A stretch of DNA of 64,000 nt, taken from the NCBI RefSeq assembly GCF_027532945.1, contig NZ_JAPZTZ010000013.1, positions 1 to 64,000 of the forward strand, written 5' to 3'. The position numbers and the translations under genes were made by a program. Positions 1 through 64,000 of the stretch are shown here, one piece after another. The notes beneath the pieces are model-generated. The model saw only the letters and a program-made list of their open reading frames with translations, was not told where the DNA came from and did not search any database. Position 1 is the first letter of the stretch. Each line of letters starts with the position of its first letter. The DNA is from Phreatobacter sp. GTDB taxonomy: Bacteria > Pseudomonadota > Alphaproteobacteria > Rhizobiales > Phreatobacteraceae.

Positions 1-30
1 GATCTTCGCAATCGTCTCCACAACCAGCAT
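1..30 (-). CDS. istA: IS21-like transposase IstA, first 10 codons only
   Basis: The visible residues are MLVVETIAKI. This closely matches the usual IstA opening (MLxVETIxKIR...), which precedes the helix-turn-helix that binds the element's ends. The start ATG is at base 30 on the minus strand and the gene continues beyond base 1. Only the N-terminus is available, so the family call rests on these ten residues together with the upstream non-coding sequence typical of an IS21 left end. Confidence 0.6.
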   Translation of the reverse strand, partial: MLVVETIAKI

Positions 31-141
31 CCCAAACTCGCCTCCGATCAACCCGGAGGCACTGTGGACCCAACATCGCGGGGGTCCCGTTTGGACGCCG
101 ATCACCCCGAAAACGGGGTCCTTATTCCACGCCTATCTACA
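1..141 (-). mobile_element. End of an IS21-family insertion sequence (cut by the window edge)
   Basis: Read on the minus strand, the integrase reading frame is interrupted at base 141 by a sequence starting TGTAGATAGGCGTGG. About 110 bases follow and then an ATG. The non-coding part contains the phrase GATCGGCGTCCAAACGGGAC, which I recall as typical of the left ends of IS21-like elements in Hyphomicrobiales. The first ten codons after it look like the start of IstA. The TG at the outer boundary agrees with the IS21 family's TG...CA ends. The target duplication and the other end lie outside the window, so the exact boundary is inferred. Confidence 0.75.
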
Positions 142-595
142 GCGGGTCGAGCCGGGCAAGGTGGTAATGCCATTGCTCGCGGGTCGAGGCGCGGATTTTC
201 TTTTTCGCGATGATGCCCTCGGCGAGCACCTTGAAGGTGGAGGCGTCTCGCGCTGCCTGCTCGGCCTCCTTACGCTTGCGCTCCTCCTCCCAATGGCGGC
301 GCGGGTGGATGCCCTGGGCGACGAGGCGCCGGGCCTCCTGATGCTTCTCACGCGCCGCCGCGAGCGAAAGATCGGGATATGCGCCGTAGCTGATGTCGTC
401 CTGCTTCCCGTTGATCCGGGCCGTCCAGCGCCACAGTCGGCCGCCGGCCTTTGTGACGAGGACGTAGAGGCCGTCCTTGTCGGCCACCTTGCGGGGCTTG
501 TCGCCCTCGGGCCGGAGCGCGCGCAGGGCGGCGTCGGTGAGGCCGTCTCTCTTCCTCTTGATGGTACGCAGCGCGGGTTTCGTCTGGTCCGTCAT
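137..595 (-). pseudogene. P4-type tyrosine recombinase (integrase), truncated by an IS
   Basis: The 152 residues form an intact N-terminal arm-binding domain (DUF4102 type: LTDAALRAL, then DGLYVLVTKAGGRLWRW and ISYGAYPDLSLAAAR) and the first part of the core-binding domain (STREQWHYHLARLDPL). The catalytic domain with the R-H-R-Y residues of tyrosine recombinases is absent; full-length relatives are about 400 residues. The stop codon TAG is created by the first bases of the adjoining insertion sequence. I take the ATG at 595 (MTDQTK...) as start because AGGAGG lies 11 bases upstream; a GTG at 607 in the same frame would overlap this Shine-Dalgarno. The gene must once have integrated or excised a genomic island; this copy cannot be active. 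Confidence 0.85.
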
Positions 596-706
596 GGTAT
601 CGGGCACCTCCTACCATCGGAGATACCATATTCGTGGCTGGATGCCAGCCGAGGGACGCGGAGAGAGAGCGAGCGTCACCGACAGGAGAACGCTGGAATT
701 ACGCGA

Positions 707-1519
707 TCAATGGAGAGCGTGGCGGAGGGTGGCGGAACGTGCCGGAACCGCATCGACTATCTGGCTGAGGTAGACTGGCCCGCCGACCTGCTGCAGGCGA
801 AAGAACATGGCGAGATTCGCCCCCGTCGCCACCACCTGGGCGGCGATGAGCAGGGGCACCGACGCCACCGCCGCAAGGCCCGTCATTCCCTCCCCCGACG
901 CGAAGACCGCACTGAAGAGCAGCCCCGCCGCGACGAGGTTGATGGCCGAGGCGAGCGACAGCGAATCCGCACCGGCCGGCCAGTTGTGGGAGCGGTAGAC
1001 GTTGCCGGAGGCGAGGCAAACCGGGATCATCAGCCCGAGCAGCACCCAGCCGAGAGGGGCCTCCGCACTGCTGGCATCGCCCCGGAAGGCGATGATGACG
1101 AGGACCCCGGCAAGGCCCACGAGGATGCCGACGACGCCGAGGGCAGCCGGCAGACGGCGCGCCACCAGCGAGGCCACGGTCAGCGTCAGGATCGGCGAGA
1201 GCGCGAACATCACGGCGGTGAGGCCTGCGCCGATCTTCGGAATAACGATGAAGACGATGAGGTTCGGCAGCACGAAGGAGACCAGCGCGGCGATGAGGTA
1301 GTAAAGCCGGTGCGCGCCGGAAGGCGGCCTGCCCTTGAGGACGGCGCCGAGGGTCAGCAGCAGGCTCGCCCCCAACGTCGAGGCGAAGACCCATGAGGCC
1401 GGCGGCACGCCGGCCGCGGCCGCGAGCTTCTGCAGCGGGAAGGTAGATCCGAGGCAGAGGCCGCAGCCCATGAGGAGCAAGGCCGCCTCGCGCATCCGTG
1501 TGGCGCTCACGGCCGCCAC
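707..1519 (-). pseudogene. EamA/DMT-family transporter lacking its C-terminal helices
   Basis: The 270 residues contain an N-terminal EamA half (GLCLGSTFPLQKLAA, then SFVLPNLIVFIVIPKIGAGL and LTLTVASLVARRLP) and most of the second half (WPAGADSLSLASAINLVAAG, FFRLQQVGGPVYLSQI). Family members continue from SQI for about 50 more residues, making the last two helices. Here the sequence switches after SQI to an unrelated tail (VDAVPARSATLRHALH) and stops. The tail lies towards the truncated integrase, so I infer that integration or a deletion at the island edge removed the 3' end. GTG at 1519 is the longest start; ATG at 1495 is possible. It was probably an inner-membrane metabolite exporter and is unlikely to work now. 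Confidence 0.7.
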
Positions 1520-1531
1520 CGCACCGGACGA

Positions 1532-1906
1532 TCAGCCGGCCTTTGGCAGCGGCGCGCCGAAGGTGATGCGATTGCCGTCAGGATCGCGGACGGCGATTTC
1601 GCGCATGCCATAGGACAGGTCCTCGGGGCCGAAACTGATGGGACACGCCATCGCGACGAGCCCGGCATGGAGCCCGTCGACATCGTCCACATAGACATAG
1701 ATCGACGAGGTGCCGAGGCCATCCGGCGATTGGCTGGCCGGCATCAGGTGCAGGGAGACGGTCTCGCGCTCAATGATGGCATAGGTCGGCGGCTCGCCCA
1801 TGCCGAACTCGAGCCGGAAACCGAGCCGGTCGCGGTAGAAGGCAAGGCTCGCCGCCACGTCGCGGACGGTGAAAACGGCGCTGAAGCCCTTGAGCTGCGC
1901 CGCCAT
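1532..1906 (-). CDS. VOC (glyoxalase/bleomycin-resistance) superfamily protein
   Basis: A 124-residue single-module protein with the paired beta-alpha-beta-beta-beta arrangement of the vicinal oxygen chelate fold. It opens with FSAVFTVRDVAASLAFYRDRLGF, the usual strand-helix start, and its second half holds IYVYVDDVDGLHAGL and EIAVRDPDGNRITF, with the conserved RDPDGN turn and a glutamate metal-ligand candidate. Substrate cannot be deduced; relatives include lyases, dioxygenases and drug-binding proteins. The ATG at 1906 follows GGGGAGGGCGG. It sits between the monooxygenase gene (13 bases upstream) and the damaged EamA gene (12 bases downstream), so the three were probably one transcript. 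Confidence 0.8.
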   Translation of the reverse strand: MAAQLKGFSAVFTVRDVAASLAFYRDRLGFRLEFGMGEPPTYAIIERETVSLHLMPASQSPDGLGTSSIYVYVDDVDGLHAGLVAMACPISFGPEDLSYGMREIAVRDPDGNRITFGAPLPKAG

Positions 1907-1919
1907 TCCGCCCTCCCCG

Positions 1920-3167
1920 TCAGGCTGCCCTGCGGTTGACCTTGTCCTGCGAGAAGCCCGCCGTCGAGGCATAGCCACGGACGATGGCCTTGCGCTCCTC
2001 GAAGGAGAGCACGGTGTCGATGTCGCTGAACCCATCCGGCGCGCGCTCCTCGACAGCGTCGATGACGCCCTCCGGGCCGCCCTTGCGGTTCATCCGCACG
2101 ATCTGCGCGGTCATCGGCAGGCGCTCCTGCTCATAGGCCCAGAGCGCCTGGGCCGGATGCTCGGCCGAGACAAGGAGGTCGGCGAGGCAGCGCGCGTCGA
2201 GGATCGCCTGCGAGGCGCCGTTGGAACCGACCGGATACATGGGATGGGCGGCGTCCCCCAGCAGGGTCACGCGGCCGTGGCTCCAGCGCGGCAGCGGATC
2301 GCGGTCGCACATCGGATATTCCCAGAATTCCGGCGTCGCCTCGATCATCCGCTGCGCGTCCACGTAGGGAAGCGTGAAGCGCTTGAGGTAGGGCATGATG
2401 TCTTCGAACCGGCCGGGGCGCGACCAGTCCTCGCGGCGCGGCGGCGTGGCGTTGTTCTCGCCGATCTTGGCGGCGATGGCCCAGTTGGTGAGCTTGCGCC
2501 CGGGGGCGAGACCTTCGGCGATCGGATAGATCACCAGCTTGGCGCTCATGCCGCCGGCAATCACCATGGAACGGCCGGTGAGGAAATCCGGCCAGTCCAC
2601 CGCCCCGCGCCACAGCATGATGCCGTTCCAGGCGGGCGGGCCTTCGGTGGGGAAAAGCGAGCGTCGGACAAGGGAATGGATGCCATCGGCGCCGATCAGC
2701 ACATCGCCGGTGGCGGTGCGGACATGGCGGCCCTCGCGGTCGAAGAACCAGGCGGTGACGCCGCTCTCGTCCTGTTTGAAGGCGCCGAGACGGTGGCCGG
2801 TGAAGATACGGCTCTCGCCGAGGCGCGCGCGCACGGCCTGGTAGATGACCGTCTGCAGGCGGCCGCGGTGGATGGAGAATTGCGGCACGTCGAAACCGGC
2901 CTCCAGCCCACGCGGCTCGCGCCAGATCTCCTGGCCGAAGCGGTTGGTGTAGATGAGTTCGTGGGTGCGGATGGCAACGTCGTCGAGCCGCGGCAACAGG
3001 CCGAGCCCGGCCAGTTCCTTGATGGCGTGGGGCAGCGTGTTGATGCCGACGCCGAGTTCGCGGATCTCGGAGGCCTGCTCATAGACCTCGCAGTCGATGC
3101 CGCGCGCGGTGAGCATGAGCGCGGTGGTCAGTCCCCCGACACCGCCGCCGACAATGATGGCCTTCAT
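1920..3167 (-). CDS. FAD-dependent monooxygenase, PhzS-like flavin-dependent oxidoreductase
   Basis: This 415-residue class A flavoprotein should hydroxylate an aromatic substrate using NAD(P)H and O2. The FAD dinucleotide-binding motif GGGVGGL is at residues 7-13 in MKAIIVGGGVGGLTTALML, the internal DG motif is in GDVLIGADGIHSLVRRSLF near residue 165, and the GD motif is GDAAHPMYPVGSNGASQAI near residue 300. The last signature, with P-x-GSNGA, is characteristic of the PhzS / 3-hydroxybenzoate 6-hydroxylase branch. I start at the ATG at 3167, directly before the FAD motif; a longer open frame upstream has no homology character. It heads the cluster with the VOC and EamA genes. Substrate is not evident. 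Confidence 0.85.
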   Translation of the reverse strand: MKAIIVGGGVGGLTTALMLTARGIDCEVYEQASEIRELGVGINTLPHAIKELAGLGLLPRLDDVAIRTHELIYTNRFGQEIWREPRGLEAGFDVPQFSIHRGRLQTVIYQAVRARLGESRIFTGHRLGAFKQDESGVTAWFFDREGRHVRTATGDVLIGADGIHSLVRRSLFPTEGPPAWNGIMLWRGAVDWPDFLTGRSMVIAGGMSAKLVIYPIAEGLAPGRKLTNWAIAAKIGENNATPPRREDWSRPGRFEDIMPYLKRFTLPYVDAQRMIEATPEFWEYPMCDRDPLPRWSHGRVTLLGDAAHPMYPVGSNGASQAILDARCLADLLVSAEHPAQALWAYEQERLPMTAQIVRMNRKGGPEGVIDAVEERAPDGFSDIDTVLSFEERKAIVRGYASTAGFSQDKVNRRAA

Positions 3168-3353
3168 GGAGCACTCCCGACGCGAAGGCGAAAACACGCG
3201 GCGGATCATGGCTTCGCGTCCCCCCGCAGGCAAGGGGCGAGCCCCCTCTGGCACGTGCAGGACGGCCCTGCGGGGCTCGTCGTCGTGCGGTAAGGTTACG
3301 CAGGGACGCGCCCCGGCTTCCGCGCCGGCCGCGTCACGTGTAGAGACGCGCCC

Positions 3354-4007
3354 ATGACAGATGCCGCCCGCCTTGCGAACGACATGCCCCCCGCTGCCGA
3401 TGACGGCCTCTGGCGCGACCATGAGGATCGTCCGATCTTCCGCCACAAGCCGAAGCTGATCGGGCCGGAGATCGTCTTCACGCTGCAGGACCGCGAGATC
3501 GCCTGGTCCGACGGGCGCGTATCGGGCAGCTTGCCGCTGCACCAGATCGAGAGCGTCAGGCTCGTCTTCCGCCCGGCCAATCTCTACACCAGCCGCTACC
3601 GGATCGAGCTGCGCCAGCGGCTCGGCAAGCGCATCTGGTTCTCCAACATCTCCTGGCGCGGCATGGTCGACGTCGAGGCGCATGACGCGCCCTACGCCGC
3701 CTTCGTGCGGCGGCTCTGCCCGGCCATCGCCAAGGCCTCGCCCAAGGCGCAGTTCATCGCCGGCGAACCGGCCTGGCGCTATCTCGCTGTGGCGGCGATC
3801 ACGGCAGGCCTCGCCGTGTCGCTCGCCTATCTCGCGTTAGCGGCGCTGAAGCCGACCAACTGGGGCATGCTCACCCTGGTCGCCTTCATCGGCGGCTACA
3901 CCATCTGGCAGATGTCGCTGTGGCTAAGGAAGAACCGTCCGGGCCGCTTCGATCCGCTCGCGCTGCCGGCCGACCTCCTGCCGTCCGTCAAGCCGCCTCG
4001 GGCCTGA
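3354..4007 (+). CDS. Two-helix membrane protein of unknown function with PH-like front
   Basis: A 217-residue protein. Residues 1-130 are soluble and rich in beta-type segments (IVFTLQDREIAWSDGRVSGSLPLHQIESVRLVF, shown in parts: IVFTLQDREIAW and LPLHQIESVRLVF), resembling a bacterial PH-like domain. Two hydrophobic segments follow (about 140-165 and 172-190, YLAVAAITAGLAVSLAYLAL and MLTLVAFIGGYTIWQMSLWL), then a basic tail. I do not recognise a named family. It begins 186 bases from the divergent monooxygenase gene, and its last 20 bases overlap the end of the convergent universal stress protein gene. Probably an inner-membrane protein with both termini in the cytoplasm. Confidence 0.75.
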   Translation: MTDAARLANDMPPAADDGLWRDHEDRPIFRHKPKLIGPEIVFTLQDREIAWSDGRVSGSLPLHQIESVRLVFRPANLYTSRYRIELRQRLGKRIWFSNISWRGMVDVEAHDAPYAAFVRRLCPAIAKASPKAQFIAGEPAWRYLAVAAITAGLAVSLAYLALAALKPTNWGMLTLVAFIGGYTIWQMSLWLRKNRPGRFDPLALPADLLPSVKPPRA

Positions 4008-4422
4008 GCGCCATCACCGAGCACTGGGCGTGACGCACGACATGCGCGGCGTTGGAGCCGAGCAGATAGGTGGCGAGCCGCGGACGGTGCGAGGCCATGA
4101 CGATGAGATCGGCATGGGAGGCCTCCGCCTCCTCGAGGATCTCGTGATAGGGCCGGCCGAGCCGGACCCGCGTCCGCACCAGGTTTTGCGGCAGGCCGGA
4201 CTTCACCGCGAGGTCCTTCAGCGTCTGCTCGGCCTCCGACATCTGCTTGGCGTGGAAATCGGCCGGCAGGTATTCTGCGGCCATCACCGGCATGTCCGGG
4301 ACGACCGCGAGCAGCGTGATCGAGGCGCCGCTCTCGGCAGCGAGCTGCCTGGCGACGGAGAGAGCCTTGCTCTCGAGGCCGAGCTCGGCGGGGTCGACGG
4401 GGCAAAGGATGGTGTGGAACAT
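3988..4422 (-). CDS. Universal stress protein (UspA family)
   Basis: A 144-residue single Usp domain. It opens MFHTILCPVDPAE, the usual first strand with the aspartate that contacts adenine, contains VRLGRPYHEILEEAEASHADLIVMASH (middle and fourth strand; given in parts VRLGRPYHEI and ADLIVMASH), and ends LGSNAAHVVRHAQCSVMALR. The G-x2-G part of the ATP loop is replaced by RPRLATYLLGSN, so nucleotide binding is uncertain. The start at 4422 is preceded by GGGAGA; a longer frame upstream is not supported. Cytoplasmic stress-response protein; the 3' end overlaps the convergent membrane-protein gene by 20 bases. Confidence 0.88.
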   Translation of the reverse strand: MFHTILCPVDPAELGLESKALSVARQLAAESGASITLLAVVPDMPVMAAEYLPADFHAKQMSEAEQTLKDLAVKSGLPQNLVRTRVRLGRPYHEILEEAEASHADLIVMASHRPRLATYLLGSNAAHVVRHAQCSVMALRPEAA

Positions 4423-4484
4423 GGCGGGTCTCCCTTGGATGGGAGAATGGAAGCACCGGCCGGAGCCCACCGCCTTGACGCCGG

Positions 4485-5498
4485 TCAAGCCCGCGGCGGC
4501 TGCTTGGCCTCGCCACGCCAGATCACTGCATCGCCGACGAGGTCGCGGAGATCCGGCTTCGGCGCGCCGATATAGGGCAGCGGCCGGGTGACCGCGATCG
4601 CGGTGATGCCGAGCCTAGCGGTCAGAAGCCCGTTCAGCACGCCCTCGCCGAGCTTGGCGGAGAGCTTGGCGGCGAGCCCCTGCCCCACCAGCTGGTCGAG
4701 GATCGTGTCGCCGGCCGCCATGCCGCCAGTCACCGCCATATGGCCAAGGACATGGCGAAGCAGCTTCCACATGCCGAGCGTGCCGGGCCGGCCGCCATAG
4801 AGCTCGGCAATGCGGCGGATGAGGCGCACGGCGGTAGCGAAGACCATGGCGAGGTCGATGGCAGCGCGCGGGCTCACCGCCGTCACGACCGAGACACGGC
4901 GGGCGGCCTCGGCGACGAGCCGCGTCGCCTCGCGGTCCAAAGGCTCCAGCAGCTCCCGCTCGACGATGCGAAGGCGCTGGAGCCCGTCGACGATGCCATC
5001 GGAGAAAGCGGCGGCGACGGTCGCCCGGCCGCGCGCGGTCCGGGCATTGCCGGCCATGGCGGCGAGGAGATCATCGGCGACCTTGCCCGCAGCGCGGTCC
5101 TCCCTGGCGAGCAGAGCGGCGGCGGCCCGATCGCGCAGGTCGTCGAGGCGGGCAAGGCTGCGCAGTGCCACCAGCTCGCGAATGGCGAGCGCCAGGCCGC
5201 CGACAAGGAACAGCGCCAGCGCCGCGACGCCGACCCAACCGAGCCAGGCGGCACGTGTGAACAGGTCGTCGATCAGCGCCGAGACGGCGAGGCCGAAAGC
5301 GAGCGTGACGAGGCCGCCGAGGCCGGTCCAGAACAGCCGGGCCCACCAGCTCGCCGGCTGCGGCGGCGGTGCAGCCAAGGCCTCCGCAGGCTCGGGCACG
5401 GTGCGCGATGGCACCGGCGCGTCGCTGGGCGGCGCGATCTCGACCGCCTCGGCGTCGAGGCGGAACACCTCGGGTTTCGGCTGGGATCCGCGGGTCAT
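4485..5498 (-). CDS. ycjF: YcjF-like inner-membrane protein (TIGR01620/DUF697)
   Basis: A 337-residue protein with a proline-rich cytoplasmic N-terminus (1-50), two adjacent helices (about 56-76 and 84-106: LFWTGLGGLVTLAFGLAVSAL and VAALALFLVGGLALAIRELV), and a long helical C-terminal domain carrying the DUF697 features (SPRAAIDLAMVFATAVRLIRRI and the glycine-rich GHMAVTGGMAAGDTILDQLVG). Its start ATG overlaps the stop of the YcjX-like gene by four bases, a fixed pairing in Proteobacteria that suggests a complex of ATPase and membrane partner. In Enterobacteria the pair belongs to the phage-shock regulon; no such regulator is visible here. Biochemical role unknown. Confidence 0.88.
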   Translation of the reverse strand: MTRGSQPKPEVFRLDAEAVEIAPPSDAPVPSRTVPEPAEALAAPPPQPASWWARLFWTGLGGLVTLAFGLAVSALIDDLFTRAAWLGWVGVAALALFLVGGLALAIRELVALRSLARLDDLRDRAAAALLAREDRAAGKVADDLLAAMAGNARTARGRATVAAAFSDGIVDGLQRLRIVERELLEPLDREATRLVAEAARRVSVVTAVSPRAAIDLAMVFATAVRLIRRIAELYGGRPGTLGMWKLLRHVLGHMAVTGGMAAGDTILDQLVGQGLAAKLSAKLGEGVLNGLLTARLGITAIAVTRPLPYIGAPKPDLRDLVGDAVIWRGEAKQPPRA

Positions 5499-6931
5499 GC
5501 CAGGCGGTCTCCGATGAGGAATTCCACCGCGCGGTCGAGCCGGATATGCGGCAGGGCCTGGGTGGGATCGGCCTTCGGCGGCAGGAAGCGGACGAAGCGG
5601 TAGTCCTCGCCGCGGAAGGCGTCGGGGCCGTCGAAGAGGATGGTCGGGTCGGCCGGCAGCGCGCCGGGGAAGACGGCGACCTCCTCGGTGCCGGTAAAGG
5701 TCTCGGCACCCGCCCGCTCGCCGGGCAGCGGCGTACCGACAATACAGGGCAGGCTCTCGCCGCGGCGCGTGACGGTCGTCTCCCGCGTCGCGCGGAGCGC
5801 CGCGAGCGCCACGGCCTCCACCCCGGCGCCGGCGAAGCTGGCGCGGCGGATGGCGCGGTCGGTGAGCCGCCTCAACAGCGCCTCCAGACGGTCATGGCTG
5901 GTCTGGTGGAGATGGTCGGCCTTGGTGGCGGCGAAGAGGATGCGGTCGATCCGGCGTCCCAGCATGGACGAGAGGATCGAGTTGGCGCCCGGCCGGAAGG
6001 CGGTCAGGACGTCGGCAAGCGCCACTTCGAGATCGGCCAGCGCCGCGGGACCGGCATTGAGGGCGGCAAGCGCGTCGACCAGCACGATTTGGCGGTCGAG
6101 CGTGGCGAAATGGCGGGTGTAGAAGGGCATCACCACCAGCCGCTTGTAGCTCTCGAAGCGCCGCTCCATCAGCGCGGCGAGGCTATCGGCGGGGGGGACT
6201 CGCCCCGAAAGGTCGAGGGGCGCGAAGGTCAGCGCAGGCGAGCCTTCCATCTCACCCGGCAGCAGAAAACGGCCAGGCGGCAGGGTCGAGAGCGAGACGC
6301 GCTCGTCGCGGCAGGACTTGAGATAGCGGGTGAACTTGTCGGCGAGGCGCAGGGCCTCAGCCTCCCCACCCCGGCCGAAAGGCTCGGACTCGGCGGTGGC
6401 CGCGAGCCATTCGGCGGCGAGCGTGGCACGCGGCGCCCGGCGGGCGGCTTCGATGGAGAGACGCGACCAGTCCGCATAGGTCTGGCCGAGCAGCGGTAGG
6501 TCGAGCAGCCACTCGCCGGGATAGTCGACGATGTCGAGCGTGAGCGTCTTGCTGCTGCCGCGCATCAGGCCGGCATTGGATGCGAAGTCGATGGCGAGGC
6601 GGATCTCGCTGATGCGTTTCGTCCCCTCCGGCCAGTCCCGGCGGGCGGTGAGCGTCGCCAGATGCTCCTCGTAAGGAAAGCGCGGAATGCCGTCGTCGGC
6701 CTGCGACTCCAGGCGGACACGGGCGATGCGGCCCTGCGCCTGCGCCTCAAAGACCGGCCACCGCGAGGCTGTGAGAAGGCCATGGACGAGCGCGGTGATG
6801 AAGACGGTCTTGCCAGAGCGCGACAGGCCGGTGACGCCGAGGCGGAGCGTCGGGCTAGCCCAGTCGGTCGCATAGGCCGCGATGGACCTGGCGGCGAGCC
6901 GCGTCTCGTTCACCCAGCCGGTCCAGACCAT
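5495..6931 (-). CDS. ycjX: YcjX-family P-loop NTPase (DUF463)
   Basis: The 478-residue protein has the Walker A loop GLSRSGKT at residues 35-42 (in LRLGVTGLSRSGKTVFITAL), the DUF463 strand LTLDIVDYPGEWLLDLPLLG near residue 130 with a Walker B-like DYPGEW, and a later segment NSILSSMLGRRIDRILFAATKADHLH whose ATKADH is a TKxD-type guanine specificity motif (quoted parts: RIDRILFAATKADHLH). YcjX relatives bind GTP. The ATG at 6931 overlaps the stop of the SixA gene (TGATG); a GTG one codon earlier is possible. Downstream it overlaps the ycjF start by four bases, so sixA-ycjX-ycjF are translationally coupled. Confidence 0.9.
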   Translation of the reverse strand: MVWTGWVNETRLAARSIAAYATDWASPTLRLGVTGLSRSGKTVFITALVHGLLTASRWPVFEAQAQGRIARVRLESQADDGIPRFPYEEHLATLTARRDWPEGTKRISEIRLAIDFASNAGLMRGSSKTLTLDIVDYPGEWLLDLPLLGQTYADWSRLSIEAARRAPRATLAAEWLAATAESEPFGRGGEAEALRLADKFTRYLKSCRDERVSLSTLPPGRFLLPGEMEGSPALTFAPLDLSGRVPPADSLAALMERRFESYKRLVVMPFYTRHFATLDRQIVLVDALAALNAGPAALADLEVALADVLTAFRPGANSILSSMLGRRIDRILFAATKADHLHQTSHDRLEALLRRLTDRAIRRASFAGAGVEAVALAALRATRETTVTRRGESLPCIVGTPLPGERAGAETFTGTEEVAVFPGALPADPTILFDGPDAFRGEDYRFVRFLPPKADPTQALPHIRLDRAVEFLIGDRLA

Positions 6932-7476
6932 CACTCGGCCTCTGGATCGAGGTCGCGGGGGACGATGAAGGCGACCAGCGTGCCGGAGCCCGCTCCGACA
7001 TCGCGCCAGGAATGCGCCGCGCAGTCGATGATCGCGAGGCCGCCGGTCGGGTACTTGCGCGACAGGCGCCGCCGCTGGTCCTCGGGACCGGCGGCGATGA
7101 GGCCGGCTGCGAGGTCCTCGATGCCGGTGTTGTGGCCGACGAGAAGCAGAGTGGCGACGTCGTCCCCGGTTTCGCGGATGACGTTCAGCAATTGCCAGGG
7201 CGGCGCTTCGTAGATGCGCGGTTCGGGTTCGCCGGGCGGCAGCTGGGTCTGGCCGGCTCTGGCGAGCGCCCAGGTCTCGCGGGTGCGCTCGGCGGTAGAG
7301 ACGATGACGCGGTCAGGAACGTAGCCGTTGCTGATGAGCCAACGGCCGAGGAGCGGCGCCGCCCTTCGGCCACGGGTGGCGAGCGGGCGGTCATGGTCGA
7401 CCATGCCAGGCGGCCAGTCCGACTTGGTGTGTCTGAGCAGGATCAGCCGTCGCATCATGTCCTCGTCCGCCCTCAT
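6931..7476 (-). CDS. sixA: SixA-like histidine phosphatase
   Basis: A 181-residue member of the phosphoglycerate mutase-like superfamily. The catalytic RHG-type motif is RHT at residues 15-17 in LILLRHTKSDW, followed by LATRGRRAAPLLGRWL, and the second catalytic histidine is in LLLVGHNTGIEDLA near residue 115. In E. coli SixA removes phosphate from histidine of phosphotransfer proteins; small homologues such as this are usually annotated the same way, but the true substrate here is not established. ATG at 7476 has GGCGAGGGGG upstream; an ATG at 7455 is the alternative. It is the first gene of the overlapping sixA-ycjX-ycjF group. Confidence 0.82.
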   Translation of the reverse strand: MRADEDMMRRLILLRHTKSDWPPGMVDHDRPLATRGRRAAPLLGRWLISNGYVPDRVIVSTAERTRETWALARAGQTQLPPGEPEPRIYEAPPWQLLNVIRETGDDVATLLLVGHNTGIEDLAAGLIAAGPEDQRRRLSRKYPTGGLAIIDCAAHSWRDVGAGSGTLVAFIVPRDLDPEAE

Positions 7477-7513
7477 GTGCCCCCTCGCCTCCTCGCCGGC
7501 AAGGGTGACGGCC

Positions 7514-8413
7514 TCACGACGGTCGGCGCGGACGACGTTCCGACCAGATCAGATAGAGCCCGCTCGCCACGATGATGGCGGCCCCGGCGAAGACCTGGGG
7601 ACCGGGGAAGACGTTGAAGACGAACCAGCCGGCGGCGACCGACCAGAGGAGCTGGGTATACTGCACCGGCGCGGAGACCGAGGCGGAGGCGAAACGGAAG
7701 GCCATCAGCATGAAGGACTGGGCGACGAGCTGGATGGCGGCGTTGAGCAGGATCGTCGCGACGAGCCACGGCGGCACGGGCTGCCAGCCCGGCAGGGCGA
7801 AGGCGAGCGCGATCAGGCAGATGAACAGGTTGAAGTAGAAGAGGATGGAGAGCGTCCCCTCGGTCTTGCCGAGGGCGCGGATGGCGACCATGGCGGCGCC
7901 CCAGGTCGCCGCCGAGACCACGGCGAGGACGGCGGCAAACGAGACGCCCTCAGGCCCCGGGCGGATGATGACGAGGGCACCGACAAAGCCGATGGCCACC
8001 GCGATCCAGCGGTTGAGGCCGACATGTTCGCGCAGGACGAGGCCCGACAGCATCACCACGAAGAAGGGCGTGACGAAGAGGATGGCGGTGGCGACCGGCA
8101 GGTCGAGTTCCCGCAGTGCCTCGAAATAGGCGAAGACCGAGACGGCCGAGAGCGCCGCGCGCAGGATATGGGCCTTGAGACGGCCGGTGCGCAGGGTCGC
8201 CCGGCCGCGCGCCATCTGGACCAGGATGATCGGCGTAAGGATGAGCAGGCTGGACGCCGAGCGCATGGCCATGATCTGCCAGCTCGGCGCTTCGGTGACG
8301 ATGATCTTCAGGATCGCGTCGGCGATCGAGACCAGTGTGAAGCAGACGAATTGCGCGGCGATGGCGGGAAGCGGCCGGTCGGCGGTCTCGGGAGGCGCAC
8401 CCGGCGCGGTCAT
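7514..8413 (-). CDS. EamA/DMT-family transporter
   Basis: A complete 299-residue drug/metabolite transporter with ten predicted helices in two EamA halves. The first half includes QFVCFTLVSIADAILKIIV, the conserved AALSAVSVFAYFEALRELDL and LPVATAILFVTPFFVVMLSG; the second runs from VLAVVSAATWGAAMVAIRAL to FPGPQVFAGAAIIVASGLYL. The latter half contains APVQYTQLLWSVAAGWFVFNVFP, split here as APVQYTQLLW and SVAAGWFVFN, typical of RhaT/YdcZ-like relatives of the S-adenosylmethionine uptake group. Inner-membrane carrier, substrate unknown. It is transcribed toward sixA with a 37-base gap. Confidence 0.88.
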   Translation of the reverse strand: MTAPGAPPETADRPLPAIAAQFVCFTLVSIADAILKIIVTEAPSWQIMAMRSASSLLILTPIILVQMARGRATLRTGRLKAHILRAALSAVSVFAYFEALRELDLPVATAILFVTPFFVVMLSGLVLREHVGLNRWIAVAIGFVGALVIIRPGPEGVSFAAVLAVVSAATWGAAMVAIRALGKTEGTLSILFYFNLFICLIALAFALPGWQPVPPWLVATILLNAAIQLVAQSFMLMAFRFASASVSAPVQYTQLLWSVAAGWFVFNVFPGPQVFAGAAIIVASGLYLIWSERRPRRPS

Positions 8414-8496
8414 GGCGCTCTTCTCCGCTCACGTCCCCCGGCTTCTCGCGGGTCCGGCGCCCGAGCCAAGCCCGGGCGGCACATGCGCGCCATGCG

Positions 8497-8519
8497 GCGG
8501 GCGGCGGCAGGCCGCCCGC
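8497..8519. terminator. GC-rich stem-loop downstream of the ferredoxin gene
   Basis: Perfect 9-bp arms GCGGGCGGC and GCCGCCCGC separated by five bases, seven bases past the ferredoxin stop codon. There is no T-run on the minus strand, so it may stabilise the 3' end or act as a Rho-linked terminator rather than a standard intrinsic terminator. The remaining bases to the EamA gene show no gene. Confidence 0.45.
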
Positions 8520-8525
8520 GACGGG

Positions 8526-8846
8526 TCAGCCCTGGCGGGGCGGCGTGTGGATGACGAGGCCGTTCATGGCATCCGTCACCTTGATCTGGCAGGACAGGCG
8601 CGAGGTCGGCTTCACGTCGAAGGCGAAGTCCAGCATGTCCTCTTCCATGTGCGAGGGCTGGCCAGTGGTGGCGGTCCAGGCCTCGTCGACATAGACGTGG
8701 CAGGTGGCGCAGGCGCAGGCGCCGCCGCATTCGGCGACGATGCCGGGCACGCCGCTCTTGATGGCCGCCTCCATGACAGTCGAGCCTGTCGCGGCGTTCA
8801 CCACGCGCTTCTCGCCGCCGTGGTCGATGAAAGTGATCTCAGGCAT
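8526..8846 (-). CDS. [2Fe-2S] ferredoxin, adrenodoxin type
   Basis: A 106-residue plant/vertebrate-type ferredoxin. Cluster ligands are Cys40, Cys46, Cys49 and Cys86 ([13 protein letters not shown] gives C-x5-C-x2-C, and SRLSCQI the fourth); Cys44 is an additional cysteine. The segment HVYVDEAW and the acidic MEEDMLDFA helix are typical of the adrenodoxin branch, which donates electrons to P450s or works in Fe-S assembly (FdxB-like). No partner reductase or P450 lies nearby, so its client is unknown. Start ATG at 8846. The 166 bases upstream, to the HPt gene, show no gene. Confidence 0.92.
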
Positions 8847-9012
8847 GGAGTCCCGTCCCTCACGCTGCGCCGATGCCAGCCGGCGCGCACAAAGCGAAAC
8901 CGCCGCACGGCAGCGCGGCGGTCGATGATCGCCAGTCCTTAGCGAATGCCCCGGCGGCGCGCCAGTGGTCCCGTCACATGGCGGATCGCCGCAGCGCCGA
9001 TGATCCGGTCGC

Positions 9013-9387
9013 TCAGGCGGCCTTCAAGAGGTTGGCGATGAAGCCATTGGCCTCGGTGACCGCCTGCTCGAGGCGGGCGAGGTCGTCCCAGGCCCGCGAG
9101 GAGAGATGATCGACCTGGTCGCATTCGACCGCCTCGGCCGCCTGGGCGACGCCGAAGGCGCCGATGCCGAGGGCCGAGCCCTTCAGCGTGTGGGCGGCCT
9201 CGGCCCAGGTCTTGGCACTGGTGGCATTGCGCAGCCGCTCCAGCATGGTGCGCGACTGACGCTCGAAGAGGGCGAGAACCTCGCGCTCGAGGTCGTGGTC
9301 GCCGAAGGTCTGCCGCGACAGATGGGTGAGATCGACGGGCATCGCCCCGCCAAGATGGTCGTCCGACATGATACGCGCCATGGTCAT
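9013..9387 (-). CDS. Stand-alone HPt (histidine phosphotransfer) domain protein
   Basis: The 124-residue protein is almost entirely an HPt four-helix domain. The phosphorylatable residue is His66 in [14 protein letters not shown], the H-x2-KGS signature. It has no kinase or receiver domain, so it would relay phosphate between a hybrid kinase and a response regulator encoded elsewhere. I choose the ATG at 9387, which has AGGGG five bases upstream; ATGs at 9381 and 9369 are also in frame. It lies on the strand opposite to the GPR-like gene, 680 bases away, with one small gene between. No CtrA-type promoter box could be recognised upstream. Confidence 0.88.
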
Positions 9388-9568
9388 AGTGTCCCCTGAT
9401 TGACCGCAGCCGCAGGGTTGCGGCCGTTTTGTCCCGGAGGAGGTATGTCCTCCCCTCTCCCTGTGGCCCGACCTTGGCAGGCGAGCGGCGAAACAGCGGT
9501 TAAGACGACCGGCGAAAGACACGGATTCGCGAGGCGCGGTTGACCTTTCGTAAATGGCGCGGGCGGCC

Positions 9569-9871
9569 TCAGGCGCCGGTCGGCGGCTCTTTGCCAACGG
9601 CGCGATAACCCTCGGCGGTGAGGCGGCAGACGAGCCAGTCGGGCTTGGTCGGATTGGCAAACCAGGGCGCCGCCCAGCCCGCATCGAGGCAGGAACGGAT
9701 GGTCGCCTTCGGCACCGTGCGGCCTTGTGGATCGAAGAGCGGCAGTTTTCCACCGGGCTGGTCCACGCCCCGCAGCAGCCAGCGGCGCTGCGCATCGGTC
9801 GGCTGAAGGGCGGTGGACGCTGCGGCAGCGGGGCGCCGGCGTCCCGGCACGCGGGTCGATGGGTCAGTCAT
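9569..9871 (-). CDS. Conserved hypothetical protein, 100 residues
   Basis: No family recognised. Residues 1-22 are basic, proline- and alanine-rich and probably disordered. The rest (QRRWLLRGVDQPGGKLPLFD, VPKATIRSCLDAGWAAPW, WLVCRLTAEGYRAVG) has the look of a small winged-helix-like fold, ending in a LTxEGYRAV helix common in DNA-binding wHTH proteins. The ATG at 9871 begins immediately next to an imperfect dyad (TCATC and GATGA around GTTAAC at 9878-9894). It is divergent from the GPR-like gene; the 193 bases between them hold no other gene. The 181 bases on its other side, to the HPt gene, also show no gene. Confidence 0.7.
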   Translation of the reverse strand: MTDPSTRVPGRRRPAAAASTALQPTDAQRRWLLRGVDQPGGKLPLFDPQGRTVPKATIRSCLDAGWAAPWFANPTKPDWLVCRLTAEGYRAVGKEPPTGA

Positions 9872-10064
9872 GGTTACTCATCCGTTAACGATGAATCTCA
9901 AACTGCACGCGCCTACGGTTTCATTCCTTAGGGCCCCCCGGTAGATTACACGGTGCGGCGGACTGTTGTCTGCCACTGGTGGTGGTTGCGTCCGAGAGGC
10001 ACCTGGGACGTGGCGCAGGCCGGTGGATCGACGGTCGGCAGTCAGTAAGGATGCGGGCGACACC

Positions 10065-13000
10065 ATGGCGAACACTCCGAAGAAGGCTCAGGATCCGGCC
10101 GAAGCGGCTCTCGCGGCCATCCAGGATGCTCTGAACCTGGCGAACGAGGACCCGTCCAAGGCGGGCCGGACCAGCGGTGGCGCTCCCCGCAACGGCGATG
10201 CCATGCGGGTCGATGACGACCTCTTCGCCGACAGCCGCCGCAGCGAGGGCGTCGTCTCGCCGAGCCAGCCGCCGGCAAATGATGACCGCCGCGACCTCGC
10301 GCAGATGCTGGAGCGCCTGTCGCGCCGCCCCTCTTCCGCGCCGTTGTGGATCGCCGCCCTTCTCTCCACCCTCTGGCTCGGCGGTGGCCTGTTCATCACC
10401 TTCCGTGCCTATGGCGGCACGCTGCCCGACCCGATGGCGCCGCAGACCCTGACGCTGGCCGCCGTCCTGCTGCTGCCTGTTCTCTTCTTCTTCGTCATGG
10501 GCGCACTGATCCGCCGTTCGCAGGAAATGCGCATCGTCGCCCAGGGCATGAGCGAGGTCGCCCTGCGCCTCGCCGAGCCGGAGACGGTCGCCCGCGAGGC
10601 CGTCGTCTCGGTCGGCCAGGCCATCCGCCGCGAGGTCGCCGCCATGGGCGATGGCGTGGAGCGGGCCCTCGCCCGCGCCGGTGAGCTCGAGACGCTCGTC
10701 CATAACGAGGTCGCCTCGCTCGAGCGCGCCTATAGCGACAACGAATTGCGCGTGCGCGCCCTTATCGAGGAGCTCGTCAACCAGCGCGAGGCCATCGTCT
10801 CCAATGCCGAGCGCGTCCGTTCCGCCATGACCGGCGTACACGAGCAGGTCGCTGGCCAGATCGCCGATGCCAGCGAGCAGCTGAGCCGCCGTATCGACGA
10901 GAGCGGCATGCGCGTGACCTCCTCGCTTGGCGAGAAGGCGGAGGCCATCACCCTCGCCCTCGGCCGCGCCGGCGACACGATGATCGACCAGATCCAGCTG
11001 CGCGGCGCCGACATCGTCGACCGCCTCGCCTCGACCAGCGACGAGGTGACCCGCGCCCTCTCGACCACGGGCGACCGCGTTACCTCGGTGCTGACCGACA
11101 CCGGCAACATCGTCACCGTCACGATGGCCGAGACCGGCACCAGCATGGCCGCCAAGCTGTCCGAGACCGGCACGGCCATGACCAACCACCTGGCGCTGAC
11201 CAGCGCCGAGATCACCCAGGCCATCGCGTCCCGCTCGGACGAGGTGTCGGCGCGGCTGAAGGACACCGGCGAGAGCCTGGTCGCCGAGCTGTCGGCCCGC
11301 ACCGGCGAGGTGTCGCAGACCCTGCGCTCCACCGGCGAGACGCTCATTGGCGAGCTCGCGGCCCGCAGCGGCGAGGTCGCCGGCACCCTGCGCGAGACCG
11401 GCGAGGCGCTGATCAGCGAGCTGTCGGAGCGCGGCGGCTACGTCTCCTCGACCCTGCGCGAGACCGGCGAGACGCTGATCGACGAGCTGTCGCTACGCGG
11501 CAACGAGGTCACCAGCCGCCTGAAGGACACCGGCGAGAGCCTTGTCTACGAACTGTCGACCCGCGGCGGCGAGGTCAACGCCGTCCTCAAGTCGACGGCC
11601 GAGACCCTCGTCTACGAACTCGCCACCCGCGGCGGCGAAGTCACCACGACGCTGCGCGAGACCGGCGAGGCCTTCGTCTCCGAGCTGTCGCTGCGCGGCA
11701 ACGAGGTCACCACCCGCCTGCGCGATACCGGCGAGCGTCTCGTCGGCGAACTCACCGAGCGTGGCTCGGAGGTCGTCGGCAAGCTGGAGACCACCGGCAG
11801 CTACGTGGCCGAGACCATCACGGTGCGCGGCGGCGCCCTCGCCGACCGCATCGCCGATACCGGCGACAAGCTGCACGAGACCGTCACCACCCATGGCGAC
11901 GAGCTCGACAAGCGCCTCGCGGTCACCGGCCAGCTCATCGCCGAGGCCATCACCCAGCGCACCGCCGAGGCCAAGAACGCCATCGGCGACGTTGGCATCC
12001 AGGTGGTCGAGAGCCTGACGGAGAAGGCCCAGGACGTCCAGCTGGCGCTGCACCGCGCCAGCGAGACGGTCACCACGGCCATCTCCGAGCGGACTGCCAG
12101 CCTGCGCGAGGAGATCGAACTCGCCGGCACCGGCGTCCTGTCGTCCTTCGCCACCCAGGGCGCGGACCTCACGATGCGCATCGAGAGCATCGGCAACCAT
12201 GTGACCGACACCCTCGCCGCCCGTGGCGATGCCGTCACCCGCGAGCTGCAGCGCGTCGCCGGCGAGGTCACCGAGGCCGCGACCGCCCATGGCGAGCATG
12301 TCGCGACCCGCATCTCGCAGAATGTCGTCGCCCTCGATGAGGCGGTCGCCCGCCACTCCAACGGCTTCGAGAGCCGCATCGCCGGCTATGCCACGTCGAT
12401 GGAGGATGCGTTCAGCCGCTACACCTCCGGCTTCGACACGCGCATGGCCGAGCAGGCGGCCCATCTCGAGGACGCCTTCATCCGCTATACCTCCGGCTTC
12501 GACACCCGCGTCGGCGCCCATGCGACCCAGCTCGAGGACGCGATCGTGCGTCACACCTCGTCCTTCGAGGGCCGCGTCGCCCATTATGCCGCGACCATCG
12601 AGGACACGGTCGGCCGCCACGCCCTCAACATCGAGGACAGCGTCAGCCGCCTGACCGCCGATTTCGAGAGCCGCGTCGGCACCCATACCTCGACGCTCAC
12701 CGAGCAGGTTGCGAACCATGCCGCCCTGCTCGACCACAAGCTGACCGGCCACATCGCCGTTCTGGACGAGACCATCGCCGGCAAGGGCACCGCGCTCGCC
12801 GACCGCATCGCGGCCGACAGCCGCGAGTTCGCCGAGCGGGTCGCCCAGCAGTCGGCGGAGATCTCGGAATCGCTCGACGGCCGCCTCGCCCGCATCGACC
12901 AGGCGCTGGACACCCGCGCCCAGGCCTTCAACGAGACCCTCGCCAATCGCACGCTCGAACTCGCCAAGGTGCTCGGCGAGGGCGGCAAGGCGGTGACCGA

Positions 13001-15500
13001 GGCGCTGGAGAACAAGTCGGCGGAGATCACCTACAACCTGACCTCCAAATCCGACGAGATAGCCACCAACCTCGCGGCCAAGTCCGACGAGATCGCCAGC
13101 AACCTCGCCGCCAAGTCCGACGAGATCGCCTCGACGCTGGCGAGCAAGTCCGAGGAGATCACCCGCATCCTCTCCGACAAATCGGCAGACGTGACATACT
13201 CCCTCGCCGCCAAGTCCGGAGAGATCACCCGTCTGCTCACCGACAAGGCGGACGAGGTCACCTACACCCTCACTGCCAAGTCCGACGTCATCGCCGCGAC
13301 GCTGTCGGAGAAGGCGGACGAGATCAACCGCACCCTCGGCGGCCGCGCCCTCGAGGTGGCCGAGACGCTCGACACCCGCGTCGCGCGCTTCGAGGAGGTC
13401 GTGGTCGGCCGCCTGGAGACCGTGTCGCAGACCCTCGATGCCCGCGGCTCGCACATTGCGGAGACGCTGACGGAGAAGGTCGAGGCGGTGACGCAGACCC
13501 TGCGTGCCAATGCCGACGAGGTGGAGCGGACCCTGTCCGTCATCTCCAGCGACATCACCCAGGGCCTGTCAACCCGCGTCAACGAGATCAACGCCGTCCT
13601 AGGCGCCCGCTCGACGGAGCTCGCCGCGCTGCTCGACGATCGCGGCAACACCCTCGTCACCCGCCTCGGCGACAACGGCATGCAGATCACCAATGAGGTC
13701 AGCCGTGTGGGCGACATCGTGGTGCGTGCGCTGGAGAACCGCGGCGGCGCCATCGCCGAGGTCATCGGCCAGAAGGGCGCGGAGATCACCCGTGTCCTGT
13801 CGCAGACCGGCCTTGACGTTACCCGCGGCATCACCGACTCCAGCGAGCAAGCGGCCCGCGTGCTGGCCGAAAGCTCGCAGACCGTTCGCTCGGAGATCGA
13901 TGCGGGCACCCGCGAGAGCGTCGTGACCCTCACCGCGACCAACGAGCAGCTGCGCTCGGAGATCGCCTCGCTGCTCTCGCGCCTCGGCGAGACCAACGGC
14001 TCTCTGCGCGAGATCGCCACACGCACCGAGCAGTCGCTCGCCGCCGTCAATGCCGAACTTGGCGAGCGTATCGGCCAGTTCACCGCTTCCGCCGAGACCG
14101 CCTCGACGGCCGCCGACACCTCGACCCGCATGCTCAACGGCCAGATCAGCCAGCTCACCACGGTGGCCGGCACGGTCCTGCGCGACGTGTCGACCCTCTC
14201 GGAGCGCTTCGACGGCCAGGCCCGCCTCCTCGGCGCGGCCGCCGAACAGGTGGAGGAGATGCAGCAGCGTCTCGACGCCTCCTTCGAGGCGCGCCGCGAA
14301 CTCATCGAGGCGCTGGTGACGCATCTCGCCTCGAAGACCGAGGACATGGACAATCTGGTGAAGAGCTTCACCGGCCTCCTGGACGACAATCTCGGCACGG
14401 CGGAGAGCCGCGCCCGCGAGATCGGCCGGGTGCTAGTCGAATCGACCAACCAGACGACCCAGGCCATCGGCGAGCAGGCCGAGGCGCTTCGCCTCGCCAC
14501 CGGCAAGGAGCGCGAGCGCACCACCCATGCCATGCGCTCGGCTTACGAGCAGGCGACGCAGGAGATGCACGGCCTGTTCCGCGAGGCTGCCGAGCGGTTT
14601 GAGACGCTCACCGCCGGCATGAAGGCGATGAGCAACGAGATCCAGCGCGAACTCGCCGAGACCCGCGACCAGCTCACCCGCGGCATGGTCGAGATCCCGA
14701 AGGAGACGCAGGAGAACACCGCGGCCATGCGCCGGGTGGTCGCCGACCAGATCAAGGCGCTGGCCGAGCTCAACGACATCGTCGCCAAGTCCGGACGTGC
14801 TTTCGACGTGAGCGAACCGGCTGCCCCGAGCCGCCGCACCAGCCGCGATGAGCCGGCCCCGGCCCTGCGCGGCACGGTCGCCGAGGTCGCCCGTCCCGAG
14901 CCGCGGCCAGAGCCGGTGCGCGAGGCCCCGCGGGCCCGCCTGCCGGAGACCCGTGCTCCTGAGACGCGCGCTCCCGAGGCACGCCCGCCGGAGAACCGTC
15001 CGGCCGAGCCGCGCCGCGAGGCCCCTGCCCGCGCCGAGGCTCCGAAGGCCGCCGACCGGTCCGGTGGCTGGCTGTCGGACCTGCTCGCCCGCGCCTCGAC
15101 CGAGGACGGCTCCGATCAGCCGCTGCGCCCGGCCCCGCGCCGCAACCCGCCGCCGGCGGCCCTCGACAATCTCGACGCGCTGTCCTCGGACATCGCACGG
15201 ATGGTCAATCACGACGCCGTTGCGGAGCTCTGGGACCGCTGGCGCCGTGGCGAGCGCAATGTCTTCTCGCGCCGTCTTTACACGACGCAGGGCCAGCAGA
15301 CTTTCGACGAGCTGCGCCGCCGCTACCGCCGCGACACGGATTTCCGTGACACGGTCGATCGGTACATCGACGAGTTCCAGCGCCTCCTCGGCGACGTCGA
15401 CCGCAACGATCGCGACGGCAGCCTCGCCCGCTCCTACCTGACCTCCGAGACGGGCAAGGTCTTCACCCTGCTCGCCCATGCGAGCGGAAGGTTCGACTGA
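10065..15500 (+). CDS. gpr: Giant hendecad-repeat membrane protein, growth pole ring (GPR)-like
   Basis: An 1811-residue protein. Residues 1-90 are cytoplasmic; two helices follow (about 93-113 WIAALLSTLWLGGGLFITF and 128-149 LTLAAVLLLPVLFFFVMGAL). A coiled-coil region of some 1300 residues is built from 11-residue repeats: from residue 335 units of the form TGDRVTSVLTD, from 401 paired 22-residue units TGE-x-L-x2-EL-x2-RGGEV-x3-LR, and from 984 ten KSDEIASNLAA-type units. A proline/arginine/glutamate-rich linker (about 1585-1705) precedes a conserved C-terminal domain (VAELWDRWRRGERNVFSRRL). Apolipoprotein-like repeats plus two N-terminal helices match the Agrobacterium GPR protein, which forms a ring at the growing pole; the role here is inferred from that resemblance. 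ATG at 10065 chosen because it begins a plausible N-terminus; its Shine-Dalgarno is weak. Confidence 0.82.
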   Translation: MANTPKKAQDPAEAALAAIQDALNLANEDPSKAGRTSGGAPRNGDAMRVDDDLFADSRRSEGVVSPSQPPANDDRRDLAQMLERLSRRPSSAPLWIAALLSTLWLGGGLFITFRAYGGTLPDPMAPQTLTLAAVLLLPVLFFFVMGALIRRSQEMRIVAQGMSEVALRLAEPETVAREAVVSVGQAIRREVAAMGDGVERALARAGELETLVHNEVASLERAYSDNELRVRALIEELVNQREAIVSNAERVRSAMTGVHEQVAGQIADASEQLSRRIDESGMRVTSSLGEKAEAITLALGRAGDTMIDQIQLRGADIVDRLASTSDEVTRALSTTGDRVTSVLTDTGNIVTVTMAETGTSMAAKLSETGTAMTNHLALTSAEITQAIASRSDEVSARLKDTGESLVAELSARTGEVSQTLRSTGETLIGELAARSGEVAGTLRETGEALISELSERGGYVSSTLRETGETLIDELSLRGNEVTSRLKDTGESLVYELSTRGGEVNAVLKSTAETLVYELATRGGEVTTTLRETGEAFVSELSLRGNEVTTRLRDTGERLVGELTERGSEVVGKLETTGSYVAETITVRGGALADRIADTGDKLHETVTTHGDELDKRLAVTGQLIAEAITQRTAEAKNAIGDVGIQVVESLTEKAQDVQLALHRASETVTTAISERTASLREEIELAGTGVLSSFATQGADLTMRIESIGNHVTDTLAARGDAVTRELQRVAGEVTEAATAHGEHVATRISQNVVALDEAVARHSNGFESRIAGYATSMEDAFSRYTSGFDTRMAEQAAHLEDAFIRYTSGFDTRVGAHATQLEDAIVRHTSSFEGRVAHYAATIEDTVGRHALNIEDSVSRLTADFESRVGTHTSTLTEQVANHAALLDHKLTGHIAVLDETIAGKGTALADRIAADSREFAERVAQQSAEISESLDGRLARIDQALDTRAQAFNETLANRTLELAKVLGEGGKAVTEALENKSAEITYNLTSKSDEIATNLAAKSDEIASNLAAKSDEIASTLASKSEEITRILSDKSADVTYSLAAKSGEITRLLTDKADEVTYTLTAKSDVIAATLSEKADEINRTLGGRALEVAETLDTRVARFEEVVVGRLETVSQTLDARGSHIAETLTEKVEAVTQTLRANADEVERTLSVISSDITQGLSTRVNEINAVLGARSTELAALLDDRGNTLVTRLGDNGMQITNEVSRVGDIVVRALENRGGAIAEVIGQKGAEITRVLSQTGLDVTRGITDSSEQAARVLAESSQTVRSEIDAGTRESVVTLTATNEQLRSEIASLLSRLGETNGSLREIATRTEQSLAAVNAELGERIGQFTASAETASTAADTSTRMLNGQISQLTTVAGTVLRDVSTLSERFDGQARLLGAAAEQVEEMQQRLDASFEARRELIEALVTHLASKTEDMDNLVKSFTGLLDDNLGTAESRAREIGRVLVESTNQTTQAIGEQAEALRLATGKERERTTHAMRSAYEQATQEMHGLFREAAERFETLTAGMKAMSNEIQRELAETRDQLTRGMVEIPKETQENTAAMRRVVADQIKALAELNDIVAKSGRAFDVSEPAAPSRRTSRDEPAPALRGTVAEVARPEPRPEPVREAPRARLPETRAPETRAPEARPPENRPAEPRREAPARAEAPKAADRSGGWLSDLLARASTEDGSDQPLRPAPRRNPPPAALDNLDALSSDIARMVNHDAVAELWDRWRRGERNVFSRRLYTTQGQQTFDELRRRYRRDTDFRDTVDRYIDEFQRLLGDVDRNDRDGSLARSYLTSETGKVFTLLAHASGRFD
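11067..11990 (+). repeat. 33/66-bp coding repeats encoding 11/22-residue units
   Basis: Within the GPR-like gene, six 33-bp units (11067-11264) are followed by eleven 66-bp units (11265-11990). The 66-bp units encode segments such as TGETLIDELSLRGNEVTSRLKD. Several stretches are nearly identical at DNA level (for example GAGACCGGCGAG and GAGCTGTCG recur in register), so unequal crossing-over within the gene is possible. Confidence 0.85.
13014..13343 (+). repeat. Ten 33-bp coding repeats (KSDEIxxxLxx units)
   Basis: Ten tandem 33-bp units encode KSAEITYNLTS, KSDEIATNLAA, KSDEIASNLAA, KSDEIASTLAS, KSEEITRILSD, KSADVTYSLAA, KSGEITRLLTD, KADEVTYTLTA, KSDVIAATLSE and KADEINRTLGG. Hydrophobic residues recur with an 11-residue (three-turn) period, giving a right-handed or straight coiled coil. 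Units 2 to 4 are the most alike in DNA. Confidence 0.88.
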
Positions 15501-15527
15501 CGCCGGCACGACAGGCCAACATGACGA

Positions 15528-15549
15528 GGGCGCCGCGAGGCGCCCTTTT
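15528..15549 (+). terminator. Rho-independent terminator of the GPR-like gene
   Basis: Arms GGGCGCC and GGCGCCC pair perfectly around a GCGA tetraloop and are followed by TTTTC. The hairpin begins 28 bases after the GPR-like stop codon, between this gene and the convergent MCE operon. Confidence 0.88.
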
Positions 15550-15607
15550 CGTTGGGCCGGACTGGTGAAGGAAAAGGTCGCCGCACTCAGGGCGCGGCGT
15601 GGACGGG

Positions 15608-16225
15608 TCAGACCTGGCCGGTCGCCCAGATGACGATCTCGCCGAGCACACCCTGGACGGCGGTGTTGAAGGCAGCGGAGACATTGCCGGCATCGATGCC
15701 GGCGGTCGGGGCGCGGCCGGTGAAGACCCGGCCGGCGAGGATGCGGCCGGAGCGGTCATTGACCAGCTTCACCGAAAGTTCGACCACGACCTCCGTCGCG
15801 CCGCCGGCGACGACCTCAAAGGAGCGCACGTCCGCGATCAGCTGCCAGTCGGAGGCGAGGCGGTCACCGGGCCGGCCGACCGAACGCAGCCGGTTGGCAT
15901 TCTCGAAGGCCTGGATGAGGCGGGCCTGCAGCAGCTTCGGCAGGCGGTCGGCCCAGGCCCCGTCTGACAGATAGGAATAGGCGCCACCAGGCCCGCGCAC
16001 GGCAATGCGCTCGGTGTCGAGGCTGGCAATGGCCTTGGGCTCGACAACGATCAGCTGGCCGCGCACCGCGCCGGCGCGGGCCGGAAAGGTCGATGGGGCG
16101 GTGATGTCGAAGGCGCGAGGGACATTGGAGGACGAGCAGCCCGCCAGCAGCACGAGGCCTGCAAGGGCGGTGACCGCGAAGCGTCCCGCCCGCCGATGAC
16201 CCGGATGTCCACTGCCGTTGCGCAA
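15608..16225 (-). CDS. ABC-type transport auxiliary lipoprotein of the MCE system
   Basis: The 205-residue lipoprotein has a signal peptide with lipobox LLAGC (residues about 26-30). The mature part contains the ABC_trans_aux features: FDITAPSTFPA, LIVVEPKAIASLDTERIAVR and WADRLPKLLQARLIQAFENA. PqiC-type proteins of this family sit in the periplasm beside MCE complexes. It is the last gene of the operon, 20 bases after the MCE gene. The start is a TTG at 16225, with GAGG seven bases upstream; no ATG or GTG exists in frame ahead of the signal peptide. Its stop faces the GPR-like terminator. Confidence 0.88.
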   Translation of the reverse strand: MRNGSGHPGHRRAGRFAVTALAGLVLLAGCSSSNVPRAFDITAPSTFPARAGAVRGQLIVVEPKAIASLDTERIAVRGPGGAYSYLSDGAWADRLPKLLQARLIQAFENANRLRSVGRPGDRLASDWQLIADVRSFEVVAGGATEVVVELSVKLVNDRSGRILAGRVFTGRAPTAGIDAGNVSAAFNTAVQGVLGEIVIWATGQV

Positions 16226-16245
16226 ACCCGAACCTCAGTTCCGCC

Positions 16246-17580
16246 CTAGCGGCGATTGTATTCGGGCACGCCCGAGCCGCCGAAGATGAACCGCTGCGGG
16301 TTGCGCTCCAGGGACCGCAATGTCCGCTCCAGTTCCGACAGCGTGCGCCGGCCGTCGGCCGACAGGGATTGAATATCGCGGATCGTCCGATCCGTGAAGC
16401 CGGAGATAGAGGTCGACAGCTGCGCGGTGCGGGTGTCGAGGCGTTCGGCCAGCGTTCGGATCGACCGCGCCGTCGCGGTGAATTCGGCGAACATGCCGTT
16501 GCCCCCGTCGCCAGAGAAGCTCCTCAGCAGCGTGTCGAGGCGGTCGGCCATGCCGTTGAGCTTGCCCGAGACCTCGGTGGCGTTCTTCAGGAGCGCATCG
16601 ACATTGGCGGAATTGTCGCCGAGCGCCTGAGTGAAGCGGTCGATATTCGCCATGGCCCGGCCGATGCGCTCGCTGTCGAGCGACTGAATGACGCGGTCGG
16701 CGCCGGCCAGCGTCCGGTTGAGGGCGCGCACGTCGAAGGTGGTGGCAACCTCGTTCACGGTGCCGAGCGTCTGGGTCAGGGAATTGGTCGCCGTACGGGC
16801 GTCGCGCAACAGGTCGGCGAGGTTCTGGCTCTGGGCGTTGAGGCCACCGGTCAGCTCATCGATGTTCTTCAGGATCGAGGTGATGCGGCCGGGCTGGGCA
16901 CCCTCCATCATCGATTCGACCTGGGCCGTCACCCGGTCGAGCCGCTGGGTCAGCGCGGCGATCTGCCTGGAGGCGTCGCCCACCTGGCCCAGGAAGTCGC
17001 GGATGCCGTCGGAATTGTCGCCGAGCGCGGCGGTGAAGCGCTCGACATTGTTCAGGCTGCGCTGGACCGAGCCCTGCCCCTCCGCCACGAGGCGGTCGAG
17101 GCGCTCGACGAGGCCATTGAGGGTGTTCATGGTCTGCTGGGCGCCCGACATGATGTCGGAGCCGCCGGGCACATCCGGGCCGATCTTCGGCGGCACGCCG
17201 GCCTCGCGCTGCAGTGGCCGTGCCGGCTCCGGGCCATTGGCGAGGTTCACCGAGGCGATGCCCGAGAGCAGCGCCACGTTGAGGCCGGCGCGGGTGGCGC
17301 TGGAGATGGGCGTGCCGGGCTGCAACGCGACGACGGCGACGACCTTGCGGGGGTCGTTGGGGTCGATGTCGATGCGCCGAACCTCACCCTTGCGGATGCC
17401 GTTGAAATAGACCGGCGAGCCGGTGCGCAGGCCGCCGACCGCGCCCGAGAAGACGATGCGGAAATCCTCGCGATCCTGGCGATCGCTGACGCGGAGGAAC
17501 CACCACAGGAACAAGGCGAAAGCTGCCATGATCCCGAGGGTGAACAGGCCGATCAATGTGGTGTTGGCCTTGGTCTCCAT
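16246..17580 (-). CDS. MCE-domain substrate-binding protein (MlaD-like)
   Basis: A 444-residue protein anchored by an N-terminal helix (LIGLFTLGIMAAFALFLWWF). The MCE domain covers about residues 38-120 (FRIVFSGAVGGLRTGSPVYF, NGIRKGEVRRIDIDP, GLNVALLSGIASVNLA). The remaining 300 residues are helical with recurring LDRLVAEG / IDRFTQALGDNSANVDALL patterns, matching the long coiled C-termini of single-MCE proteins in Alphaproteobacteria, which can form a periplasmic tunnel or needle. It binds lipid during trafficking between membranes. Gaps of 15 and 20 bases to its neighbours put it in the same operon as the ATPase, permease and lipoprotein. Confidence 0.92.
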   Translation of the reverse strand: METKANTTLIGLFTLGIMAAFALFLWWFLRVSDRQDREDFRIVFSGAVGGLRTGSPVYFNGIRKGEVRRIDIDPNDPRKVVAVVALQPGTPISSATRAGLNVALLSGIASVNLANGPEPARPLQREAGVPPKIGPDVPGGSDIMSGAQQTMNTLNGLVERLDRLVAEGQGSVQRSLNNVERFTAALGDNSDGIRDFLGQVGDASRQIAALTQRLDRVTAQVESMMEGAQPGRITSILKNIDELTGGLNAQSQNLADLLRDARTATNSLTQTLGTVNEVATTFDVRALNRTLAGADRVIQSLDSERIGRAMANIDRFTQALGDNSANVDALLKNATEVSGKLNGMADRLDTLLRSFSGDGGNGMFAEFTATARSIRTLAERLDTRTAQLSTSISGFTDRTIRDIQSLSADGRRTLSELERTLRSLERNPQRFIFGGSGVPEYNRR

Positions 17581-17595
17581 GTCCGCAGGTCGTCC

Positions 17596-18372
17596 TCAGG
17601 CCCTGACCCCGGCGGCGCGGGCGCGCTCGCCACCGAAATATTTCCGCAGCCACGGATGGGGATGGCGGAGCATGTCCGCCATTGTGCCCGTGGCAATCAC
17701 CCGGCCCTCCGCAAGGGCTGCGATGCGGTCGCAGATTCGCGCCAGGCTATCGAGATCGTGGGTCACCATATACACCGTCAACCCCAAGGTGTCCCGCAAG
17801 GTCCTGATGAGCGTATCAAATTCCTCGGCGCCGATGGGGTCGAGGCCCGATGTCGGCTCGTCGAGGAAGACGATCTCGGGGTCCAGCGCGAGGGCCCGCG
17901 CCAGCGCCGCGCGTTTGATCATGCCGCCCGACAGTTCGGAGGGAAATTTGTCACCGGCGTCGGGTCGCAGGCCGACCATGGCGATCTTGAGCCGGGCGAT
18001 CTCGTCCATCAGCGGCTCGGACAGCTTGAGATACTCGCGCAGCGGCACCTGGATGTTCTGCTTGACGGTCAGCGAGGAGAACAGCGCGCCATGCTGGAAG
18101 AGCACGCCCCAGCGGCGCTCCACCGCCTTGTGCTCGGCGCGCGACAGGCCGTCGAGGTTCTGGCCGAAGGCCTCGATCGTGCCGCGCCGCTTCGGTACGA
18201 GGCCAAGAATGCAGCGGGTGAGCACGGACTTGCCGGTGCCGGAGCCGCCGACGACACCCAGCACCTCGCCGGGCTGAACGTCGAGGTCGAGGCCGTCGAT
18301 GATGAGCCGATCGCCGAAACCGATGGCGAGATCGCGGACCGAGATGATGGAGTCGGTTGCGGGTGCGTCCAT
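17596..18372 (-). CDS. ABC transporter ATP-binding protein, MlaF-like
   Basis: The 258-residue ATPase has Walker A GGSGTGKS at residues 42-49, signature LSGGM (FPSELSGGMIKRAALARAL), Walker B IVFLDEPTSGLDP and the switch histidine in YMVTHDLDSL. The GTGKS loop and the SGGM signature (rather than SGGQ) are typical of the MlaF/Ttg2A branch that powers lipid transport with MlaE and MCE proteins. It lies nine bases after the permease gene and 15 before the MCE gene. Confidence 0.93.
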   Translation of the reverse strand: MDAPATDSIISVRDLAIGFGDRLIIDGLDLDVQPGEVLGVVGGSGTGKSVLTRCILGLVPKRRGTIEAFGQNLDGLSRAEHKAVERRWGVLFQHGALFSSLTVKQNIQVPLREYLKLSEPLMDEIARLKIAMVGLRPDAGDKFPSELSGGMIKRAALARALALDPEIVFLDEPTSGLDPIGAEEFDTLIRTLRDTLGLTVYMVTHDLDSLARICDRIAALAEGRVIATGTMADMLRHPHPWLRKYFGGERARAAGVRA

Positions 18373-18381
18373 CGTCCTGTC

Positions 18382-19518
18382 TCAGTAGCCGAGGCTGGCG
18401 AAGAACATGGCGAAGAGCCCGTCCATGACGATGACGAGGAAGATGGCCTTCACCACCGAGGCGGTGGTCTGCTGGCCGAGGCTTTCGGCCGAGCCCTTGA
18501 CGCGCATGCCCTCGATGCAGGCGACGAGGCCGATGATCAGCGCCATGAAGGGGGCTTTTGCGAGACCGACCCAGATGTGGCGCTGTGACACTTCTTCCTG
18601 CATGCGTGACAGGAAGATGTCGAAGGGGATGTTGCCGTAGATGTTGGCGACCATGGCGCCGCCAGCGATCGCGGAGAGGTCGCCGACGAAGGTGAGGATC
18701 GGCAGGCCGACGATGAGGGCGATCATCCGCGGCAGGACCAGGACCTCGACGGGATTGAGGCCCATCACCTTCAGCGCGTCGATCTCCTCGCGCATCTTCA
18801 TCGAGCCGATCTCGGCGGTGAAGGCCGAGCCGGTGCGGCCCGCCACCATGATCGAGACGATGAGCACGCCGATTTCGCGCAGTGTCAGGATGACGACGAG
18901 GTCGACGACATAGGTGTCGGCGCCGAAATCACGGAAGAAGAAGATGCCCTGCTGGGCGATGATGCCGCCGATGAGGAAGGTGATCAGCGCCATGATGGGC
19001 ACGGCGCGGAAGACGATGTGGTCCATCTGCGTGACCACGGCCGGCAGGCGGAAGCGTCCCTGGCCGGTGAAGATGCTCCCGGCCGCGAGCACAACCTCGC
19101 CGAGGAAGGAGGCGAGCGCCACGAGGTCGCGGCCCGCCTCGACCATCTGCTGGCCGACCTTGTCGACGGCGAGCGCGAGGGCCGGCCGGGGCCGCGGCGG
19201 CGCCTCGGGAGCAGTGGCCAGACCTTCGGCAATGTCGGCATAGAGCGTTGCCGTCGCGCCATCCAGGCCGGAGCGGTCGACGGGCACGCCGCGCGCGCCA
19301 AATCCGGTCTCGATGCCGCGCACCAGCGTGCCGCCGAGCGTATCGAGGCGCGAGACGCGGGAGAGGTCGAGGCTGACGGCGGCGGGCGTCCCCGCCTCGG
19401 CGAGGAGCCGCGTCACCTGCGGCTCCATGTCGCCGGCGGTCTCGGCCGTCCAGGCTCCGGCGAGCGCCACGGTCAGGCGGCTGCCGTCGACCCTCGTCGC
19501 GAGTTCAGCATGCGCCAC
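18382..19518 (-). CDS. MlaE-type permease fused to an N-terminal STAS domain
   Basis: A 378-residue protein. Residues 1-100 are a STAS-like domain (VSLDLSRVSRLDTLGGTLV); in most species a separate MlaB protein plays this part. The permease domain starts near residue 130 and contains FLIGGIIAQQGIFFF, the coupling helix EIGVLIVSIMVAGRTGSAFTAEIGSMKMREEIDAL (parts EIGVLIVSIMVAGRTGSAF and GSMKMREEIDAL) and LAKAPFMALIIGLVACIEGM, all standard MlaE motifs. Start is GTG at 19518 with GAGGA upstream. It is the first gene of the lipid-transport operon. The 170 bases separating it from the divergent dgcN gene contain no other gene. Confidence 0.92.
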   Translation of the reverse strand: MAHAELATRVDGSRLTVALAGAWTAETAGDMEPQVTRLLAEAGTPAAVSLDLSRVSRLDTLGGTLVRGIETGFGARGVPVDRSGLDGATATLYADIAEGLATAPEAPPRPRPALALAVDKVGQQMVEAGRDLVALASFLGEVVLAAGSIFTGQGRFRLPAVVTQMDHIVFRAVPIMALITFLIGGIIAQQGIFFFRDFGADTYVVDLVVILTLREIGVLIVSIMVAGRTGSAFTAEIGSMKMREEIDALKVMGLNPVEVLVLPRMIALIVGLPILTFVGDLSAIAGGAMVANIYGNIPFDIFLSRMQEEVSQRHIWVGLAKAPFMALIIGLVACIEGMRVKGSAESLGQQTTASVVKAIFLVIVMDGLFAMFFASLGY

Positions 19519-19688
19519 GGGCGTCCTCGTCGGCGGCGCGTCCAGGCCGCCGCACGGCGACCGAAGCGCGAATTTCGATAAGTCGCATGCGCCCGCTCCG
19601 CTTCACAGGCGACGCCACACCTTCCATAAAGGTCCCGCCCGGCGCCGTCGAGGTCGCCGTCTCTCGTCTCTCTTGTGCAGGCTGCCCC

Positions 19689-20741
19689 ATGGAACTCGCC
19701 AAGCCCTATCTCCTTTTCCTCGGGGATGTTCACGACCAGCTCGCCGCCAAGACCGCGCAGGGCATCGTCGACTGGCGCCGCGACTGGTGCGTCGGCCAGG
19801 TCCGCCTCGAGGGCTGCAAGGCTGATACGGGCCTGAAGGACCTGACAATCACCCAGGGTGCCAAGGCCGGGGCGAAGACGCTCGTTGTCGGCGTGGTCAA
19901 TGCCGGCGGCGTCCTGCCCGACCACTGGATCGACAGCATAGTCGCCGCCATCGAGGCCGGAATGGACGTCGCGACCGGCCTGCATGTGAAGCTGTCGTCG
20001 ATCCCGAAGATCGCCGCCGCCGCCAAGAAGCACGGCCGCCAGCTCCACGACGTGCGCCACTCGACCCAGACTTTCCCGACGGGCAAGGGCGGGCTGCGCT
20101 CGGGCAAGCGACTGCTGATGGTCGGCACCGACTGCTCGGTCGGCAAGAAGTACACCGCCCTCGCCATGGAAAAGGGCATGCGCGACCGCGGCTTCGACGC
20201 CGATTTCCGCGCCACCGGCCAGACCGGCATCTTCATCTCCGGCCGCGGCGTTGCCGTGGACGCCGTGGTGGCCGACTTCATCGCCGGTGCGGCGGAGTGG
20301 CTGACCCCTGCCGCCGATCCGCTGCACTGGGACGTGGTCGAGGGCCAGGGCTCGCTGTTCCACCCCTCCTTCGCCGGCGTGACGCTGGGCCTGCTGCATG
20401 GCGCGCAGCCCGATGCCTTCATCGTCTGCCATGAGCCGACCCGCCGCACGATGCGCGGCGTCCAGACGCCCCTGCCCTCCATCGACGAGGTCATCGAGCA
20501 GACGGTCAATCTAGGCCGCCTGACCAATCCGGCGATCATCTGCACGGGCCTGTCCATCAACACCGAGCACCTCTCGGAGGACCAGGCCTTCACCTATCTC
20601 GACCGCCTGTCGCGCGAATATGAGCTGCCGGCGACCGACCCGGTGCGTTTCGGCGTCGAGCCGCTGGTGGATGCCCTCGCCGAGCTCTATGGCGAGCCCG
20701 AGCCGAAGCCGAAGAAGAAGCCCGCCCGCAAGGCGAACTGA
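19689..20741 (+). CDS. dgcN: DgcN-like N-acetyltransferase (DUF1611)
   Basis: A 350-residue DUF1611 protein. The N-terminal half ends at a conserved RHSTQTFPTGKG; the C-terminal half has a P-loop-like segment MVGTDCSVGKKYTALAMEKG, FRATGQTGIFISGRGVAVDAVVADFIAG (parts ATGQTGIFISGRG and VAVDAVVADFIAG) and WDVVEGQGSLFHPSFAGVTL. Proteins of this family encoded beside an enolase-superfamily epimerase have been described as D-glutamate N-acetyltransferase (DgcN) partnered with N-acetyl-D-glutamate racemase (DgcA). The adjoining gene nine bases downstream is exactly such an epimerase. I start at the ATG at 19689, just before the conserved LAKPYLLFLGD; a longer frame from 19587 looks like non-coding leader. 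The lysine-rich C-tail (KPKKKPARK) is unusual. Confidence 0.85.
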   Translation: MELAKPYLLFLGDVHDQLAAKTAQGIVDWRRDWCVGQVRLEGCKADTGLKDLTITQGAKAGAKTLVVGVVNAGGVLPDHWIDSIVAAIEAGMDVATGLHVKLSSIPKIAAAAKKHGRQLHDVRHSTQTFPTGKGGLRSGKRLLMVGTDCSVGKKYTALAMEKGMRDRGFDADFRATGQTGIFISGRGVAVDAVVADFIAGAAEWLTPAADPLHWDVVEGQGSLFHPSFAGVTLGLLHGAQPDAFIVCHEPTRRTMRGVQTPLPSIDEVIEQTVNLGRLTNPAIICTGLSINTEHLSEDQAFTYLDRLSREYELPATDPVRFGVEPLVDALAELYGEPEPKPKKKPARKAN

Positions 20742-20750
20742 GGCATCGCC

Positions 20751-21734
20751 ATGACATCGCGTGAGCTTACCGTCCGCACCGAGCGCTGGCCGATCGCGGG
20801 CAGCTTCACCATTTCCCGCGGTTCGCGGACGGAGGCGGTGGTCGTCGTCTGCGAGATCCGCCAGGGCTCGGCCATCGGCCGGGCGGAATGCGTGCCCTAT
20901 CCGCGCTATGGCGAATCGGTCGACGGCGTTGCCGCCGACATCGAGGCCATGTCCGACGCGCTGGACAACGGCCTTGATCGGCAAGGGCTGATGGCGGCGA
21001 TGAAGGCGGGTGCCGCCCGCAACGCCATCGACTGCGCGCTGTGGGATCTCGAGGCGAAGCTTTCGGGCAAGCGCGCCTGGGAGCTCGCCGGGCTCCCCGC
21101 GCCAAAGCCGCTGACCACCGTCTACACGATCTCGCTGGGCGCCCCCGCCGAGATGGCCGAGCGCGCCGCGGCCTGTGGCCGCCCGCACCTCAAGATCAAG
21201 CTCGGCGGCGCGGGCGATGCCGACCGGCTCGCCGCCATCCGCGCGGCGGTGCCGCAGGCGACCCTCGTCATCGACGCCAATGAGGGTTGGACGCCGGCCA
21301 ATCTCGAATCGAACCTTGCGGTCTGCGAGCGCTTCGGCATCGCGCTGGTCGAACAGCCCCTGCCCGCCTCCGACGACGAGGCGCTGAGGCACGTGCGCCG
21401 ACCGATCCCGATCTGCGCCGACGAGAGCGTCCACGACCGGCCCTCGCTCTCCAAGCTCGCCGGCAAGTACGACGCGATCAACGTGAAGCTCGATAAGACC
21501 GGTGGCCTCACCGAGGCGCTGCTGCTGGTGGCGGAGGCCGAGCGGCTTGGGCTCAAGATCATGACCGGCTGCATGCTCGGCACGTCGCTGTCCATGGCGC
21601 CGGCGACGCTGGTGGCGCAGCGCGCCTTCCTCGTCGATCTCGATGGGCCGCTGCTGCTTAAAGAGGACCGTCCGGAGGGCCTGCGCTACGAGGGCGCCAC
21701 CGTCTATCCGCCCGCCCCCTCGCTCTGGGGCTGA
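20751..21734 (+). CDS. dgcA: Dipeptide epimerase / N-acetyl-D-glutamate racemase-like enolase-superfamily enzyme
   Basis: The 327-residue barrel enzyme has the muconate-lactonising-enzyme subgroup layout. The catalytic KxK pair is in HLKIKLG; magnesium ligands are Asp in VIDANEGW, Glu in LVEQPL and Asp in CADES; the opposite lysine is in NVKLDKTGG. These are the residues used for 1,1-proton transfer in L-Ala-D/L-Glu epimerases. Next to dgcN, the more specific reading is racemisation of N-acetyl-glutamate in D-glutamate catabolism, but murein-dipeptide epimerase activity cannot be excluded from sequence. It follows dgcN by nine bases, and its last 31 bases overlap the end of the convergent MFS gene. 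Confidence 0.85.
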   Translation: MTSRELTVRTERWPIAGSFTISRGSRTEAVVVVCEIRQGSAIGRAECVPYPRYGESVDGVAADIEAMSDALDNGLDRQGLMAAMKAGAARNAIDCALWDLEAKLSGKRAWELAGLPAPKPLTTVYTISLGAPAEMAERAAACGRPHLKIKLGGAGDADRLAAIRAAVPQATLVIDANEGWTPANLESNLAVCERFGIALVEQPLPASDDEALRHVRRPIPICADESVHDRPSLSKLAGKYDAINVKLDKTGGLTEALLLVAEAERLGLKIMTGCMLGTSLSMAPATLVAQRAFLVDLDGPLLLKEDRPEGLRYEGATVYPPAPSLWG

Positions 21735-22906
21735 ACGGGGGCGGCGGGGCGCGGAACCGGCATGGCCCGCGCCACCGCCGTGACGAGGATGCCGGCCGCA
21801 CAGAGGCCGGCCATCGCCACATAGGCGCCGACGCCGGTGCGGGCATAGAGATAGCCGGCAATCAGCGTCGACAGCGCCATGGATCCACCGATGGCGACCG
21901 ACACCGTCCCCTGCCCGCTCGCCCGCTGATGCGGCGGCAAGCGCGCGGCGAGATAGGACATGGTCCCGAGGTGGACCAGGCCGAAGCCGGCGGCGTGCAA
22001 AAGCTGCAGCGGGGCGTTGATCCACAGCGGCGGATCGAGCGCCATGACGATCCAGCGCAGCAGGCCGCCCGCCCCGCCAATGAGCAGGAAGGTGGTCGGC
22101 CGCCAGTCCTTGGTGAAGCGCGTCGCCACCCAGAACATGACGATCTCGGCGAGGACGGCGATGGCCCAGAGCGTGCCGACGGTGAAGCCGGAATAGCCGA
22201 TGGCCTTCCAGTGGATGGATGCGAAGCCGTAGTAGACGGCGTGGCTGCCCTGGAGCAGCGCCGCGGCGATCATGATCAGCACGAAGCGCTGGTTGAAGAA
22301 ACCGGGTCCCGAGGGCGCGACCGAGCGCTCGGGACGGTCGTGCACCAGCATGATCGAGGCGATGGCGAGCGGCACGAGGCTCGCCCAGATCATCCATGCG
22401 ATCCATTCGGGGGCGATGATGGTGAGGATGATGCCGCCCGCGATGTTCGCCGCCATGAAGGCGACCGATCCCCAGACGCGGATGCGGCCATAGTCGAGCG
22501 TCCGCCGCGCGACACCCGCGAGGCCATAGGCATCGGTCAGCGGCACGAGCGGGCTCCAGACCAGCCCGGTCAGGATCACGCCGATCAGGATCATGGTGAA
22601 GCCGTCGGCGAGCGCCACGCCGATGAAGGCGACGGCGGTCGCAAAGCAGCAGATGGCGATGGCGTAGGACAGCGTCCCCGCCTTGTCGGCGAGATAGGTG
22701 ACGACGGGGGTTGCGAGGAGCCGCACGAGCTGGCCGCCGGCGAGGATCATGCCGACCTGCGCGTCGGCGAGGCCCTTGGTCTTCAACCAGACCGGGAAAA
22801 ACGGCTGGTGCAGGCCGAACCCGATGAACATGGCGGCGTAAAACAGCGACAGCCGCGTCGCAAAGCGCCTGGAATCGTCCGATTTGGTAATGGGGACACG
22901 GACCAT
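21704..22906 (-). CDS. MFS transporter, HcaT/PPP-like
   Basis: A 400-residue 12-helix carrier of the major facilitator superfamily. It opens with LSLFYAAMFIGFGLHQPFFPVWLKTKGL (parts LSLFYAAMFIGFGLHQPFF and PVWLKTKGL), characteristic of the phenyl-propionate permease / MFS_1-like branch. The loop 2-3 region LATPVVTYLADKAGTLSYAI and the GFGLVHLGTMSYLAARLP segment agree. It is convergent with the dgcNA genes and shares 31 bases with the end of dgcA, so co-function is possible (uptake of the amino acid or dipeptide) but not shown. Start ATG at 22906; the 76 bases to the divergent cheZ contain both promoters. Confidence 0.87.
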   Translation of the reverse strand: MVRVPITKSDDSRRFATRLSLFYAAMFIGFGLHQPFFPVWLKTKGLADAQVGMILAGGQLVRLLATPVVTYLADKAGTLSYAIAICCFATAVAFIGVALADGFTMILIGVILTGLVWSPLVPLTDAYGLAGVARRTLDYGRIRVWGSVAFMAANIAGGIILTIIAPEWIAWMIWASLVPLAIASIMLVHDRPERSVAPSGPGFFNQRFVLIMIAAALLQGSHAVYYGFASIHWKAIGYSGFTVGTLWAIAVLAEIVMFWVATRFTKDWRPTTFLLIGGAGGLLRWIVMALDPPLWINAPLQLLHAAGFGLVHLGTMSYLAARLPPHQRASGQGTVSVAIGGSMALSTLIAGYLYARTGVGAYVAMAGLCAAGILVTAVARAMPVPRPAAPVQPQSEGAGG

Positions 22907-22982
22907 TAAGATTTTCGGTGAGAATCGGCTGTCGCCATTGTTCTAGACCGTCCCCACCCGTCCTGCGAGAGCGCGCTTCCGG

Positions 22983-24047
22983 ATGACCGACGTGATCCAA
23001 CCGCCTGCCACGCGCCCCCAGGGCTCGCTGGTCGAGGCCGACTATGAGGCCATCGAGCAGGCCGTCATGGAGACGGCGCGTGGGCGCTGGTTCCTCGCCG
23101 AATATGCCCGGCGCAACCGCCACGCCGATACCGGCGCCGTGCTCGATGCCATCGGCCGGCTCGAGGGCGCGATGAGCGCCAGGCCCTCAGGCGACCTTGA
23201 ACGCGTGCGCCTCGACATCCGCGAGATGGCCCATGCCATCGCCCGCACCAAGGCCGAGATCGCCGCCATCAAGCCGGAAGGCGCGACCACCCAGGCCGGC
23301 CATTTCGAGGACGCCTCGGTCGAGCTCGACGCCATCGTCCAGGCCACCGAGACGGCCACCGGCGACATCCTGTCGGCTGCCGAGACAATCCAGGAGATCG
23401 CCTGGACGCTGCGCGAGATGGGCGCTGAGAACGAGGTCTGCGACCTCATCGACACCAAGACCACCGACATCTACACGGCCTGCTCTTTCCAGGACATCAC
23501 GGGTCAGCGCACCCGCAAGGTCATCAACGTGCTGCGGTTCCTCGAGGAGCGCATCGACACGATGATGGCGATCTGGGGAGAGCCGCTGGTGGCCCCGTCG
23601 TCGGCGGCCCCTTCGCTGATGAACGAGGCGACAAAGCCGGTCAGCGAGGAAGCCGCGCTGCTCAATGGGCCGGCCAAGCCCGGTGAGGGCCTCGTCCAGT
23701 CCGATGTCGACATGATGCTCGACGATGGTCTCTTCGCCGATGGGCAAGAGGCTGAGGTGTCCCAGGCTGAGGTGCCCCGGGCTGCCGTCGCTCCGGCTCC
23801 CGAACCGGCTCCGGCCCCTGCGCCCGCCGCTCCGGTGATGGCGCAGCCGGCCCCGGCCATGCCCGCGATCGAGGACGTGCCCGCGACCGCCCGCGCCACC
23901 GCCGCTGCCGCCCTCTCGACCGACGATCGCCCGCTGGCCGAAACGCCGCGGGCGCCGCGCACCGATGCGCCACTCGCGCCGGGCCTCGGCGCGGTCGAGG
24001 AGATCGAGAAGCTCAACTTCGTCGAGAAGGTCGCCCTGACGAGCTGA
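22983..24047 (+). CDS. cheZ: CheZ-like protein phosphatase (alphaproteobacterial type)
   Basis: A 354-residue protein. Residues 15-210 form the long helical hairpin of CheZ with the signature CSFQDITGQRTRKVINVLRF, in which the D-x2-GQ residues act on phospho-CheY. The remainder (from about 215) is acidic and then proline/alanine-rich, with a short conserved end (LGAVEEIEKLNFVEKVALTS) that may be the CheY-binding tail. It lies outside any chemotaxis operon. In Caulobacter and relatives such CheZ-like proteins can act in cell-cycle signalling, so the target may not be CheY. The gene faces the dehydratase gene with a 31-base gap. Confidence 0.85.
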   Translation: MTDVIQPPATRPQGSLVEADYEAIEQAVMETARGRWFLAEYARRNRHADTGAVLDAIGRLEGAMSARPSGDLERVRLDIREMAHAIARTKAEIAAIKPEGATTQAGHFEDASVELDAIVQATETATGDILSAAETIQEIAWTLREMGAENEVCDLIDTKTTDIYTACSFQDITGQRTRKVINVLRFLEERIDTMMAIWGEPLVAPSSAAPSLMNEATKPVSEEAALLNGPAKPGEGLVQSDVDMMLDDGLFADGQEAEVSQAEVPRAAVAPAPEPAPAPAPAAPVMAQPAPAMPAIEDVPATARATAAAALSTDDRPLAETPRAPRTDAPLAPGLGAVEEIEKLNFVEKVALTS

Positions 24048-24078
24048 TCGCCGTCAGGGTCGCACCGGTGGCGCGGTC

Positions 24079-25053
24079 TCAGGCCACCAGCGTGGCGAAG
24101 AGCGCCGGGTCGACGTTGCCGCCCGACACCATCGCGCCGACGACCTGGCCCTTCACGTCGAGCCGGCCTGCGAGCAGCGCTGCCAGCGGCACGGCGCCCG
24201 ACGGCTCCACCACCAGCTTCAGCTCGCGGAAGGCGAAGGCCACCGCACGCTTCACCTCGTCTTCCGTGACGACGAGACCGCCGGCGACGAGAGGCTTGTT
24301 GACGGCGAAGGTGAGCTCGCCCGGCATGGCTGCGAGCAGTCCGTCGCAGATCGAGCCGCCGCGCCGGGTGTTGGCAACGCGCTCGCCGCTGTCGAAGGAG
24401 CGGGCGTGGTCCTCGAAGCCCTCCGGCTCCACCGAGTAGATCTTCGCTTTCGGGGCTTTCTCGTGGACGGCGAGGGCAACGCCGGCGAGCAGGCCGCCGC
24501 CGGAGCAGCAGACCAGCACTGAATCGGGGGCAAGCCCTTGGGCGACAAGGTCGTCCATCATCTCGCTGCCGGCCGTGCCCTGGCCCGCCATGATGTAGAA
24601 ATCGTCATAGGGCGGCACGACGACAGCGCCGCGGGCAGCGGCAATGTCGCGGGCCATGGCCTCGCGGTCGTCCTTCTCGCGGTCGAAGAGGATGACCTCG
24701 GCGCCGGCGGCGGCGGTCCGCTCGCGCTTCAGGGCCGGCGAGTCCTTCGGCATGAGGATGGTCGCGCGGATGCCAAGGAGCTTGGCGGCGGTGGCGACGC
24801 CCTGGGCGTGGTTGCCGGAGGACATGGCGACAACGCCGATGGCCTTGCGATCCTCCGGGATGCGCGACAGGCGGTTGTAGGCGCCGCGGAACTTGAAGGA
24901 ACCGGTGCGCTGCAGTGGCTCGGCCTTGAGGAAGACGCGGGCGCCGGTGATGGCGTCGAGCTCGTGGGAGGTGACGAGCGGCGTGCGGCGGATGACACCG
25001 GCGATGACACGGGCGGCGTCGGCGACGTCGGCGGCGGTGGGCAGGACGGCCAT
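24079..25053 (-). CDS. Threonine/serine dehydratase-like PLP enzyme
   Basis: The 324-residue fold type II PLP enzyme binds the cofactor through Lys54 in RTGSFKFRGAYN. The substrate loop is SSGNHAQGVA, the phosphate-binding glycine loop CSGGGLLAGVAL, and the C-terminal cofactor contact MVSGGNVDP. It has no ACT domain, so it is a short catabolic or serine-racemase-like form rather than the regulated biosynthetic threonine deaminase (about 500 residues). Closest roles are threonine ammonia-lyase, serine racemase or hydroxyaspartate dehydratase. ATG at 25053. The 165 bases to the divergent glycosyltransferase gene contain no gene. Confidence 0.87.
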   Translation of the reverse strand: MAVLPTAADVADAARVIAGVIRRTPLVTSHELDAITGARVFLKAEPLQRTGSFKFRGAYNRLSRIPEDRKAIGVVAMSSGNHAQGVATAAKLLGIRATILMPKDSPALKRERTAAAGAEVILFDREKDDREAMARDIAAARGAVVVPPYDDFYIMAGQGTAGSEMMDDLVAQGLAPDSVLVCCSGGGLLAGVALAVHEKAPKAKIYSVEPEGFEDHARSFDSGERVANTRRGGSICDGLLAAMPGELTFAVNKPLVAGGLVVTEDEVKRAVAFAFRELKLVVEPSGAVPLAALLAGRLDVKGQVVGAMVSGGNVDPALFATLVA

Positions 25054-25218
25054 GGCAGTTTCCTTCGCGCTGGTGTGAACCTTATGGGCGAGGCGGCCGA
25101 TGCGGACAAGTCAGCCTTTGTCCGGCCGGCGATCACCGACGCTGATGGCGAAAGCTGCGACGCCGCCGCCCTCGCCTTCCTGACGCACAGCGGCTAGAGA
25201 CGGCGCCGGAGGCTCCGC

Positions 25219-26406
25219 TTGAACGATCCGACCGCCCTTCCCCGACCGACGACGGCTCCGGCCGGCCGGCCGTTCCAGGTGCTGATCCTGATGAGCCGCA
25301 CCGGCGGTGGTCATCTTGCGAGCGCGCGCGCCTTGGAGGCGGAGCTGCTGCGCCAGCGGCCGGACAGCAAGGTCACCATCGTCGATATGCTGACCGACCA
25401 CCTCGCCTTCCCCTTCTCGCGGATGCCAGCGACCTACGACACGGTGGTGAACCGCACGCCGCGCGTCTGGCACGCCATGTGGCGCATGACGGCGCTCGGG
25501 CCGGTGGCGCGGCCGACGGCGGCCGTGGTGCGGCGTCTGTCCAAGGCGCGGCTCGAGGCGCTGATCCGCACGACCCAGCCGGATCTCGTCATCTCCGTCC
25601 ATCCGCTGGTCAACGACCTGATGGTGCCTGTGCTGCGCCGCATCGCCCCGCACAGCCGCTACGTCACCGTCGTCACCGATCTCGGCGGCATTCATCCGTC
25701 CTGGCTGCACCGGCAGAACGATGCCGTCTATCTGCCGACGGCGCGCGCCATCGAGGTGGCGCTGCGGCGTGGGCTGTCCCGCGAGCGGCTGCATGCCCTT
25801 GGCCTGCCGGTGCGGGCGGACTTTGCCCGAGCGCCCGCCGACCGCGGCGAGACGCGGCGCAGCTTCGGGCTCGATCCTGACCTCCCGGCGATCCTCGTGA
25901 TGGGCGGCGGCGGCGGCATTGGCCCCATCGCCGCCATTGCCGAGGCCATCGCGGCCGCCCTCGTCCCTGCGGGCAACGCGTCACCTGCGGCGCAGGTCGC
26001 CGTGGTCTGTGCCGGCAATGCGAAGCTCAAGGCCGAACTCGAAGCGAACTGGTGGCCGGTTCCGGTGACGCCGCTCGGCTTTGTCGACCGGATGAGCGAC
26101 CTGATGGGCGCCTGCGACTTGCTCATCACCAAGGCCGGGCCCGGCACCATCGCCGAGGCCAGCATTCGCGGCCTGCCGATGATCCTCTACGGCTTCATTC
26201 CCGGACAGGAGGGGGCGAATGTCGACCACGTGGTCGATGCCGGGGCCGGCCTGTTCGAGCCTGATGTCGGGCGTCTCGCAGCCGAGGCGGCGGCCCTGAT
26301 GACCACTGACCGCCCGCGGCTCGACGCCATGGCGGAGGCCGCCCGTCAGCTCGGCCGTCCCGAGGCGACGCGCGAGATCGTCGCCTCGATCCTCGCCCAC
26401 ACCTGA
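25219..26406 (+). CDS. MGDG-synthase-like glycosyltransferase (GT28)
   Basis: A 395-residue GT-B enzyme. The N-terminal domain opens with the acceptor-side loop MSRTGGGHLASARAL and contains VISVHPLVNDLMVPVLRR, as in MGDG synthase and MurG relatives. The C-terminal donor-binding domain has ILVMGGGGGIGPIAAIAEAI, VVCAGNAKLKAEL and the conserved TKAGPGTIAEASIRGLPMIL. Products of such enzymes are usually glycosyl-diacylglycerols, which can substitute for phospholipids under phosphate limitation. The start is a TTG at 25219 with GGAGG six bases upstream; no ATG precedes the first domain strand. It is convergent with a LysR gene (three-base gap). Confidence 0.85.
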   Translation: MNDPTALPRPTTAPAGRPFQVLILMSRTGGGHLASARALEAELLRQRPDSKVTIVDMLTDHLAFPFSRMPATYDTVVNRTPRVWHAMWRMTALGPVARPTAAVVRRLSKARLEALIRTTQPDLVISVHPLVNDLMVPVLRRIAPHSRYVTVVTDLGGIHPSWLHRQNDAVYLPTARAIEVALRRGLSRERLHALGLPVRADFARAPADRGETRRSFGLDPDLPAILVMGGGGGIGPIAAIAEAIAAALVPAGNASPAAQVAVVCAGNAKLKAELEANWWPVPVTPLGFVDRMSDLMGACDLLITKAGPGTIAEASIRGLPMILYGFIPGQEGANVDHVVDAGAGLFEPDVGRLAAEAAALMTTDRPRLDAMAEAARQLGRPEATREIVASILAHT

Positions 26407-26409
26407 GAA

Positions 26410-27318
26410 TCAGGCCTTCGGGCCAATCCCCTCGATCTCCGGCCGCCGCTTGGCGATCTCCGAGCCAACATGGTCCATGAAGACGCGGACGCGGGCGGTA
26501 GCCCGCAGGTCTGGATGCGTCAGGATCCACAGGGCGCCGGGGCTGTCGCCGATCGGATCCGAGAGCGGCACGAGGTTGGGGATCGTGCGGGCGATGAAGC
26601 AGGGCAGCAGCCCGAGGCCGGCGCCCTCCGCCACCGCCTCGGCCAGGCCAAGGACGGTGTTGATCCGCCAGCCGATGCGGTCCTCGCCGACATGCTGGGT
26701 GAGCCAGCGGCTGGGCTTCAGGCCCGACAGGTTGTCGCCGAGGCCGATCCAGGGATGCGAGCGATAGTCGACCGGGTCGAGCGTCGTCAGCCCAAGGCTG
26801 CTGGCGCCATAGATCGCCCAGGGAATCGCCGCCAGCCGCCGGCCGACCAGCGTCTCCGGCGGATCGGAGGTGGCGCGGATGGCGACGTCGGCATCCCGCT
26901 TCGACAGGTTCAGCGACTGGTTGCCGACGACGACGTCCAGCGAGATCTCCGGATAGAGCTTGCGGAAGGAGGCGAAGATGGGGGTGAGCAGATGGACGAC
27001 CAGCGTGTCGTTGGTCGTCACCCGCACCTCACCCTGAGGGCGCAGGTCCTGCCCGGTCAGGCGGCGCTCGAAGTCGATGATCTCTTCCGACATGCGCTCG
27101 GCGAGCTTGACCATCTCCTCGCCCGCCGCGGTGAGCGAATAGCCGGTGCGGCTGCGCTCGAACAGGCGGGCGCCGAGCCGCTCCTCCATGGCGCCGAGGC
27201 GACGGAAGACGGTCGACTGGTTCACCGCGAGGAGATCCGCCGCGCCGGCGAGGGACCGGGCGCTCGAGACGGCAAGGACGGTCCGGTAGTCGTCCCAGGA
27301 GACGAGCGGCTGCGGCAT
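26410..27318 (-). CDS. LysR-family transcriptional regulator
   Basis: The 302-residue protein has an N-terminal winged helix-turn-helix (VSWDDYRTVLAVSSARSLAGAADLLAVNQSTVFRRLGAMEERLGARLF, key part GAADLLAVNQSTVFRRLGAM) followed by a dimerisation helix and a two-lobe effector domain (VRVTTNDTLVVHLLTPIFAS; DADVAIRATSDPP; LLPCFIARTIPNL). ATG at 27318 chosen over an upstream in-frame ATG because the HTH starts immediately. It is divergent from a DoxX-azoreductase pair; the shared 156-base region contains an inverted repeat, so control of these genes is likely. Confidence 0.9.
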   Translation of the reverse strand: MPQPLVSWDDYRTVLAVSSARSLAGAADLLAVNQSTVFRRLGAMEERLGARLFERSRTGYSLTAAGEEMVKLAERMSEEIIDFERRLTGQDLRPQGEVRVTTNDTLVVHLLTPIFASFRKLYPEISLDVVVGNQSLNLSKRDADVAIRATSDPPETLVGRRLAAIPWAIYGASSLGLTTLDPVDYRSHPWIGLGDNLSGLKPSRWLTQHVGEDRIGWRINTVLGLAEAVAEGAGLGLLPCFIARTIPNLVPLSDPIGDSPGALWILTHPDLRATARVRVFMDHVGSEIAKRRPEIEGIGPKA

Positions 27319-27335
27319 GGTCAAGGCTCCAATCG

Positions 27336-27351
27336 CTTGCGTGCATGCAAG
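27336..27351. promoter_or_regulatory. Inverted repeat between the LysR gene and doxX
   Basis: CTTGC and GCAAG arms flank GTGCAT, 18 bases upstream of the LysR start. A further TTGC half-site lies about 25 bases on. Position and symmetry suit a LysR binding site, but no T-N11-A core is certain. The rest of the 156-base gap shows nothing recognisable. Confidence 0.45.
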
Positions 27352-27474
27352 CAAATCATTGCGGTCTCGTCAATTTACTTGCGACATCCGCCCACCCATT
27401 CTTCACGGCAAGGGTCGCTCCTCCAAACGGCCCGCCCACCTGCCTCCTCATCGCCTCCACCCCCTGGTGCCCCC

Positions 27475-27915
27475 ATGTCCGATACCCAGACCGCCCCTTA
27501 CGGCCTCCTCGTCCTGCGCGTCGCGCTCGGCCTGATGTGGATCACCCACGGCCTCCTGAAGGTCGTCGTCTTCACCGTCCCGGGCTTTGCCGGTTTCCTC
27601 GGCTCGCTCGGCCTGCCGCCGGTCCTCGCCCTGCCCATCATCGTCGCCGAGATCGGCGGCGGCGTGCTCATCCTCGCCGGCATCTATGGCCGGCATGTCT
27701 CGGTCCTGCTGCTGCCGATCATGCTCGGCGCGCTGATGGTCCACCTGCCGAACGGCTGGGTCTTCTCCGCGCCGAAGGGCGGCTGGGAATATCCCGCCTT
27801 CCTGATCGTCGCCTCCATCGCCCATGCGCTGGCCGGTGACGGCGCCCTCGCCCTGCGCTCCGGCCCGCTCGCCTTCTGGCGCCGCGAGGCTCCGGCCCAG
27901 GTCCGCATGGCCTGA
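27475..27915 (+). CDS. DoxX-family membrane protein
   Basis: A 146-residue four-helix inner-membrane protein of the DoxX type: LLVLRVALGLMWITHGLLKV, GFAGFLGSLGLPPVLALPII, EIGGGVLILAGIYGRHVSVL and FLIVASIAHALAG. DoxX/SURF4-like proteins are found with thiol and quinone redox functions; here the azoreductase gene follows after 69 bases, which supports a redox or detoxification role under the divergent LysR regulator. ATG at 27475 matches the family start; the Shine-Dalgarno is weak. Confidence 0.85.
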   Translation: MSDTQTAPYGLLVLRVALGLMWITHGLLKVVVFTVPGFAGFLGSLGLPPVLALPIIVAEIGGGVLILAGIYGRHVSVLLLPIMLGALMVHLPNGWVFSAPKGGWEYPAFLIVASIAHALAGDGALALRSGPLAFWRREAPAQVRMA

Positions 27916-27984
27916 TCCCACATCGGCGCGTCGGCCCCGGCCGGCGCGCGTCGTCCTGCCCCCCACCCTCCAGAGGACAATTCC

Positions 27985-28611
27985 ATGGCCAAAGTGCTCT
28001 TCATCGAGGCGAGCCCCCGCAAGGGCCGCTCCTTCTCCACCCAGGCAGCCGAGCATTTCCTCGCCGCCTACAAGTCCGCTCATCCCGGCGACACGGTCGA
28101 GACGCTCGACCTTTGGGCGGCCGACCTGCCGGCCTTCGACGGCGCGACGCTGGATGCCAAATATGCCGTCATGGGCGGCAAGGACTTCACCGCCGAGCAG
28201 GCCCAGGCCTGGGCGAAGATCGTCGCCGCCGCCGATCACTTCAAGGCGGCCGACAAGATCGTCATCGCCACCCCGATGTGGAACTTCGGCGTACCTTACG
28301 TGCTGAAGCACTATATCGACGTGATCGCCCAGCCCGGCCAGACCTTCGGCTGGTCGCCGGACCAGGGCTATTTCGGCCTGGTGAAGGGCAAGCCCGCCCT
28401 CGTCGTCACTGCCTCCATGGGCGCCTATGGCCCGGGCACCGGTGCCGAGGCGATCGACTTCCAGAAGCCCTATGTGGAGTGGATGCTGAAGTTCTTCGGC
28501 TTCGAGACCATCCACTCGCTGCAGGTGATCAACACCGGCATGCCGGATTCGGCGGAAGCCTCGCTCTCCGAGGTGAAGGCCAAGGCCGAGGCGCTCGCCA
28601 AGACCTTCTGA
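27985..28611 (+). CDS. azoR: FMN-dependent NADH-azoreductase
   Basis: A 208-residue flavodoxin-fold quinone/azo reductase. MAKVLFIEASPRKGRSFSTQ is the FMN phosphate loop (SPR-x3-S), PMWNFGVPYVLKHYIDVI is the AzoR family's flavin-contact motif, and VVTASMGAYG the second flavin loop. It transfers two electrons at a time from NADH to quinones or azo compounds in the cytoplasm. A Shine-Dalgarno AGAGGA lies before the ATG. Probably co-transcribed with doxX. The stop codon lies within a duplicated 14-base segment. Confidence 0.92.
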   Translation: MAKVLFIEASPRKGRSFSTQAAEHFLAAYKSAHPGDTVETLDLWAADLPAFDGATLDAKYAVMGGKDFTAEQAQAWAKIVAAADHFKAADKIVIATPMWNFGVPYVLKHYIDVIAQPGQTFGWSPDQGYFGLVKGKPALVVTASMGAYGPGTGAEAIDFQKPYVEWMLKFFGFETIHSLQVINTGMPDSAEASLSEVKAKAEALAKTF

Positions 28612-28630
28612 CGCAAAAGACCTTCTGACG
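28600..28630 (+). repeat. 14-bp direct repeat across the azoR stop codon
   Basis: AAGACCTTCTGACG occurs at 28600-28613 and again at 28617-28630. The first copy encodes the last codons and stop of azoR. The second is non-coding, a small tandem duplication (period 17). Confidence 0.8.
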
Positions 28631-28669
28631 ACGAGATCGTCTGGTGGAATCAGCCCCCGTTCCGCCCGT

Positions 28670-28694
28670 CATGCCCGGCCCTGCGCCGGGCATG
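28670..28694. repeat. Intergenic palindromic repeat, CATGCCCGG family
   Basis: Perfect 10-bp arms CATGCCCGGC and GCCGGGCATG around five bases, between the ends of azoR and the convergent LacI gene. Near-identical elements lie at 46548-46572 and 53737-53759. It may also help terminate both transcripts. Confidence 0.75.
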
Positions 28695-28701
28695 ATGCGT
28701 T

Positions 28702-29757
28702 TCAGGGGGCGAGAGGCCCGGTGCTGCCCCGCACCACCAGCGTCGGCGGCAGGATGATGCGGGCCGGCGGCAGGGCCGGGTTCACGGTACGCACCAGAAC
28801 GCGCTCGCCGGCCCGGCGTCCCTGCTCGCTGGGATGGGTCGAGACCGTGGTGAGACCCGGCGCCCACATGGCGGCCTCGCGGACATCGTCGGCGCCAACG
28901 ACGGAAAAGTCGCGGCCCGCCTCGCGGCCGCGCTGGCGCAGGCCCATCATCACGCCGAAGGCGATGAGGTCGTTCATGCAGACGGCGGCTGTCGGTGGAT
29001 CAGCAAGGTCGAGCAGCGCTTGAATGCCGGTGAAGCCCGTATCGCGCGTACCCAGCCCCGTCACCATGAGTTGGGGATCGAAAGGCAGGCCCATTTCGGT
29101 GAGGAAGGCGCGGTAGGCGCTGCGACGGTTGCGGCCCGTCGACATCGTGTCGTTGCCGCCGACCACGGCGATCCTGCGGTGGCCGAGCCCGTGGAGATGG
29201 TCGAGGGCAAGCCGGGTCGCGGCGACGTCGTCGGAGGCGACGACATCGAGGCCGATACCCTCGATCTCGCGGGTGATCTGGATGACGGGAATGCCGGCGC
29301 GGGCGATGCGCAACAGCGCCTCGCCGCCGGCGCCATTGGCGGGACAGAGGATCATGCCGTCCGGCCGGTATTCCTTCAGCGTCTCCAGTACGCGGTCCTG
29401 CTTGGCGGGATCGTCGGAATAGGTGCCGAGGAGGACCGTGTGGCCGGAACCGGCGAGGGTCTCCTCGATCGCCGCGAGAATCTCGCCGAAATAGGGGTTC
29501 ACCACGTCGTTGACCCCCACCGCGATCATGTTGGTGCGGGCGGTGCGCAGGCTGGCGGCCGAGCGGTTGTAGACATAGCCGAGCTCGCGGGCGACGGCCT
29601 GGACCTTCTCCCGCGTCGCCTCGGCGACGAGCGGACTGGCGCGCAGCGCCAGCGAGACGGTGGCGGTCGACACACCGAGGCTCTCGGCGATCTGTTGCAA
29701 TGTCACCCGGCCGGGCGGCAGCGGATGCACGGGATGCTGATGCGAGGCGTCGTCCAT
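28702..29757 (-). CDS. LacI-family transcriptional regulator
   Basis: The 351-residue repressor-type protein begins with the LacI helix-turn-helix and hinge (VTLQQIAESLGVSTATVSLAL, then ELGYVYNRSAASLRT) followed by a periplasmic-binding-protein-like effector domain (IAVGVNDVVNPYFGEILAAI, GHRRIAVVGGNDTMSTGRNR, AAVCMNDLIAFGVMMGL). Ligand is unknown, probably a sugar or sugar acid. ATG at 29757 has GGGAGG seven bases upstream; an in-frame ATG at 29775 lacks one. It is divergent from a beta-hydroxyacid dehydrogenase gene, the likely target. Confidence 0.9.
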   Translation of the reverse strand: MDDASHQHPVHPLPPGRVTLQQIAESLGVSTATVSLALRASPLVAEATREKVQAVARELGYVYNRSAASLRTARTNMIAVGVNDVVNPYFGEILAAIEETLAGSGHTVLLGTYSDDPAKQDRVLETLKEYRPDGMILCPANGAGGEALLRIARAGIPVIQITREIEGIGLDVVASDDVAATRLALDHLHGLGHRRIAVVGGNDTMSTGRNRRSAYRAFLTEMGLPFDPQLMVTGLGTRDTGFTGIQALLDLADPPTAAVCMNDLIAFGVMMGLRQRGREAGRDFSVVGADDVREAAMWAPGLTTVSTHPSEQGRRAGERVLVRTVNPALPPARIILPPTLVVRGSTGPLAP

Positions 29758-29791
29758 GGGCCGCCCTCCCCGCATCGATCTAAATCTTCAT

Positions 29792-29804
29792 TTCAAGTTT
29801 TGAA
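29792..29804. promoter_or_regulatory. Short dyad, possible LacI-type operator
   Basis: TTCAA and TTGAA arms around GTT lie 35 bases upstream of the LacI start, in an A/T-rich patch between the two divergent genes. LacI-type operators are usually longer with a central CG, so the assignment is tentative. Confidence 0.3.
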
Positions 29805-29888
29805 CAGCGAATTCAATCGTTTTGGCTCTCGTCCCTTCGATGGGGGCGGTCTAGGCTCGCTGCAAAACAAAGGTCACGGGAGGATCAC

Positions 29889-30788
29889 ATGACCAAGCAG
29901 CGCATCGGGTTCATCGGCGTCGGGCTGATGGGCCATGGAATGGCGAAGAACATCGTCGAGAAGGGCTATCCCCTCACCGTCATGGCCAACCGCAACCGCG
30001 AACCGGTCGAGGACCTGGTGAAGCGCGGGGCGACGGAGGCGAGGAACGCCCGCGAGGTGGCTGCAGCCAGCGACGTTGTCATCATCTGCGTCACCGGCGC
30101 GCCGCAGGTCGAGGCGGTGGTGAACGGCCCGGACGGCGTCCGGGCGGCTGCGAAGCCGGGGCTGACCATCATCGACTGCTCGACCTCGGAGCCCACCCTC
30201 ACCCGCCGCCTCGCCGAGGAACTCGCCCCGCTCGGCGTGACCTTCCTCGACGCGCCGCTGTCGCGCACGCCGAAGGAGGCCTGGGAGGGCAAGCTCGACG
30301 TGATGACCGGCGGGGCGGAAGCGGACCTTGCCCGCGTCCACGACGTCATCGCCTGTTTCGCCGGCCGCATCGTCCATGTCGGCCCGACGGGCGCCGGCCA
30401 CACCATGAAGATCGTCAACAATTTCGTGTCGATGGGCTATGCGGCGCTCTATGCCGAGGCGCTGGCGGTGGCCAAGGCCAATGGTGTCGCGCCCAAGGCC
30501 ATGAACGCCGTGCTCTCGGGCGGCCGCATGGATTGCGGCTTCTACCAGACCTTCTTCAAATACGTCATCGAGCGGGACGAGAACGCCCACCGCTTCACCC
30601 TCGCCAATGCCCACAAGGACATGCGCTATTGCGCCAACATGGCCCAGGCGGCCGGCATCGCCAATCCGATGGGGAACGCGGTGAAGAACTACTTCGCCAT
30701 GGCCGAGGCGCAGGGCAATGGCGGCAAGTACGTGCCGATGCTCTCCGACGAAGTGGCGCGCTGGAACGGCGTGAACCTTCTGGACTGA
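29889..30788 (+). CDS. NAD(P)-dependent beta-hydroxyacid dehydrogenase (GarR / 3-hydroxyisobutyrate dehydrogenase family)
   Basis: A 299-residue enzyme with the N-terminal Rossmann motif IGFIGVGLMGHGMAKNI, the substrate-site segment FLDAPLSRTPKEAWEGKLDV (family DAPVSGG position, here DAPLSRTP), and the catalytic lysine motif GAGHTMKIVNNFVSMGY. The replacement of SGG by SRT in the substrate loop separates it from classical 3-hydroxyisobutyrate and tartronate-semialdehyde enzymes, so the substrate is open. GGGAGG precedes the ATG. Divergent from the LacI regulator, which probably controls it. Confidence 0.87.
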   Translation: MTKQRIGFIGVGLMGHGMAKNIVEKGYPLTVMANRNREPVEDLVKRGATEARNAREVAAASDVVIICVTGAPQVEAVVNGPDGVRAAAKPGLTIIDCSTSEPTLTRRLAEELAPLGVTFLDAPLSRTPKEAWEGKLDVMTGGAEADLARVHDVIACFAGRIVHVGPTGAGHTMKIVNNFVSMGYAALYAEALAVAKANGVAPKAMNAVLSGGRMDCGFYQTFFKYVIERDENAHRFTLANAHKDMRYCANMAQAAGIANPMGNAVKNYFAMAEAQGNGGKYVPMLSDEVARWNGVNLLD

Positions 30789-30792
30789 CGCC

Positions 30793-30854
30793 AAGCGGCC
30801 GCCTTGCCGCCGCTTGTGCCTGACATGACCGGCCCCGCCTTGCGCGGGGGCCGG
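30793..30854 (+). terminator. Two stem-loops after the dehydrogenase gene
   Basis: First hairpin: AAGCGGC and GCCGCTT arms (30793-30815). Second: CCGGCCCCGC with GCGGGGGCCGG, one G bulged (30829-30854). Neither has a T-run. They lie between the dehydrogenase and map, so a Rho-assisted or stabilising role is possible. Confidence 0.4.
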
Positions 30855-30898
30855 ATTGCCTTATGTTCCCGGCTGATTTCATCCAAGGGAATTGCTGC

Positions 30899-31732
30899 GT
30901 GGTCACCTATGTGGAGGCCGGTTCGGCGCAGATGCGCAAGAACGGCCAGATCAAGCTCTATGGCGAGGAGGCCTTCGCCGGCATGCGCAAGGCGGGCCGG
31001 CTGGTCGCCGAGTGCCTCGACATGCTGATGGACGAGGTGCGCGAAGGCGTGCCCACCAGCCGCATCGACCAGCTCGTCTTCGAGTTCGGCCTCGATCACG
31101 GCGCCTATCCGGCGACGCTGATGTATCGCGGCTACGAATATTCCTGCTGCACCTCGCTGAACCACGTGGTTTGCCACGGCATGCCCAACGACAAGCCGTT
31201 CCGCGACGGCGACATCGTCAATGTCGACGTCACCTTCGTGCTCGACGGCTGGCATGGCGATTCCTCGCGCATGTACGGCATCGGCGAGATCCCGCGGCGA
31301 GCCGAGCGGCTGATCGACGTGACCTATGAATCGCTGCTGCGCGGCATCGCCGCCGTGAAGCCGGGCAACACGGTCGGCGACATCGGCCATGCCATCCAGA
31401 GCTATGTCGAGCCGCAGCACATGAGCGTGGTGCGCGACTTCTGCGGCCATGGCGTCGGCAAGCTGTTCCACGACGAGCCGAACATCGTCCATCTCGGCAA
31501 GCCCGGCGAGGGCAGCGAGTTGAAGCCGGGCATGATCTTCACCATCGAGCCGATGGTGAACCTCGGCCGCCCGCACGTGAAGGTGCTCTCCGACGGCTGG
31601 ACTGCGGTCACCCGCGACCGCTCGCTCTCGGCGCAGTTCGAGCACACGGTGGGCGTGACCAAGGACGGCGTGGAGATCTTCACCCTGTCGCCGAAGGGCC
31701 TCGACAAGCCGCCGCTGAAGGGCGCCGCCTGA
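30899..31732 (+). CDS. map: Methionine aminopeptidase, type I
   Basis: A 277-residue enzyme that removes the initiator methionine from new proteins. Metal ligands are visible: two Asp in VNVDVTFVLDGWHGDSSRMY (D of VDV and of GDS), His in DFCGHGVG, Glu in FTIEPMV and Glu in AQFEHTVGV; the substrate His is in SLNHVVCHG. I prefer the GTG at 30899 (MVTYVEAGS...) because AAGGGA lies eight bases upstream; an ATG at 30863 adds twelve residues without homology. Convergent and abutting with the next gene. Confidence 0.9.
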   Translation: MVTYVEAGSAQMRKNGQIKLYGEEAFAGMRKAGRLVAECLDMLMDEVREGVPTSRIDQLVFEFGLDHGAYPATLMYRGYEYSCCTSLNHVVCHGMPNDKPFRDGDIVNVDVTFVLDGWHGDSSRMYGIGEIPRRAERLIDVTYESLLRGIAAVKPGNTVGDIGHAIQSYVEPQHMSVVRDFCGHGVGKLFHDEPNIVHLGKPGEGSELKPGMIFTIEPMVNLGRPHVKVLSDGWTAVTRDRSLSAQFEHTVGVTKDGVEIFTLSPKGLDKPPLKGAA

Positions 31733-32170
31733 TCAGAGGCGGCGATCGGCCGGCGGATCGGTCTCGCTCTCGCGGATCATGCCGCGCAGCCGCCGCCAGA
31801 TGCGCTCGGCAAGGCTCAGCGCCCGGTCGACCTCCTGATCGCTCGGTAGGGTCAGCGACTGGCCGGGATCGCCCGGACGCGCGGTCGCCGACCCGCCCCG
31901 CCTCAGCGTCTCGTTCTCGGCCTTCAGCCGTTCGATCTCCTGTTCCAGCGCCGCCCGGTCGTCGGGCACCAGCCGGCAGGCGAGTGAGCCACCGCTGCGG
32001 GTGCAGAGCGAGATCGCCCCGGTGCGGCTGTCCATGCGCAAAAGGCCGTCCGGCATGTCGCGCAGGACGAAGCGGCCGTCATTCGCCGCGGACGGTTGGG
32101 CGGCGGGCGCCTGCGCGAGGGCGGGCGCGGCCGCCAGGACGAGGGTGGCGAGCACGAGACGGGTTCGCAT
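31733..32170 (-). CDS. Exported hypothetical protein with a coiled coil
   Basis: The 145 residues begin with a signal peptide (RTRLVLATLVLAAAPALAQA). The mature part has FVLRDMPDGLLRMDSRTGAI with LCTRSGGSLACRLVPDDR (two cysteines that could pair) and then a leucine-rich heptad segment EQEIERLKAENETLRR. This pattern (short beta domain recording 'CTRSG..CR', then coiled coil) is frequent in Hyphomicrobiales proteins without assigned function. Its stop abuts the map stop codon. Probably periplasmic. Confidence 0.78.
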   Translation of the reverse strand: MRTRLVLATLVLAAAPALAQAPAAQPSAANDGRFVLRDMPDGLLRMDSRTGAISLCTRSGGSLACRLVPDDRAALEQEIERLKAENETLRRGGSATARPGDPGQSLTLPSDQEVDRALSLAERIWRRLRGMIRESETDPPADRRL

Positions 32171-32249
32171 GGCGGACCTCCTTGAGCGCCGCCATTCTCC
32201 CCAGCTTCATGTCGCCACGATGGCCCGTGGATGAACGCCGGCCGAATGG

Positions 32250-32957
32250 TCAGTGGCGATGACCGGCGTGATCATGATCGTGCCGGTCATGATGCCCGCC
32301 ATCCCCGCTGTGATCGTGGCCGTGCCCCATCAGCGCGCCGCGGTCGATGCCGCTGCGCCATTCGCCCCAGGCCTGGCCGAGGATCAGCGCCGCCGAATGC
32401 AGGAAGAGCCCGGCCATGACGAAGGCAACCGCGAGGTCCGGCCAGGGGCTGGCGAGCCACCAGACGAGGCCGGCAGCGATCATGACGATCACATTGCCGA
32501 TGGCGTCGTTGCGCGAGCAGAGCCAGACCGAGCGGACATTGGCGTCACCGTCCTTGTAGCGGGCGAGGAGAAGCACGCTGGCAAGATTGGCGGCGAGCGC
32601 CAGGAAGCCGACGATCCCCATGAATTCGGCGCGCGGCAGGCCAAGAACCAGCACCTGCCAGAGGGTAGAGCCGAAGACCCAGAGACCCATGACGAGCAGG
32701 CTCACACCCTTGGCGAGGGCCGCGGCCGAACGGACCCGCAGCGGCTTGCCGATGACGGCGAGCGACAGGCCATAGGTCAGCGTGTCGCCGAGAAAATCGA
32801 GAGCGTCGGCTTTCAGGGCCTGCGAGCCCGCGAGGTGACCGGCGAGAGTCTCCACCGCGAACATCAGGCCGTTGATCGCGATGACGATCCACAGAACGGT
32901 GCGATAGCGCGGATCGGTGCCGTCGAAACCGGCGGGTGAGGTGGCGGGTGCGGACAT
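32250..32957 (-). CDS. Cation transporter, short CDF-type, with histidine-rich tail
   Basis: A 235-residue protein with six predicted helices and no C-terminal cytoplasmic metal-binding domain. The metal-site helices read QALKADALDFLGDTLTYGL and SRNDAIGNVIVMIAAG, equivalent to helices II and V of cation diffusion facilitators, with D-x3-D and N-D in place of the usual H-x3-D pairs. The last 25 residues are GHGHDHSGDGGHHDRHDHDH-like, suited to binding Zn, Co or Ni. Divergent from a MerR regulator, across a MerR-type promoter, which strongly suggests metal-inducible efflux. Confidence 0.85.
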   Translation of the reverse strand: MSAPATSPAGFDGTDPRYRTVLWIVIAINGLMFAVETLAGHLAGSQALKADALDFLGDTLTYGLSLAVIGKPLRVRSAAALAKGVSLLVMGLWVFGSTLWQVLVLGLPRAEFMGIVGFLALAANLASVLLLARYKDGDANVRSVWLCSRNDAIGNVIVMIAAGLVWWLASPWPDLAVAFVMAGLFLHSAALILGQAWGEWRSGIDRGALMGHGHDHSGDGGHHDRHDHDHAGHRH

Positions 32958-32990
32958 GGGACTGTTCCTGCTTGGATCCTGTCGCCTTAG

Positions 32991-33021
32991 CCCCTAGATC
33001 CTCTAGTCACTGGAGGATCAA
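32991..33021 (-). promoter_or_regulatory. MerR-type promoter/operator with a 19-bp spacer
   Basis: On the minus strand, -35 TTGATC (33021-33016) and -10 TAGGGG (32996-32991) are 19 bases apart. The spacer region holds a dyad: arms GATCCTCTAG and CTGGAGGATC (+ strand, 32997-33019), nine of ten positions matching, three bases between. A stretched spacer with centred dyad is the hallmark of promoters that MerR proteins untwist on binding metal. It would drive the cation transporter gene. Confidence 0.85.
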
Positions 33022-33034
33022 GCGGAGAGCAGCC

Positions 33035-33457
33035 ATGCGTGACCTGACCATCGGAGCCCTGTCGAAGCGGACCGGGGTGAAGGTGCCGACCATCCGCTAC
33101 TACGAGCAGATCGGCCTCATGCCGCCGGTGCCGCGGACGGATTCAGGGCGGCGCAGCTATGGCGCCGCGGACCTGAAGCGGCTGGGATTCATCCGCCATG
33201 CGCGCAATCTCGGTTTCGAGATCGAGGAGATCCGCCAGCTCATCGCCCTTTCGGGCGAGCCGGACCGGCCCTGCGCCGATGCCGACGCCATCGCGAGGCG
33301 CCACCTCGCGGAGATCGATGACCGCATCAGCCGGCTGACCGCCCTGCGCGGCGAGATCGCCCGCATGGTCGAGCTCGGCCCGCACGGCGCCATCGGTGAA
33401 TGCCGGGTCATCGAGGTGCTGGCCGATCATGGCCTGTGCGCCGAGCCGGCGCATTAA
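33035..33457 (+). CDS. MerR-family metal-responsive regulator
   Basis: A 140-residue protein: winged helix (LTIGALSKRTGVKVPTIRYY, EQIGLMPPVPRTDSGRRSYG), linker helix, dimerisation coil (ARRHLAEIDDRISRLTALRG) and a C-terminal metal-binding part. Cysteines are at 80 (RPCADAD), 123 (GECRVIE) and 135 (HGLCAEP). This spacing matches no classic Hg, Cu, Zn or Pb sensor exactly, so the metal is not predictable; the neighbouring CDF pump suggests Zn, Co or Cd. ATG at 33035 preceded by GGAGAG. It should control the divergent transporter and itself. Ends four bases from the convergent desaturase gene. Confidence 0.88.
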   Translation: MRDLTIGALSKRTGVKVPTIRYYEQIGLMPPVPRTDSGRRSYGAADLKRLGFIRHARNLGFEIEEIRQLIALSGEPDRPCADADAIARRHLAEIDDRISRLTALRGEIARMVELGPHGAIGECRVIEVLADHGLCAEPAH

Positions 33458-33461
33458 GGCG

Positions 33462-34334
33462 TCAGGAGGCCTGGCCGCGCCGCAGCCACCATCCCGAAAG
33501 CGCCGCCCTGCCCTGCCGCCACCAGAGCGCGAAGGGCAGCGTGATGAGCCTTGCCGCGTCGGTGTCCGGCACGCCGTCCCGCACCGCGCCCATGGCCGCG
33601 TCGCAGGAATCGTGGCGGTGATAGGTGCCGAACATCAGGTCCCAGAGCGGGATCATGTTCGCAAGGTTCTTGCCATAGGCCTCGGGCTCGTCGGCATGGT
33701 GCCAGCGGTGAAACCGCGGCGAAGCGACAAGCCAGTTCAGCGGCCCATGGTCGATGTCGAGCTCGAGATGGACATAGGCGGTGTGGAGCGAGGCGACCAC
33801 ATAGGCGGCGACGATCGCGCCGGGCGGGATGCCGATCCAGGTGAGCAGGACGATGTAGAAGACCTTCATCGTCAGCACCTCGAGGAGGTGGACGCGGAAG
33901 GCGGTGAAGCCGTTCACGTGGGTGTCGGAATGATGGACCGCATGGACCGGCCAGCCGAGCGGCGTGTGCAGGGCGCGATGGCACCAATAGTCCGAGAAAT
34001 CCTTGCCGAGGACGCCGACCACCGCCATGACGATCCAGGGCACGCCGTCCCAGGCGCTCGCGGGGATGGCGGGAATCCCAAGGCTCGCATAGCCGGAGGC
34101 GACGAGGCCGGCGCCGACATAGACCACCGGGGCCATCAGGATGTTGACGCCGAGGGTCGCCAGCGAGGCGGCGGAATTGCGCAGGGCGAGCGGCGAGAGC
34201 ACGCGGGCGCGCCAGCCGAGGGCAAGGGCTATCACCGTGAAAGCCGTGACGAAGCCGAGCACCGCCAGCATGGAGGGGCTGAGGAGATGGGCGCTGTAAA
34301 TCGCCAAGAGGGTCGCGCCGGAATCGGTGAGCAT
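33462..34334 (-). CDS. Sterol desaturase / fatty acid hydroxylase superfamily protein
   Basis: A 290-residue integral membrane di-iron protein. The eight-histidine pattern is present: DYWCHRALH, HAVHHSDTHVN, then HTAYVHLELDIDHG and FHRWHHADE. Several hydrophobic helices precede it. Such enzymes hydroxylate or desaturate lipids (sterols, hopanoids, carotenoids, fatty acids) using O2; the substrate is unknown here. Start ATG at 34334. The 242 bases upstream contain an A/T-rich patch. Confidence 0.87.
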   Translation of the reverse strand: MLTDSGATLLAIYSAHLLSPSMLAVLGFVTAFTVIALALGWRARVLSPLALRNSAASLATLGVNILMAPVVYVGAGLVASGYASLGIPAIPASAWDGVPWIVMAVVGVLGKDFSDYWCHRALHTPLGWPVHAVHHSDTHVNGFTAFRVHLLEVLTMKVFYIVLLTWIGIPPGAIVAAYVVASLHTAYVHLELDIDHGPLNWLVASPRFHRWHHADEPEAYGKNLANMIPLWDLMFGTYHRHDSCDAAMGAVRDGVPDTDAARLITLPFALWWRQGRAALSGWWLRRGQAS

Positions 34335-34439
34335 GGCGGGCTCCGCGGCGCCGCCGGAGGCGCCACCCTCAACTTAGAGCGGTGTCCTTGCGGATTGGTT
34401 GACACCGCAGCGCGACGACGGCGTTCCGCCCCGGCTTGA

Positions 34440-34560
34440 TGACACGCCATATCCTCCTTCATTTCCGCTCAATGCATTATATTTTTTCTTTTTTTACGGG
34501 TCTTGTTGCGCCTTTTGGAGAAATTTTTTATCTCAATGGCTCCACCCGCGAGGGTTGCCA
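34440..34560. other. A/T-rich patch between the desaturase and ABC transporter operons
   Basis: This stretch has runs such as ATTATATTTTTTCTTTTTTT and AAATTTTTTA, unlike its G+C-rich surroundings. It lies just upstream of the substrate-binding protein gene. TATATT at 34478 could be a -10 element, but no convincing -35 is 16-18 bases ahead. An open frame runs through it, but its residues look like non-coding sequence. Confidence 0.5.
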
Positions 34561-34576
34561 CCTGTCTGGATCGGCC

Positions 34577-35611
34577 ATGTCCATCACCTTCCCCCGCCGT
34601 ACACTGCTCGCCGCCGCCGCGGCGACCCTCGCCGCCCCCGCCTTGCCGCGCATGGCCCTCGCCCAGCGCGTCGCCGCGCGCGTCGGTGTCATCCCCATCG
34701 TCGGCGCGGCGCCCATCTTCGTCGCGGACCGCGAAGGCTGGGCCCGCGAGGCCGGTCTCGACTTCGCCTACACGACCTTCGAGTCGGGGCCGAATATGAT
34801 CCAGGCCCTCGCCTCCGGCACGATCGACATCTATGTCGCAGGCGTCGCCCCGCTCGGCGTCGCCCGCTCCCGTGGCGTCGAGGTCAAGGTCGTGGCGAGC
34901 ACGGCGACCGGTGAGAACGTCTTCGTCGCGACGCCGCGGCTCGCTGCCTTCTTCAAGCCCGGCACCAGCCATGCCGAGGCCTTGCGCGCCTATCGCATCC
35001 AGACCGGCAAGCCGGCGCAACTCGCCACCCAGCCGCCCGGCTCGGTGCCGAACACCACGCTGCAATACTGGCTGTGGGAGCAGATCAAGGCCGACAAGGC
35101 CGATGTCGAGGTGGTCGCCATGGGGATCGACGCAACCCAGCAGGCCGTGCTGGCGGATGCCGTCGAGGGTGCGACGATCCGCGAACCAGCGCTGTCGATC
35201 GTCCAGCGGCGCAACCCGGCCATCAAGCTGGTCGCGGTCGGCGATGAGCTCTTCCCCGGCCAGCCCGGCACGGTCGTTGCCATCTCCAGCGCCTTCCTCG
35301 CCCGCAACGAGGACAGGGTGCAGGGTCTGGTGAACGGCCTGGTGCGCGCCGGCGCCCTGCTCACCCGCGATCCCGACAAGGCGGCGCCGCATGTCGCGGC
35401 GAACCTCGCCAAGGGCATCGTGGACCTGGATACGATCAAGGCGGCGCTGAAGTCGCCGGCATCGAAGTTCACCATCGACCCGCGCGCCATCATCCAGCCG
35501 ACCAAGGCGATGCAGGACTATCAGGTGAAGCTCGGCTCGCTGCGCGAGTCGGTGTCGCTCGACGGCGTGTTCGACACGCGCTTCTTCGAGAAGGCGCCGT
35601 CGGCGACCTGA
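34577..35611 (+). CDS. ABC transporter substrate-binding protein (SsuA/TauA/NitT family)
   Basis: The 344-residue exported protein has a signal with twin arginines (FPRRTLLAAAAATLAAPALP), so Tat export is possible, cleaved near LAQ-RV. The mature part reads VGVIPIVGAAPIFVADREGW, the family's first strand and helix, and GTIDIYVAGVAPLGVA, equivalent to the 'G-x-ADI-A-x-x-G' segment. Ligands of the family are sulfonates, taurine, nitrate, thiamine precursors or aromatic acids; nothing here decides. First gene of an operon with a permease (23-base gap) and ATPase. Confidence 0.87.
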   Translation: MSITFPRRTLLAAAAATLAAPALPRMALAQRVAARVGVIPIVGAAPIFVADREGWAREAGLDFAYTTFESGPNMIQALASGTIDIYVAGVAPLGVARSRGVEVKVVASTATGENVFVATPRLAAFFKPGTSHAEALRAYRIQTGKPAQLATQPPGSVPNTTLQYWLWEQIKADKADVEVVAMGIDATQQAVLADAVEGATIREPALSIVQRRNPAIKLVAVGDELFPGQPGTVVAISSAFLARNEDRVQGLVNGLVRAGALLTRDPDKAAPHVAANLAKGIVDLDTIKAALKSPASKFTIDPRAIIQPTKAMQDYQVKLGSLRESVSLDGVFDTRFFEKAPSAT

Positions 35612-35634
35612 TCGTCGCCGCGAGGGAGCCCGCC

Positions 35635-36441
35635 GTGACCGACACCACCCTCACCGCGCCGGCGCGAAAGGTCGCGCCGCCCGCAACGCTGGCGGCGGTG
35701 CGACGCATCGGCCTCGCCGCACTCGGCCTCGCTCTGTTCCTCGCCCTGTGGGAGTCGCTGCCACGGCTCGGGCTCGTCAACCCTATGCTGCTGCCGACCC
35801 CCAGCGTCATTCCCGCCGCCTTCTGGGCCGAGATCCAGTCCGGCGCCTGGGCGAGCGCGGTCCGGGCGAGCCTCGGCCATTACACGATCGGCCTGGTCCT
35901 CGGCTCGGTGCTCGGCCTCGTGCTCGGCATCGCCACCGGCATGTCGCAGCTCGCCGAGGACATGACCTCCTGGGTCGTGCGCGTACTGCGCCCCATCCCC
36001 GGCCTCGCCTGGGTGCCCTTCGCCATCATCTGGTTCGGCGTCAGCCCCTCCTCGGCAGTGTTCATCATCGCCATCGGCGTGTTCTGGATCGTCTTCTTCG
36101 CCGCCCACGGCGCCATTCGCGGCGTCGACCGCGACCTCATCGAGGTGGCGGATGCCTTCGGCTTTCGCTCGGCCTGGGAGCGCCTGTTCAAGATCCTGCT
36201 GCCGGCGGCGATGCCCGGCATCCTCGTCGGCGTGCGCACCGCCCTCGGCCAGGCCTGGATGGCGGTGGTGGCGGCGGAGATCTTCGGCGTTCCCGGACTC
36301 GGCCAGCGGATGATCCAGGCCTCGAGCCTGCTCGCGACCGAAATCGTCGTCGTCTACATGCTGACCATGGCGGCGCTCTACGGCCTGCTCGACACGCTGT
36401 TCGTCGCGATCCAGGGATGGGTGCTCCGATGGAAAGCGTGA
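35635..36441 (+). CDS. ABC transporter permease (SsuC/TauC-like)
   Basis: A 268-residue inner-membrane permease with about six helices. The EAA loop, where the ATPase docks, is EVADAFGFRSAWERLFKILL with PAAMPGILVGVRTALGQAWM behind it, and family motif LRPIPGLAWVPFAIIWFG is complete. The start is GTG at 35635 with GAGGGAG upstream. The last 13 bases overlap the ATPase gene. Confidence 0.92.
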   Translation: MTDTTLTAPARKVAPPATLAAVRRIGLAALGLALFLALWESLPRLGLVNPMLLPTPSVIPAAFWAEIQSGAWASAVRASLGHYTIGLVLGSVLGLVLGIATGMSQLAEDMTSWVVRVLRPIPGLAWVPFAIIWFGVSPSSAVFIIAIGVFWIVFFAAHGAIRGVDRDLIEVADAFGFRSAWERLFKILLPAAMPGILVGVRTALGQAWMAVVAAEIFGVPGLGQRMIQASSLLATEIVVVYMLTMAALYGLLDTLFVAIQGWVLRWKA

Positions 36442-37196
36442 TCGACATCCGCGGCCTGTCGCTGTCCTTCACCCGCGATGGCGAGACGAATGAGGTGCTC
36501 CGCGGCCTCGACCTCGCCGTGCCACGCGGCGCCTTCATCGCCATCGTCGGCTCCTCCGGCGTCGGCAAGTCGACGCTGCTGCGCGTGCTCATGGGCCTTG
36601 CCGCCAAGAGCGCCGGCGAGGTGACGATCGCGACGCGTTCGGGCCAGCGCCAGCCGCTCGCCCTGGTCTTCCAGGATTCGCGTCTCCTGCCCTGGCGTTC
36701 TGTCGCCGACAATGTCGCCTTCGGCCTCGAGGGCGGCGGCCTGTCGAAGGCGGAGCGGCGGGCCAAGGCCGAGGCGGCGCTCGACATTGTCGGGCTGAAG
36801 CATCTCGCGGAGCGCTGGCCTCACCAGCTCTCCGGCGGCCAGCGTCAGCGCGTCTCGCTGGCGCGGGCCCTCGCGGTCGAGCCGGAAGTTCTGCTGATGG
36901 ACGAGCCCTTCTCGGCGCTCGACGCGATCACCCGCGAGGGCTTGCAGGACGAACTCGTCCGCATCTGGCAGGTGACGGGCAAGACGATCCTCTTCGTCAC
37001 CCACGACATCGAGGAAGCAACCTATCTCGCTGACCGCGTGGTGGTCCTGGCGGGATCGCCCGGCCGGGTCGTTGCCGACCATGTCCTCGATGCGCCCCGG
37101 CCGCGCAAGCGCGCGGTGGCGGCGGATACCGGCCTCGTCGCCGGCATCCGCCAGCATATCGGCGGCGAGACGATGATCGACGGGACGGGAATCTAG
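36429..37196 (+). CDS. ABC transporter ATP-binding protein (SsuB/TauB-like)
   Basis: A 255-residue ATPase: Walker A GSSGVGKS near residue 40, Q-loop LALVFQDSRLLPWRSVADNV, signature LSGGQRQRVSLARAL, Walker B VLLMDEPFSALD, and H-loop FVTHDIEEA. The LLPWRSVxDNVAFGLE segment is characteristic of the nitrate/sulfonate/taurine group. ATG at 36429 is inside the permease gene's end (13-base overlap), indicating coupling. Converges with the Bug-type binding protein gene after 25 bases. Confidence 0.93.
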   Translation: MESVIDIRGLSLSFTRDGETNEVLRGLDLAVPRGAFIAIVGSSGVGKSTLLRVLMGLAAKSAGEVTIATRSGQRQPLALVFQDSRLLPWRSVADNVAFGLEGGGLSKAERRAKAEAALDIVGLKHLAERWPHQLSGGQRQRVSLARALAVEPEVLLMDEPFSALDAITREGLQDELVRIWQVTGKTILFVTHDIEEATYLADRVVVLAGSPGRVVADHVLDAPRPRKRAVAADTGLVAGIRQHIGGETMIDGTGI

Positions 37197-37221
37197 GTCC
37201 CCGTCCCCTTGCGTTCTCGGC

Positions 37222-38223
37222 TCATTCGTCCAGCGAGAAGCCGGAGGCCTTGACGATGGGCGCCCAGGCGGCGCGGGCGCCTTCCAGGTAGGCGGCATAT
37301 TCAGGCGGCGTCAGCGAGAAGGGTTGCTGGCCGACGGCACGCAGCGCGTCACGCGTCGCGGGCACCTTCACCGCCTCTGCAACAAGGTTGGCGACCTGGC
37401 CGGCGAGATCGGCCGGCGTGCCCTTGGGCATGAAGCAGCCGAACGTGTCGCGGCCGACGACGCGGCCGAGGCCCTGCTCGGTGAATGTCGGAATATTCGG
37501 CAGGAAAGCCGAACGTTCGCGGTCGGCGACGCCGATGACGCGCAGCACGCCGCCGGCGACATGCGGCAGGTAGTCACCGATCGGGGTGATGGTCGAGGCG
37601 ATGTGGCCGCCGATGAGGTCCTGGATCGCCGGGGTCGAGCCGCGATACGGCACGTGCCGCAGCTGGACACCGGCCGAGGCGATGAGCAGCTCGCCCATGA
37701 AGTGCGGCGTGGAGCCGGCAGCCGGCGAGCCGAAGGCAGCCTTGTCGGCATTGGCCCTGGCCCAGGCGACGAAGCCGGCGACGTCGCGGACCTCGGCGGG
37801 CACCATCGGCCCGACGGCGAGAGCGAAGGTGGCGTAGGTGGCCGGCGTCACCGGCGTCACATCGGTCGCCGGATTGTAGGCGAGGCGCCTGTAGACGCTC
37901 GGATAGATGGTGAACATGGCATCCGGGCTCACCAGCATGGTGCGGCCATCGGGGGCGGCCTCCATCAGCGCCGCGATGGCGAGGCGGGCGGAGGCGCCGG
38001 GCCGGTTCTCGACGACGAAGCTCTCGGCCAGGCCGCCGCGAAGGCTCTCGGCGAGGCGGCGGGCCAATGTGTCGGTGGGACCGCCGGCGGGGAAGCCGAC
38101 GATGATGCGGCCGACACCGCGGACGATCTGGGCCGGGGCCGGCAGCGTCGAGGCGGCGAGCGCGCCGGCGGCGAGGCCGAGCGCGTGGCGGCGGCTGAGG
38201 CGAATGCTGGTCTTGGTGGTCAT
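37222..38223 (-). CDS. Tripartite tricarboxylate transporter substrate-binding protein (Bug/TctC)
   Basis: The 333-residue exported protein has a signal (RLSRRHALGLAAGALAASTL) and the Bug-family pattern: IIVGFPAGGPTDTLARRLAE near residue 45, VVENRPGAS, ALMEAAPDGRTMLV, and PYRGSTPAIQDLIGGHI. Such proteins bind carboxylates with two water bridges. No TctA/TctB permease genes are nearby. It lies 82 bases after the amidohydrolase gene of the hydroxycinnamate-type operon, so an aromatic or dicarboxylic acid ligand is a reasonable guess. ATG at 38223. Confidence 0.88.
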   Translation of the reverse strand: MTTKTSIRLSRRHALGLAAGALAASTLPAPAQIVRGVGRIIVGFPAGGPTDTLARRLAESLRGGLAESFVVENRPGASARLAIAALMEAAPDGRTMLVSPDAMFTIYPSVYRRLAYNPATDVTPVTPATYATFALAVGPMVPAEVRDVAGFVAWARANADKAAFGSPAAGSTPHFMGELLIASAGVQLRHVPYRGSTPAIQDLIGGHIASTITPIGDYLPHVAGGVLRVIGVADRERSAFLPNIPTFTEQGLGRVVGRDTFGCFMPKGTPADLAGQVANLVAEAVKVPATRDALRAVGQQPFSLTPPEYAAYLEGARAAWAPIVKASGFSLDE

Positions 38224-38305
38224 GGTGTCTTTCCTCTGGGGGGCCCCTGCCGGCTTCTCATGGCCGGTCACGGTGCCCGTGACGTTTCCTCGTAGCGGGC
38301 CGGTC

Positions 38306-39172
38306 TCAGGCAGCGAGACCGAGCACCCGCATGGCGTTCTGCTTCATGATCAGGTCATGCACTTCGGGCTTGAAGCCGACCTCGGTGAACTGGGCGAGCC
38401 AGCGCTCCGGCGGGATCAGCGGAAAATCCGAACCGAACAGCATCTTGGTGCGCAACTGGCTGTTCGCATATTGGACAATTTGAGGCGGGAAGTATTTTGG
38501 CATCCAACCCGACAGGTCGATGTAGACGTTGGGCTTGTGGAGCGCCATCGACAGCGCCTCGTCGGTCCAGGGCCAGGACGGATGGGCGAGGATGATCGTC
38601 ATGTCCGGGAAATCGACGGCGACGTCATCGACATGGATCGGCTGCGAATATTTGAGCCGCATGCCGCCGCCGCCGCGCATGCCCGTCCCGATGCCGGAAT
38701 GGCCGGTGTGGAAGATGGCCGGCATCTTGTAGTGGGCGATGACCTCGTAGAGCTGATAGGCCATGCGGTCGTTGGGATAGAAGCCCTGGCAGGTCGGGTG
38801 GAACTTGAAGCCCTTGACGATGCCGCCCTTGATGAGCTCCTCAGCCTCGCGCGCGCCAAGACGGCCCTTGTGCGGGTCGATGGAGGCAAAGGCGATCATC
38901 ATGTCGGCATTGTCGCGCGCCGCCTCGGCGATCTCGTCATTGGAGATGCGGCGGTTGCCGATCTGCGCCTCGGTATCGACCGTGAACATGACCAGGCCGA
39001 TCTTGTGCTTGCGATAGTGCGCGATGGTCTCGGCGATGGTCGGCCGCTTGCCGACCTTGAAATATTTGCCCGCCGCCTCCTCGAAGGGCGCCCAGTAGGG
39101 ATCGGGCTCCTGGCGGCAGGAGACCTCTGCATGGGTATGGATGTCGATGGCGACGAGGTCCTCGACCTTCAT
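38306..39172 (-). CDS. Amidohydrolase-family metal enzyme (ACMSD/resorcylate decarboxylase-like)
   Basis: A 288-residue TIM-barrel hydrolase. Metal-site residues are recognisable: H-x-H in AIDIHTHAE, His in GFKFHPTCQG, FHTGHSGIG, ILAHPSWPW, and the final Asp in LFGSDFPLI. This is the amidohydrolase_2 group, whose members decarboxylate or hydrate aromatic and ring-cleavage acids. Its start overlaps the end of the acyl-CoA ligase gene by four bases, so the two are co-expressed; by context it could act on a phenolic product downstream of the ligase/crotonase step. Function inferred only from context. Confidence 0.85.
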   Translation of the reverse strand: MKVEDLVAIDIHTHAEVSCRQEPDPYWAPFEEAAGKYFKVGKRPTIAETIAHYRKHKIGLVMFTVDTEAQIGNRRISNDEIAEAARDNADMMIAFASIDPHKGRLGAREAEELIKGGIVKGFKFHPTCQGFYPNDRMAYQLYEVIAHYKMPAIFHTGHSGIGTGMRGGGGMRLKYSQPIHVDDVAVDFPDMTIILAHPSWPWTDEALSMALHKPNVYIDLSGWMPKYFPPQIVQYANSQLRTKMLFGSDFPLIPPERWLAQFTEVGFKPEVHDLIMKQNAMRVLGLAA

Positions 39173-41055
39173 GGGGTCTCTCCTGCACGGCTGTCGGGTC
39201 GGATGATGGCCTCGCCCGGCGGCTCGGCATAGAGGGCAGCGACCAGGTCTTTGCGGCGGGTGAGCACCGCCCGCTGGTTGATGGAGCCCTTGTCGGTGAG
39301 CTCGCCGGCTTCCAGCGAGGGCGGCACGGTGAGGATGAGGGCGCGGGCGACGCGGTTCGAGGAGCCGGTGGCGGCTGCCGCCAGCACGCCGAGGCGGCGT
39401 GCGAGCTCGGCGCGCAGGCCCTCATGGGCGTAGAGCCCGGGATCATTCGACTTGAGGCCGGCGAAGCGGGCGCAGGCCTCGGCATCTGGGACCAGCAGCA
39501 TGCCGATATCGTCGCGGTCATGGCCGGTCACGACCGTGTCGCGGATCAGCGGATCGAGCGCTGAATTGACGACGTGGCGGAGCGGGCCGACGCTGACCCA
39601 GGTGCCGGTGGCAAGCTTGAAGTCCTCCGACAGGCGCCCGTCGAAGAGGAAGCCCTTGGACAGGTCGTCGGGGTCCGCATAGGCGACGGCATCGCCGAAG
39701 CAGTAATAGCCCTCGTCGTCGAAGACCTTGGCGGTGAGGTCCGGGCGGCGCCAGTAGCCGGGCGTCACCGTCTCGGCCTTCACCCGCGCCTCGAGCTTGG
39801 TGCCGGCGGGGACGAGCTTCAGCGTCACGCCCACCATCGGCAGGCCGATGGCGCCGGCCTGGCCGGTGGCGCGCAGGTTCATGATGGCGGACGGCGCGGT
39901 CTCGGTGGCGCCGAGGCCGGTGACGAAGGGGATATCGCGGCCGGCGACCTCGCGGGCAAGCTTCAGGTAGCCGTCCCAGACCGGCTGGGCGAGGCCGGCC
40001 CCCGCATAGAACAGCATTTCCAGGCGGCTGAAGAAGTGGCGGGCGAAGGCGCGGTCGGCCTCGAGATGCGGCAGCAGCGCCTCGTAGCCCTTGGGCACGT
40101 TGAAATAGGCGGTGGGCGCGACCTCGCGGAGGTTGCGAACGGTCGGCAGGATACCGGCCGCGACCGGCTTGCCCTCGTCGATGTGGAGCGTGCCGCCATG
40201 GGTCAGCGCCATGCCGAAATTGTGGTTGGAGCCGAAGGTGTGGTTCCAGGGCAGCCAGTCCACGAAGACCGGCGGGGTTTCGGCCAAAAACGGAAAGCAC
40301 TGCAGCAGCATGACCTGGTTGGCCATGAGCATGCGCTGGGTGTTGACGACCGCCTTGGGTTCGCCGGTGGAGCCGGAGGTCAGCAGGAACTTGGCGATCG
40401 TGTCCGGCCCGATGGCGGCCAAGGCGGCATCGACGCGGGGATCGTCGACCGGGCCTTCGAGGCTCGACAGGTCCCGCACGCCGGCCATGTCGGCATTGGT
40501 GGCGGCGACGATGAGCCGGTCCGGCGCGGCGGCCGCGGCCAGCGCGGCGCGGAAGGGTTTGGCATCGGCGACGAAGACGAGGCCGGGGGTCAGGAGCTCG
40601 AGGCAGTAGGAGAGCTTGGAGAAGTCCTTCGCCACCAGGCTGTAGGGCGGCGATATCGGGCAATAGGGCACGCCGATCGTCATGGCGGCGAGCGCCATGA
40701 GGGCATGGTCGATGCCGTTGCCGGAGAGGATCGCCACGGGCCGCTCGGCGGAAAGGCCGAGGCCGATAAGGCCGGACGCAATGCGGCGCACCCGCGTGAG
40801 GCAGTCGGCAAAGGTCAGCGTCCGCCAGGCGCCGTCGGGACCGCGCTCGGCCAGGAAGATGCGATCGGGGGTAGCGGCGGCCCAGTGCACGAGCCGGTCG
40901 GGCAGTGCGCGCGGATAGGGGTCGAGCCCCTGGCGGACGGTGACCAGCCGCGTGCCGTCGGCCCGGTCCTCGACGACGGGGTCGAGACGGCCGAGGCGAT
41001 GCCAGGCATCCGGGGCGGCGGCGGGCGGAGCGTCGAACGAGGCGGCGAGGGCCAT
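39169..41055 (-). CDS. fcs: Feruloyl-CoA synthase-like acyl-CoA ligase
   Basis: A 628-residue AMP-forming ligase. The phosphate loop is LLTSGSTGEPKAVVNTQRML, the motif after it is VDWLPWNHTFGSNHNFGMAL (typical of the long feruloyl-CoA synthase branch), the adenine-site motif is GLGATETAPSAI, and the hinge aspartate is in FLFDGRLSEDFKLATGTWVS. The ligase adds CoA to ferulate or p-coumarate, giving the substrate for the crotonase encoded just upstream. ATG at 41055 with GGGAGG. Stop overlaps the next gene's start (ATGA). CouB or another hydroxycinnamate specificity is equally possible. Confidence 0.85.
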   Translation of the reverse strand: MALAASFDAPPAAAPDAWHRLGRLDPVVEDRADGTRLVTVRQGLDPYPRALPDRLVHWAAATPDRIFLAERGPDGAWRTLTFADCLTRVRRIASGLIGLGLSAERPVAILSGNGIDHALMALAAMTIGVPYCPISPPYSLVAKDFSKLSYCLELLTPGLVFVADAKPFRAALAAAAAPDRLIVAATNADMAGVRDLSSLEGPVDDPRVDAALAAIGPDTIAKFLLTSGSTGEPKAVVNTQRMLMANQVMLLQCFPFLAETPPVFVDWLPWNHTFGSNHNFGMALTHGGTLHIDEGKPVAAGILPTVRNLREVAPTAYFNVPKGYEALLPHLEADRAFARHFFSRLEMLFYAGAGLAQPVWDGYLKLAREVAGRDIPFVTGLGATETAPSAIMNLRATGQAGAIGLPMVGVTLKLVPAGTKLEARVKAETVTPGYWRRPDLTAKVFDDEGYYCFGDAVAYADPDDLSKGFLFDGRLSEDFKLATGTWVSVGPLRHVVNSALDPLIRDTVVTGHDRDDIGMLLVPDAEACARFAGLKSNDPGLYAHEGLRAELARRLGVLAAAATGSSNRVARALILTVPPSLEAGELTDKGSINQRAVLTRRKDLVAALYAEPPGEAIIRPDSRAGETP

Positions 41056-41140
41056 GCGGAGCCTCCCGGGGGGCGGCCCTTTCGGGCCTGACGAGGCGGT
41101 TGATGGGGATGCACGTGTCGCGGGCGCGGGCGCCCGGCGG

Positions 41141-41932
41141 TCAGTCGGGACGGGCAACCTTCGCGGCGCGCTTCGACAGGAAGTCGCGCACCCGCGCCTT
41201 GGCCTCCGGCATGTTCTGCGCGGTGGAGGCCATCAGCGCCTCGGTGAGGTAGCCGATCGAGGGATCGGCCTCGGCGATGCGCGGCAGGGCGTGGATGACC
41301 GCGAAATTGGTCATGTCGGCATTGCCGGCGGCCTTGGCGGCGAGCTGCTTCGCGAGCGCGAGGCCGGTGCCGTCGTCGACGAGGTACTGGCAGGCGCCCG
41401 CCCCCCTCGCCTCTTCGGCGGAGAGCGAGCGACCGGTGAGCATCATGTCCTGGACCAGCGGCACGCCGATGAGGCGCGGAATGCGCACCGAGCCACCGCC
41501 GCCGAGGAAGATGCCGCGCTGGCCCTCGGGCAGTGCGAAGAAGGCCGAGCGCTCGGCGATGCGGATATGGCTCGCCGCGGCGAGCTCGAAGCCACCGCCG
41601 ACCACCGCGCCGTGGAGCACGGAGAAGACCGGCACGCGGCCGAACTCGATCTCCTGGAAGGCGCGGTGCCAGCCGAGCGAATGGGCGATGCCGCCGGCGA
41701 GATCCGGTTCGCCGCCGACCTCCGACAGGTCGAGGCCGGCGCAGAAATGCTCGCCCTCGCCATGGATGACGACGGCGCGGACCGAAGTCGGAAAAGAGGC
41801 GAACAGATCGCGGAGCCCAGCGACCATGGTCTCGGACAGCGCATTGCGCTTCGCCGGCCGCGACAGGCGGATGATGGCGACCGCGCCTTCGATCGACAGC
41901 GACAGTCCCGATGCAGGGTTCGGTTCGGCCAG
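41141..41932 (-). CDS. Crotonase-family enoyl-CoA hydratase/lyase, probable CTG start
   Basis: The 263-residue crotonase has the oxyanion-hole segments HFCAGLDLSEVGGE and HGAVVGGGFELAAASHIRIA and the active-site helix LPEGQRGIFLGGGGSVRIPR. The first ATG in frame (41827) would cut off the first strand, whose sequence is clearly coding: LSIEGAVAIIRLSRPAKRNALSETM (parts LSIEGAVAIIRL and SRPAKRNALSETM). Upstream of that strand no ATG, GTG or TTG is in frame before a stop; a CTG at 41932 lies five bases after GGGAGGG. Context implies hydration and retro-aldol cleavage of feruloyl- or coumaroyl-CoA. First gene of the operon with fcs and the amidohydrolase, under the divergent MarR regulator. Confidence 0.85.
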   Translation of the reverse strand: MAEPNPASGLSLSIEGAVAIIRLSRPAKRNALSETMVAGLRDLFASFPTSVRAVVIHGEGEHFCAGLDLSEVGGEPDLAGGIAHSLGWHRAFQEIEFGRVPVFSVLHGAVVGGGFELAAASHIRIAERSAFFALPEGQRGIFLGGGGSVRIPRLIGVPLVQDMMLTGRSLSAEEARGAGACQYLVDDGTGLALAKQLAAKAAGNADMTNFAVIHALPRIAEADPSIGYLTEALMASTAQNMPEAKARVRDFLSKRAAKVARPD

Positions 41933-41970
41933 GGCGCCCTCCCTCGGGCTGGTCTCGCCTTCGCGGCGAT

Positions 41971-41989
41971 TAGTTATCTCTCATAACTA
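41971..41989. promoter_or_regulatory. MarR-type operator between the crotonase and MarR genes
   Basis: Perfect 7-bp arms TAGTTAT and ATAACTA surround CTCTC, in the A/T-richer part of the divergent region, 39 bases upstream of the proposed crotonase start codon. The size (19 bp) and place suit a MarR dimer repressing both directions. Confidence 0.8.
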
Positions 41990-42089
41990 TTTTCTAGATC
42001 GCCTGCCCTTGTCAATGGCCCCTGGAAGCGGACAGGAATGGACAGGGCGCTGCCGCGGTTCGGCTGCCCCACCATTTGCGAGGAGCGGC

Positions 42090-42527
42090 ATGGCTCTGGA
42101 TCTCGGACCCCTCGACGGCCATGTCGGCTACCTGCTGCGGCGCGCCCAGCTGGCAGTCTTCGCCGATATCATGACGGGTTTTGCCGCCCATGGCATCTCC
42201 CCTGCCGATTATGCGGTGCTCACCGTGATCGGCGGCAATTCCGGCGCAGGCCAGAGCCAGGTGGCCGAGAGCCTCGGCATCCAGAAGACGAATTTTGTGC
42301 CGCAGATCCGCCGGATGGAGGAGCGCGGCCTCGTCGCCCGCACGCCCTCGCCCACGGACCGACGCTCGATGAGCCTGACGCTGACGGCGGAGGGCGAGAC
42401 GCTGCTCGCCGAGCTGCACCGCACCGCGCAGGCCCATGTCGACCGGATGCGGGGCCATCTCGGGCCCGAGGCCTATGCGGCGCTGCGCGAGCCGCTGATG
42501 CGGCTCGCGGCCATTGGGCCTGGCTGA
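42090..42527 (+). CDS. MarR-family regulator of the hydroxycinnamate operon (CouR/FerR-like by context)
   Basis: The 145-residue regulator has the MarR winged helix: ADYAVLTVIGGNSGAGQSQV, AESLGIQKTNFVPQIRRMEE and the wing with RTPSPTDRRSMSLTLTAEGE. Known MarR proteins divergent from such ligase/crotonase genes (CouR, FerR types) release DNA on binding the hydroxycinnamoyl-CoA, so the inducer would be the product of the adjacent ligase. ATG at 42090 has GAGGAG upstream. It ends seven bases before the convergent BMP protein gene. Confidence 0.87.
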   Translation: MALDLGPLDGHVGYLLRRAQLAVFADIMTGFAAHGISPADYAVLTVIGGNSGAGQSQVAESLGIQKTNFVPQIRRMEERGLVARTPSPTDRRSMSLTLTAEGETLLAELHRTAQAHVDRMRGHLGPEAYAALREPLMRLAAIGPG

Positions 42528-42534
42528 GCTCAAG

Positions 42535-43635
42535 TCAGTTGGCGCTCGGCACGCGGTCCTCGATGCCGCGGATGTAGAAGTTCATACCGAGGATCTGCTC
42601 GTCGGCGAGGACGCCGTTGCCCTTGCACTCCACGGTGTGGCCGTCCTGGCGCACGATCGGGCAGCGGAAGGGATGGAGCGTGCCGGCCTTGATGGCGGCT
42701 TCCGTCGCCTCGGCCATGGCCTTCACGTCAGCCGGCATGTTCGTATAGGGCGCCATGTGGACGAGGCCGGTATTGAGGCCGCCCCAGGTGTCGCCCGAGG
42801 TCCACCTGCCATCCAGCATCGCCTGGACGCGCTGGATGTAATAGGGCGCCCAGTCATTGACGATGGAGGTGAGCTGCGCCTTCGGCCCGAAGCGGATCAT
42901 GTCCGAATCCTGCCCGAAGGCGAGGATGCCGCGCTGCTCGGCGATCTGCATGGCGGCGGGCGAATCGGTGTGCTGGGCGAGGATGTCGGCGCCCTGGTCG
43001 GCGAGCGCCTTGGCGGCATCCGCCTCCTTGCCCGGGTCGTACCAGGAATTCACCCAGACGATCTTGATCTTGAGGTCCGGGCGCACCGACTGCACCCCGA
43101 GCATGAAGGCATTGATGCCGGAAATGACCTCGGGAATGGCATAGGAGCCGATATAGCCGATCGTTCCGGTCTTCGACATGCGGGCGGCGATCTGGCCGAG
43201 GATGTAACGGCCCTCGTAGAAGCGGCCGGCATAGGTCGCAAGGTTCGCCGAGCGCTTGAAGCCGGTGGCGTGCTCGAAGCGCACGTTCGGATGGCGGCGG
43301 GCGACGCGCTCGGTCGGGTCCATGAAGCCGAACGAGGTGGTGAAGACGAGGCGATGGCCGGTGCGGGCGAGTTGCTCGATGACGCGCTCGGCATCCGGGC
43401 CCTCGGCCACCTTCTCGACGAAGGTCGTCTCGATGCGGTTGCCGAACTGGCGCTCCAGCGCCTGGCGGCCGATATCGTGCTGGTAGGTCCAGCCATGGTC
43501 ACCGACCGGGCCGACATAGACGAAGCCGATCTTCAGCTTCTCCTGGGCCAGCGAATAGCTGGCGCCGAGCGTTCCGGCCACCGCGAGGGCCGCGGCAGCC
43601 AGCATCATCCTTCGGGTCAAGATCCCTCTGATCAT
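42535..43635 (-). CDS. BMP-family (Med/PnrA-like) ABC substrate-binding protein
   Basis: A 366-residue exported protein with signal MMLAAAALAVAGTLGASYSLA-Q (shown: LAAAALAVAGTLGASYSL). The BMP pattern is clear: IGFVYVGPVGDHGWTYQHDI, LVFTTSFGFMDPTERVARRH, IGYIGSYAIPEVISGINAFM and VNSWYDPGKEADAAKAL. Such proteins deliver nucleosides, purines or related heterocycles to an ABC importer. No permease or ATPase gene is adjacent, so it is an orphan here. Start at 43635; ATGs nearer the hydrophobic stretch (43608, 43605) are possible. Confidence 0.9.
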   Translation of the reverse strand: MIRGILTRRMMLAAAALAVAGTLGASYSLAQEKLKIGFVYVGPVGDHGWTYQHDIGRQALERQFGNRIETTFVEKVAEGPDAERVIEQLARTGHRLVFTTSFGFMDPTERVARRHPNVRFEHATGFKRSANLATYAGRFYEGRYILGQIAARMSKTGTIGYIGSYAIPEVISGINAFMLGVQSVRPDLKIKIVWVNSWYDPGKEADAAKALADQGADILAQHTDSPAAMQIAEQRGILAFGQDSDMIRFGPKAQLTSIVNDWAPYYIQRVQAMLDGRWTSGDTWGGLNTGLVHMAPYTNMPADVKAMAEATEAAIKAGTLHPFRCPIVRQDGHTVECKGNGVLADEQILGMNFYIRGIEDRVPSAN

Positions 43636-43723
43636 CGTGCGTGCCTCCGGCGTAGGGCGGGTTCGGAAGGCACGATGGTGGCGCGGCGCGGCGCCGGGAT
43701 CAAGCGCCGGTGAAAGCCACCCC

Positions 43724-44353
43724 TCAGCGGCGCTCGTTGAAGTTGCCGCCGCCCGGGGGCCGCGTCATCTTGAACATCTGCTCCTCGCCGACCTGGAAAT
43801 ACTGGTCGTAGCCGCCGCGCATGACGGGATGCATCTTGCCGGTGTTGACGATGCCATTCTCGATGAAGGCGTCGTCGATGTAGATGCCGACCACCTGGCC
43901 GATGACGAGGAAATAGGTGGTGACGCCCTCCAGCGAGGTCAGCGGCACGGTCTGGATCCACTTGCACTCGAGAGCGGCCGGGGCGGCCTTCACCCGCGGC
44001 GGCTTGACGTGGACGGACGGCGCGGCCTCAAGGCCGGCGAAGCTCATCTCGTTCTCGCCGCGCGGCAGCGGCGCGGAGGTCATGTTCATCGCGTCCCGCA
44101 GGTCCCAGGAGCAGAACGAGCAGGTGAACTCGCCGGTCTCCTCGGCGAAGGCGCGGGCGTCCTTCATGCCGCCGGAGCCGAAGGCCACCATGTGCGGCCG
44201 GTCGGAAATGGCGTTGAAAAAGGAATAGGGCGAGCAGTTGATGCGGCCTTGCTTGTCCATCGACGTGATCCAGCCGATGGGGCGCGGCGAGACGATGGCC
44301 TTGAACGGGTCGTGCGGCAGGCCGTGATCGGCGGCGGTGACGTTGTAGTGCAT
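43724..44353 (-). CDS. Flavin reductase-like (FMN-binding split barrel) protein
   Basis: The 209-residue protein belongs to the flavin-reductase-like domain family: FKAIVSPRPIGWITSMDKQG, NCSPYSFFNAISDRPHMVAF and the middle DLRDAMNMTSAPLPRGENEM; the 'S-PRPIGW-TS' and 'N-APYSFFN' patterns are diagnostic. It binds FMN and may reduce it for a monooxygenase or act as an oxidoreductase itself. The nitroreductase gene lies 24 bases upstream on the same strand, so both are probably co-transcribed. Confidence 0.88.
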   Translation of the reverse strand: MHYNVTAADHGLPHDPFKAIVSPRPIGWITSMDKQGRINCSPYSFFNAISDRPHMVAFGSGGMKDARAFAEETGEFTCSFCSWDLRDAMNMTSAPLPRGENEMSFAGLEAAPSVHVKPPRVKAAPAALECKWIQTVPLTSLEGVTTYFLVIGQVVGIYIDDAFIENGIVNTGKMHPVMRGGYDQYFQVGEEQMFKMTRPPGGGNFNERR

Positions 44354-44377
44354 GGGGTGTTCCTCGAGGCGGCCGGG

Positions 44378-44962
44378 TCAGAGGCGCGTGATGATGGCGG
44401 ACATGTCGGGGCGCACGCGCTCCTCGGCGCGGGCGCTGGCGGTGCCGATATGGACGAAACCGGCGATGGTCTCGTGGGCTTCGAGGCCGAGATGGTCGAG
44501 GAACCGGCGATCCATGGACGGCCATTCGGTGATCCAGGTGGCGCCGAAGCCGAAAGCCGCGGCGGCATGGAGCAGGTTGAGGCAAACACCGCCGGCCGAG
44601 AGCACCTGTTCCCATTCGGGGATCTTCGGATGCGGGGCGGCGCGCGAAATGACGGCGACGCAGAGAGGCGCGCGCAGGAAACGACCGCGCTCGATGTCGC
44701 GGCGCTTGTCGTCGGTGGCTGGATCATCGGTGACGACGATGCGCTCCAGCGCCTCGCCGAGCCTTTTTCCCGCATCCGGGCCGATGACCATGAAGCGCCA
44801 GGGCGCGAGCTTGCCATGGTCGGGCACGCGCGCGGCGATCTCCAGAATGGCGTCGAGGGTGGCATCGTCCGGCCCCGGGCCCTGCATCAGGACGAAGGGC
44901 GTGGACCGGCGGGTCTTCAGATGGGCGACGAGGGCGGTGTTGACGGCGGCTGGCGCGGACAT
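44378..44962 (-). CDS. Nitroreductase family protein
   Basis: A 194-residue FMN protein: LKTRRSTPFVLMQGPGPDDA holds the N-terminal flavin loop (RRS), ARVPDHGKLAPWRFMVI the central region, and SAGGVCLNLLHAAAAFGFGATWITEW the helix and strand that pack on the flavin (parts GVCLNLLHAAAAFGFGATW). The PDHGKLAPWRF variant resembles the YdjA-like small nitroreductases. ATG at 44962 chosen; an upstream in-frame start at 45115 would add 51 residues with no family match. The 177 bases to the next gene hold no other gene. Confidence 0.88.
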   Translation of the reverse strand: MSAPAAVNTALVAHLKTRRSTPFVLMQGPGPDDATLDAILEIAARVPDHGKLAPWRFMVIGPDAGKRLGEALERIVVTDDPATDDKRRDIERGRFLRAPLCVAVISRAAPHPKIPEWEQVLSAGGVCLNLLHAAAAFGFGATWITEWPSMDRRFLDHLGLEAHETIAGFVHIGTASARAEERVRPDMSAIITRL

Positions 44963-45139
44963 GGGATCCCCTGGACGGCGAGGCTCACCTAGGCCAGTTC
45001 GGCCCTTTCGCCAAGGGGACAGCGGAACGGACCGGTCAACGACGAAGCGGGTGGCCTCGACCTGCAGCGCAGGGAGGGCTTGCTCCGCCGGCATTCCCAC
45101 ACCAAAAAGAGCCACATTGTCCCGCCACCTGAAGGCGTC

Positions 45140-46234
45140 ATGACGGCCGGCCGCAGCCCCTCACCTCTCCTGATCGCGCTGGCGGTGGCCGCCGGCCTCG
45201 GCCTGCCGACGGCTCCTGCCCTCGCGCAGTCGCTCGACCGGCCCACCCTGCCGCGGATCGGGCCGGCTCCGTCCACCGAACTGCCGAGCGTCGCGCCCGA
45301 ACCGCAGCGCCGCCGCCGCCACATGCCGGGCGGCGCCGCGACGCCGTTCTTCACGCTCCCCGACGGGGCGACGCCCTTCACACCGCAAATGGGCATCTCG
45401 CCGCTGATGATCCCGCAGATCCCCGGTGCACCGGGGGTGCCGGGCACGCCGGCCCTGCCGCCCCAGTTCGCCGACCGCACCGCGGTTGCCTTCGACGCGC
45501 GCTTCCGGCAGGGCGGGCAATATGTCCGCGAGGGCCTGCACTGGCGCGTCTTCGCCGACCAGCCCGAGGCGAACGGCGCCTTTGCTCTCGTCGCCGAATC
45601 GCGCGACCCCGCCCCGGTCTTCGCGCTGCGGCCGGGCGCCTACATCCTGCATGTCGCCTTCGGCACGTTCGCGCAGACGCGCCGCCTGAGGATCACCGGC
45701 GAGCCCCTGCGCGACAGCATCGTCCTGAATGCCGGGGCCGTGCGGCTCGTCGGCCGCGTCGGCGAGGCGCAGATCCGCAATGCGCGCCTGTCTTTCGACA
45801 TCTATGCCGGCGGGCTGTTCGACGGCGGCGAGCCGCGCCTCGTCATGCGGCAGGTGCCGGCCGGCGACCTCGTGGCTCTCGCCGAGGGCACCTATCACGT
45901 GGTCTCGACCTATGGCGACGCCAACGCCACGATCCGCGCCGACATCCGCATCCGCGCCGGACAGGTGACCGATGCGACGATCCAGCACCGCGCGGCGAAC
46001 GTGAACCTGAAACTCGTGCAGCAGCGCGAAGGCGGCGATCCCATCGGCAATGCCGCCTGGACGGTGCTGACGCCGGGCGGCGACGTCATCAAGGAATCGA
46101 TCGGCGCCTATCCCTCCATGGTGCTGCAGGAGGGCGAGTATCTCGCCATTGCCCGCCACGAGGGCCGTGTATTCAACCGGCGGTTCAATGTCGAAGCCGG
46201 CAAGGACCTGAACGTCGAGGTCGTGGCGCGGTAG
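45140..46234 (+). CDS. Exported hypothetical protein with beta-sandwich repeats
   Basis: A 364-residue protein, signal peptide LLIALAVAAGLGLPTAPALAQ. Residues 25-120 are proline-rich (IPGAPGVPGTPALPPQF). The rest appears to be consecutive beta-sandwich units: LHWRVFADQPEANGAFALVA with FALRPGAYILHVAFG; VRLVGRVGEAQIRNARLSFD with LVALAEGTYHVVSTYG; and VNLKLVQQREGGDPIGNAAW with VLQEGEYLAIARHEG. The repeated 'G-x-Y-x-(V/L)' strand recalls carboxypeptidase-regulatory-like domains. No function can be assigned; it is probably periplasmic or surface-exposed. ATG at 45140 has GAAGG upstream. Confidence 0.75.
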   Translation: MTAGRSPSPLLIALAVAAGLGLPTAPALAQSLDRPTLPRIGPAPSTELPSVAPEPQRRRRHMPGGAATPFFTLPDGATPFTPQMGISPLMIPQIPGAPGVPGTPALPPQFADRTAVAFDARFRQGGQYVREGLHWRVFADQPEANGAFALVAESRDPAPVFALRPGAYILHVAFGTFAQTRRLRITGEPLRDSIVLNAGAVRLVGRVGEAQIRNARLSFDIYAGGLFDGGEPRLVMRQVPAGDLVALAEGTYHVVSTYGDANATIRADIRIRAGQVTDATIQHRAANVNLKLVQQREGGDPIGNAAWTVLTPGGDVIKESIGAYPSMVLQEGEYLAIARHEGRVFNRRFNVEAGKDLNVEVVAR

Positions 46235-46307
46235 GGCGGCGGCTGGAGGTCCGACGAATCCGCGTTCTCATGTGGCCACGCCGAGATGAGCGCGTTGCAG
46301 AAGCCAA

Positions 46308-46350
46308 GTGCGTCCTTCGAGGCTCGCTACGCTCGCACCTCAGGATGAGG
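46308..46350 (+). repeat. 43-bp repeat, left copy of an inverted pair
   Basis: The copy reads GTGCGTCCTTCGAGGCTCG, then CTACGCTCGCACCTCAGG, then ATGAGG. It matches, in reverse orientation with a few substitutions, the element at 46469-46511. I recognise this sequence type as a dispersed intergenic repeat of Hyphomicrobiales genomes. The pair and the 118 bases between form a 204-bp unit within the 395-base gap before thrS. Confidence 0.82.
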
Positions 46351-46468
46351 AAGGTGGCGATTGGCAGAAGGCCAAGACCTCTGCGGGGCGGATGCAAAAG
46401 CGGTGAAGGATGCAGCCGGACAGCGCGATCGTACGGCATCGGACCAGCGATCTGCCAGTCTCTCCCCA

Positions 46469-46511
46469 CCTCATCCTGAGGTGCGAGCGGAGCGAGCCTC
46501 GAAGGACGCAC
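46469..46511 (-). repeat. 43-bp repeat, right copy of an inverted pair
   Basis: Begins CCTCATCCTGAGGTGCGAGC and ends CTCGAAGGACGCAC, the reverse complement of the left copy at all but a few positions. Transcribed, the pair could fold into a 43-bp imperfect stem with a 118-base loop. The loop has no open frame that looks coding. Confidence 0.82.
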
Positions 46512-46547
46512 TCCCTGCCTGCCGCGGACTGGCACCGCCCTCACCGT

Positions 46548-46572
46548 CATGTCCGGCACAAGGCCGGGCATG
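46548..46572. repeat. Intergenic palindromic repeat, CATGCCCGG family
   Basis: Arms CATGTCCGGC and GCCGGGCATG (one mismatch) around five bases, about 58 bases past the thrS stop. The same kind of element as at 28670-28694 and 53737-53759. Confidence 0.7.
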
Positions 46573-46629
46573 ACGATGCCGAGAGGAATGCTTCAGGTCG
46601 AACGAGCGGCAGACGCCACCCTCCCGCCC

Positions 46630-48600
46630 TCACCCCATCGCCCGCGCGCGGCGCACGTCCGGCGGGGTGGCCTCGTCGGCGAGCTGGGCCACCAGCGCGT
46701 CGAGGCCCATCACCTCCTGCGCCTGGCTGCCGAAGCGGCGGACCGAAACGGTGCGATCGGCCGCCTCCTTCTTGCCGACCGCGAGGATCACCGGGATCTT
46801 CTGCAGCGAGTGCTCGCGCACCTTGTAGGAGATTTTCTCATTGCGGAGATCGGCATCGGCCTTGAGGCCGGCCTTCTTCAGGGCGCCGAGAACCTCCACC
46901 GCATAATCGTCCGCCTCGGAGGTGATGGGGCAGACCATCACCTGCTTGGGCGCGAACCAGAAGGGGAAGGCCCCCGCATAGTTCTCGATGAGGATGCCGA
47001 TGAAGCGCTCCATGGAGCCGCAGATGGCGCGGTGGACCATGACCGGCGGGATCTTGTCGCCGTCGGCACCGATATAGAAGGCGCCGAAGCGCTCGGGGAG
47101 ATTGAAGTCCACCTGGGTGGTGCCGCACTGCCAGTCACGGCCGATGGCGTCGCGCAGCACATACTCGAATTTCGGGCCGTAGAAGGCGCCCTCGCCGGGG
47201 TTGATGGCGGTCTTGATGCGGCCGCCGGACTGGCTGGCGATCTTCTCCAGCACCTTGCCCATGACGCTCTCGGCGCGGTCCCACAGCGCGTCGGCGCCGA
47301 CGCGCTTCTCGGGCCTGGTGGAGAGCTTCACCACGATCTCGTCGAAGCCGAAATCGGCATAGGTGGTGAGGATCAGGTCGTTGATCCGGATGCACTCGGC
47401 TTCCAGCTGCTCGTCGGTGCAGAAGACGTGGGCGTCATCCTGGGTGAAGCCGCGCACGCGCATCAGGCCGTGCAGCGCGCCCGAGGGCTCGTAACGGTGG
47501 ACGACGCCGAATTCCGCAAGTTTCATCGGTAGATCACGGTAGGACTTCAAGCCATGCTTGAAGATCTGCACGTGGCCCGGGCAGTTCATCGGCTTGATGG
47601 CGAACCAGCGCTTGTCCTCGGCCTCGTCACCGGCGGACTGGGCCGCGAACATGTTCTCGCGATACCAGCCCCAGTGGCCCGAGGTCTCCCACAGCGACTT
47701 GTCGAGGAGCTGCGGCGCGTTCACCTCGTCATAGCCGTGCTCGGCAAGGCGGCGGCGCATATAGGCGACGAGGGTCTGGAATATCGACCAGCCCTTGGGG
47801 TGCCAGAAGACGACGCCCGGCCCCTCCTCCTGGAAGTGGAACAGGTCCATCTCGCGGCCGAGCCGGCGATGGTCCCGCTTCTCGGCCTCCTCCAGCATGT
47901 GGAGATAGGCCTTCAGTTCCTCGTCGGTGCGGAAGGCGGTGGCATAGATGCGGGTGAGCATCGGATTGTTGGAATCGCCGCGCCAATAGGCGCCGGCCAC
48001 CTTCATCAGCTTGAAGGAATTGCCGATCTGGCCGGTCGAGGCCATGTGGGGCCCGCGGCAGAGGTCGAACCAGCCGCCCTGGTCGTAGAGCTTGATCTCC
48101 TGGCCGGCGGGGATCGCCTCCACCAGCTCGACCTTGAAGGCCTCGCCCTTGTCGCGGAAGATCTGCGCGGCCTCGTCGCGCGACACGACGCGCTTGGTGA
48201 AGGGCTTGTTGGCGGCGATGATCTTGCGCATCTCCGCCTCGATCGCCGCGAAATCCTCCGGAGTGAAGGGCTCGTTGCGGAAGAAATCGTAATAGAAGCC
48301 GTTCTCGATGACCGGGCCGATGGTCACCTGGGTGCCCGGCCAGAGCCTCTGCACCGCCTCCGCCATCACGTGGGCGGCGTCGTGGCGGATCAGCTCCAGC
48401 GCCTCGGGGCTCTCGCGGGTGATGAACTCGATGCGGGCATCGCCGGGAATGGGATCGGCGAGGTCGACGACGACGCCGTCGAGCTTGGCGGCGATGGATT
48501 TCTTGGCGAGCGACGGCGCGATGGCCTTGGCGACGTCGAGGCTGGAGACGCCGGCGTCATAGGACCGCTGGGCGCCATCGGGGAAGGTCAGGACAGGCAT
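46630..48600 (-). CDS. thrS: Threonine-tRNA ligase
   Basis: A 656-residue class II synthetase that charges tRNA-Thr and removes mischarged serine. Order: TGS domain (1-60, [20 protein letters not shown]), editing domain with H-x3-H in [12 protein letters not shown] and C-x3-H in [10 protein letters not shown], catalytic core with motif 1 ([16 protein letters not shown]), zinc Cys in KPMNCPGHV, motif 2 ([20 protein letters not shown]) and motif 3 ([17 protein letters not shown]), then the anticodon-binding domain from about 555. Length is normal for the family. No T-box or threonine attenuator leader is visible in the 200 bases upstream, which contain no gene. Confidence 0.97.
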
Positions 48601-48800
48601 GTCTCTCTCCGCTCACTCCTGCCGACAGAGCAGGTAAGGGGTGGTCTGGTGCATGGATGCGGCCTGGACACGGAGTTGCCGCTGACAGAGGCGGCATCCG
48701 GATCCCGGCCGGTGGGATCGCATAACCGAGCGAGGCAGCAAGGGCAATGCGGGAGGGGCGCGGGGTTGCGGTAAGGGCTGGCCAGCTTCAGGCTCGCGCC

Positions 48801-49505
48801 ATGCGCCGCGGCCTCCGACTCGCCCTTCTTCTGCTCGTCGCCGCCGCGGCCAGGCCGGCCGGCGCACAGCACATCCCGGCCCCGCCCTCGGCCGAGTCGG
48901 TGCTGCCCACCGCGCCCGCCAACGTCCCCGCCATGACCTTCAGCCTTGTCACCGGCGAGGCAGGGGCCTGCGGGCCGGGCTGCGACCGCTGGATCGCCGC
49001 CGAGGGCGTTATCGTCGCCGACACGCCCATCGCCTTTTTCGAGTTCGCGAAGCGGCTCGATGGCGCAAGGCCGCCGCTGCTCATCCAGTCGGAGGGCGGC
49101 GTGGTCGAGGCGGCCATGGCGCTCGGCCGCCAGGTGCGCCGGGCGGGGCTCACGACCATGGTGGCGCGCACCGACCGGGCGGGCGCCCTGCCCGCGCCCG
49201 CCCTCGACGGCCAGTGCCACGGCGCCTGCCTCTACCTGTTGATGGGCGGCACGGAGCGGGCGATGGCGCCGGGGGCGGAACTGTCGATCAGCCCCATCGC
49301 CTTCGATGGGCCGGCGGGCGAGCCCTTCCCCGAGGCCATGCGGCAGCGGCTGGTGGCGGGCGTGCTCATCCGCATCCGCGCCTATCTCGGAGAGATGGGA
49401 ATCGACCCGGGCCTTGCCACCTTCCTCGACGGCGAACGCTACGAGGGCTTCTTCCCCACCCGAGGCTTCCTCGACCGCCACGCCATCCTCACCCGCGACC
49501 CCTGA
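48801..49505 (+). CDS. Exported ClpP/crotonase-fold protein (COG3904 type), nucleophile apparently lost
   Basis: The 234-residue protein has a signal peptide (RLALLLLVAAAARPAGAQ) and the pattern of COG3904 periplasmic proteins: GPGCDRWIAAEGVIVADTP, then LLIQSEGGVVEAAMALGRQV and CHGACLYLLMGGTERAMAPG. In relatives the last segment reads C-x-SAC, where Ser would be the ClpP-like nucleophile; here it is C-H-G-A-C. The protein may be non-catalytic. Two cysteine pairs suggest disulfides. I start at the ATG at 48801, just before the signal. Faces away from thrS; the 132 bases to the next gene show nothing. Confidence 0.78.
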   Translation: MRRGLRLALLLLVAAAARPAGAQHIPAPPSAESVLPTAPANVPAMTFSLVTGEAGACGPGCDRWIAAEGVIVADTPIAFFEFAKRLDGARPPLLIQSEGGVVEAAMALGRQVRRAGLTTMVARTDRAGALPAPALDGQCHGACLYLLMGGTERAMAPGAELSISPIAFDGPAGEPFPEAMRQRLVAGVLIRIRAYLGEMGIDPGLATFLDGERYEGFFPTRGFLDRHAILTRDP

Positions 49506-49637
49506 GCGAGCCTTTCGCACCGGCGATCCTGCACGACTGCCCTGCCCGCCAACCTGCTTGCCGCGCCCCCTGTTCTCGGCGAGCCTGCCTTAGGGACATC
49601 CGGTATCGGACGGGCGTCGGCACAGGCGAGGCGGGTG

Positions 49638-51233
49638 ATGGGCTGGTCGGATCGTATGGGGCGCATCGGACGCGCCATCGCGGGTGTGGCGCTGCTGGCG
49701 GGCGTGGCGCTGGCGCCCCCCGCGGCGCAGGCGCAGTCGGTGCTGCGCGCGGCCATGCATTCGGACCTGCGCATCCTCGATCCGATCTGGACCACCGCGC
49801 TGATCAGCACCCATCACGGCTTCATGGTCTATGACACGCTCTTCGCGGTCGACGAAAAGCTCGAGGTGAAGCCGCAGATGGTGGAGAGCTGGACCGTCAG
49901 CGATGACCGGCTGACCTGGACCTTCACGCTGCGCGACGGCCTCGAATTCCATGACGGCCAGCCGGTCACGGCCGAGGACTGCATCGCCTCGATCCGCCGC
50001 TGGGGGGCCCGCGACGGCATGGGCCAGAAGCTCATGGCGGTGACGGCAGAGCTCACTGCCTCGGGGCCGAAGACCTTCGTGCTGAAGCTGAAGGAACCCT
50101 ACGGCCTCGTCATCGCCTCGCTCGGCAAGCCGGCGTCGAACGTGCTCTTCATCATGCCGAAGCGCATCGCCGAGACCGATCCGAACACCCAGATCACCGA
50201 CGCGACGGGCTCCGGCCCCTTCATCTTCCTGCGCGACCAGTGGAAGCCCGGCGAGCGCGCCGTCTATGTGCGCAATCCCCGCTACCGCCCGCGCGCCGAG
50301 CCGCCGTCCGGCATCGCCGGCGGCAAGGTCGTCAAGGTCGACCGGGTCGAATGGATCTGGATCCCCGATGCCCAGACCCAGGTGAGCGCGCTGCAGCGCG
50401 GCGAGATCGACTATATCGAGGCTCCGCCGCATGACCTCCTGCCGCTCTTCAAGGGCGACAGCAACATCGCGCTGAAGGTCATGGCCCCGATGGGCCGGCA
50501 ATATGCCTTCCGCTTCAACGTGCTGCACAAGCCCTTTGACAATGCCCGCATCCGCCAGGCGGTCGCCATCGCCTTCAACCAGGAGGATTTCCTGCGCTCG
50601 ACCATCGGCGATCCCGACTATTACGTGCTGTGCAAGTCGCTCTTCCCCTGCGGCTCGCCACTCTCGACCGAGGCGGGTTTTGCCGACAGACTGGAGGGCA
50701 ACATCGCCCGCGCCCGCGCGCTCGTGCAGGAGGCCGGCTATGACGGCTCGCCGGTGGTGCTGCTGCAGTCCACCGATATCGGCTCGCTGTCGAACCTTGC
50801 CCCCGTCGCCAAGGCGCTGATGGAGCGGATCGGCCTGCGCGTCGACCTGCAGGCCATGGACTGGCAGACGCTGGTCGCCCGCCGCGCCCGTCGCGACGCG
50901 CCGACCGCCGGCGGCTGGAGCGCCTTCCTGACGTCGTGGGGGTCCATCGACGTGCTGGATCCCGCCTCCACAAGCTTCCTGAATGCGAGCTGCGAGCGGG
51001 CCGCCTTCGGCTGGCCCTGCGACGCCGAACTCGAGCGGCTGCGCGACGCCTATGCGCGGGAGACGGATGCGGCGAAGCAGAAGGCGATCGCGGAAGCCGT
51101 GCAGCGGCGGGTGGCGGACTATCCGACCCATATCCAGCTCGGCCAGTACCTGCAGCCGTCCGCCTATCGCACCAACATTGTCGGCCTGCTCGCCGCCGGC
51201 AATCTGGCGCTGTGGAACGTCGAGAAGCGCTGA
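49638..51233 (+). CDS. Peptide-type ABC substrate-binding protein (SBP_bac_5)
   Basis: A 531-residue exported protein, signal AIAGVALLAGVALAPPAAQAQ. The family-5 binding-protein signs are LRILDPIWTTALISTHHGFM, then LAESWTVSDD-like VESWTVSDDRLTWTFTLRDG, FHDGQPVTAEDCIASIRRW, and RFNVLHKPFDNARIRQAVAI. It binds oligopeptides or related polar compounds. No permease or ATPase is nearby. The DUF1028 gene begins seven bases after it, and I infer both serve the same substrate. A GTG one codon earlier (49635) is an alternative start. Confidence 0.9.
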   Translation: MGWSDRMGRIGRAIAGVALLAGVALAPPAAQAQSVLRAAMHSDLRILDPIWTTALISTHHGFMVYDTLFAVDEKLEVKPQMVESWTVSDDRLTWTFTLRDGLEFHDGQPVTAEDCIASIRRWGARDGMGQKLMAVTAELTASGPKTFVLKLKEPYGLVIASLGKPASNVLFIMPKRIAETDPNTQITDATGSGPFIFLRDQWKPGERAVYVRNPRYRPRAEPPSGIAGGKVVKVDRVEWIWIPDAQTQVSALQRGEIDYIEAPPHDLLPLFKGDSNIALKVMAPMGRQYAFRFNVLHKPFDNARIRQAVAIAFNQEDFLRSTIGDPDYYVLCKSLFPCGSPLSTEAGFADRLEGNIARARALVQEAGYDGSPVVLLQSTDIGSLSNLAPVAKALMERIGLRVDLQAMDWQTLVARRARRDAPTAGGWSAFLTSWGSIDVLDPASTSFLNASCERAAFGWPCDAELERLRDAYARETDAAKQKAIAEAVQRRVADYPTHIQLGQYLQPSAYRTNIVGLLAAGNLALWNVEKR

Positions 51234-51239
51234 GGCGCC

Positions 51240-51956
51240 ATGACCTGGTCGATCGTCGCCCATGACCCGGCGAGCGGCGCCTTCGGCGTCGCCGTCGCAA
51301 CCTGCGCCTTCGCGGTGGGGGCGAGCTGCCCCTTCCTGCGGTCGGGCGTCGGGGCGGTCTCGACCCAGTCCATGACCAACCGCTATCTCGGCCCGGCCAT
51401 CCTCGACGCCCTGGAGGCGGGCCTGACGCCGGCCGAGGCCATCGAGAAGGCGCTTGCCGCTGACGGGGGCCGGCACCTCCGGCAGGTCCATTGCGTCGAT
51501 GCGCAGGGCCGCACCGCCGTCTGGACCGGGCGCAACTGTGTGGAGTGGTGCGGCGAGGCGACCGCGCCGCATGTCTCGGTCGCCGGCAACATGCTGGCGG
51601 GCCCCGACGTGGTGGCGGCGACGCTCCAAACCTATGAGGCGGGCGGCGAGGACCTCGCGGGTCGCATGATGGCCGCCATGGCGGCGGGAGAAGCCGCCGG
51701 CGGCGACCGGCGCGGCAGGCAGTCCGCCGCCATGCTGGTGACCACCACCGAGGACTTTCCCGACCTGAACCTCAGGGTTGACGACCACGCCGATCCACTG
51801 GCGGAACTCGACCGGCTGCTCGGGATCTGGCGGCAGACCTCTCCGCCGCGCCGCGGCTGGGCGCCGTCCAAGGCCAATCCGTCCGGGGCGGCCGACATGG
51901 AGGCCATCGAGGCGGGATGGAAGGCGCAGGGGCTGGATCTGCGATTCCGTCGCTGA
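51240..51956 (+). CDS. DUF1028 (Ntn-hydrolase-like) protein
   Basis: The 238-residue protein matches the DUF1028 outline: MTWSIVAHDPASGAFGVAVAT, CPFLRSGVGAVSTQSMTN (the VSTQ/A-x-N segment), and VAGNMLAGPDVVAATLQTYE. DUF1028 proteins share the N-terminal nucleophile hydrolase fold and often sit with peptide or amide-processing genes; mature N-terminus after Met would be Thr2. It follows the peptide-binding protein by seven bases. A hydrolytic role on amides is an inference. Confidence 0.87.
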   Translation: MTWSIVAHDPASGAFGVAVATCAFAVGASCPFLRSGVGAVSTQSMTNRYLGPAILDALEAGLTPAEAIEKALAADGGRHLRQVHCVDAQGRTAVWTGRNCVEWCGEATAPHVSVAGNMLAGPDVVAATLQTYEAGGEDLAGRMMAAMAAGEAAGGDRRGRQSAAMLVTTTEDFPDLNLRVDDHADPLAELDRLLGIWRQTSPPRRGWAPSKANPSGAADMEAIEAGWKAQGLDLRFRR

Positions 51957-51963
51957 GGCGCGA

Positions 51964-52338
51964 TCAGCGCCCCTCGCCCGCGTCCACCGCCTCACAGACC
52001 GGCCCGCCGCGGCGCCAGCGCCAGTCGCCATAGGCGAGCGGCTTCCACCAGGCGGCCTTCTCCGGCAGGACAATCGGCGGATTGTCGATGCCGGACGTGC
52101 CGCGCGGATGGCAGCGGCAGAGCCGGGCGAGACCCATCCATCCGCCGGCCCAGAGGCCATGGCGCATCACCGCCTCGTCCATATAGGCCGAGCAGCTCGG
52201 CATGTGCCGGCACCAGCGGCCGACGAGCATGGAGATGGTGAGCTGGTAGGTGCGCAGGAGGCCGTGGGCGGCAAGGCGCGGCCAGCGCGGCGGCCGCCAG
52301 TCGTTGAAGAGTGCGTCGAGATCCCGATCCCGACTCAT
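51964..52338 (-). CDS. yidD: Membrane protein insertion efficiency factor YidD
   Basis: A 124-residue YidD with the defining motif CSAYMDEAVMRHGLWAGGW and RLCRCHPRG, preceded by an amphipathic segment (LLRTYQLTISMLVGRWCRHM) that attaches it to the inner membrane beside YidC. E. coli YidD is 85 residues; this one has extra tails at both ends. It starts ten bases after the Fe-S scaffold gene on the same strand. Converges with the DUF1028 gene after seven bases. Confidence 0.93.
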   Translation of the reverse strand: MSRDRDLDALFNDWRPPRWPRLAAHGLLRTYQLTISMLVGRWCRHMPSCSAYMDEAVMRHGLWAGGWMGLARLCRCHPRGTSGIDNPPIVLPEKAAWWKPLAYGDWRWRRGGPVCEAVDAGEGR

Positions 52339-52348
52339 GCCGGACGGC

Positions 52349-52795
52349 TCATTCCGCGGCTTGCGCGCGCGCAGCCGTCGCCTTGCCGACAGCCTCCACG
52401 ACCGCGTCGAAGGTCAGCAGCGTCGAGGCATGGCGGCCCTTGAAGTCGCGCACCGGCTCCAGCACCGCGACATCGGCCCATTTGCCGGCGGGCGGGGCGC
52501 CGTTCTCCTTGAGCATGCGGCGCACGGCGTCGCGCAGGTCCTTCAGCTCGGCGGCAGTGGAGCCGACCACATGCTGCGCCATGATCGACGAGGAGGCCTG
52601 GCCGAGGGCGCAGGCCTTCACGTCATGGGCGAAGTCGGCGACGCGGTCGCCATCCATCACCACGTCGACGGTGACGGTGGAGCCGCAGAGGCGCGAATGG
52701 GCGGTTGCCGAGCCATCGGGCTGCGGCAGCCGGCCCAGACGCGGGATCGAGGCCGCCAGTTCCAGGATGCGGGCGTTGTAGACGTCGTCGAGCAC
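52349..52795 (-). CDS. NifU/IscU-like iron-sulfur cluster assembly scaffold
   Basis: The 148-residue scaffold has Cys37 in HSRLCGSTVTV and Cys62 in DVKACALGQASSSIM, two of the three cluster ligands of IscU/SufU. The third cysteine position, near the C-terminal helix, reads GRHASTLLTFDAV with His/Ala instead. This form is seen in Alphaproteobacteria beside folE and yidD. The GTG at 52795 follows GGAGGG by seven bases; an upstream ATG at 52861 adds residues with no family match. It is divergent from folE over 262 bases. Confidence 0.85.
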   Translation of the reverse strand: MLDDVYNARILELAASIPRLGRLPQPDGSATAHSRLCGSTVTVDVVMDGDRVADFAHDVKACALGQASSSIMAQHVVGSTAAELKDLRDAVRRMLKENGAPPAGKWADVAVLEPVRDFKGRHASTLLTFDAVVEAVGKATAARAQAAE

Positions 52796-53003
52796 GTGCC
52801 GGCCCTCCGGCCAAAACCATCTGGCGATCAGGGCACGATGGCCCCGCGGGAAGATGAACACCCGTTCATGGAGCGTTCAGGCCCTCCCATCATATATGTG
52901 TCGCGTCAGGTCAATAAAGGCCGGCGGGTAACGCCGGGACCCTGGAAACGCCCCCGCATGCGACAACCTGCCGCATCTTTGCGATGTGCGCGGAAGTCGA
53001 TCC

Positions 53004-53038
53004 GGAACGTTCTCCAGTGGCGTAGCAGAAAACGTTCC
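53004..53038. promoter_or_regulatory. Interrupted palindrome upstream of folE
   Basis: Perfect 8-bp arms GGAACGTT and AACGTTCC are 19 bases apart, ending 20 bases before the folE start. It could be an operator or fold in the 5' leader. The rest of the divergent 262-base region shows no gene; a TATGAT box near 52890 on the minus strand might serve the scaffold gene. Confidence 0.45.
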
Positions 53039-53057
53039 CGAAGCGGAGAGAAGCCTC

Positions 53058-53687
53058 ATGGATGCCGTCGTGACGTCCCTTCCCATGTCGAAGGGGCATG
53101 AGTCGCCGCGCCGCCGCCGTCCCAGCCGTGAAGAGGCGGAAGCCGCCGTGCGGACCCTCATCGAATGGGTCGGCGACAATCCGGACCGCGAGGGGCTCAT
53201 CGACACGCCCCGCCGCATGGTCAAGGCCTGGGAGGATCTCTTCCGCGGCTACGGCCAGTCGGCCGCCAAGGAACTCGGCACGGTCTTCGAGGAGGTCGGC
53301 GGCTATGGCGACGTCGTCCTCGTGCGCGACATCCCGTTCTTCTCGCACTGCGAGCACCACATCGTGCCGATCATGGGCCGGGCGCATATCGCCTATTATC
53401 CGCGCGAGGGCGTGGTCGGCCTGTCGAAGCTCGCTAAGGTCGTCGATATCTATGCCCGGCGCCTGCAGACGCAGGAGAACATGACGGCGGAGATCGTCGG
53501 CGCCATCGAGGAGAGCCTGAAGCCGCGCGGTCTCGCCGTGCTGGTCGAGGCCGAGCACATGTGCATGTCGATGCGCGGCGTGCAGAAGCAGGGTGTCTCG
53601 ACCATCACCACCGGCTTCACCGGCCTGTTCAAGGACGATGCGTCCGAGCAGGCTCGGTTCATGCAGATGATCCGCGGCTTCCGCTGA
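53058..53687 (+). CDS. folE: GTP cyclohydrolase I
   Basis: A 209-residue enzyme making dihydroneopterin triphosphate from GTP, the first step of folate (and some queuosine) synthesis. Catalytic and zinc residues are visible: [20 protein letters not shown] gives Cys and two His, and [20 protein letters not shown] gives the second Cys and the HMCM motif; [20 protein letters not shown] is the family helix. The zinc-dependent FolE1 type. ATG at 53058 with GGAGAG ahead. N-terminal 40 residues are variable and basic. Confidence 0.96.
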
Positions 53688-53736
53688 GGCGGGGCCTGCG
53701 GGCCGCTCAAGCCGTCACACGATCCTCAAGTCTTGG

Positions 53737-53759
53737 ATGCCCGGGCCAAGCCCGGGCAT
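53737..53759. repeat. Intergenic palindromic repeat, CATGCCCGG family
   Basis: Perfect 10-bp arms ATGCCCGGGC and GCCCGGGCAT around CAA, in the 117 bases between the ends of folE and the UPF0173 gene. Third copy of the element in the window. Confidence 0.75.
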
Positions 53760-53804
53760 GACGATGGTTGCCCTCGCGAAACACGCGGGCGCGGCAATGA
53801 TGCC

Positions 53805-54503
53805 TCAGAACGTCACGCTCTCGCCCGACTTCGGCACGGCCACCTTGGTCTTCGAGCCGGCCATGCCCGCCACGAACGTGTCGGCGGTCTGGTCGAGCAG
53901 GCCGAAGGTCGCGTAGTGGCAGGGCACCACCGTGTCGAACTGGAAGAACTTCTTGCAGGCGAAGGCGGCGGCATCGCCGCCCATGGTGAAGCGGTCGCCG
54001 ACCGGCACCAGCGCATGGGTCGGCTTGTGGTACTCGGCGATGAGGCCCATGTCCGGCATCATGTCGGTGTCGCCCATGGCATAGAGTACCGCCCCGCCCT
54101 TCTGCTTGATGATGAGGCCGTTCGGATTGCCGAGCGCATGGCTGACCCCGTCATGGAAATCGGCGGAGGAATGCAGCGCGTTGGTGAGGGTGACGGTGAA
54201 GTCGCCCTGGTCGGTGGTGCCGCCGCAATTCATCGGGTCGAAGGCCTTGAGGCCCTTGTGTGCGAGATACATGCACAGGTCGTAGTTGGTCACGACCTTG
54301 GCGCCGGTCTCGGCGGCGATCGAGAGCGTGTCGCCGACATGGTCGGAATGGCCGTGGGTGACGAGGACATGCGTCGCGCCGGCGATGGCGGCGGCGCGGT
54401 CCCCGGTGAAGCTCGGATTGCCGGTCAGAAACGGGTCGATCAGCACCACGGAGGAGCCGAATTCGAGGCGGAAGGCGGAATGGCCGAACCAGGTGAGCTT
54501 CAT
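53805..54503 (-). CDS. UPF0173 metal-dependent hydrolase (metallo-beta-lactamase fold)
   Basis: A 232-residue protein with the metal motif H-x-H-x-DH in VLVTHGHSDHVGDTL, opening MKLTWFGHSAFRLEF, and later metal ligands in ALYAMGDTDMMPDMGLIAEY (seen as YAMGDTDMMPD) and VVPCHYATFGLL. UPF0173 members are about 225-235 residues; the physiological substrate is unknown. Start ATG at 54503; divergent from ruvX with 97 bases between. Confidence 0.92.
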   Translation of the reverse strand: MKLTWFGHSAFRLEFGSSVVLIDPFLTGNPSFTGDRAAAIAGATHVLVTHGHSDHVGDTLSIAAETGAKVVTNYDLCMYLAHKGLKAFDPMNCGGTTDQGDFTVTLTNALHSSADFHDGVSHALGNPNGLIIKQKGGAVLYAMGDTDMMPDMGLIAEYHKPTHALVPVGDRFTMGGDAAAFACKKFFQFDTVVPCHYATFGLLDQTADTFVAGMAGSKTKVAVPKSGESVTF

Positions 54504-54600
54504 GGGATCAGTCCTCGTGAGGAGGGATGGGAGAGCGGTTCGCGGGGGAGTATAGGGTGCTGCGTGACGCCCTCAATGCACCCGAAGGACCGTACCTCAC

Positions 54601-55077
54601 ATGGCCATTGTCGAACCGCCGGACCTCAGGGCCGTTGTCGCGCCCGGACGCCGGCTCATGGGCCTCGACCTCGGCACCAAGACCATCGGCCTCGCGCTTT
54701 GCGACGTGAACTGGACCATCGCCACCCCTCTGGAGACGATCAAGCGGGTGAAGTTCACGCCCGACGTGGAGGCGCTGCTCGGCCTTGCCGCCAAGCACGA
54801 TGCAGGCGCCCTGGTGATCGGCCTGCCGAAGAACATGGACGGCACCGAGGGGCCGCGGGCCCAGTCCACCCGCTCCTTCGTGCGCAACCTCCTGCCGAAG
54901 ACCGAGCTGCCCATCGTCTTCTGGGACGAGCGCATGTCGACGGCGGCGGTGACGCGGACGCTGCTCGAGGCGGATGCCTCGCGCGCCCGGCGCGCCGAGC
55001 TCGTCGACAAGATGGCCGCGGCCTACATCCTCCAGGGGTTCCTCGACCGGCTGGGCTATGGAGATTTCGGGGAGTGA
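54601..55077 (+). CDS. ruvX: Putative Holliday junction resolvase / pre-16S rRNA nuclease (YqgF)
   Basis: A 158-residue RNase H-like nuclease. The catalytic acidic residues are Asp in [13 protein letters not shown], Glu in [13 protein letters not shown] and Asp in [36 protein letters not shown] is the family's substrate loop. In E. coli YqgF trims the 16S rRNA 5' end. The N-terminal 20 residues are an extension. Converges with the MarR-GNAT gene. Confidence 0.94.
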
Positions 55078-55113
55078 AGGGGCTTCCGAGAGAAGCCCGT
55101 CCCGCGCCAAGGC

Positions 55114-56037
55114 TCATGAGGCTCCGAAATCCAGTGTCCAGTTCTGCCCGACCAGATCCACCCCGAAGGACTGGTGCCGCTCCTCGGAGGCCAGCACAAA
55201 GCCCTCTGCCACATAGATGCCCCGGGCTGCGGTGAGGCAGTCATTGGTCCAGAGCGTCATGCCGCGATAGCCGGCCTCGCGGGCGAAGGCGATGCACTCG
55301 GCAACCAGACGCTTTCCGAGCCCCGTTCCGCGTGTCGAGGCATCGACATAGAGCATCCGGAGCTTGGCCACCCCCTCCCCGCCATCGACGCAAAAGACCG
55401 AGCCGACCACCTCGCCGCGCCGCTCGGCGATGAAGGCGCGCTCGCGGGCGGGATCGTTGGACTTCAGGAACGCCGCGCCGATCTCGGCGGCCAGGGCCTC
55501 GAACTCGTCGTTCCAGCCATACTCCGTCGCATAGACGCGGGCCTGCCCGGCAATGATCGCGCCCATGTCGCCGAGGCGGTGGCGGCGGATCGTGACCGCG
55601 GCCCCCTCCCCCGCCATGACGCCCTGGATCTCGGTCATGGCGCCGACGAGCCGGTCGCGGTCGGCGGGACCGAGGCGGGCCAGCAAGCCCGCCACCTCGT
55701 CGCGCGAGGCCTGGTCATAGGGCGCGAAGGCGGCCCGGCCCGCCGCGGTGAGCGCCAGGACCTGCCGCCGCCCATCCTCCGGCGCGGGGCTGCGCACGAG
55801 CAGGCCGTCCCGTTCGAAGCGGCCGAGGATGCGCGAGAGGTAACCGGCGTCCAGACCGAGTTCCGCGCCGAGATCGCGCGCCGTCAGGCCATCACGCGTG
55901 AACAGCTCGTAGAGAACGCGCGCCTCCGTCAGCGACCAGGGGCCGCCGAGATAATGGCCGAGAAGGCCGATGGCGCGGGTGTAGAAGCGGTTGAAGCCGC
56001 GGATCGCGGCGATCTGCGCGTCGGGTGATGGGGACAT
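55114..56037 (-). CDS. MarR-GNAT fusion protein
   Basis: The 307-residue protein joins a MarR winged helix (residues 1-145: FNRFYTRAIGLLGHYLGGPW, DLGAELGLDAGYLSRILGRF, PAPEDGRRQVLALTAAGRAA) to a GNAT acetyltransferase (150-307: KLRMLYVDASTRGTGLGKRL with the acetyl-CoA loop R-G-TGLGKRL, and GMTLWTNDCLTAARGIYVAE). Such fusions couple DNA binding with acylation of a small molecule or protein, targets unknown. ATG at 56037. A dyad lies 35 bases upstream, probably its own operator. Confidence 0.9.
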   Translation of the reverse strand: MSPSPDAQIAAIRGFNRFYTRAIGLLGHYLGGPWSLTEARVLYELFTRDGLTARDLGAELGLDAGYLSRILGRFERDGLLVRSPAPEDGRRQVLALTAAGRAAFAPYDQASRDEVAGLLARLGPADRDRLVGAMTEIQGVMAGEGAAVTIRRHRLGDMGAIIAGQARVYATEYGWNDEFEALAAEIGAAFLKSNDPARERAFIAERRGEVVGSVFCVDGGEGVAKLRMLYVDASTRGTGLGKRLVAECIAFAREAGYRGMTLWTNDCLTAARGIYVAEGFVLASEERHQSFGVDLVGQNWTLDFGAS

Positions 56038-56071
56038 GGCCTTCCTCTCAGGGGAAGGCTGGAGCAATCAC

Positions 56072-56084
56072 TTGACAGAGTCAA
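56072..56084. promoter_or_regulatory. Dyad upstream of the MarR-GNAT gene
   Basis: Perfect arms TTGAC and GTCAA around AGA; on the minus strand it includes a TTGACT -35-like element. It sits between the MarR-GNAT start and the end of fliN, suited to autoregulation. Confidence 0.55.
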
Positions 56085-56087
56085 CTA

Positions 56088-56330
56088 TTACCGGAGATCG
56101 ATCGGCCGGGGCAGCATTTCGGTGATTTGCACGCCGATGCGGTTGCCGTTGATCACCACCTGGCCACGGGCGACGGGCATGTCGTTGGCGAGGATTTGCA
56201 CCTCGTCGTCCTCCGTGGCATCGAGTTCGATGATGGCGCCGCGGGCCATGCGCAACATCTGATGGATCGGCATGACCGTCGTCCCGAGGACGACGGAGAT
56301 ATCGACGGAGACGGTATCGAGCTGAGCCAT
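56088..56330 (-). CDS. fliN: FliN-like flagellar motor switch protein
   Basis: The 80 residues are a single SpoA (surface presentation of antigens) domain: LDTVSVDISVVLGTTVMPIH, QMLRMARGAIIELDATEDDE, VQILANDMPVARGQVVINGN and RIGVQITEML, all standard for FliN. FliN forms the outer C-ring with FliM and FliG. Usual FliN proteins have a longer N-terminus (100-150 residues); this is near minimal. It stands alone, without other flagellar genes, and is divergent from lipB. ATG at 56330. Confidence 0.9.
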   Translation of the reverse strand: MAQLDTVSVDISVVLGTTVMPIHQMLRMARGAIIELDATEDDEVQILANDMPVARGQVVINGNRIGVQITEMLPRPIDLR

Positions 56331-56392
56331 AGCACCTGTTGCCGCATGCACTGTCCGGGGACGCCGATACCCTGACCCAACATGGTGAACGA

Positions 56393-57106
56393 GTGGTAAA
56401 CGACCGTTCCAATCTGGTGCTGGCGATGGCCGCGCCTGCCGATGCGCCGCCGGTGGAATGGGTGGTGTCGGACCGTCTCGTCCCTTACGAGGAGGCCCTC
56501 GCCGCCATGGAGGCCCATGTCGCGGCGATTGCCGAAGGACGGGCTGCCGAGCGCGTCTGGTTGCTGGAACACCCGCCGCTCTATACCTCCGGAACCTCGG
56601 CCAAGGCCGACAGCGTGGTGGATGCGCGTTTTCCCGTCTTCGAAGCGGGTCGCGGCGGGCAGATGACCTATCACGGGCCGGGCCAGCGGGTGGCCTATGT
56701 CATGCTCGACCTCAACCGCCGCAAGCGGGACCTCAGGGTCTTCGTCGCCGCGCTGGAGGACTGGATCATTGGCACGCTGGATGCCTTCAACATCCGCGGC
56801 GAGCGGCGCGAGGATCGCGTCGGCGTCTGGGTGAAGCGGCCCGACAAGGGCGCGGAGGTCGAGGACAAGATCGCCGCCATCGGCATCCGCGTGAAGCGCT
56901 GGGTGACACTCCACGGCATCTCGCTCAACGTCGAGCCGGAGCTCTCGCATTTCGACGGAATCGTCCCCTGCGGCATCGTCGATCCGCGCTATGGCGTGAC
57001 GAGCCTCGTCGATCTCGGCCTGCCGGTCACCTTGCCCGAGGTTGATGCCATCCTGCGGCGCGCCTTCGAGGATCGTTTCGGACCGACCGTGGCGGTGGAG
57101 GGTTGA
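56393..57106 (+). CDS. lipB: Octanoyl-[ACP]:protein N-octanoyltransferase
   Basis: A 237-residue LipB, moving octanoyl from ACP to lipoyl domains in lipoate synthesis. Signatures: [12 protein letters not shown] (residues about 85-96), the active-site lysine in [20 protein letters not shown] and the nucleophile Cys in [12 protein letters not shown] at 56393 ([12 protein letters not shown]...) is preferred as it fits relatives' N-termini; an ATG at 56426 is possible. The 62 bases to fliN contain both promoters. Confidence 0.95.
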
Positions 57107-57136
57107 TCTCCGCTGCGTGTCCGCAAGGAGCCGCCG

Positions 57137-57706
57137 ATGACCGCCTCAGCCGTCCAGACCTTCCGCGCCTTCGCCCATAACAACGCCTGGGCGAACCATC
57201 GCCTGCTGACGGCCTGCCAAGGCCTGTCCGCTGAGGACTTCGCGGCCGAGCGCACCGGCTTCTTCCCGAGCCTTGCAGCGACGCTGAACCACATCCTCGT
57301 CATCGACTGGTTCTATGTGGACGCGCTGGAGGGCGGGATGCTCGGGCCGAAGGCCTGGGAGAACCGGATTCCGCATCCGCTGCTTGCCGATCTGACGCGT
57401 GAACAGGCGGCGGTGGACCGGCGGCTGATCGCGGTCTGCGAGGCCCTCACCGAGGCCGCGCTCGACGGCGAGGTGCGCGTCAACCGCGTCGTGAGGATGC
57501 AGGTGGAGCGGCGCGACCGGCTGCTGATGCATCTCTTCCAGCACCAGATCCACCATCGCGGCCAGGCCCATGCGATGCTAGTGGGAACGGCAGTGAAACC
57601 GCCGCAGCTCGACGAGTTCTTCTCCGTGGGAGAAGCGGACCTGCGGGCGGCGGAGTTCGCGGAATTGGGTTGGACGGAAGAGAAGGTGTGGTCGAAGGGC
57701 GCCTGA
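57137..57706 (+). CDS. DinB-family protein
   Basis: The 189-residue four-helix-bundle protein has the DinB metal triad: His in SLAATLNHILVIDWFY, and H-x3-H in MHLFQHQIHHRGQAHAML. It opens with AFAHNNAWANHRLL, the family 'Y-N-x-W-A-N' motif. DinB-like proteins are thiol-dependent metal enzymes or damage-inducible proteins; function is unassigned. An AAGGAG lies ahead of the ATG. It follows lipB by 30 bases. Converges with the acylphosphatase gene. Confidence 0.9.
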   Translation: MTASAVQTFRAFAHNNAWANHRLLTACQGLSAEDFAAERTGFFPSLAATLNHILVIDWFYVDALEGGMLGPKAWENRIPHPLLADLTREQAAVDRRLIAVCEALTEAALDGEVRVNRVVRMQVERRDRLLMHLFQHQIHHRGQAHAMLVGTAVKPPQLDEFFSVGEADLRAAEFAELGWTEEKVWSKGA

Positions 57707-57730
57707 GGCGGCTTTCGGGAGCCCTGCCCC

Positions 57731-58018
57731 TCACATCGTCGGCCGAATCTCCACCTCACCAGCCGTCACGCCCGCCGCCTCCTCCGCCGTCGCCGGACGC
57801 CGGTCGATACGGTCGACCTTGGCGCCCAGGGGACCTGCCATCGCCACCCTGACGAGGTCCTCGACCGCCACGGCGTCGCCCTCCACCACCGCCTCGACCG
57901 TCTCGTCGGCGCGGTTGCGCACCCAGCCCGACAGCCCGCGGGCCAGCGCCTGCCGGCGGAACCACTGGCGATAGCCGACGCCCTGGACGATGCCTGCAAA
58001 TTTCAGGTGGAGCGGCAT
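57731..58018 (-). CDS. acyP: Acylphosphatase
   Basis: A 95-residue acylphosphatase. The phosphate-binding loop is GIVQGVGYRQWFRRQA, whose arginine and following GWVRNRADETVEAVVEGD (Asn-containing catalytic loop GWVRN) are both intact. It hydrolyses carboxyl-phosphates such as acetyl phosphate or 1,3-bisphosphoglycerate. ATG at 58018 has GAGG seven bases upstream; an upstream ATG at 58042 is less likely. 60 bases separate it from the cyclopropane synthase stop. Confidence 0.93.
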   Translation of the reverse strand: MPLHLKFAGIVQGVGYRQWFRRQALARGLSGWVRNRADETVEAVVEGDAVAVEDLVRVAMAGPLGAKVDRIDRRPATAEEAAGVTAGEVEIRPTM

Positions 58019-58078
58019 CTCATTGCCTCGCATTGTCTTCACGCGAACCGGTACCCACGTCGCTTGAAAATGCTTCGG

Positions 58079-59317
58079 CTACCACGGCAGCACGCCCTCC
58101 CGCGCCTTCAGGCCCTCTTCGGCTGCCGTGATGAAGTCGCGCGTTACCGGCACGGCATCGCGCTTCTCGGAGAGCAGGAGCTGGTAGACCATGTTGGAGC
58201 CGTCGCGGAAGCCGAGCTCCACCGCCGCGAGATAGAACTCCCACATGCGGGCGAAGCGCTCGCCCTGCATGGCGACGACCCGGTCGCGCACGGCCTCGAA
58301 ATTCTCCCGCCAGGCCTTGATCGTCCAGTAGTAGTGGAGGCGCAGCACCTCGCAATCGTCCACCCAGAGGCCGCAGCGCTCGGTGGAGGCGAAGACCTCG
58401 GAAAGCGCCGGCACATAGCCGCCGGGGAAGATGTATTTGCGGATGAAGGGCGCGGTGGTGCCGGGCGGCGACATGCGGCCGATGGCGTGGATCATGGCAT
58501 AGCCGCCGGGGCCGCAGAGACGCTTCACGGTCGCGAAATAGTCGTCGAAATGGGCGACGCCGACATGTTCCATCATGCCGACCGAGACGACCCGGTCGAA
58601 GGTGCCGGTGAGCTCGCGATAGTCCTTCTCGAAGAAGGTGACGCGGTCGGCGACGCCGGCGGACGCCACACGCTCCTTCGAGGCGGCGAGCTGGTCGGGC
58701 CAGACGTTGATGGCGGTGACCTTGGCCCCGCAGACGGCGGCGAGATAGGTCGCAAGCCCGCCCCAGCCCGAGCCGATCTCGGCGACCGTCATGCCCGGCT
58801 CGATCTGCAGCTTCGCTGCGATATGGCGCATCTTCGCGATCTGCGCATCCTTCAGGGCCATGTCCGGCCGCGCGAAGTAGGCGCAGGAATAGCTCATCGT
58901 CTCGTCGAGCCAGAGCTCGTAGAAGGCTCTCGGGTGGTCGTAGTGGCTGGAGACATTGGCCGCAGCCTCGCCGACCTTGTTCGACTGCTGCCGCCGCTTC
59001 AGCGCCCGCCAGACCTTGCGCAGGGCCTGCTGGACGGGGTGCGAGCCAAGGCCGGCGCGGTTGACCGAGAACAGCGTCAGCAGGTCGAGGACCCGGCCGC
59101 CCTCCTCGATGGTCAGCCGGCCGTCCATATAGGCTTCGGCCGAGGCGAGCTCTGGATTGAAGAAGAGCTGGCGCTGAACCTTCTCGTCATGGAGCTTCAC
59201 GGTGACCAGCGGCCCGTCCAGCCCTGAGCCGAAGCTCTCGGTGGTGCCGTCGTGGTGGATCACCGTCAGCCGGCCGTTGCGGACGAAGCGCGACAGGAGA
59301 TGGGCGAGAAGGCTCAT
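58079..59317 (-). CDS. cfa: Cyclopropane-fatty-acyl-phospholipid synthase
   Basis: A 412-residue S-adenosylmethionine enzyme that adds a methylene across lipid double bonds. N-terminal lipid-binding part (1-110: VQRQLFFNPELASAEAYMDG), then NVSSHYDHPRAFYELWLDET, the SAM motif TVAEIGSGWGGLATYLA, and FIRKYIFPGGYVPALSEVF. Active-site Glu/His/Tyr positions look intact (SVGMMEHVGVAHFDDYF). Cyclopropane lipids protect against acid and stress. Start ATG at 59317, six bases after the preceding gene, which is likely in the same transcript. Confidence 0.94.
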   Translation of the reverse strand: MSLLAHLLSRFVRNGRLTVIHHDGTTESFGSGLDGPLVTVKLHDEKVQRQLFFNPELASAEAYMDGRLTIEEGGRVLDLLTLFSVNRAGLGSHPVQQALRKVWRALKRRQQSNKVGEAAANVSSHYDHPRAFYELWLDETMSYSCAYFARPDMALKDAQIAKMRHIAAKLQIEPGMTVAEIGSGWGGLATYLAAVCGAKVTAINVWPDQLAASKERVASAGVADRVTFFEKDYRELTGTFDRVVSVGMMEHVGVAHFDDYFATVKRLCGPGGYAMIHAIGRMSPPGTTAPFIRKYIFPGGYVPALSEVFASTERCGLWVDDCEVLRLHYYWTIKAWRENFEAVRDRVVAMQGERFARMWEFYLAAVELGFRDGSNMVYQLLLSEKRDAVPVTRDFITAAEEGLKAREGVLPW

Positions 59318-59323
59318 GCGGGG

Positions 59324-59761
59324 TCACCCTCGACATCCACGCCGCGCGAGACGGCGAAGCCCGGCCTGTGCGGACGCGGGCAGGTTCCAGGTCATTGCCG
59401 GGCCGAGAACGGCCTCCAGGTAAGGACGGCGATGGAGACGCGCCCCCTCGCGCATCCCGGCCCCATGGTAGACGAAGCAGCGTCGGGCGCCACCCGTCAT
59501 GCGGATCGGCATGAGCCGGCGGCGATAGCGGCCGGGTCCGAGGCCCTCATAGGCATCGAGCCGGGCGAGGTCGCGGGGCGTGAGGCGCCAGACGACGCCA
59601 TGCACGGCGCCGGCGGGCGCAGCCTTGACCGCCAGATAGCCGGCGGCCGTCACGACGAGGCGTTGGCGGTCCAGCCGGCCGAGGCCGGCGGCGTAAGCGC
59701 CCGGCGCGCGCAGCGCCATGTCCGGCAGGCTCATGTTGGTGCCATAGGCAAAACAGAACAT
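59324..59761 (-). CDS. Gamma-glutamylcyclotransferase-like (AIG2/GGCT) protein
   Basis: The 145-residue protein has the GGCT opening MFCFAYGTNMSLPDM (family YGSN variant), then GVVWRLTPRDLARLDAYEGL, with the acidic residue of DAYEG where the catalytic Glu is expected, and ARRCFVYHG. Products are 5-oxoproline from gamma-glutamyl peptides in characterised members. Only six bases separate it from cfa, so they are probably co-transcribed. ATG at 59761 is in an unusual context without a clear Shine-Dalgarno; the gene is divergent from the toxin gene. Confidence 0.85.
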   Translation of the reverse strand: MFCFAYGTNMSLPDMALRAPGAYAAGLGRLDRQRLVVTAAGYLAVKAAPAGAVHGVVWRLTPRDLARLDAYEGLGPGRYRRRLMPIRMTGGARRCFVYHGAGMREGARLHRRPYLEAVLGPAMTWNLPASAQAGLRRLARRGCRG

Positions 59762-59814
59762 AAGACAGGGATGGCAAAGACGGGGAAGCGGGGCAAGGGG
59801 CGCGCCGGTCCACC

Positions 59815-59843
59815 TTGATTGATATACGGCCCTGCCGTATAAT
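59815..59843 (+). promoter_or_regulatory. Promoter and overlapping operator of the toxin-antitoxin operon
   Basis: -35 TTGATT (59815-59820), 17-base spacer, -10 TATAAT (59838-59843). A perfect dyad, TATACGGC and GCCGTATA around CCT (59823-59841), covers the spacer and the start of the -10. Binding of the antitoxin there would block RNA polymerase, the usual autoregulation. Confidence 0.88.
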
Positions 59844-59849
59844 GCGTCT

Positions 59850-60200
59850 ATGCAGACGGTGCTGCTGACCCCGACCTTCGAAAGTGAGGCGCGGCGCGCA
59901 GGGCTGACCGACGACGAGGTGCTGCACATCGCCTCCGTCATCGCCGCGGAGCCCATGGCGGGCGACCTGATCCCGGGAACGGGCGGAGCTCGCAAGCTGC
60001 GCTTTGCCGGGCGCGGAGCGGGCAAGAGCGGCGGCTATCGCACCGTCCACTATTTCGGCGGGGTGGATGTGCCGGTCTTCCTGCTGACGGTCTATGGCAA
60101 GGGGGAGAAAGCCAACCTCACCCGGGCCGAACGGAATGCGCTGGCAGCGCTGTTGCCGCGGATCGCCGCGAACTGGCGAAGCCGGCGAGGGAGAGACTGA
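59850..60200 (+). CDS. RelE/ParE-superfamily toxin (HigB-like)
   Basis: A 116-residue protein with the RelE-fold core: GDLIPGTGGARKLRFAGRG, GKSGGYRTVHYFGG and VPVFLLTVYGKGEKANLTRA, the last being the characteristic 'LLxxYxKxEKxNLT' of toxins paired with NadS-type antitoxins (mRNA interferases). The toxin gene precedes its antitoxin and shares the stop/start TGATG with it. ATG is only seven bases after the -10 element, so the transcript is nearly leaderless. Confidence 0.9.
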   Translation: MQTVLLTPTFESEARRAGLTDDEVLHIASVIAAEPMAGDLIPGTGGARKLRFAGRGAGKSGGYRTVHYFGGVDVPVFLLTVYGKGEKANLTRAERNALAALLPRIAANWRSRRGRD

Positions 60201-60511
60201 TGGGACGGTTTGGAGAGACGCTGATCCAGAGCGCCCGCGAGGCGGAAGCCATTGCGCGCGGCGAGATGGCGCCGGCGCGCGAGATCCCGATCGAGGAGAT
60301 CGACGTGGCCGCCATCCGCAAGCGGCTGAACCTGTCCCAGGATCGTTTCGCCCGCCGGTTTGGCCTGTCGCCAGCAACCGTCCGCGACTGGGAGCAAAAG
60401 CGGCGGCGGCCGGATCGGATCGCAACAGCCCTGCTGCGCGTGATCGACCACGCGCCGGAGACGGTCGCACGCGCGCTGGAGGACGCCCCCTCCCCGCCAT
60501 CGCGCGACTGA
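60200..60511 (+). CDS. Antitoxin, HTH (Xre/NadS-like)
   Basis: The 103-residue protein carries an Xre helix-turn-helix: IRKRLNLSQDRFARRFGLSP followed by ATVRDWEQKRRRPD, then LLRVIDHAPETVARALE. Its N-terminus (FGETLIQSAREAEAIARGEM) probably masks the toxin. The ATG overlaps the toxin stop by one base. The HTH is expected to bind the dyad in front of the toxin gene. 67 bases separate it from the dehydratase gene. Confidence 0.92.
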   Translation: MGRFGETLIQSAREAEAIARGEMAPAREIPIEEIDVAAIRKRLNLSQDRFARRFGLSPATVRDWEQKRRRPDRIATALLRVIDHAPETVARALEDAPSPPSRD

Positions 60512-60578
60512 CCTTCGCAGAGCGGCCTCCCGATTCTCCCTGCCGCGTGCTTTGGTGCGCGCCAGGGAGTGAACGACC

Positions 60579-62330
60579 ATGGCGAAAAGCCCGACATCCA
60601 AGGCTACGACGAACAAGACCACGACGCAGCGCCCGAAGGCCGCCCGCGGCATGCGCAAGGGGCTCACCGCCTATGGCGATGCGGGATTCTCGCTGTTCCT
60701 GCGCAAGGCCTTCATCAAGGCCGCCGGCTTCTCCGACGACGCGCTGGACCGGCCGATCATCGGAATCACCGACACCTCGTCGGACTACAATCCCTGCCAC
60801 GGCAATGTCCGCGCCCTGGTCGAGGCGGTGAAGCGTGGCGTCATGCTGTCGGGCGGCCTGCCCTTCGCCTTCCCCACCGTCTCGATCCACGAGAGCTTCT
60901 CCAACCCCACCTCGATGTTCCTGCGCAACCTCATGGCCATGGACACAGAGGAGATGGTGCGCGCCCAGCCGATGGACGCGGTGGTGCTGATCGGCGGCTG
61001 CGACAAGACCGTGCCGGCCCAGCTCATGGGCGCGGCCTCGGCCGATGTGCCGGCGATCCAGCTCATCACCGGCCCGATGCTGGTCGGCCATTACAAGGGC
61101 GAGGTGCTCGGCGCCTGCACCGATTGCCGCCGCCTCTGGGCCATGCACCGCGCCGGCAAGATCGACGAGGCGGAGATCGAGGCGGTGTCGCAGCGTCTCG
61201 CGCCGACCGTCGGCACCTGCATGGTGATGGGCACGGCCTCGACCATGGGCTGCCTCGTCGAAGCCCTCGGCATGGCCCTGCCGCATACCGGCACGATCCC
61301 CGCGACCCATGCCGACCGCATCCGCGCGGCGGAGGCGTCCGGCCGCGAGGCGGTGAAGCTCGCCGCGTCAGGCCGCAAGCCCAGGGACGTGATGACCCAG
61401 GCCTCGCTGCGCAACGCCATGGTGGTGCTGCAGGCCATCGGCGGCTCGACCAATGCGGTGGTGCATCTGGCCGCCGTCGCCGGCCGCCTTGGCCTTAGCT
61501 GGGACCTCGACGAGCTCGACCGGATCGGCCGCGAGGTGCCGGTGCTGCTCGACCTCAAGCCCGCCGGCTCCAACTACATGGAGCATTTCCACTGGTCGGG
61601 CGGCGTGCCGCGGCTCCTGAAGGAGCTCAAGGATCATCTCGACCTCGACGCGCCGACCGTCACCGGCGAGCGGCTCGGCGACTGGGCCGACCGCGCCGAG
61701 GAGGTGCCGGGCCAGACCATCATCCGCTCGCTCGGGCAGCCCCTGAAGAAGACCGGCGCCCATGCGGTGCTGCGCGGCTCGCTCGCTCCCGGCGGGGCGG
61801 TGATCAAGGCGGCGGCGGCGACGCCGAAGCTGATGGTGCATACGGGGCGCGCCGTCGTCTTCGAGGATGTCGAGGACATGACCAACCGCATCGACGATCC
61901 CGATCTCGACGTCACCGCCGACGACATCCTCGTCATGCGCAATGCCGGGCCGAAGGGCCATCCGGGCATGCCAGAGGCGGGGCTGCTGCCGATCCCGAAG
62001 AAGCTGGCGCAGCAGGGCGTGACGGACATGATCCGCATCTCCGATGCGCGCATGTCGGGAACGGCTTATGGCACCATCGTGCTGCATGTGACACCGGAGG
62101 CGGCGGAGGGCTCGCCGCTGGCGCTGGTGCGGTCCGGTGACCGCATCAGCCTCGACGTGCCGAACCGGCGGGTGGACCTGCTGGTGAGCGAGGCCGAACT
62201 CGCGGAGCGACGCAAGTCGTGGAAGAAGCCGAAGCACATGCGCCAGCGCCAGCGCGGCTACCGCAAGCTCTACCTCGACCACGTGACCCAGGCCGACAAG
62301 GGCTGCGACTTCGACTTCCTGGAGAAGTGA
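60579..62330 (+). CDS. IlvD/Edd-family dehydratase
   Basis: A 583-residue Fe-S dehydratase. The three cluster cysteines are in DYNPCHGNVRALV, LIGGCDKTVPAQLMGAASAD (GGCDKT) and TVGTCMVMGTASTMGCLVEA. These fit sugar-acid dehydratases (arabinonate/xylonate/galactonate) and dihydroxy-acid dehydratase alike; the length and the NYMEHFHWSGGVPRLLKELK segment favour the sugar-acid group. The first 25 residues are a lysine/threonine-rich extension. ATG at 60579. The neighbour downstream is an AEC transporter, 95 bases away, of unknown linkage. Confidence 0.88.
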   Translation: MAKSPTSKATTNKTTTQRPKAARGMRKGLTAYGDAGFSLFLRKAFIKAAGFSDDALDRPIIGITDTSSDYNPCHGNVRALVEAVKRGVMLSGGLPFAFPTVSIHESFSNPTSMFLRNLMAMDTEEMVRAQPMDAVVLIGGCDKTVPAQLMGAASADVPAIQLITGPMLVGHYKGEVLGACTDCRRLWAMHRAGKIDEAEIEAVSQRLAPTVGTCMVMGTASTMGCLVEALGMALPHTGTIPATHADRIRAAEASGREAVKLAASGRKPRDVMTQASLRNAMVVLQAIGGSTNAVVHLAAVAGRLGLSWDLDELDRIGREVPVLLDLKPAGSNYMEHFHWSGGVPRLLKELKDHLDLDAPTVTGERLGDWADRAEEVPGQTIIRSLGQPLKKTGAHAVLRGSLAPGGAVIKAAAATPKLMVHTGRAVVFEDVEDMTNRIDDPDLDVTADDILVMRNAGPKGHPGMPEAGLLPIPKKLAQQGVTDMIRISDARMSGTAYGTIVLHVTPEAAEGSPLALVRSGDRISLDVPNRRVDLLVSEAELAERRKSWKKPKHMRQRQRGYRKLYLDHVTQADKGCDFDFLEK

Positions 62331-62425
62331 GCGGGGGCCAGCACCGCCCCTCCCCCTTTCGCGCACCCCCTCATGCGCGGCGCGTGGTTGCGCGACCGGC
62401 GCCGGCGTGATCGAAGACGCCCGCC

Positions 62426-63352
62426 ATGTCCCTGCTCATTTCCAGCCTCGCCCCGGTCTTCCTGCTCATCGTGCTCGGCGCCTATCTCAAGGTCATGCCG
62501 CTGACCGACGAGGCCGGCTGGCGCGGGCTCGAGCGCGCCACCTACTACGTCTTCTTCCCGGCCATGATCATCATGACCCTGGCCAAGGCCGATCTCGGCA
62601 CGGTGCCGGTGGTGGCCATGGGCCTGTCGCTGATCGCCGCCATCCTCGCCATGACGGTGATCCTCCTCGTGCTGCGCCCGGTGCTTGCCGGCTCGCTCGG
62701 CATGGACGGGCCGGCCTTCACCTCGGTGTTCCAGGGCGCGACGCGGTGGAATTCCTTCGTCGCCATCGCCACGGCGGGCTCGCTCTATGGCCAGCTTGGC
62801 CTGACGCTCACCGCCATTTCGGTGGCGGCGATGATCCCGCTGCTCAATGTGCTGGCGGTGGTGATGCTGCAGCGTCACGCTCAAGGGAAGCCAATCGTCC
62901 TCGGGCCGACGCTGAAGGCGCTGATCTCCAATCCCTTCATCTGGTCCTCGGTGATCGGCATCGTCATCAACCTGTCCGGCCTGAAGCTGCCGATGATCGC
63001 CATGCGCTTCGGGGATATCCTCGGCGCGGCGGCGCTCGGCACCGGCCTCCTGCTGGTCGGCGCGGGTCTCGACGTGAAGGCGGCGATGCGGCCGCGCGCC
63101 ATCACCTGGATCACCACGGGGCTGAAGCTCGCGCTCATGCCGGCCATGGTCGCGGCCATCGCCATGGCGCTCGGCGTCGATGGCGTGACGCTGAAGGTCG
63201 CGATCCTCTCCGCCGCCATGCCGACGGCGTCCGGCTCCTACATCCTCGCCCGCCAGATGGGCGGCGACGCGCCGCTCATGGCGGAGATCCTCACCGTGCA
63301 GACGCTGATTGCCGTGGTGACGATCCCGCTGGTTCTGTCGCTGGCGGGGTGA
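62426..63352 (+). CDS. AEC-family (auxin efflux carrier-type) transporter
   Basis: A 308-residue carrier with about ten helices: LISSLAPVFLLIVLGAYLKV, ATYYVFFPAMIIMTLAKADL, the conserved FTSVFQGATRWNSFVAIATA (N of the family), NPFIWSSVIGIVINLSGLKL and MPTASGSYILARQMGGDA. Bacterial AEC proteins export or import dicarboxylates and similar acids. Ends before a strong stem-loop shared with the convergent small gene. Confidence 0.9.
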   Translation: MSLLISSLAPVFLLIVLGAYLKVMPLTDEAGWRGLERATYYVFFPAMIIMTLAKADLGTVPVVAMGLSLIAAILAMTVILLVLRPVLAGSLGMDGPAFTSVFQGATRWNSFVAIATAGSLYGQLGLTLTAISVAAMIPLLNVLAVVMLQRHAQGKPIVLGPTLKALISNPFIWSSVIGIVINLSGLKLPMIAMRFGDILGAAALGTGLLLVGAGLDVKAAMRPRAITWITTGLKLALMPAMVAAIAMALGVDGVTLKVAILSAAMPTASGSYILARQMGGDAPLMAEILTVQTLIAVVTIPLVLSLAG

Positions 63353-63360
63353 AACGCCAA

Positions 63361-63380
63361 CGGCCCCCGCGAGGGGGCCG
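63361..63380. terminator. Stem-loop between AEC gene and the small exported protein gene
   Basis: Perfect 8-bp arms CGGCCCCC and GGGGGCCG with a GCGA loop, 8 bases past the AEC stop and 24 bases beyond the end of the convergent gene. No long T-run on either strand; a bidirectional terminator is plausible. Confidence 0.6.
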
Positions 63381-63404
63381 CCGCGTTCATCGGCTCAGCG
63401 CCGA

Positions 63405-63785
63405 TCAGCGATAGTCGCGGAACGTGTGCGGATAGCGCTCGTCCACCGCCGGGCCACGGCGATAGCGCACCGGCGGGCGCTCGTAGACATAGGCCGGCTC
63501 CTCGTAATAGCGCTGGCGCGGCGCGTAGTAGCCGCCGCCATAGCCATAGGCGCCGTAGCGCGGCGCGTAGTAGCTGTTCTCATAGGCCTGGCGGCGCTGG
63601 TCGGCAGCGATCGCCGCGGCGCCAAGGCCGATGATGCCCAGCGCGATGCCGGCGCCGATGGCCGCGCCATTGTCGCGGTGATAATGGCGGCGATAGTACT
63701 GCGCCTCGGCGGGCGCAACAGCGGCGGCGGTGCCGAGGGCGACGATGCCGGCAGCAATGGCGGCCTTCACTTTGCGGGAAATCAT
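63405..63785 (-). CDS. Small exported tyrosine/arginine-rich protein
   Basis: The 126 residues begin with a signal peptide (VKAAIAAGIVALGTAAAVAP) cleaved near AEA-Q. A glycine/alanine-rich stretch follows (AAIGAGIALGIIGLGAAAIA), of glycine-zipper or helix type, then a tail rich in Y, R, P and G (YGAYGYGGGYYAPRQRYYEE). Proteins of this kind are frequent in Hyphomicrobiales but have no known function; probably envelope-associated. ATG at 63785. Confidence 0.78.
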   Translation of the reverse strand: MISRKVKAAIAAGIVALGTAAAVAPAEAQYYRRHYHRDNGAAIGAGIALGIIGLGAAAIAADQRRQAYENSYYAPRYGAYGYGGGYYAPRQRYYEEPAYVYERPPVRYRRGPAVDERYPHTFRDYR

Positions 63786-63898
63786 GGGACTGCCCCTTTC
63801 GGTTCTGAGGATCTCGTGGCGCGATGCGCCTCGACTGCGGATGTCTCAAGAACGTGGGGACAGGTGTAGAGGTTCCGCCTTGAACGGCATCTGAATGC

Positions 63899-63923
63899 AA
63901 AAAGGCGGCACCGTGGCACCGCC
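63899..63923 (-). terminator. Intrinsic terminator for the minus-strand gene at the right edge
   Basis: On the minus strand GGCGGTGCC pairs with GGTGCCGCC (G-U pairs included) and is followed directly by TTTTTGC. It lies 27 bases downstream of the partial gene's stop. The remaining bases back to 63786 show no gene. Confidence 0.7.
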
Positions 63924-63949
63924 GTGAACAGGTGTTCAGCCGCGGCACC

Positions 63950-64000
63950 TCAGGCGAGCGGCAGCGCCTCGATGACGATGAAGGCCTGCGCCCAGGGGTG
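63950..64000 (-). CDS. 3' end of an unidentified gene (16 codons visible)
   Basis: Reading leftwards from the window edge the codons give HPWAQAFIVIEALPLA and a TGA stop. A terminator follows. The strand-like AFIVIEAL end is not enough to name a family. Confidence 0.6.
   Translation of the reverse strand, partial: HPWAQAFIVIEALPLA

Follow-up and report, generated by a model that had tools for sequence, protein, structure and literature searches.

In the 64,000-nt stretch of Phreatobacter DNA analysed here (the window), translation of a crotonase gene on the minus strand very probably starts at CTG 41932, giving a 263-residue enzyme, and comparison with congeneric sequences indicates that this CTG is one state of an NTG start with a variable first base in this section of the genus. 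The crotonase frame is bounded upstream by the TGA at 41983-41981 and runs to a stop at 41141. The segment from this TGA to ATG 41827 translates as *EITNRREGETSPREGALAEPNPASGLSLSIEGAVAIIRLSRPAKRNALSETM; the frame was read through between the two codons, and no ATG, GTG or TTG was found in it, as the preliminary description of this DNA had claimed. CTG 41932-41930 is in frame with the crotonase, and ATG 41827 is located after its first two β-strands. The mechanical table-11 ORF starts at this ATG and is 228 aa long, so that a mechanical ATG/GTG/TTG caller does truncate the protein, as had been expected of automatic annotation. The features of the frame are:

41141..41932, minus strand: crotonase / enoyl-CoA hydratase coding sequence, very probably from CTG 41932, 263 aa plus stop (NF006013, PF00378, predicted fold)
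41930..41932, minus strand: probable CTG start codon (no canonical start in frame; congener alignment)
41981..41983, minus strand: in-frame TGA, upstream bound of the frame (frame reading)
41825..41827, minus strand: ATG, first canonical in-frame start, the rival giving 228 aa (table-11 ORF; duplex of -1.8 kcal/mol)

Twelve genomes of the genus were compared, and seven of them carry the close form of the crotonase (G000, G006, G001, G008, G004, G010 and G002). The sister species G006, with 97% protein identity, has the same AGGGAGGGCGCCCTG, CTG and ribosome site as G000, and no ATG, GTG or TTG is present in frame upstream in G006 either. The aligned start codon is CTG in G000 and G006, TTG in G001 and G008, and GTG in G004, G010 and G002, i.e., one column with the first base C, C, T, T, G, G, G is followed by an invariant TG (MAFFT, seven genomes). 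This NTG column is always 24 codons before RPAKRN in the seven genomes, and a separate DNA alignment placed it at the same point. A variable first base followed by an invariant TG is the behaviour of a start codon, because the initiator tRNA reads all of these forms, and the orthologues probably use recognised starts (TTG, TTG, GTG, GTG, GTG) at the position of the CTG. In a protein tree the five TTG/GTG species form a group separate from the two CTG species. Furthermore, in 80 of 80 named relatives a canonical start is found 26-43 codons from the end of KRN, and CTG 41932 is at 30. The start of the five TTG/GTG congeners (L003-L007) at the aligned column is itself not certain, because a second in-frame NTG is located five codons upstream (GTG, ATG, CTG, GTG and GTG, respectively). 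The pairing at this upstream NTG is weak (0.3 to -2.6 kcal/mol, versus -6.5 to -7.6 kcal/mol at the aligned start), and it is absent in both CTG species. In G008 the upstream NTG is an ATG, and translation may begin there. The crotonase of the other five congeners is more distant (about 57-61% identity), and its frame contains an upstream ATG. The genus has two forms of the pair of crotonase and CoA synthetase (about 60% identical), one with a non-ATG start and the other with the upstream in-frame ATG.

The interval between the crotonase gene and the divergent regulator gene carries a promoter and a candidate operator:

41986..42015, minus strand: sigma-70-type promoter, TTGACA (42015-42010), 18 nt, AATAGT (41991-41986); 0.0 expected by chance
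41971..41989, strand not applicable: perfect inverted repeat TAGTTAT-N5-ATAACTA between marR and the crotonase gene, overlapping the -10 region

The TTGACA is invariant in the seven closest congeners, and TAGTTAT-N5-ATAAC is kept in all seven of them. From the conserved promoter, transcription would start near 41979; with the mRNA 5′ end set there, the start codon is expected between this point and the first strand. The divergent MarR regulator probably uses the inverted repeat as its operator. A four-codon ORF (MRDN plus stop, 41984-41970, minus strand) overlaps it; in G006 the counterpart reads MTDN, and the other congeners lack it.

In this interval the CTG is preceded by a ribosome site:

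41938..41945, minus strand: Shine-Dalgarno (SD) sequence GAGGGAGG (GGAGG core 41942-41938), core 5 nt before the CTG, -12.4 kcal/mol

The preliminary description had placed GGGAGGG five bases before the CTG. The motif is present, at 41943-41937, but its spacing is four bases, and five applies only to the GGAGG core. The duplex of GAGGGAGG (41945-41938) with the anti-SD was calculated as -12.4 kcal/mol with a canonical anti-SD, which was assumed because no 16S 3′ end of this genome was found in the sequence searched. It is stronger than the duplex at the best start of any of the 43 window genes and the strongest of the window starts tested, and among the 2,155 CTGs of the window an upstream duplex as strong as this was found at 2. 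Translation could also start at another in-frame non-canonical codon, since CTG 41905, CTG 41899, ATC 41893 and ATA 41977 are near-cognate and either precede the first strand or coincide with it. This we consider quite improbable: the pairing is only 0.1 kcal/mol for CTG 41905, -4.0 for CTG 41899, -4.0 for ATC 41893 and 0.2 for ATA 41977 (the values for CTG 41866 and ATG 41827 are -2.9 and -1.8 kcal/mol), CTG 41905 aligns to CTC in G001, most congeners have GTC, GTT or CTC in the place of CTG 41899, and ATA 41977 sits in the putative operator, about at the expected transcription start. The strength of the ribosome sites, the alignment and the structure led to the rejection of these four codons and of ATG 41827 as starts. 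Around the crotonase start the mRNA is predicted to be no stabler than shuffled sequences (z = -0.01), which gives no indication of control by structure.

With CTG 41932 as the start, the mRNA would begin a few bases downstream of the bounding TGA, and a leader of about 47 nt would present GAGGGAGG to the 3′ end of the 16S rRNA. The strong pairing, with its 5-nt spacing, would set the CUG in the P site, and the initiator tRNA would then read the CUG by a first-position mismatch and insert fMet, so that a 263-residue enoyl-CoA hydratase would be made. The weakness of the CTG codon is probably compensated by the strength of the ribosome site. Non-AUG starts have been linked with a stronger SD (Belinky et al. 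2017, PMC5622118), and the combination of the weaker start codon with the stronger site is in line with the compensation proposed there, although a comparison of two lineages is too small to establish it.

The protein itself bears on ATG 41827, which is the first canonical in-frame start and would give a 228-residue protein. Against NF006013 (PRK08150; cut-off 232) the product from CTG 41932 scored 347.3 bits and that from ATG 41827 313.4 bits, so that the short form still passes; against PF00378 (cut-off 27) the scores were 119.4 and 93.7 bits. The CTG start therefore gains 34 bits on NF006013 and 26 on PF00378, and the ATG start moves the beginning of the profile match about 25-30 positions further on. 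Among solved structures, 3HIN, an enoyl-CoA hydratase of Rhodopseudomonas palustris, is the nearest relative, and the match to it begins at query residue 9. A fold model built from 24 sequences had a mean pLDDT of 86.7 (the single-sequence model was poor, with a pLDDT of 43) and superimposed on 3HIN with a TM score of 0.91; the top structural matches were 3hin, DmdD and crotonases. Strands are predicted at residues 10-15 and 18-23, and these blocks reach a mean pLDDT of 93-96. The first strand, LSIEGAVAIIRLSRPAKRN, is located upstream of ATG 41827, as had been noticed from the letters of the window. ATG 41827 is residue 36, and a start there loses both N-terminal strands and also the invariant R25-P26-K28-R29-N30-A31. 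Furthermore, E116, E136 and G113 are invariant in both alignments; by the positions in rat enoyl-CoA hydratase, we take E116 and E136 to be the two catalytic Glu and G113 to be the oxyanion-hole glycine. A start at ATG 41827 is thus very unlikely: in addition to the loss of these N-terminal elements, its SD is weak (-1.8 kcal/mol), third-position bias reaches 35 codons upstream of it, and every relative examined has a start upstream of this region.

The pattern of substitutions was analyzed for the point at which coding begins. In the seven genomes, the variable columns at codon positions one, two and three are 14/14/12 in the upstream region from -45 to -1, with no phase, 5/4/8 in codons 2-9, and 9/6/19 in codons 10-35. 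Between G000 and G006, the 48 bases before the CTG have 2 substitutions, 0 of them at third positions, and from the CTG to ATG 41827 third positions account for 6 of the 7 substitutions (p = 0.007). In these alignments, third-position variation, the mark of coding, begins at or near the NTG and not upstream. The lack of a canonical start in the crotonase frame might also point to a decaying gene whose start codon has been lost, or to an incorrect sequence, for instance one in which an error removed an upstream start. Either case is highly improbable, and both were rejected by G006 and by the substitution pattern. None of the congeners has a disrupted frame, and after ATG 41827 the differences between G000 and G006 comprise 37 synonymous changes and 7 changes of amino acid, which means that the crotonase is under purifying selection. 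A sequencing error is unlikely because the independently assembled G006 agrees in this region, with CTG and ribosome site present and a canonical start absent. Ribosomes might also enter the frame from the short ORF at 41984 (MRDN, stop), whose ATG overlaps the in-frame TGA, through a frameshift or re-initiation. The probability of this is negligible, since this ATG is in the putative operator, upstream of the expected transcription start and in another frame, and is absent at that position in five other congeners, with no conservation beyond G006. The proposal that the crotonase starts at CTG 41932 is, hence, supported by the CTG of the sister species, the aligned TTG and GTG codons, the coding signature, the ribosome site and the N-terminal strands.

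The crotonase gene is flanked by two genes that suggest its context:

39169..41055, minus strand: acyl-CoA synthetase coding sequence (feruloyl/coumaroyl-CoA synthetase-like), downstream, ATG start (PF00501)
42090..42527, plus strand: divergent MarR-family regulator (PF12802/PF01047)

The synthetase scored 716.9 bits against PRK12582, below the cut-off of 777, and its best congener matches adjoin a crotonase. The best NCBIfam match of the regulator is Saro0803TransReg, with 65.6 bits against a cut-off of 200, which does not place it in a curated hydroxycinnamoyl-CoA regulator family. The longest mechanical ORF of the regulator (41277-42527, plus strand, 416 aa) runs antisense over the crotonase gene; its true start is probably ATG 42090, which has its own predicted ribosome site of -7.9 kcal/mol. 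The hydratase, the CoA ligase and the MarR regulator are adjacent, with the putative operator between them, in a cou-type arrangement. In R. palustris, couA and couB and the MarR repressor CouR (PMC10458429) likewise bring together an enoyl-CoA hydratase, a CoA ligase and a MarR-type repressor, but the regulator and the ligase described here are below the equivalog or subfamily cut-offs. That hydroxycinnamoyl-CoA compounds are the substrate and the inducer is, for this reason, only a likely guess by analogy.

CUG starts are already known but rare, and the case described here is a well-supported further example in which the enzyme and the operon are ordinary. Its value lies mainly in correcting the annotated crotonase protein, since gene callers restricted to ATG, GTG and TTG overlook CTG starts and so shorten the proteins. 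It also provides strong comparative evidence for a start without proteomics, in that the start codon differs between species in its first base but not in its position. In addition, a natural series of CTG, TTG and GTG at one site, with varied ribosome-site strength, is suited to tests of whether the SD offsets a weak start. A further reading, in which selection, and not just tolerance, would hold the enzyme to non-ATG starts (CTG, TTG, GTG) in these species, with matched ribosome sites that set its level against that of the CoA synthetase encoded next, is possible but rather doubtful.

Among the solved crotonases, the R. palustris 3HIN and the NF006013 family resemble the enzyme described here in fold (TM 0.91), in identity (54% in the structural alignment) and in a score above the cut-off, and differ from it in having canonical starts among the relatives examined. 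DmdD (4IZB) has the same fold, with about 41% identity. The gene neighbourhood of the dmd pathway differs from the acyl-CoA synthetase/MarR set found here. The rarity of CTG starts in bacteria, pointed out when the window was first described, is confirmed by the switches to CUG counted by Belinky et al. 2017 (PMC5622118), which were 2 from 61,358 AUG starts, 1 from 5,080 GUG starts and 1 from 2,468 UUG starts, i.e., 4 in about 69,000 reconstructed starts; such starts are rare but known. Those switches likewise relate GUG or UUG to CUG while position and SD are retained, whereas the CTG described here is kept in two species and is accompanied by an unusually strong SD. For a CUG that follows a good SD in the leader upstream of dnaA, a toeprint and ribosome binding were obtained in vitro, but this codon did not serve as a start in vivo (PMC8443254). 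That leader, however, had a canonical AUG downstream, whereas in the crotonase gene the use of the sole canonical start would destroy the fold.
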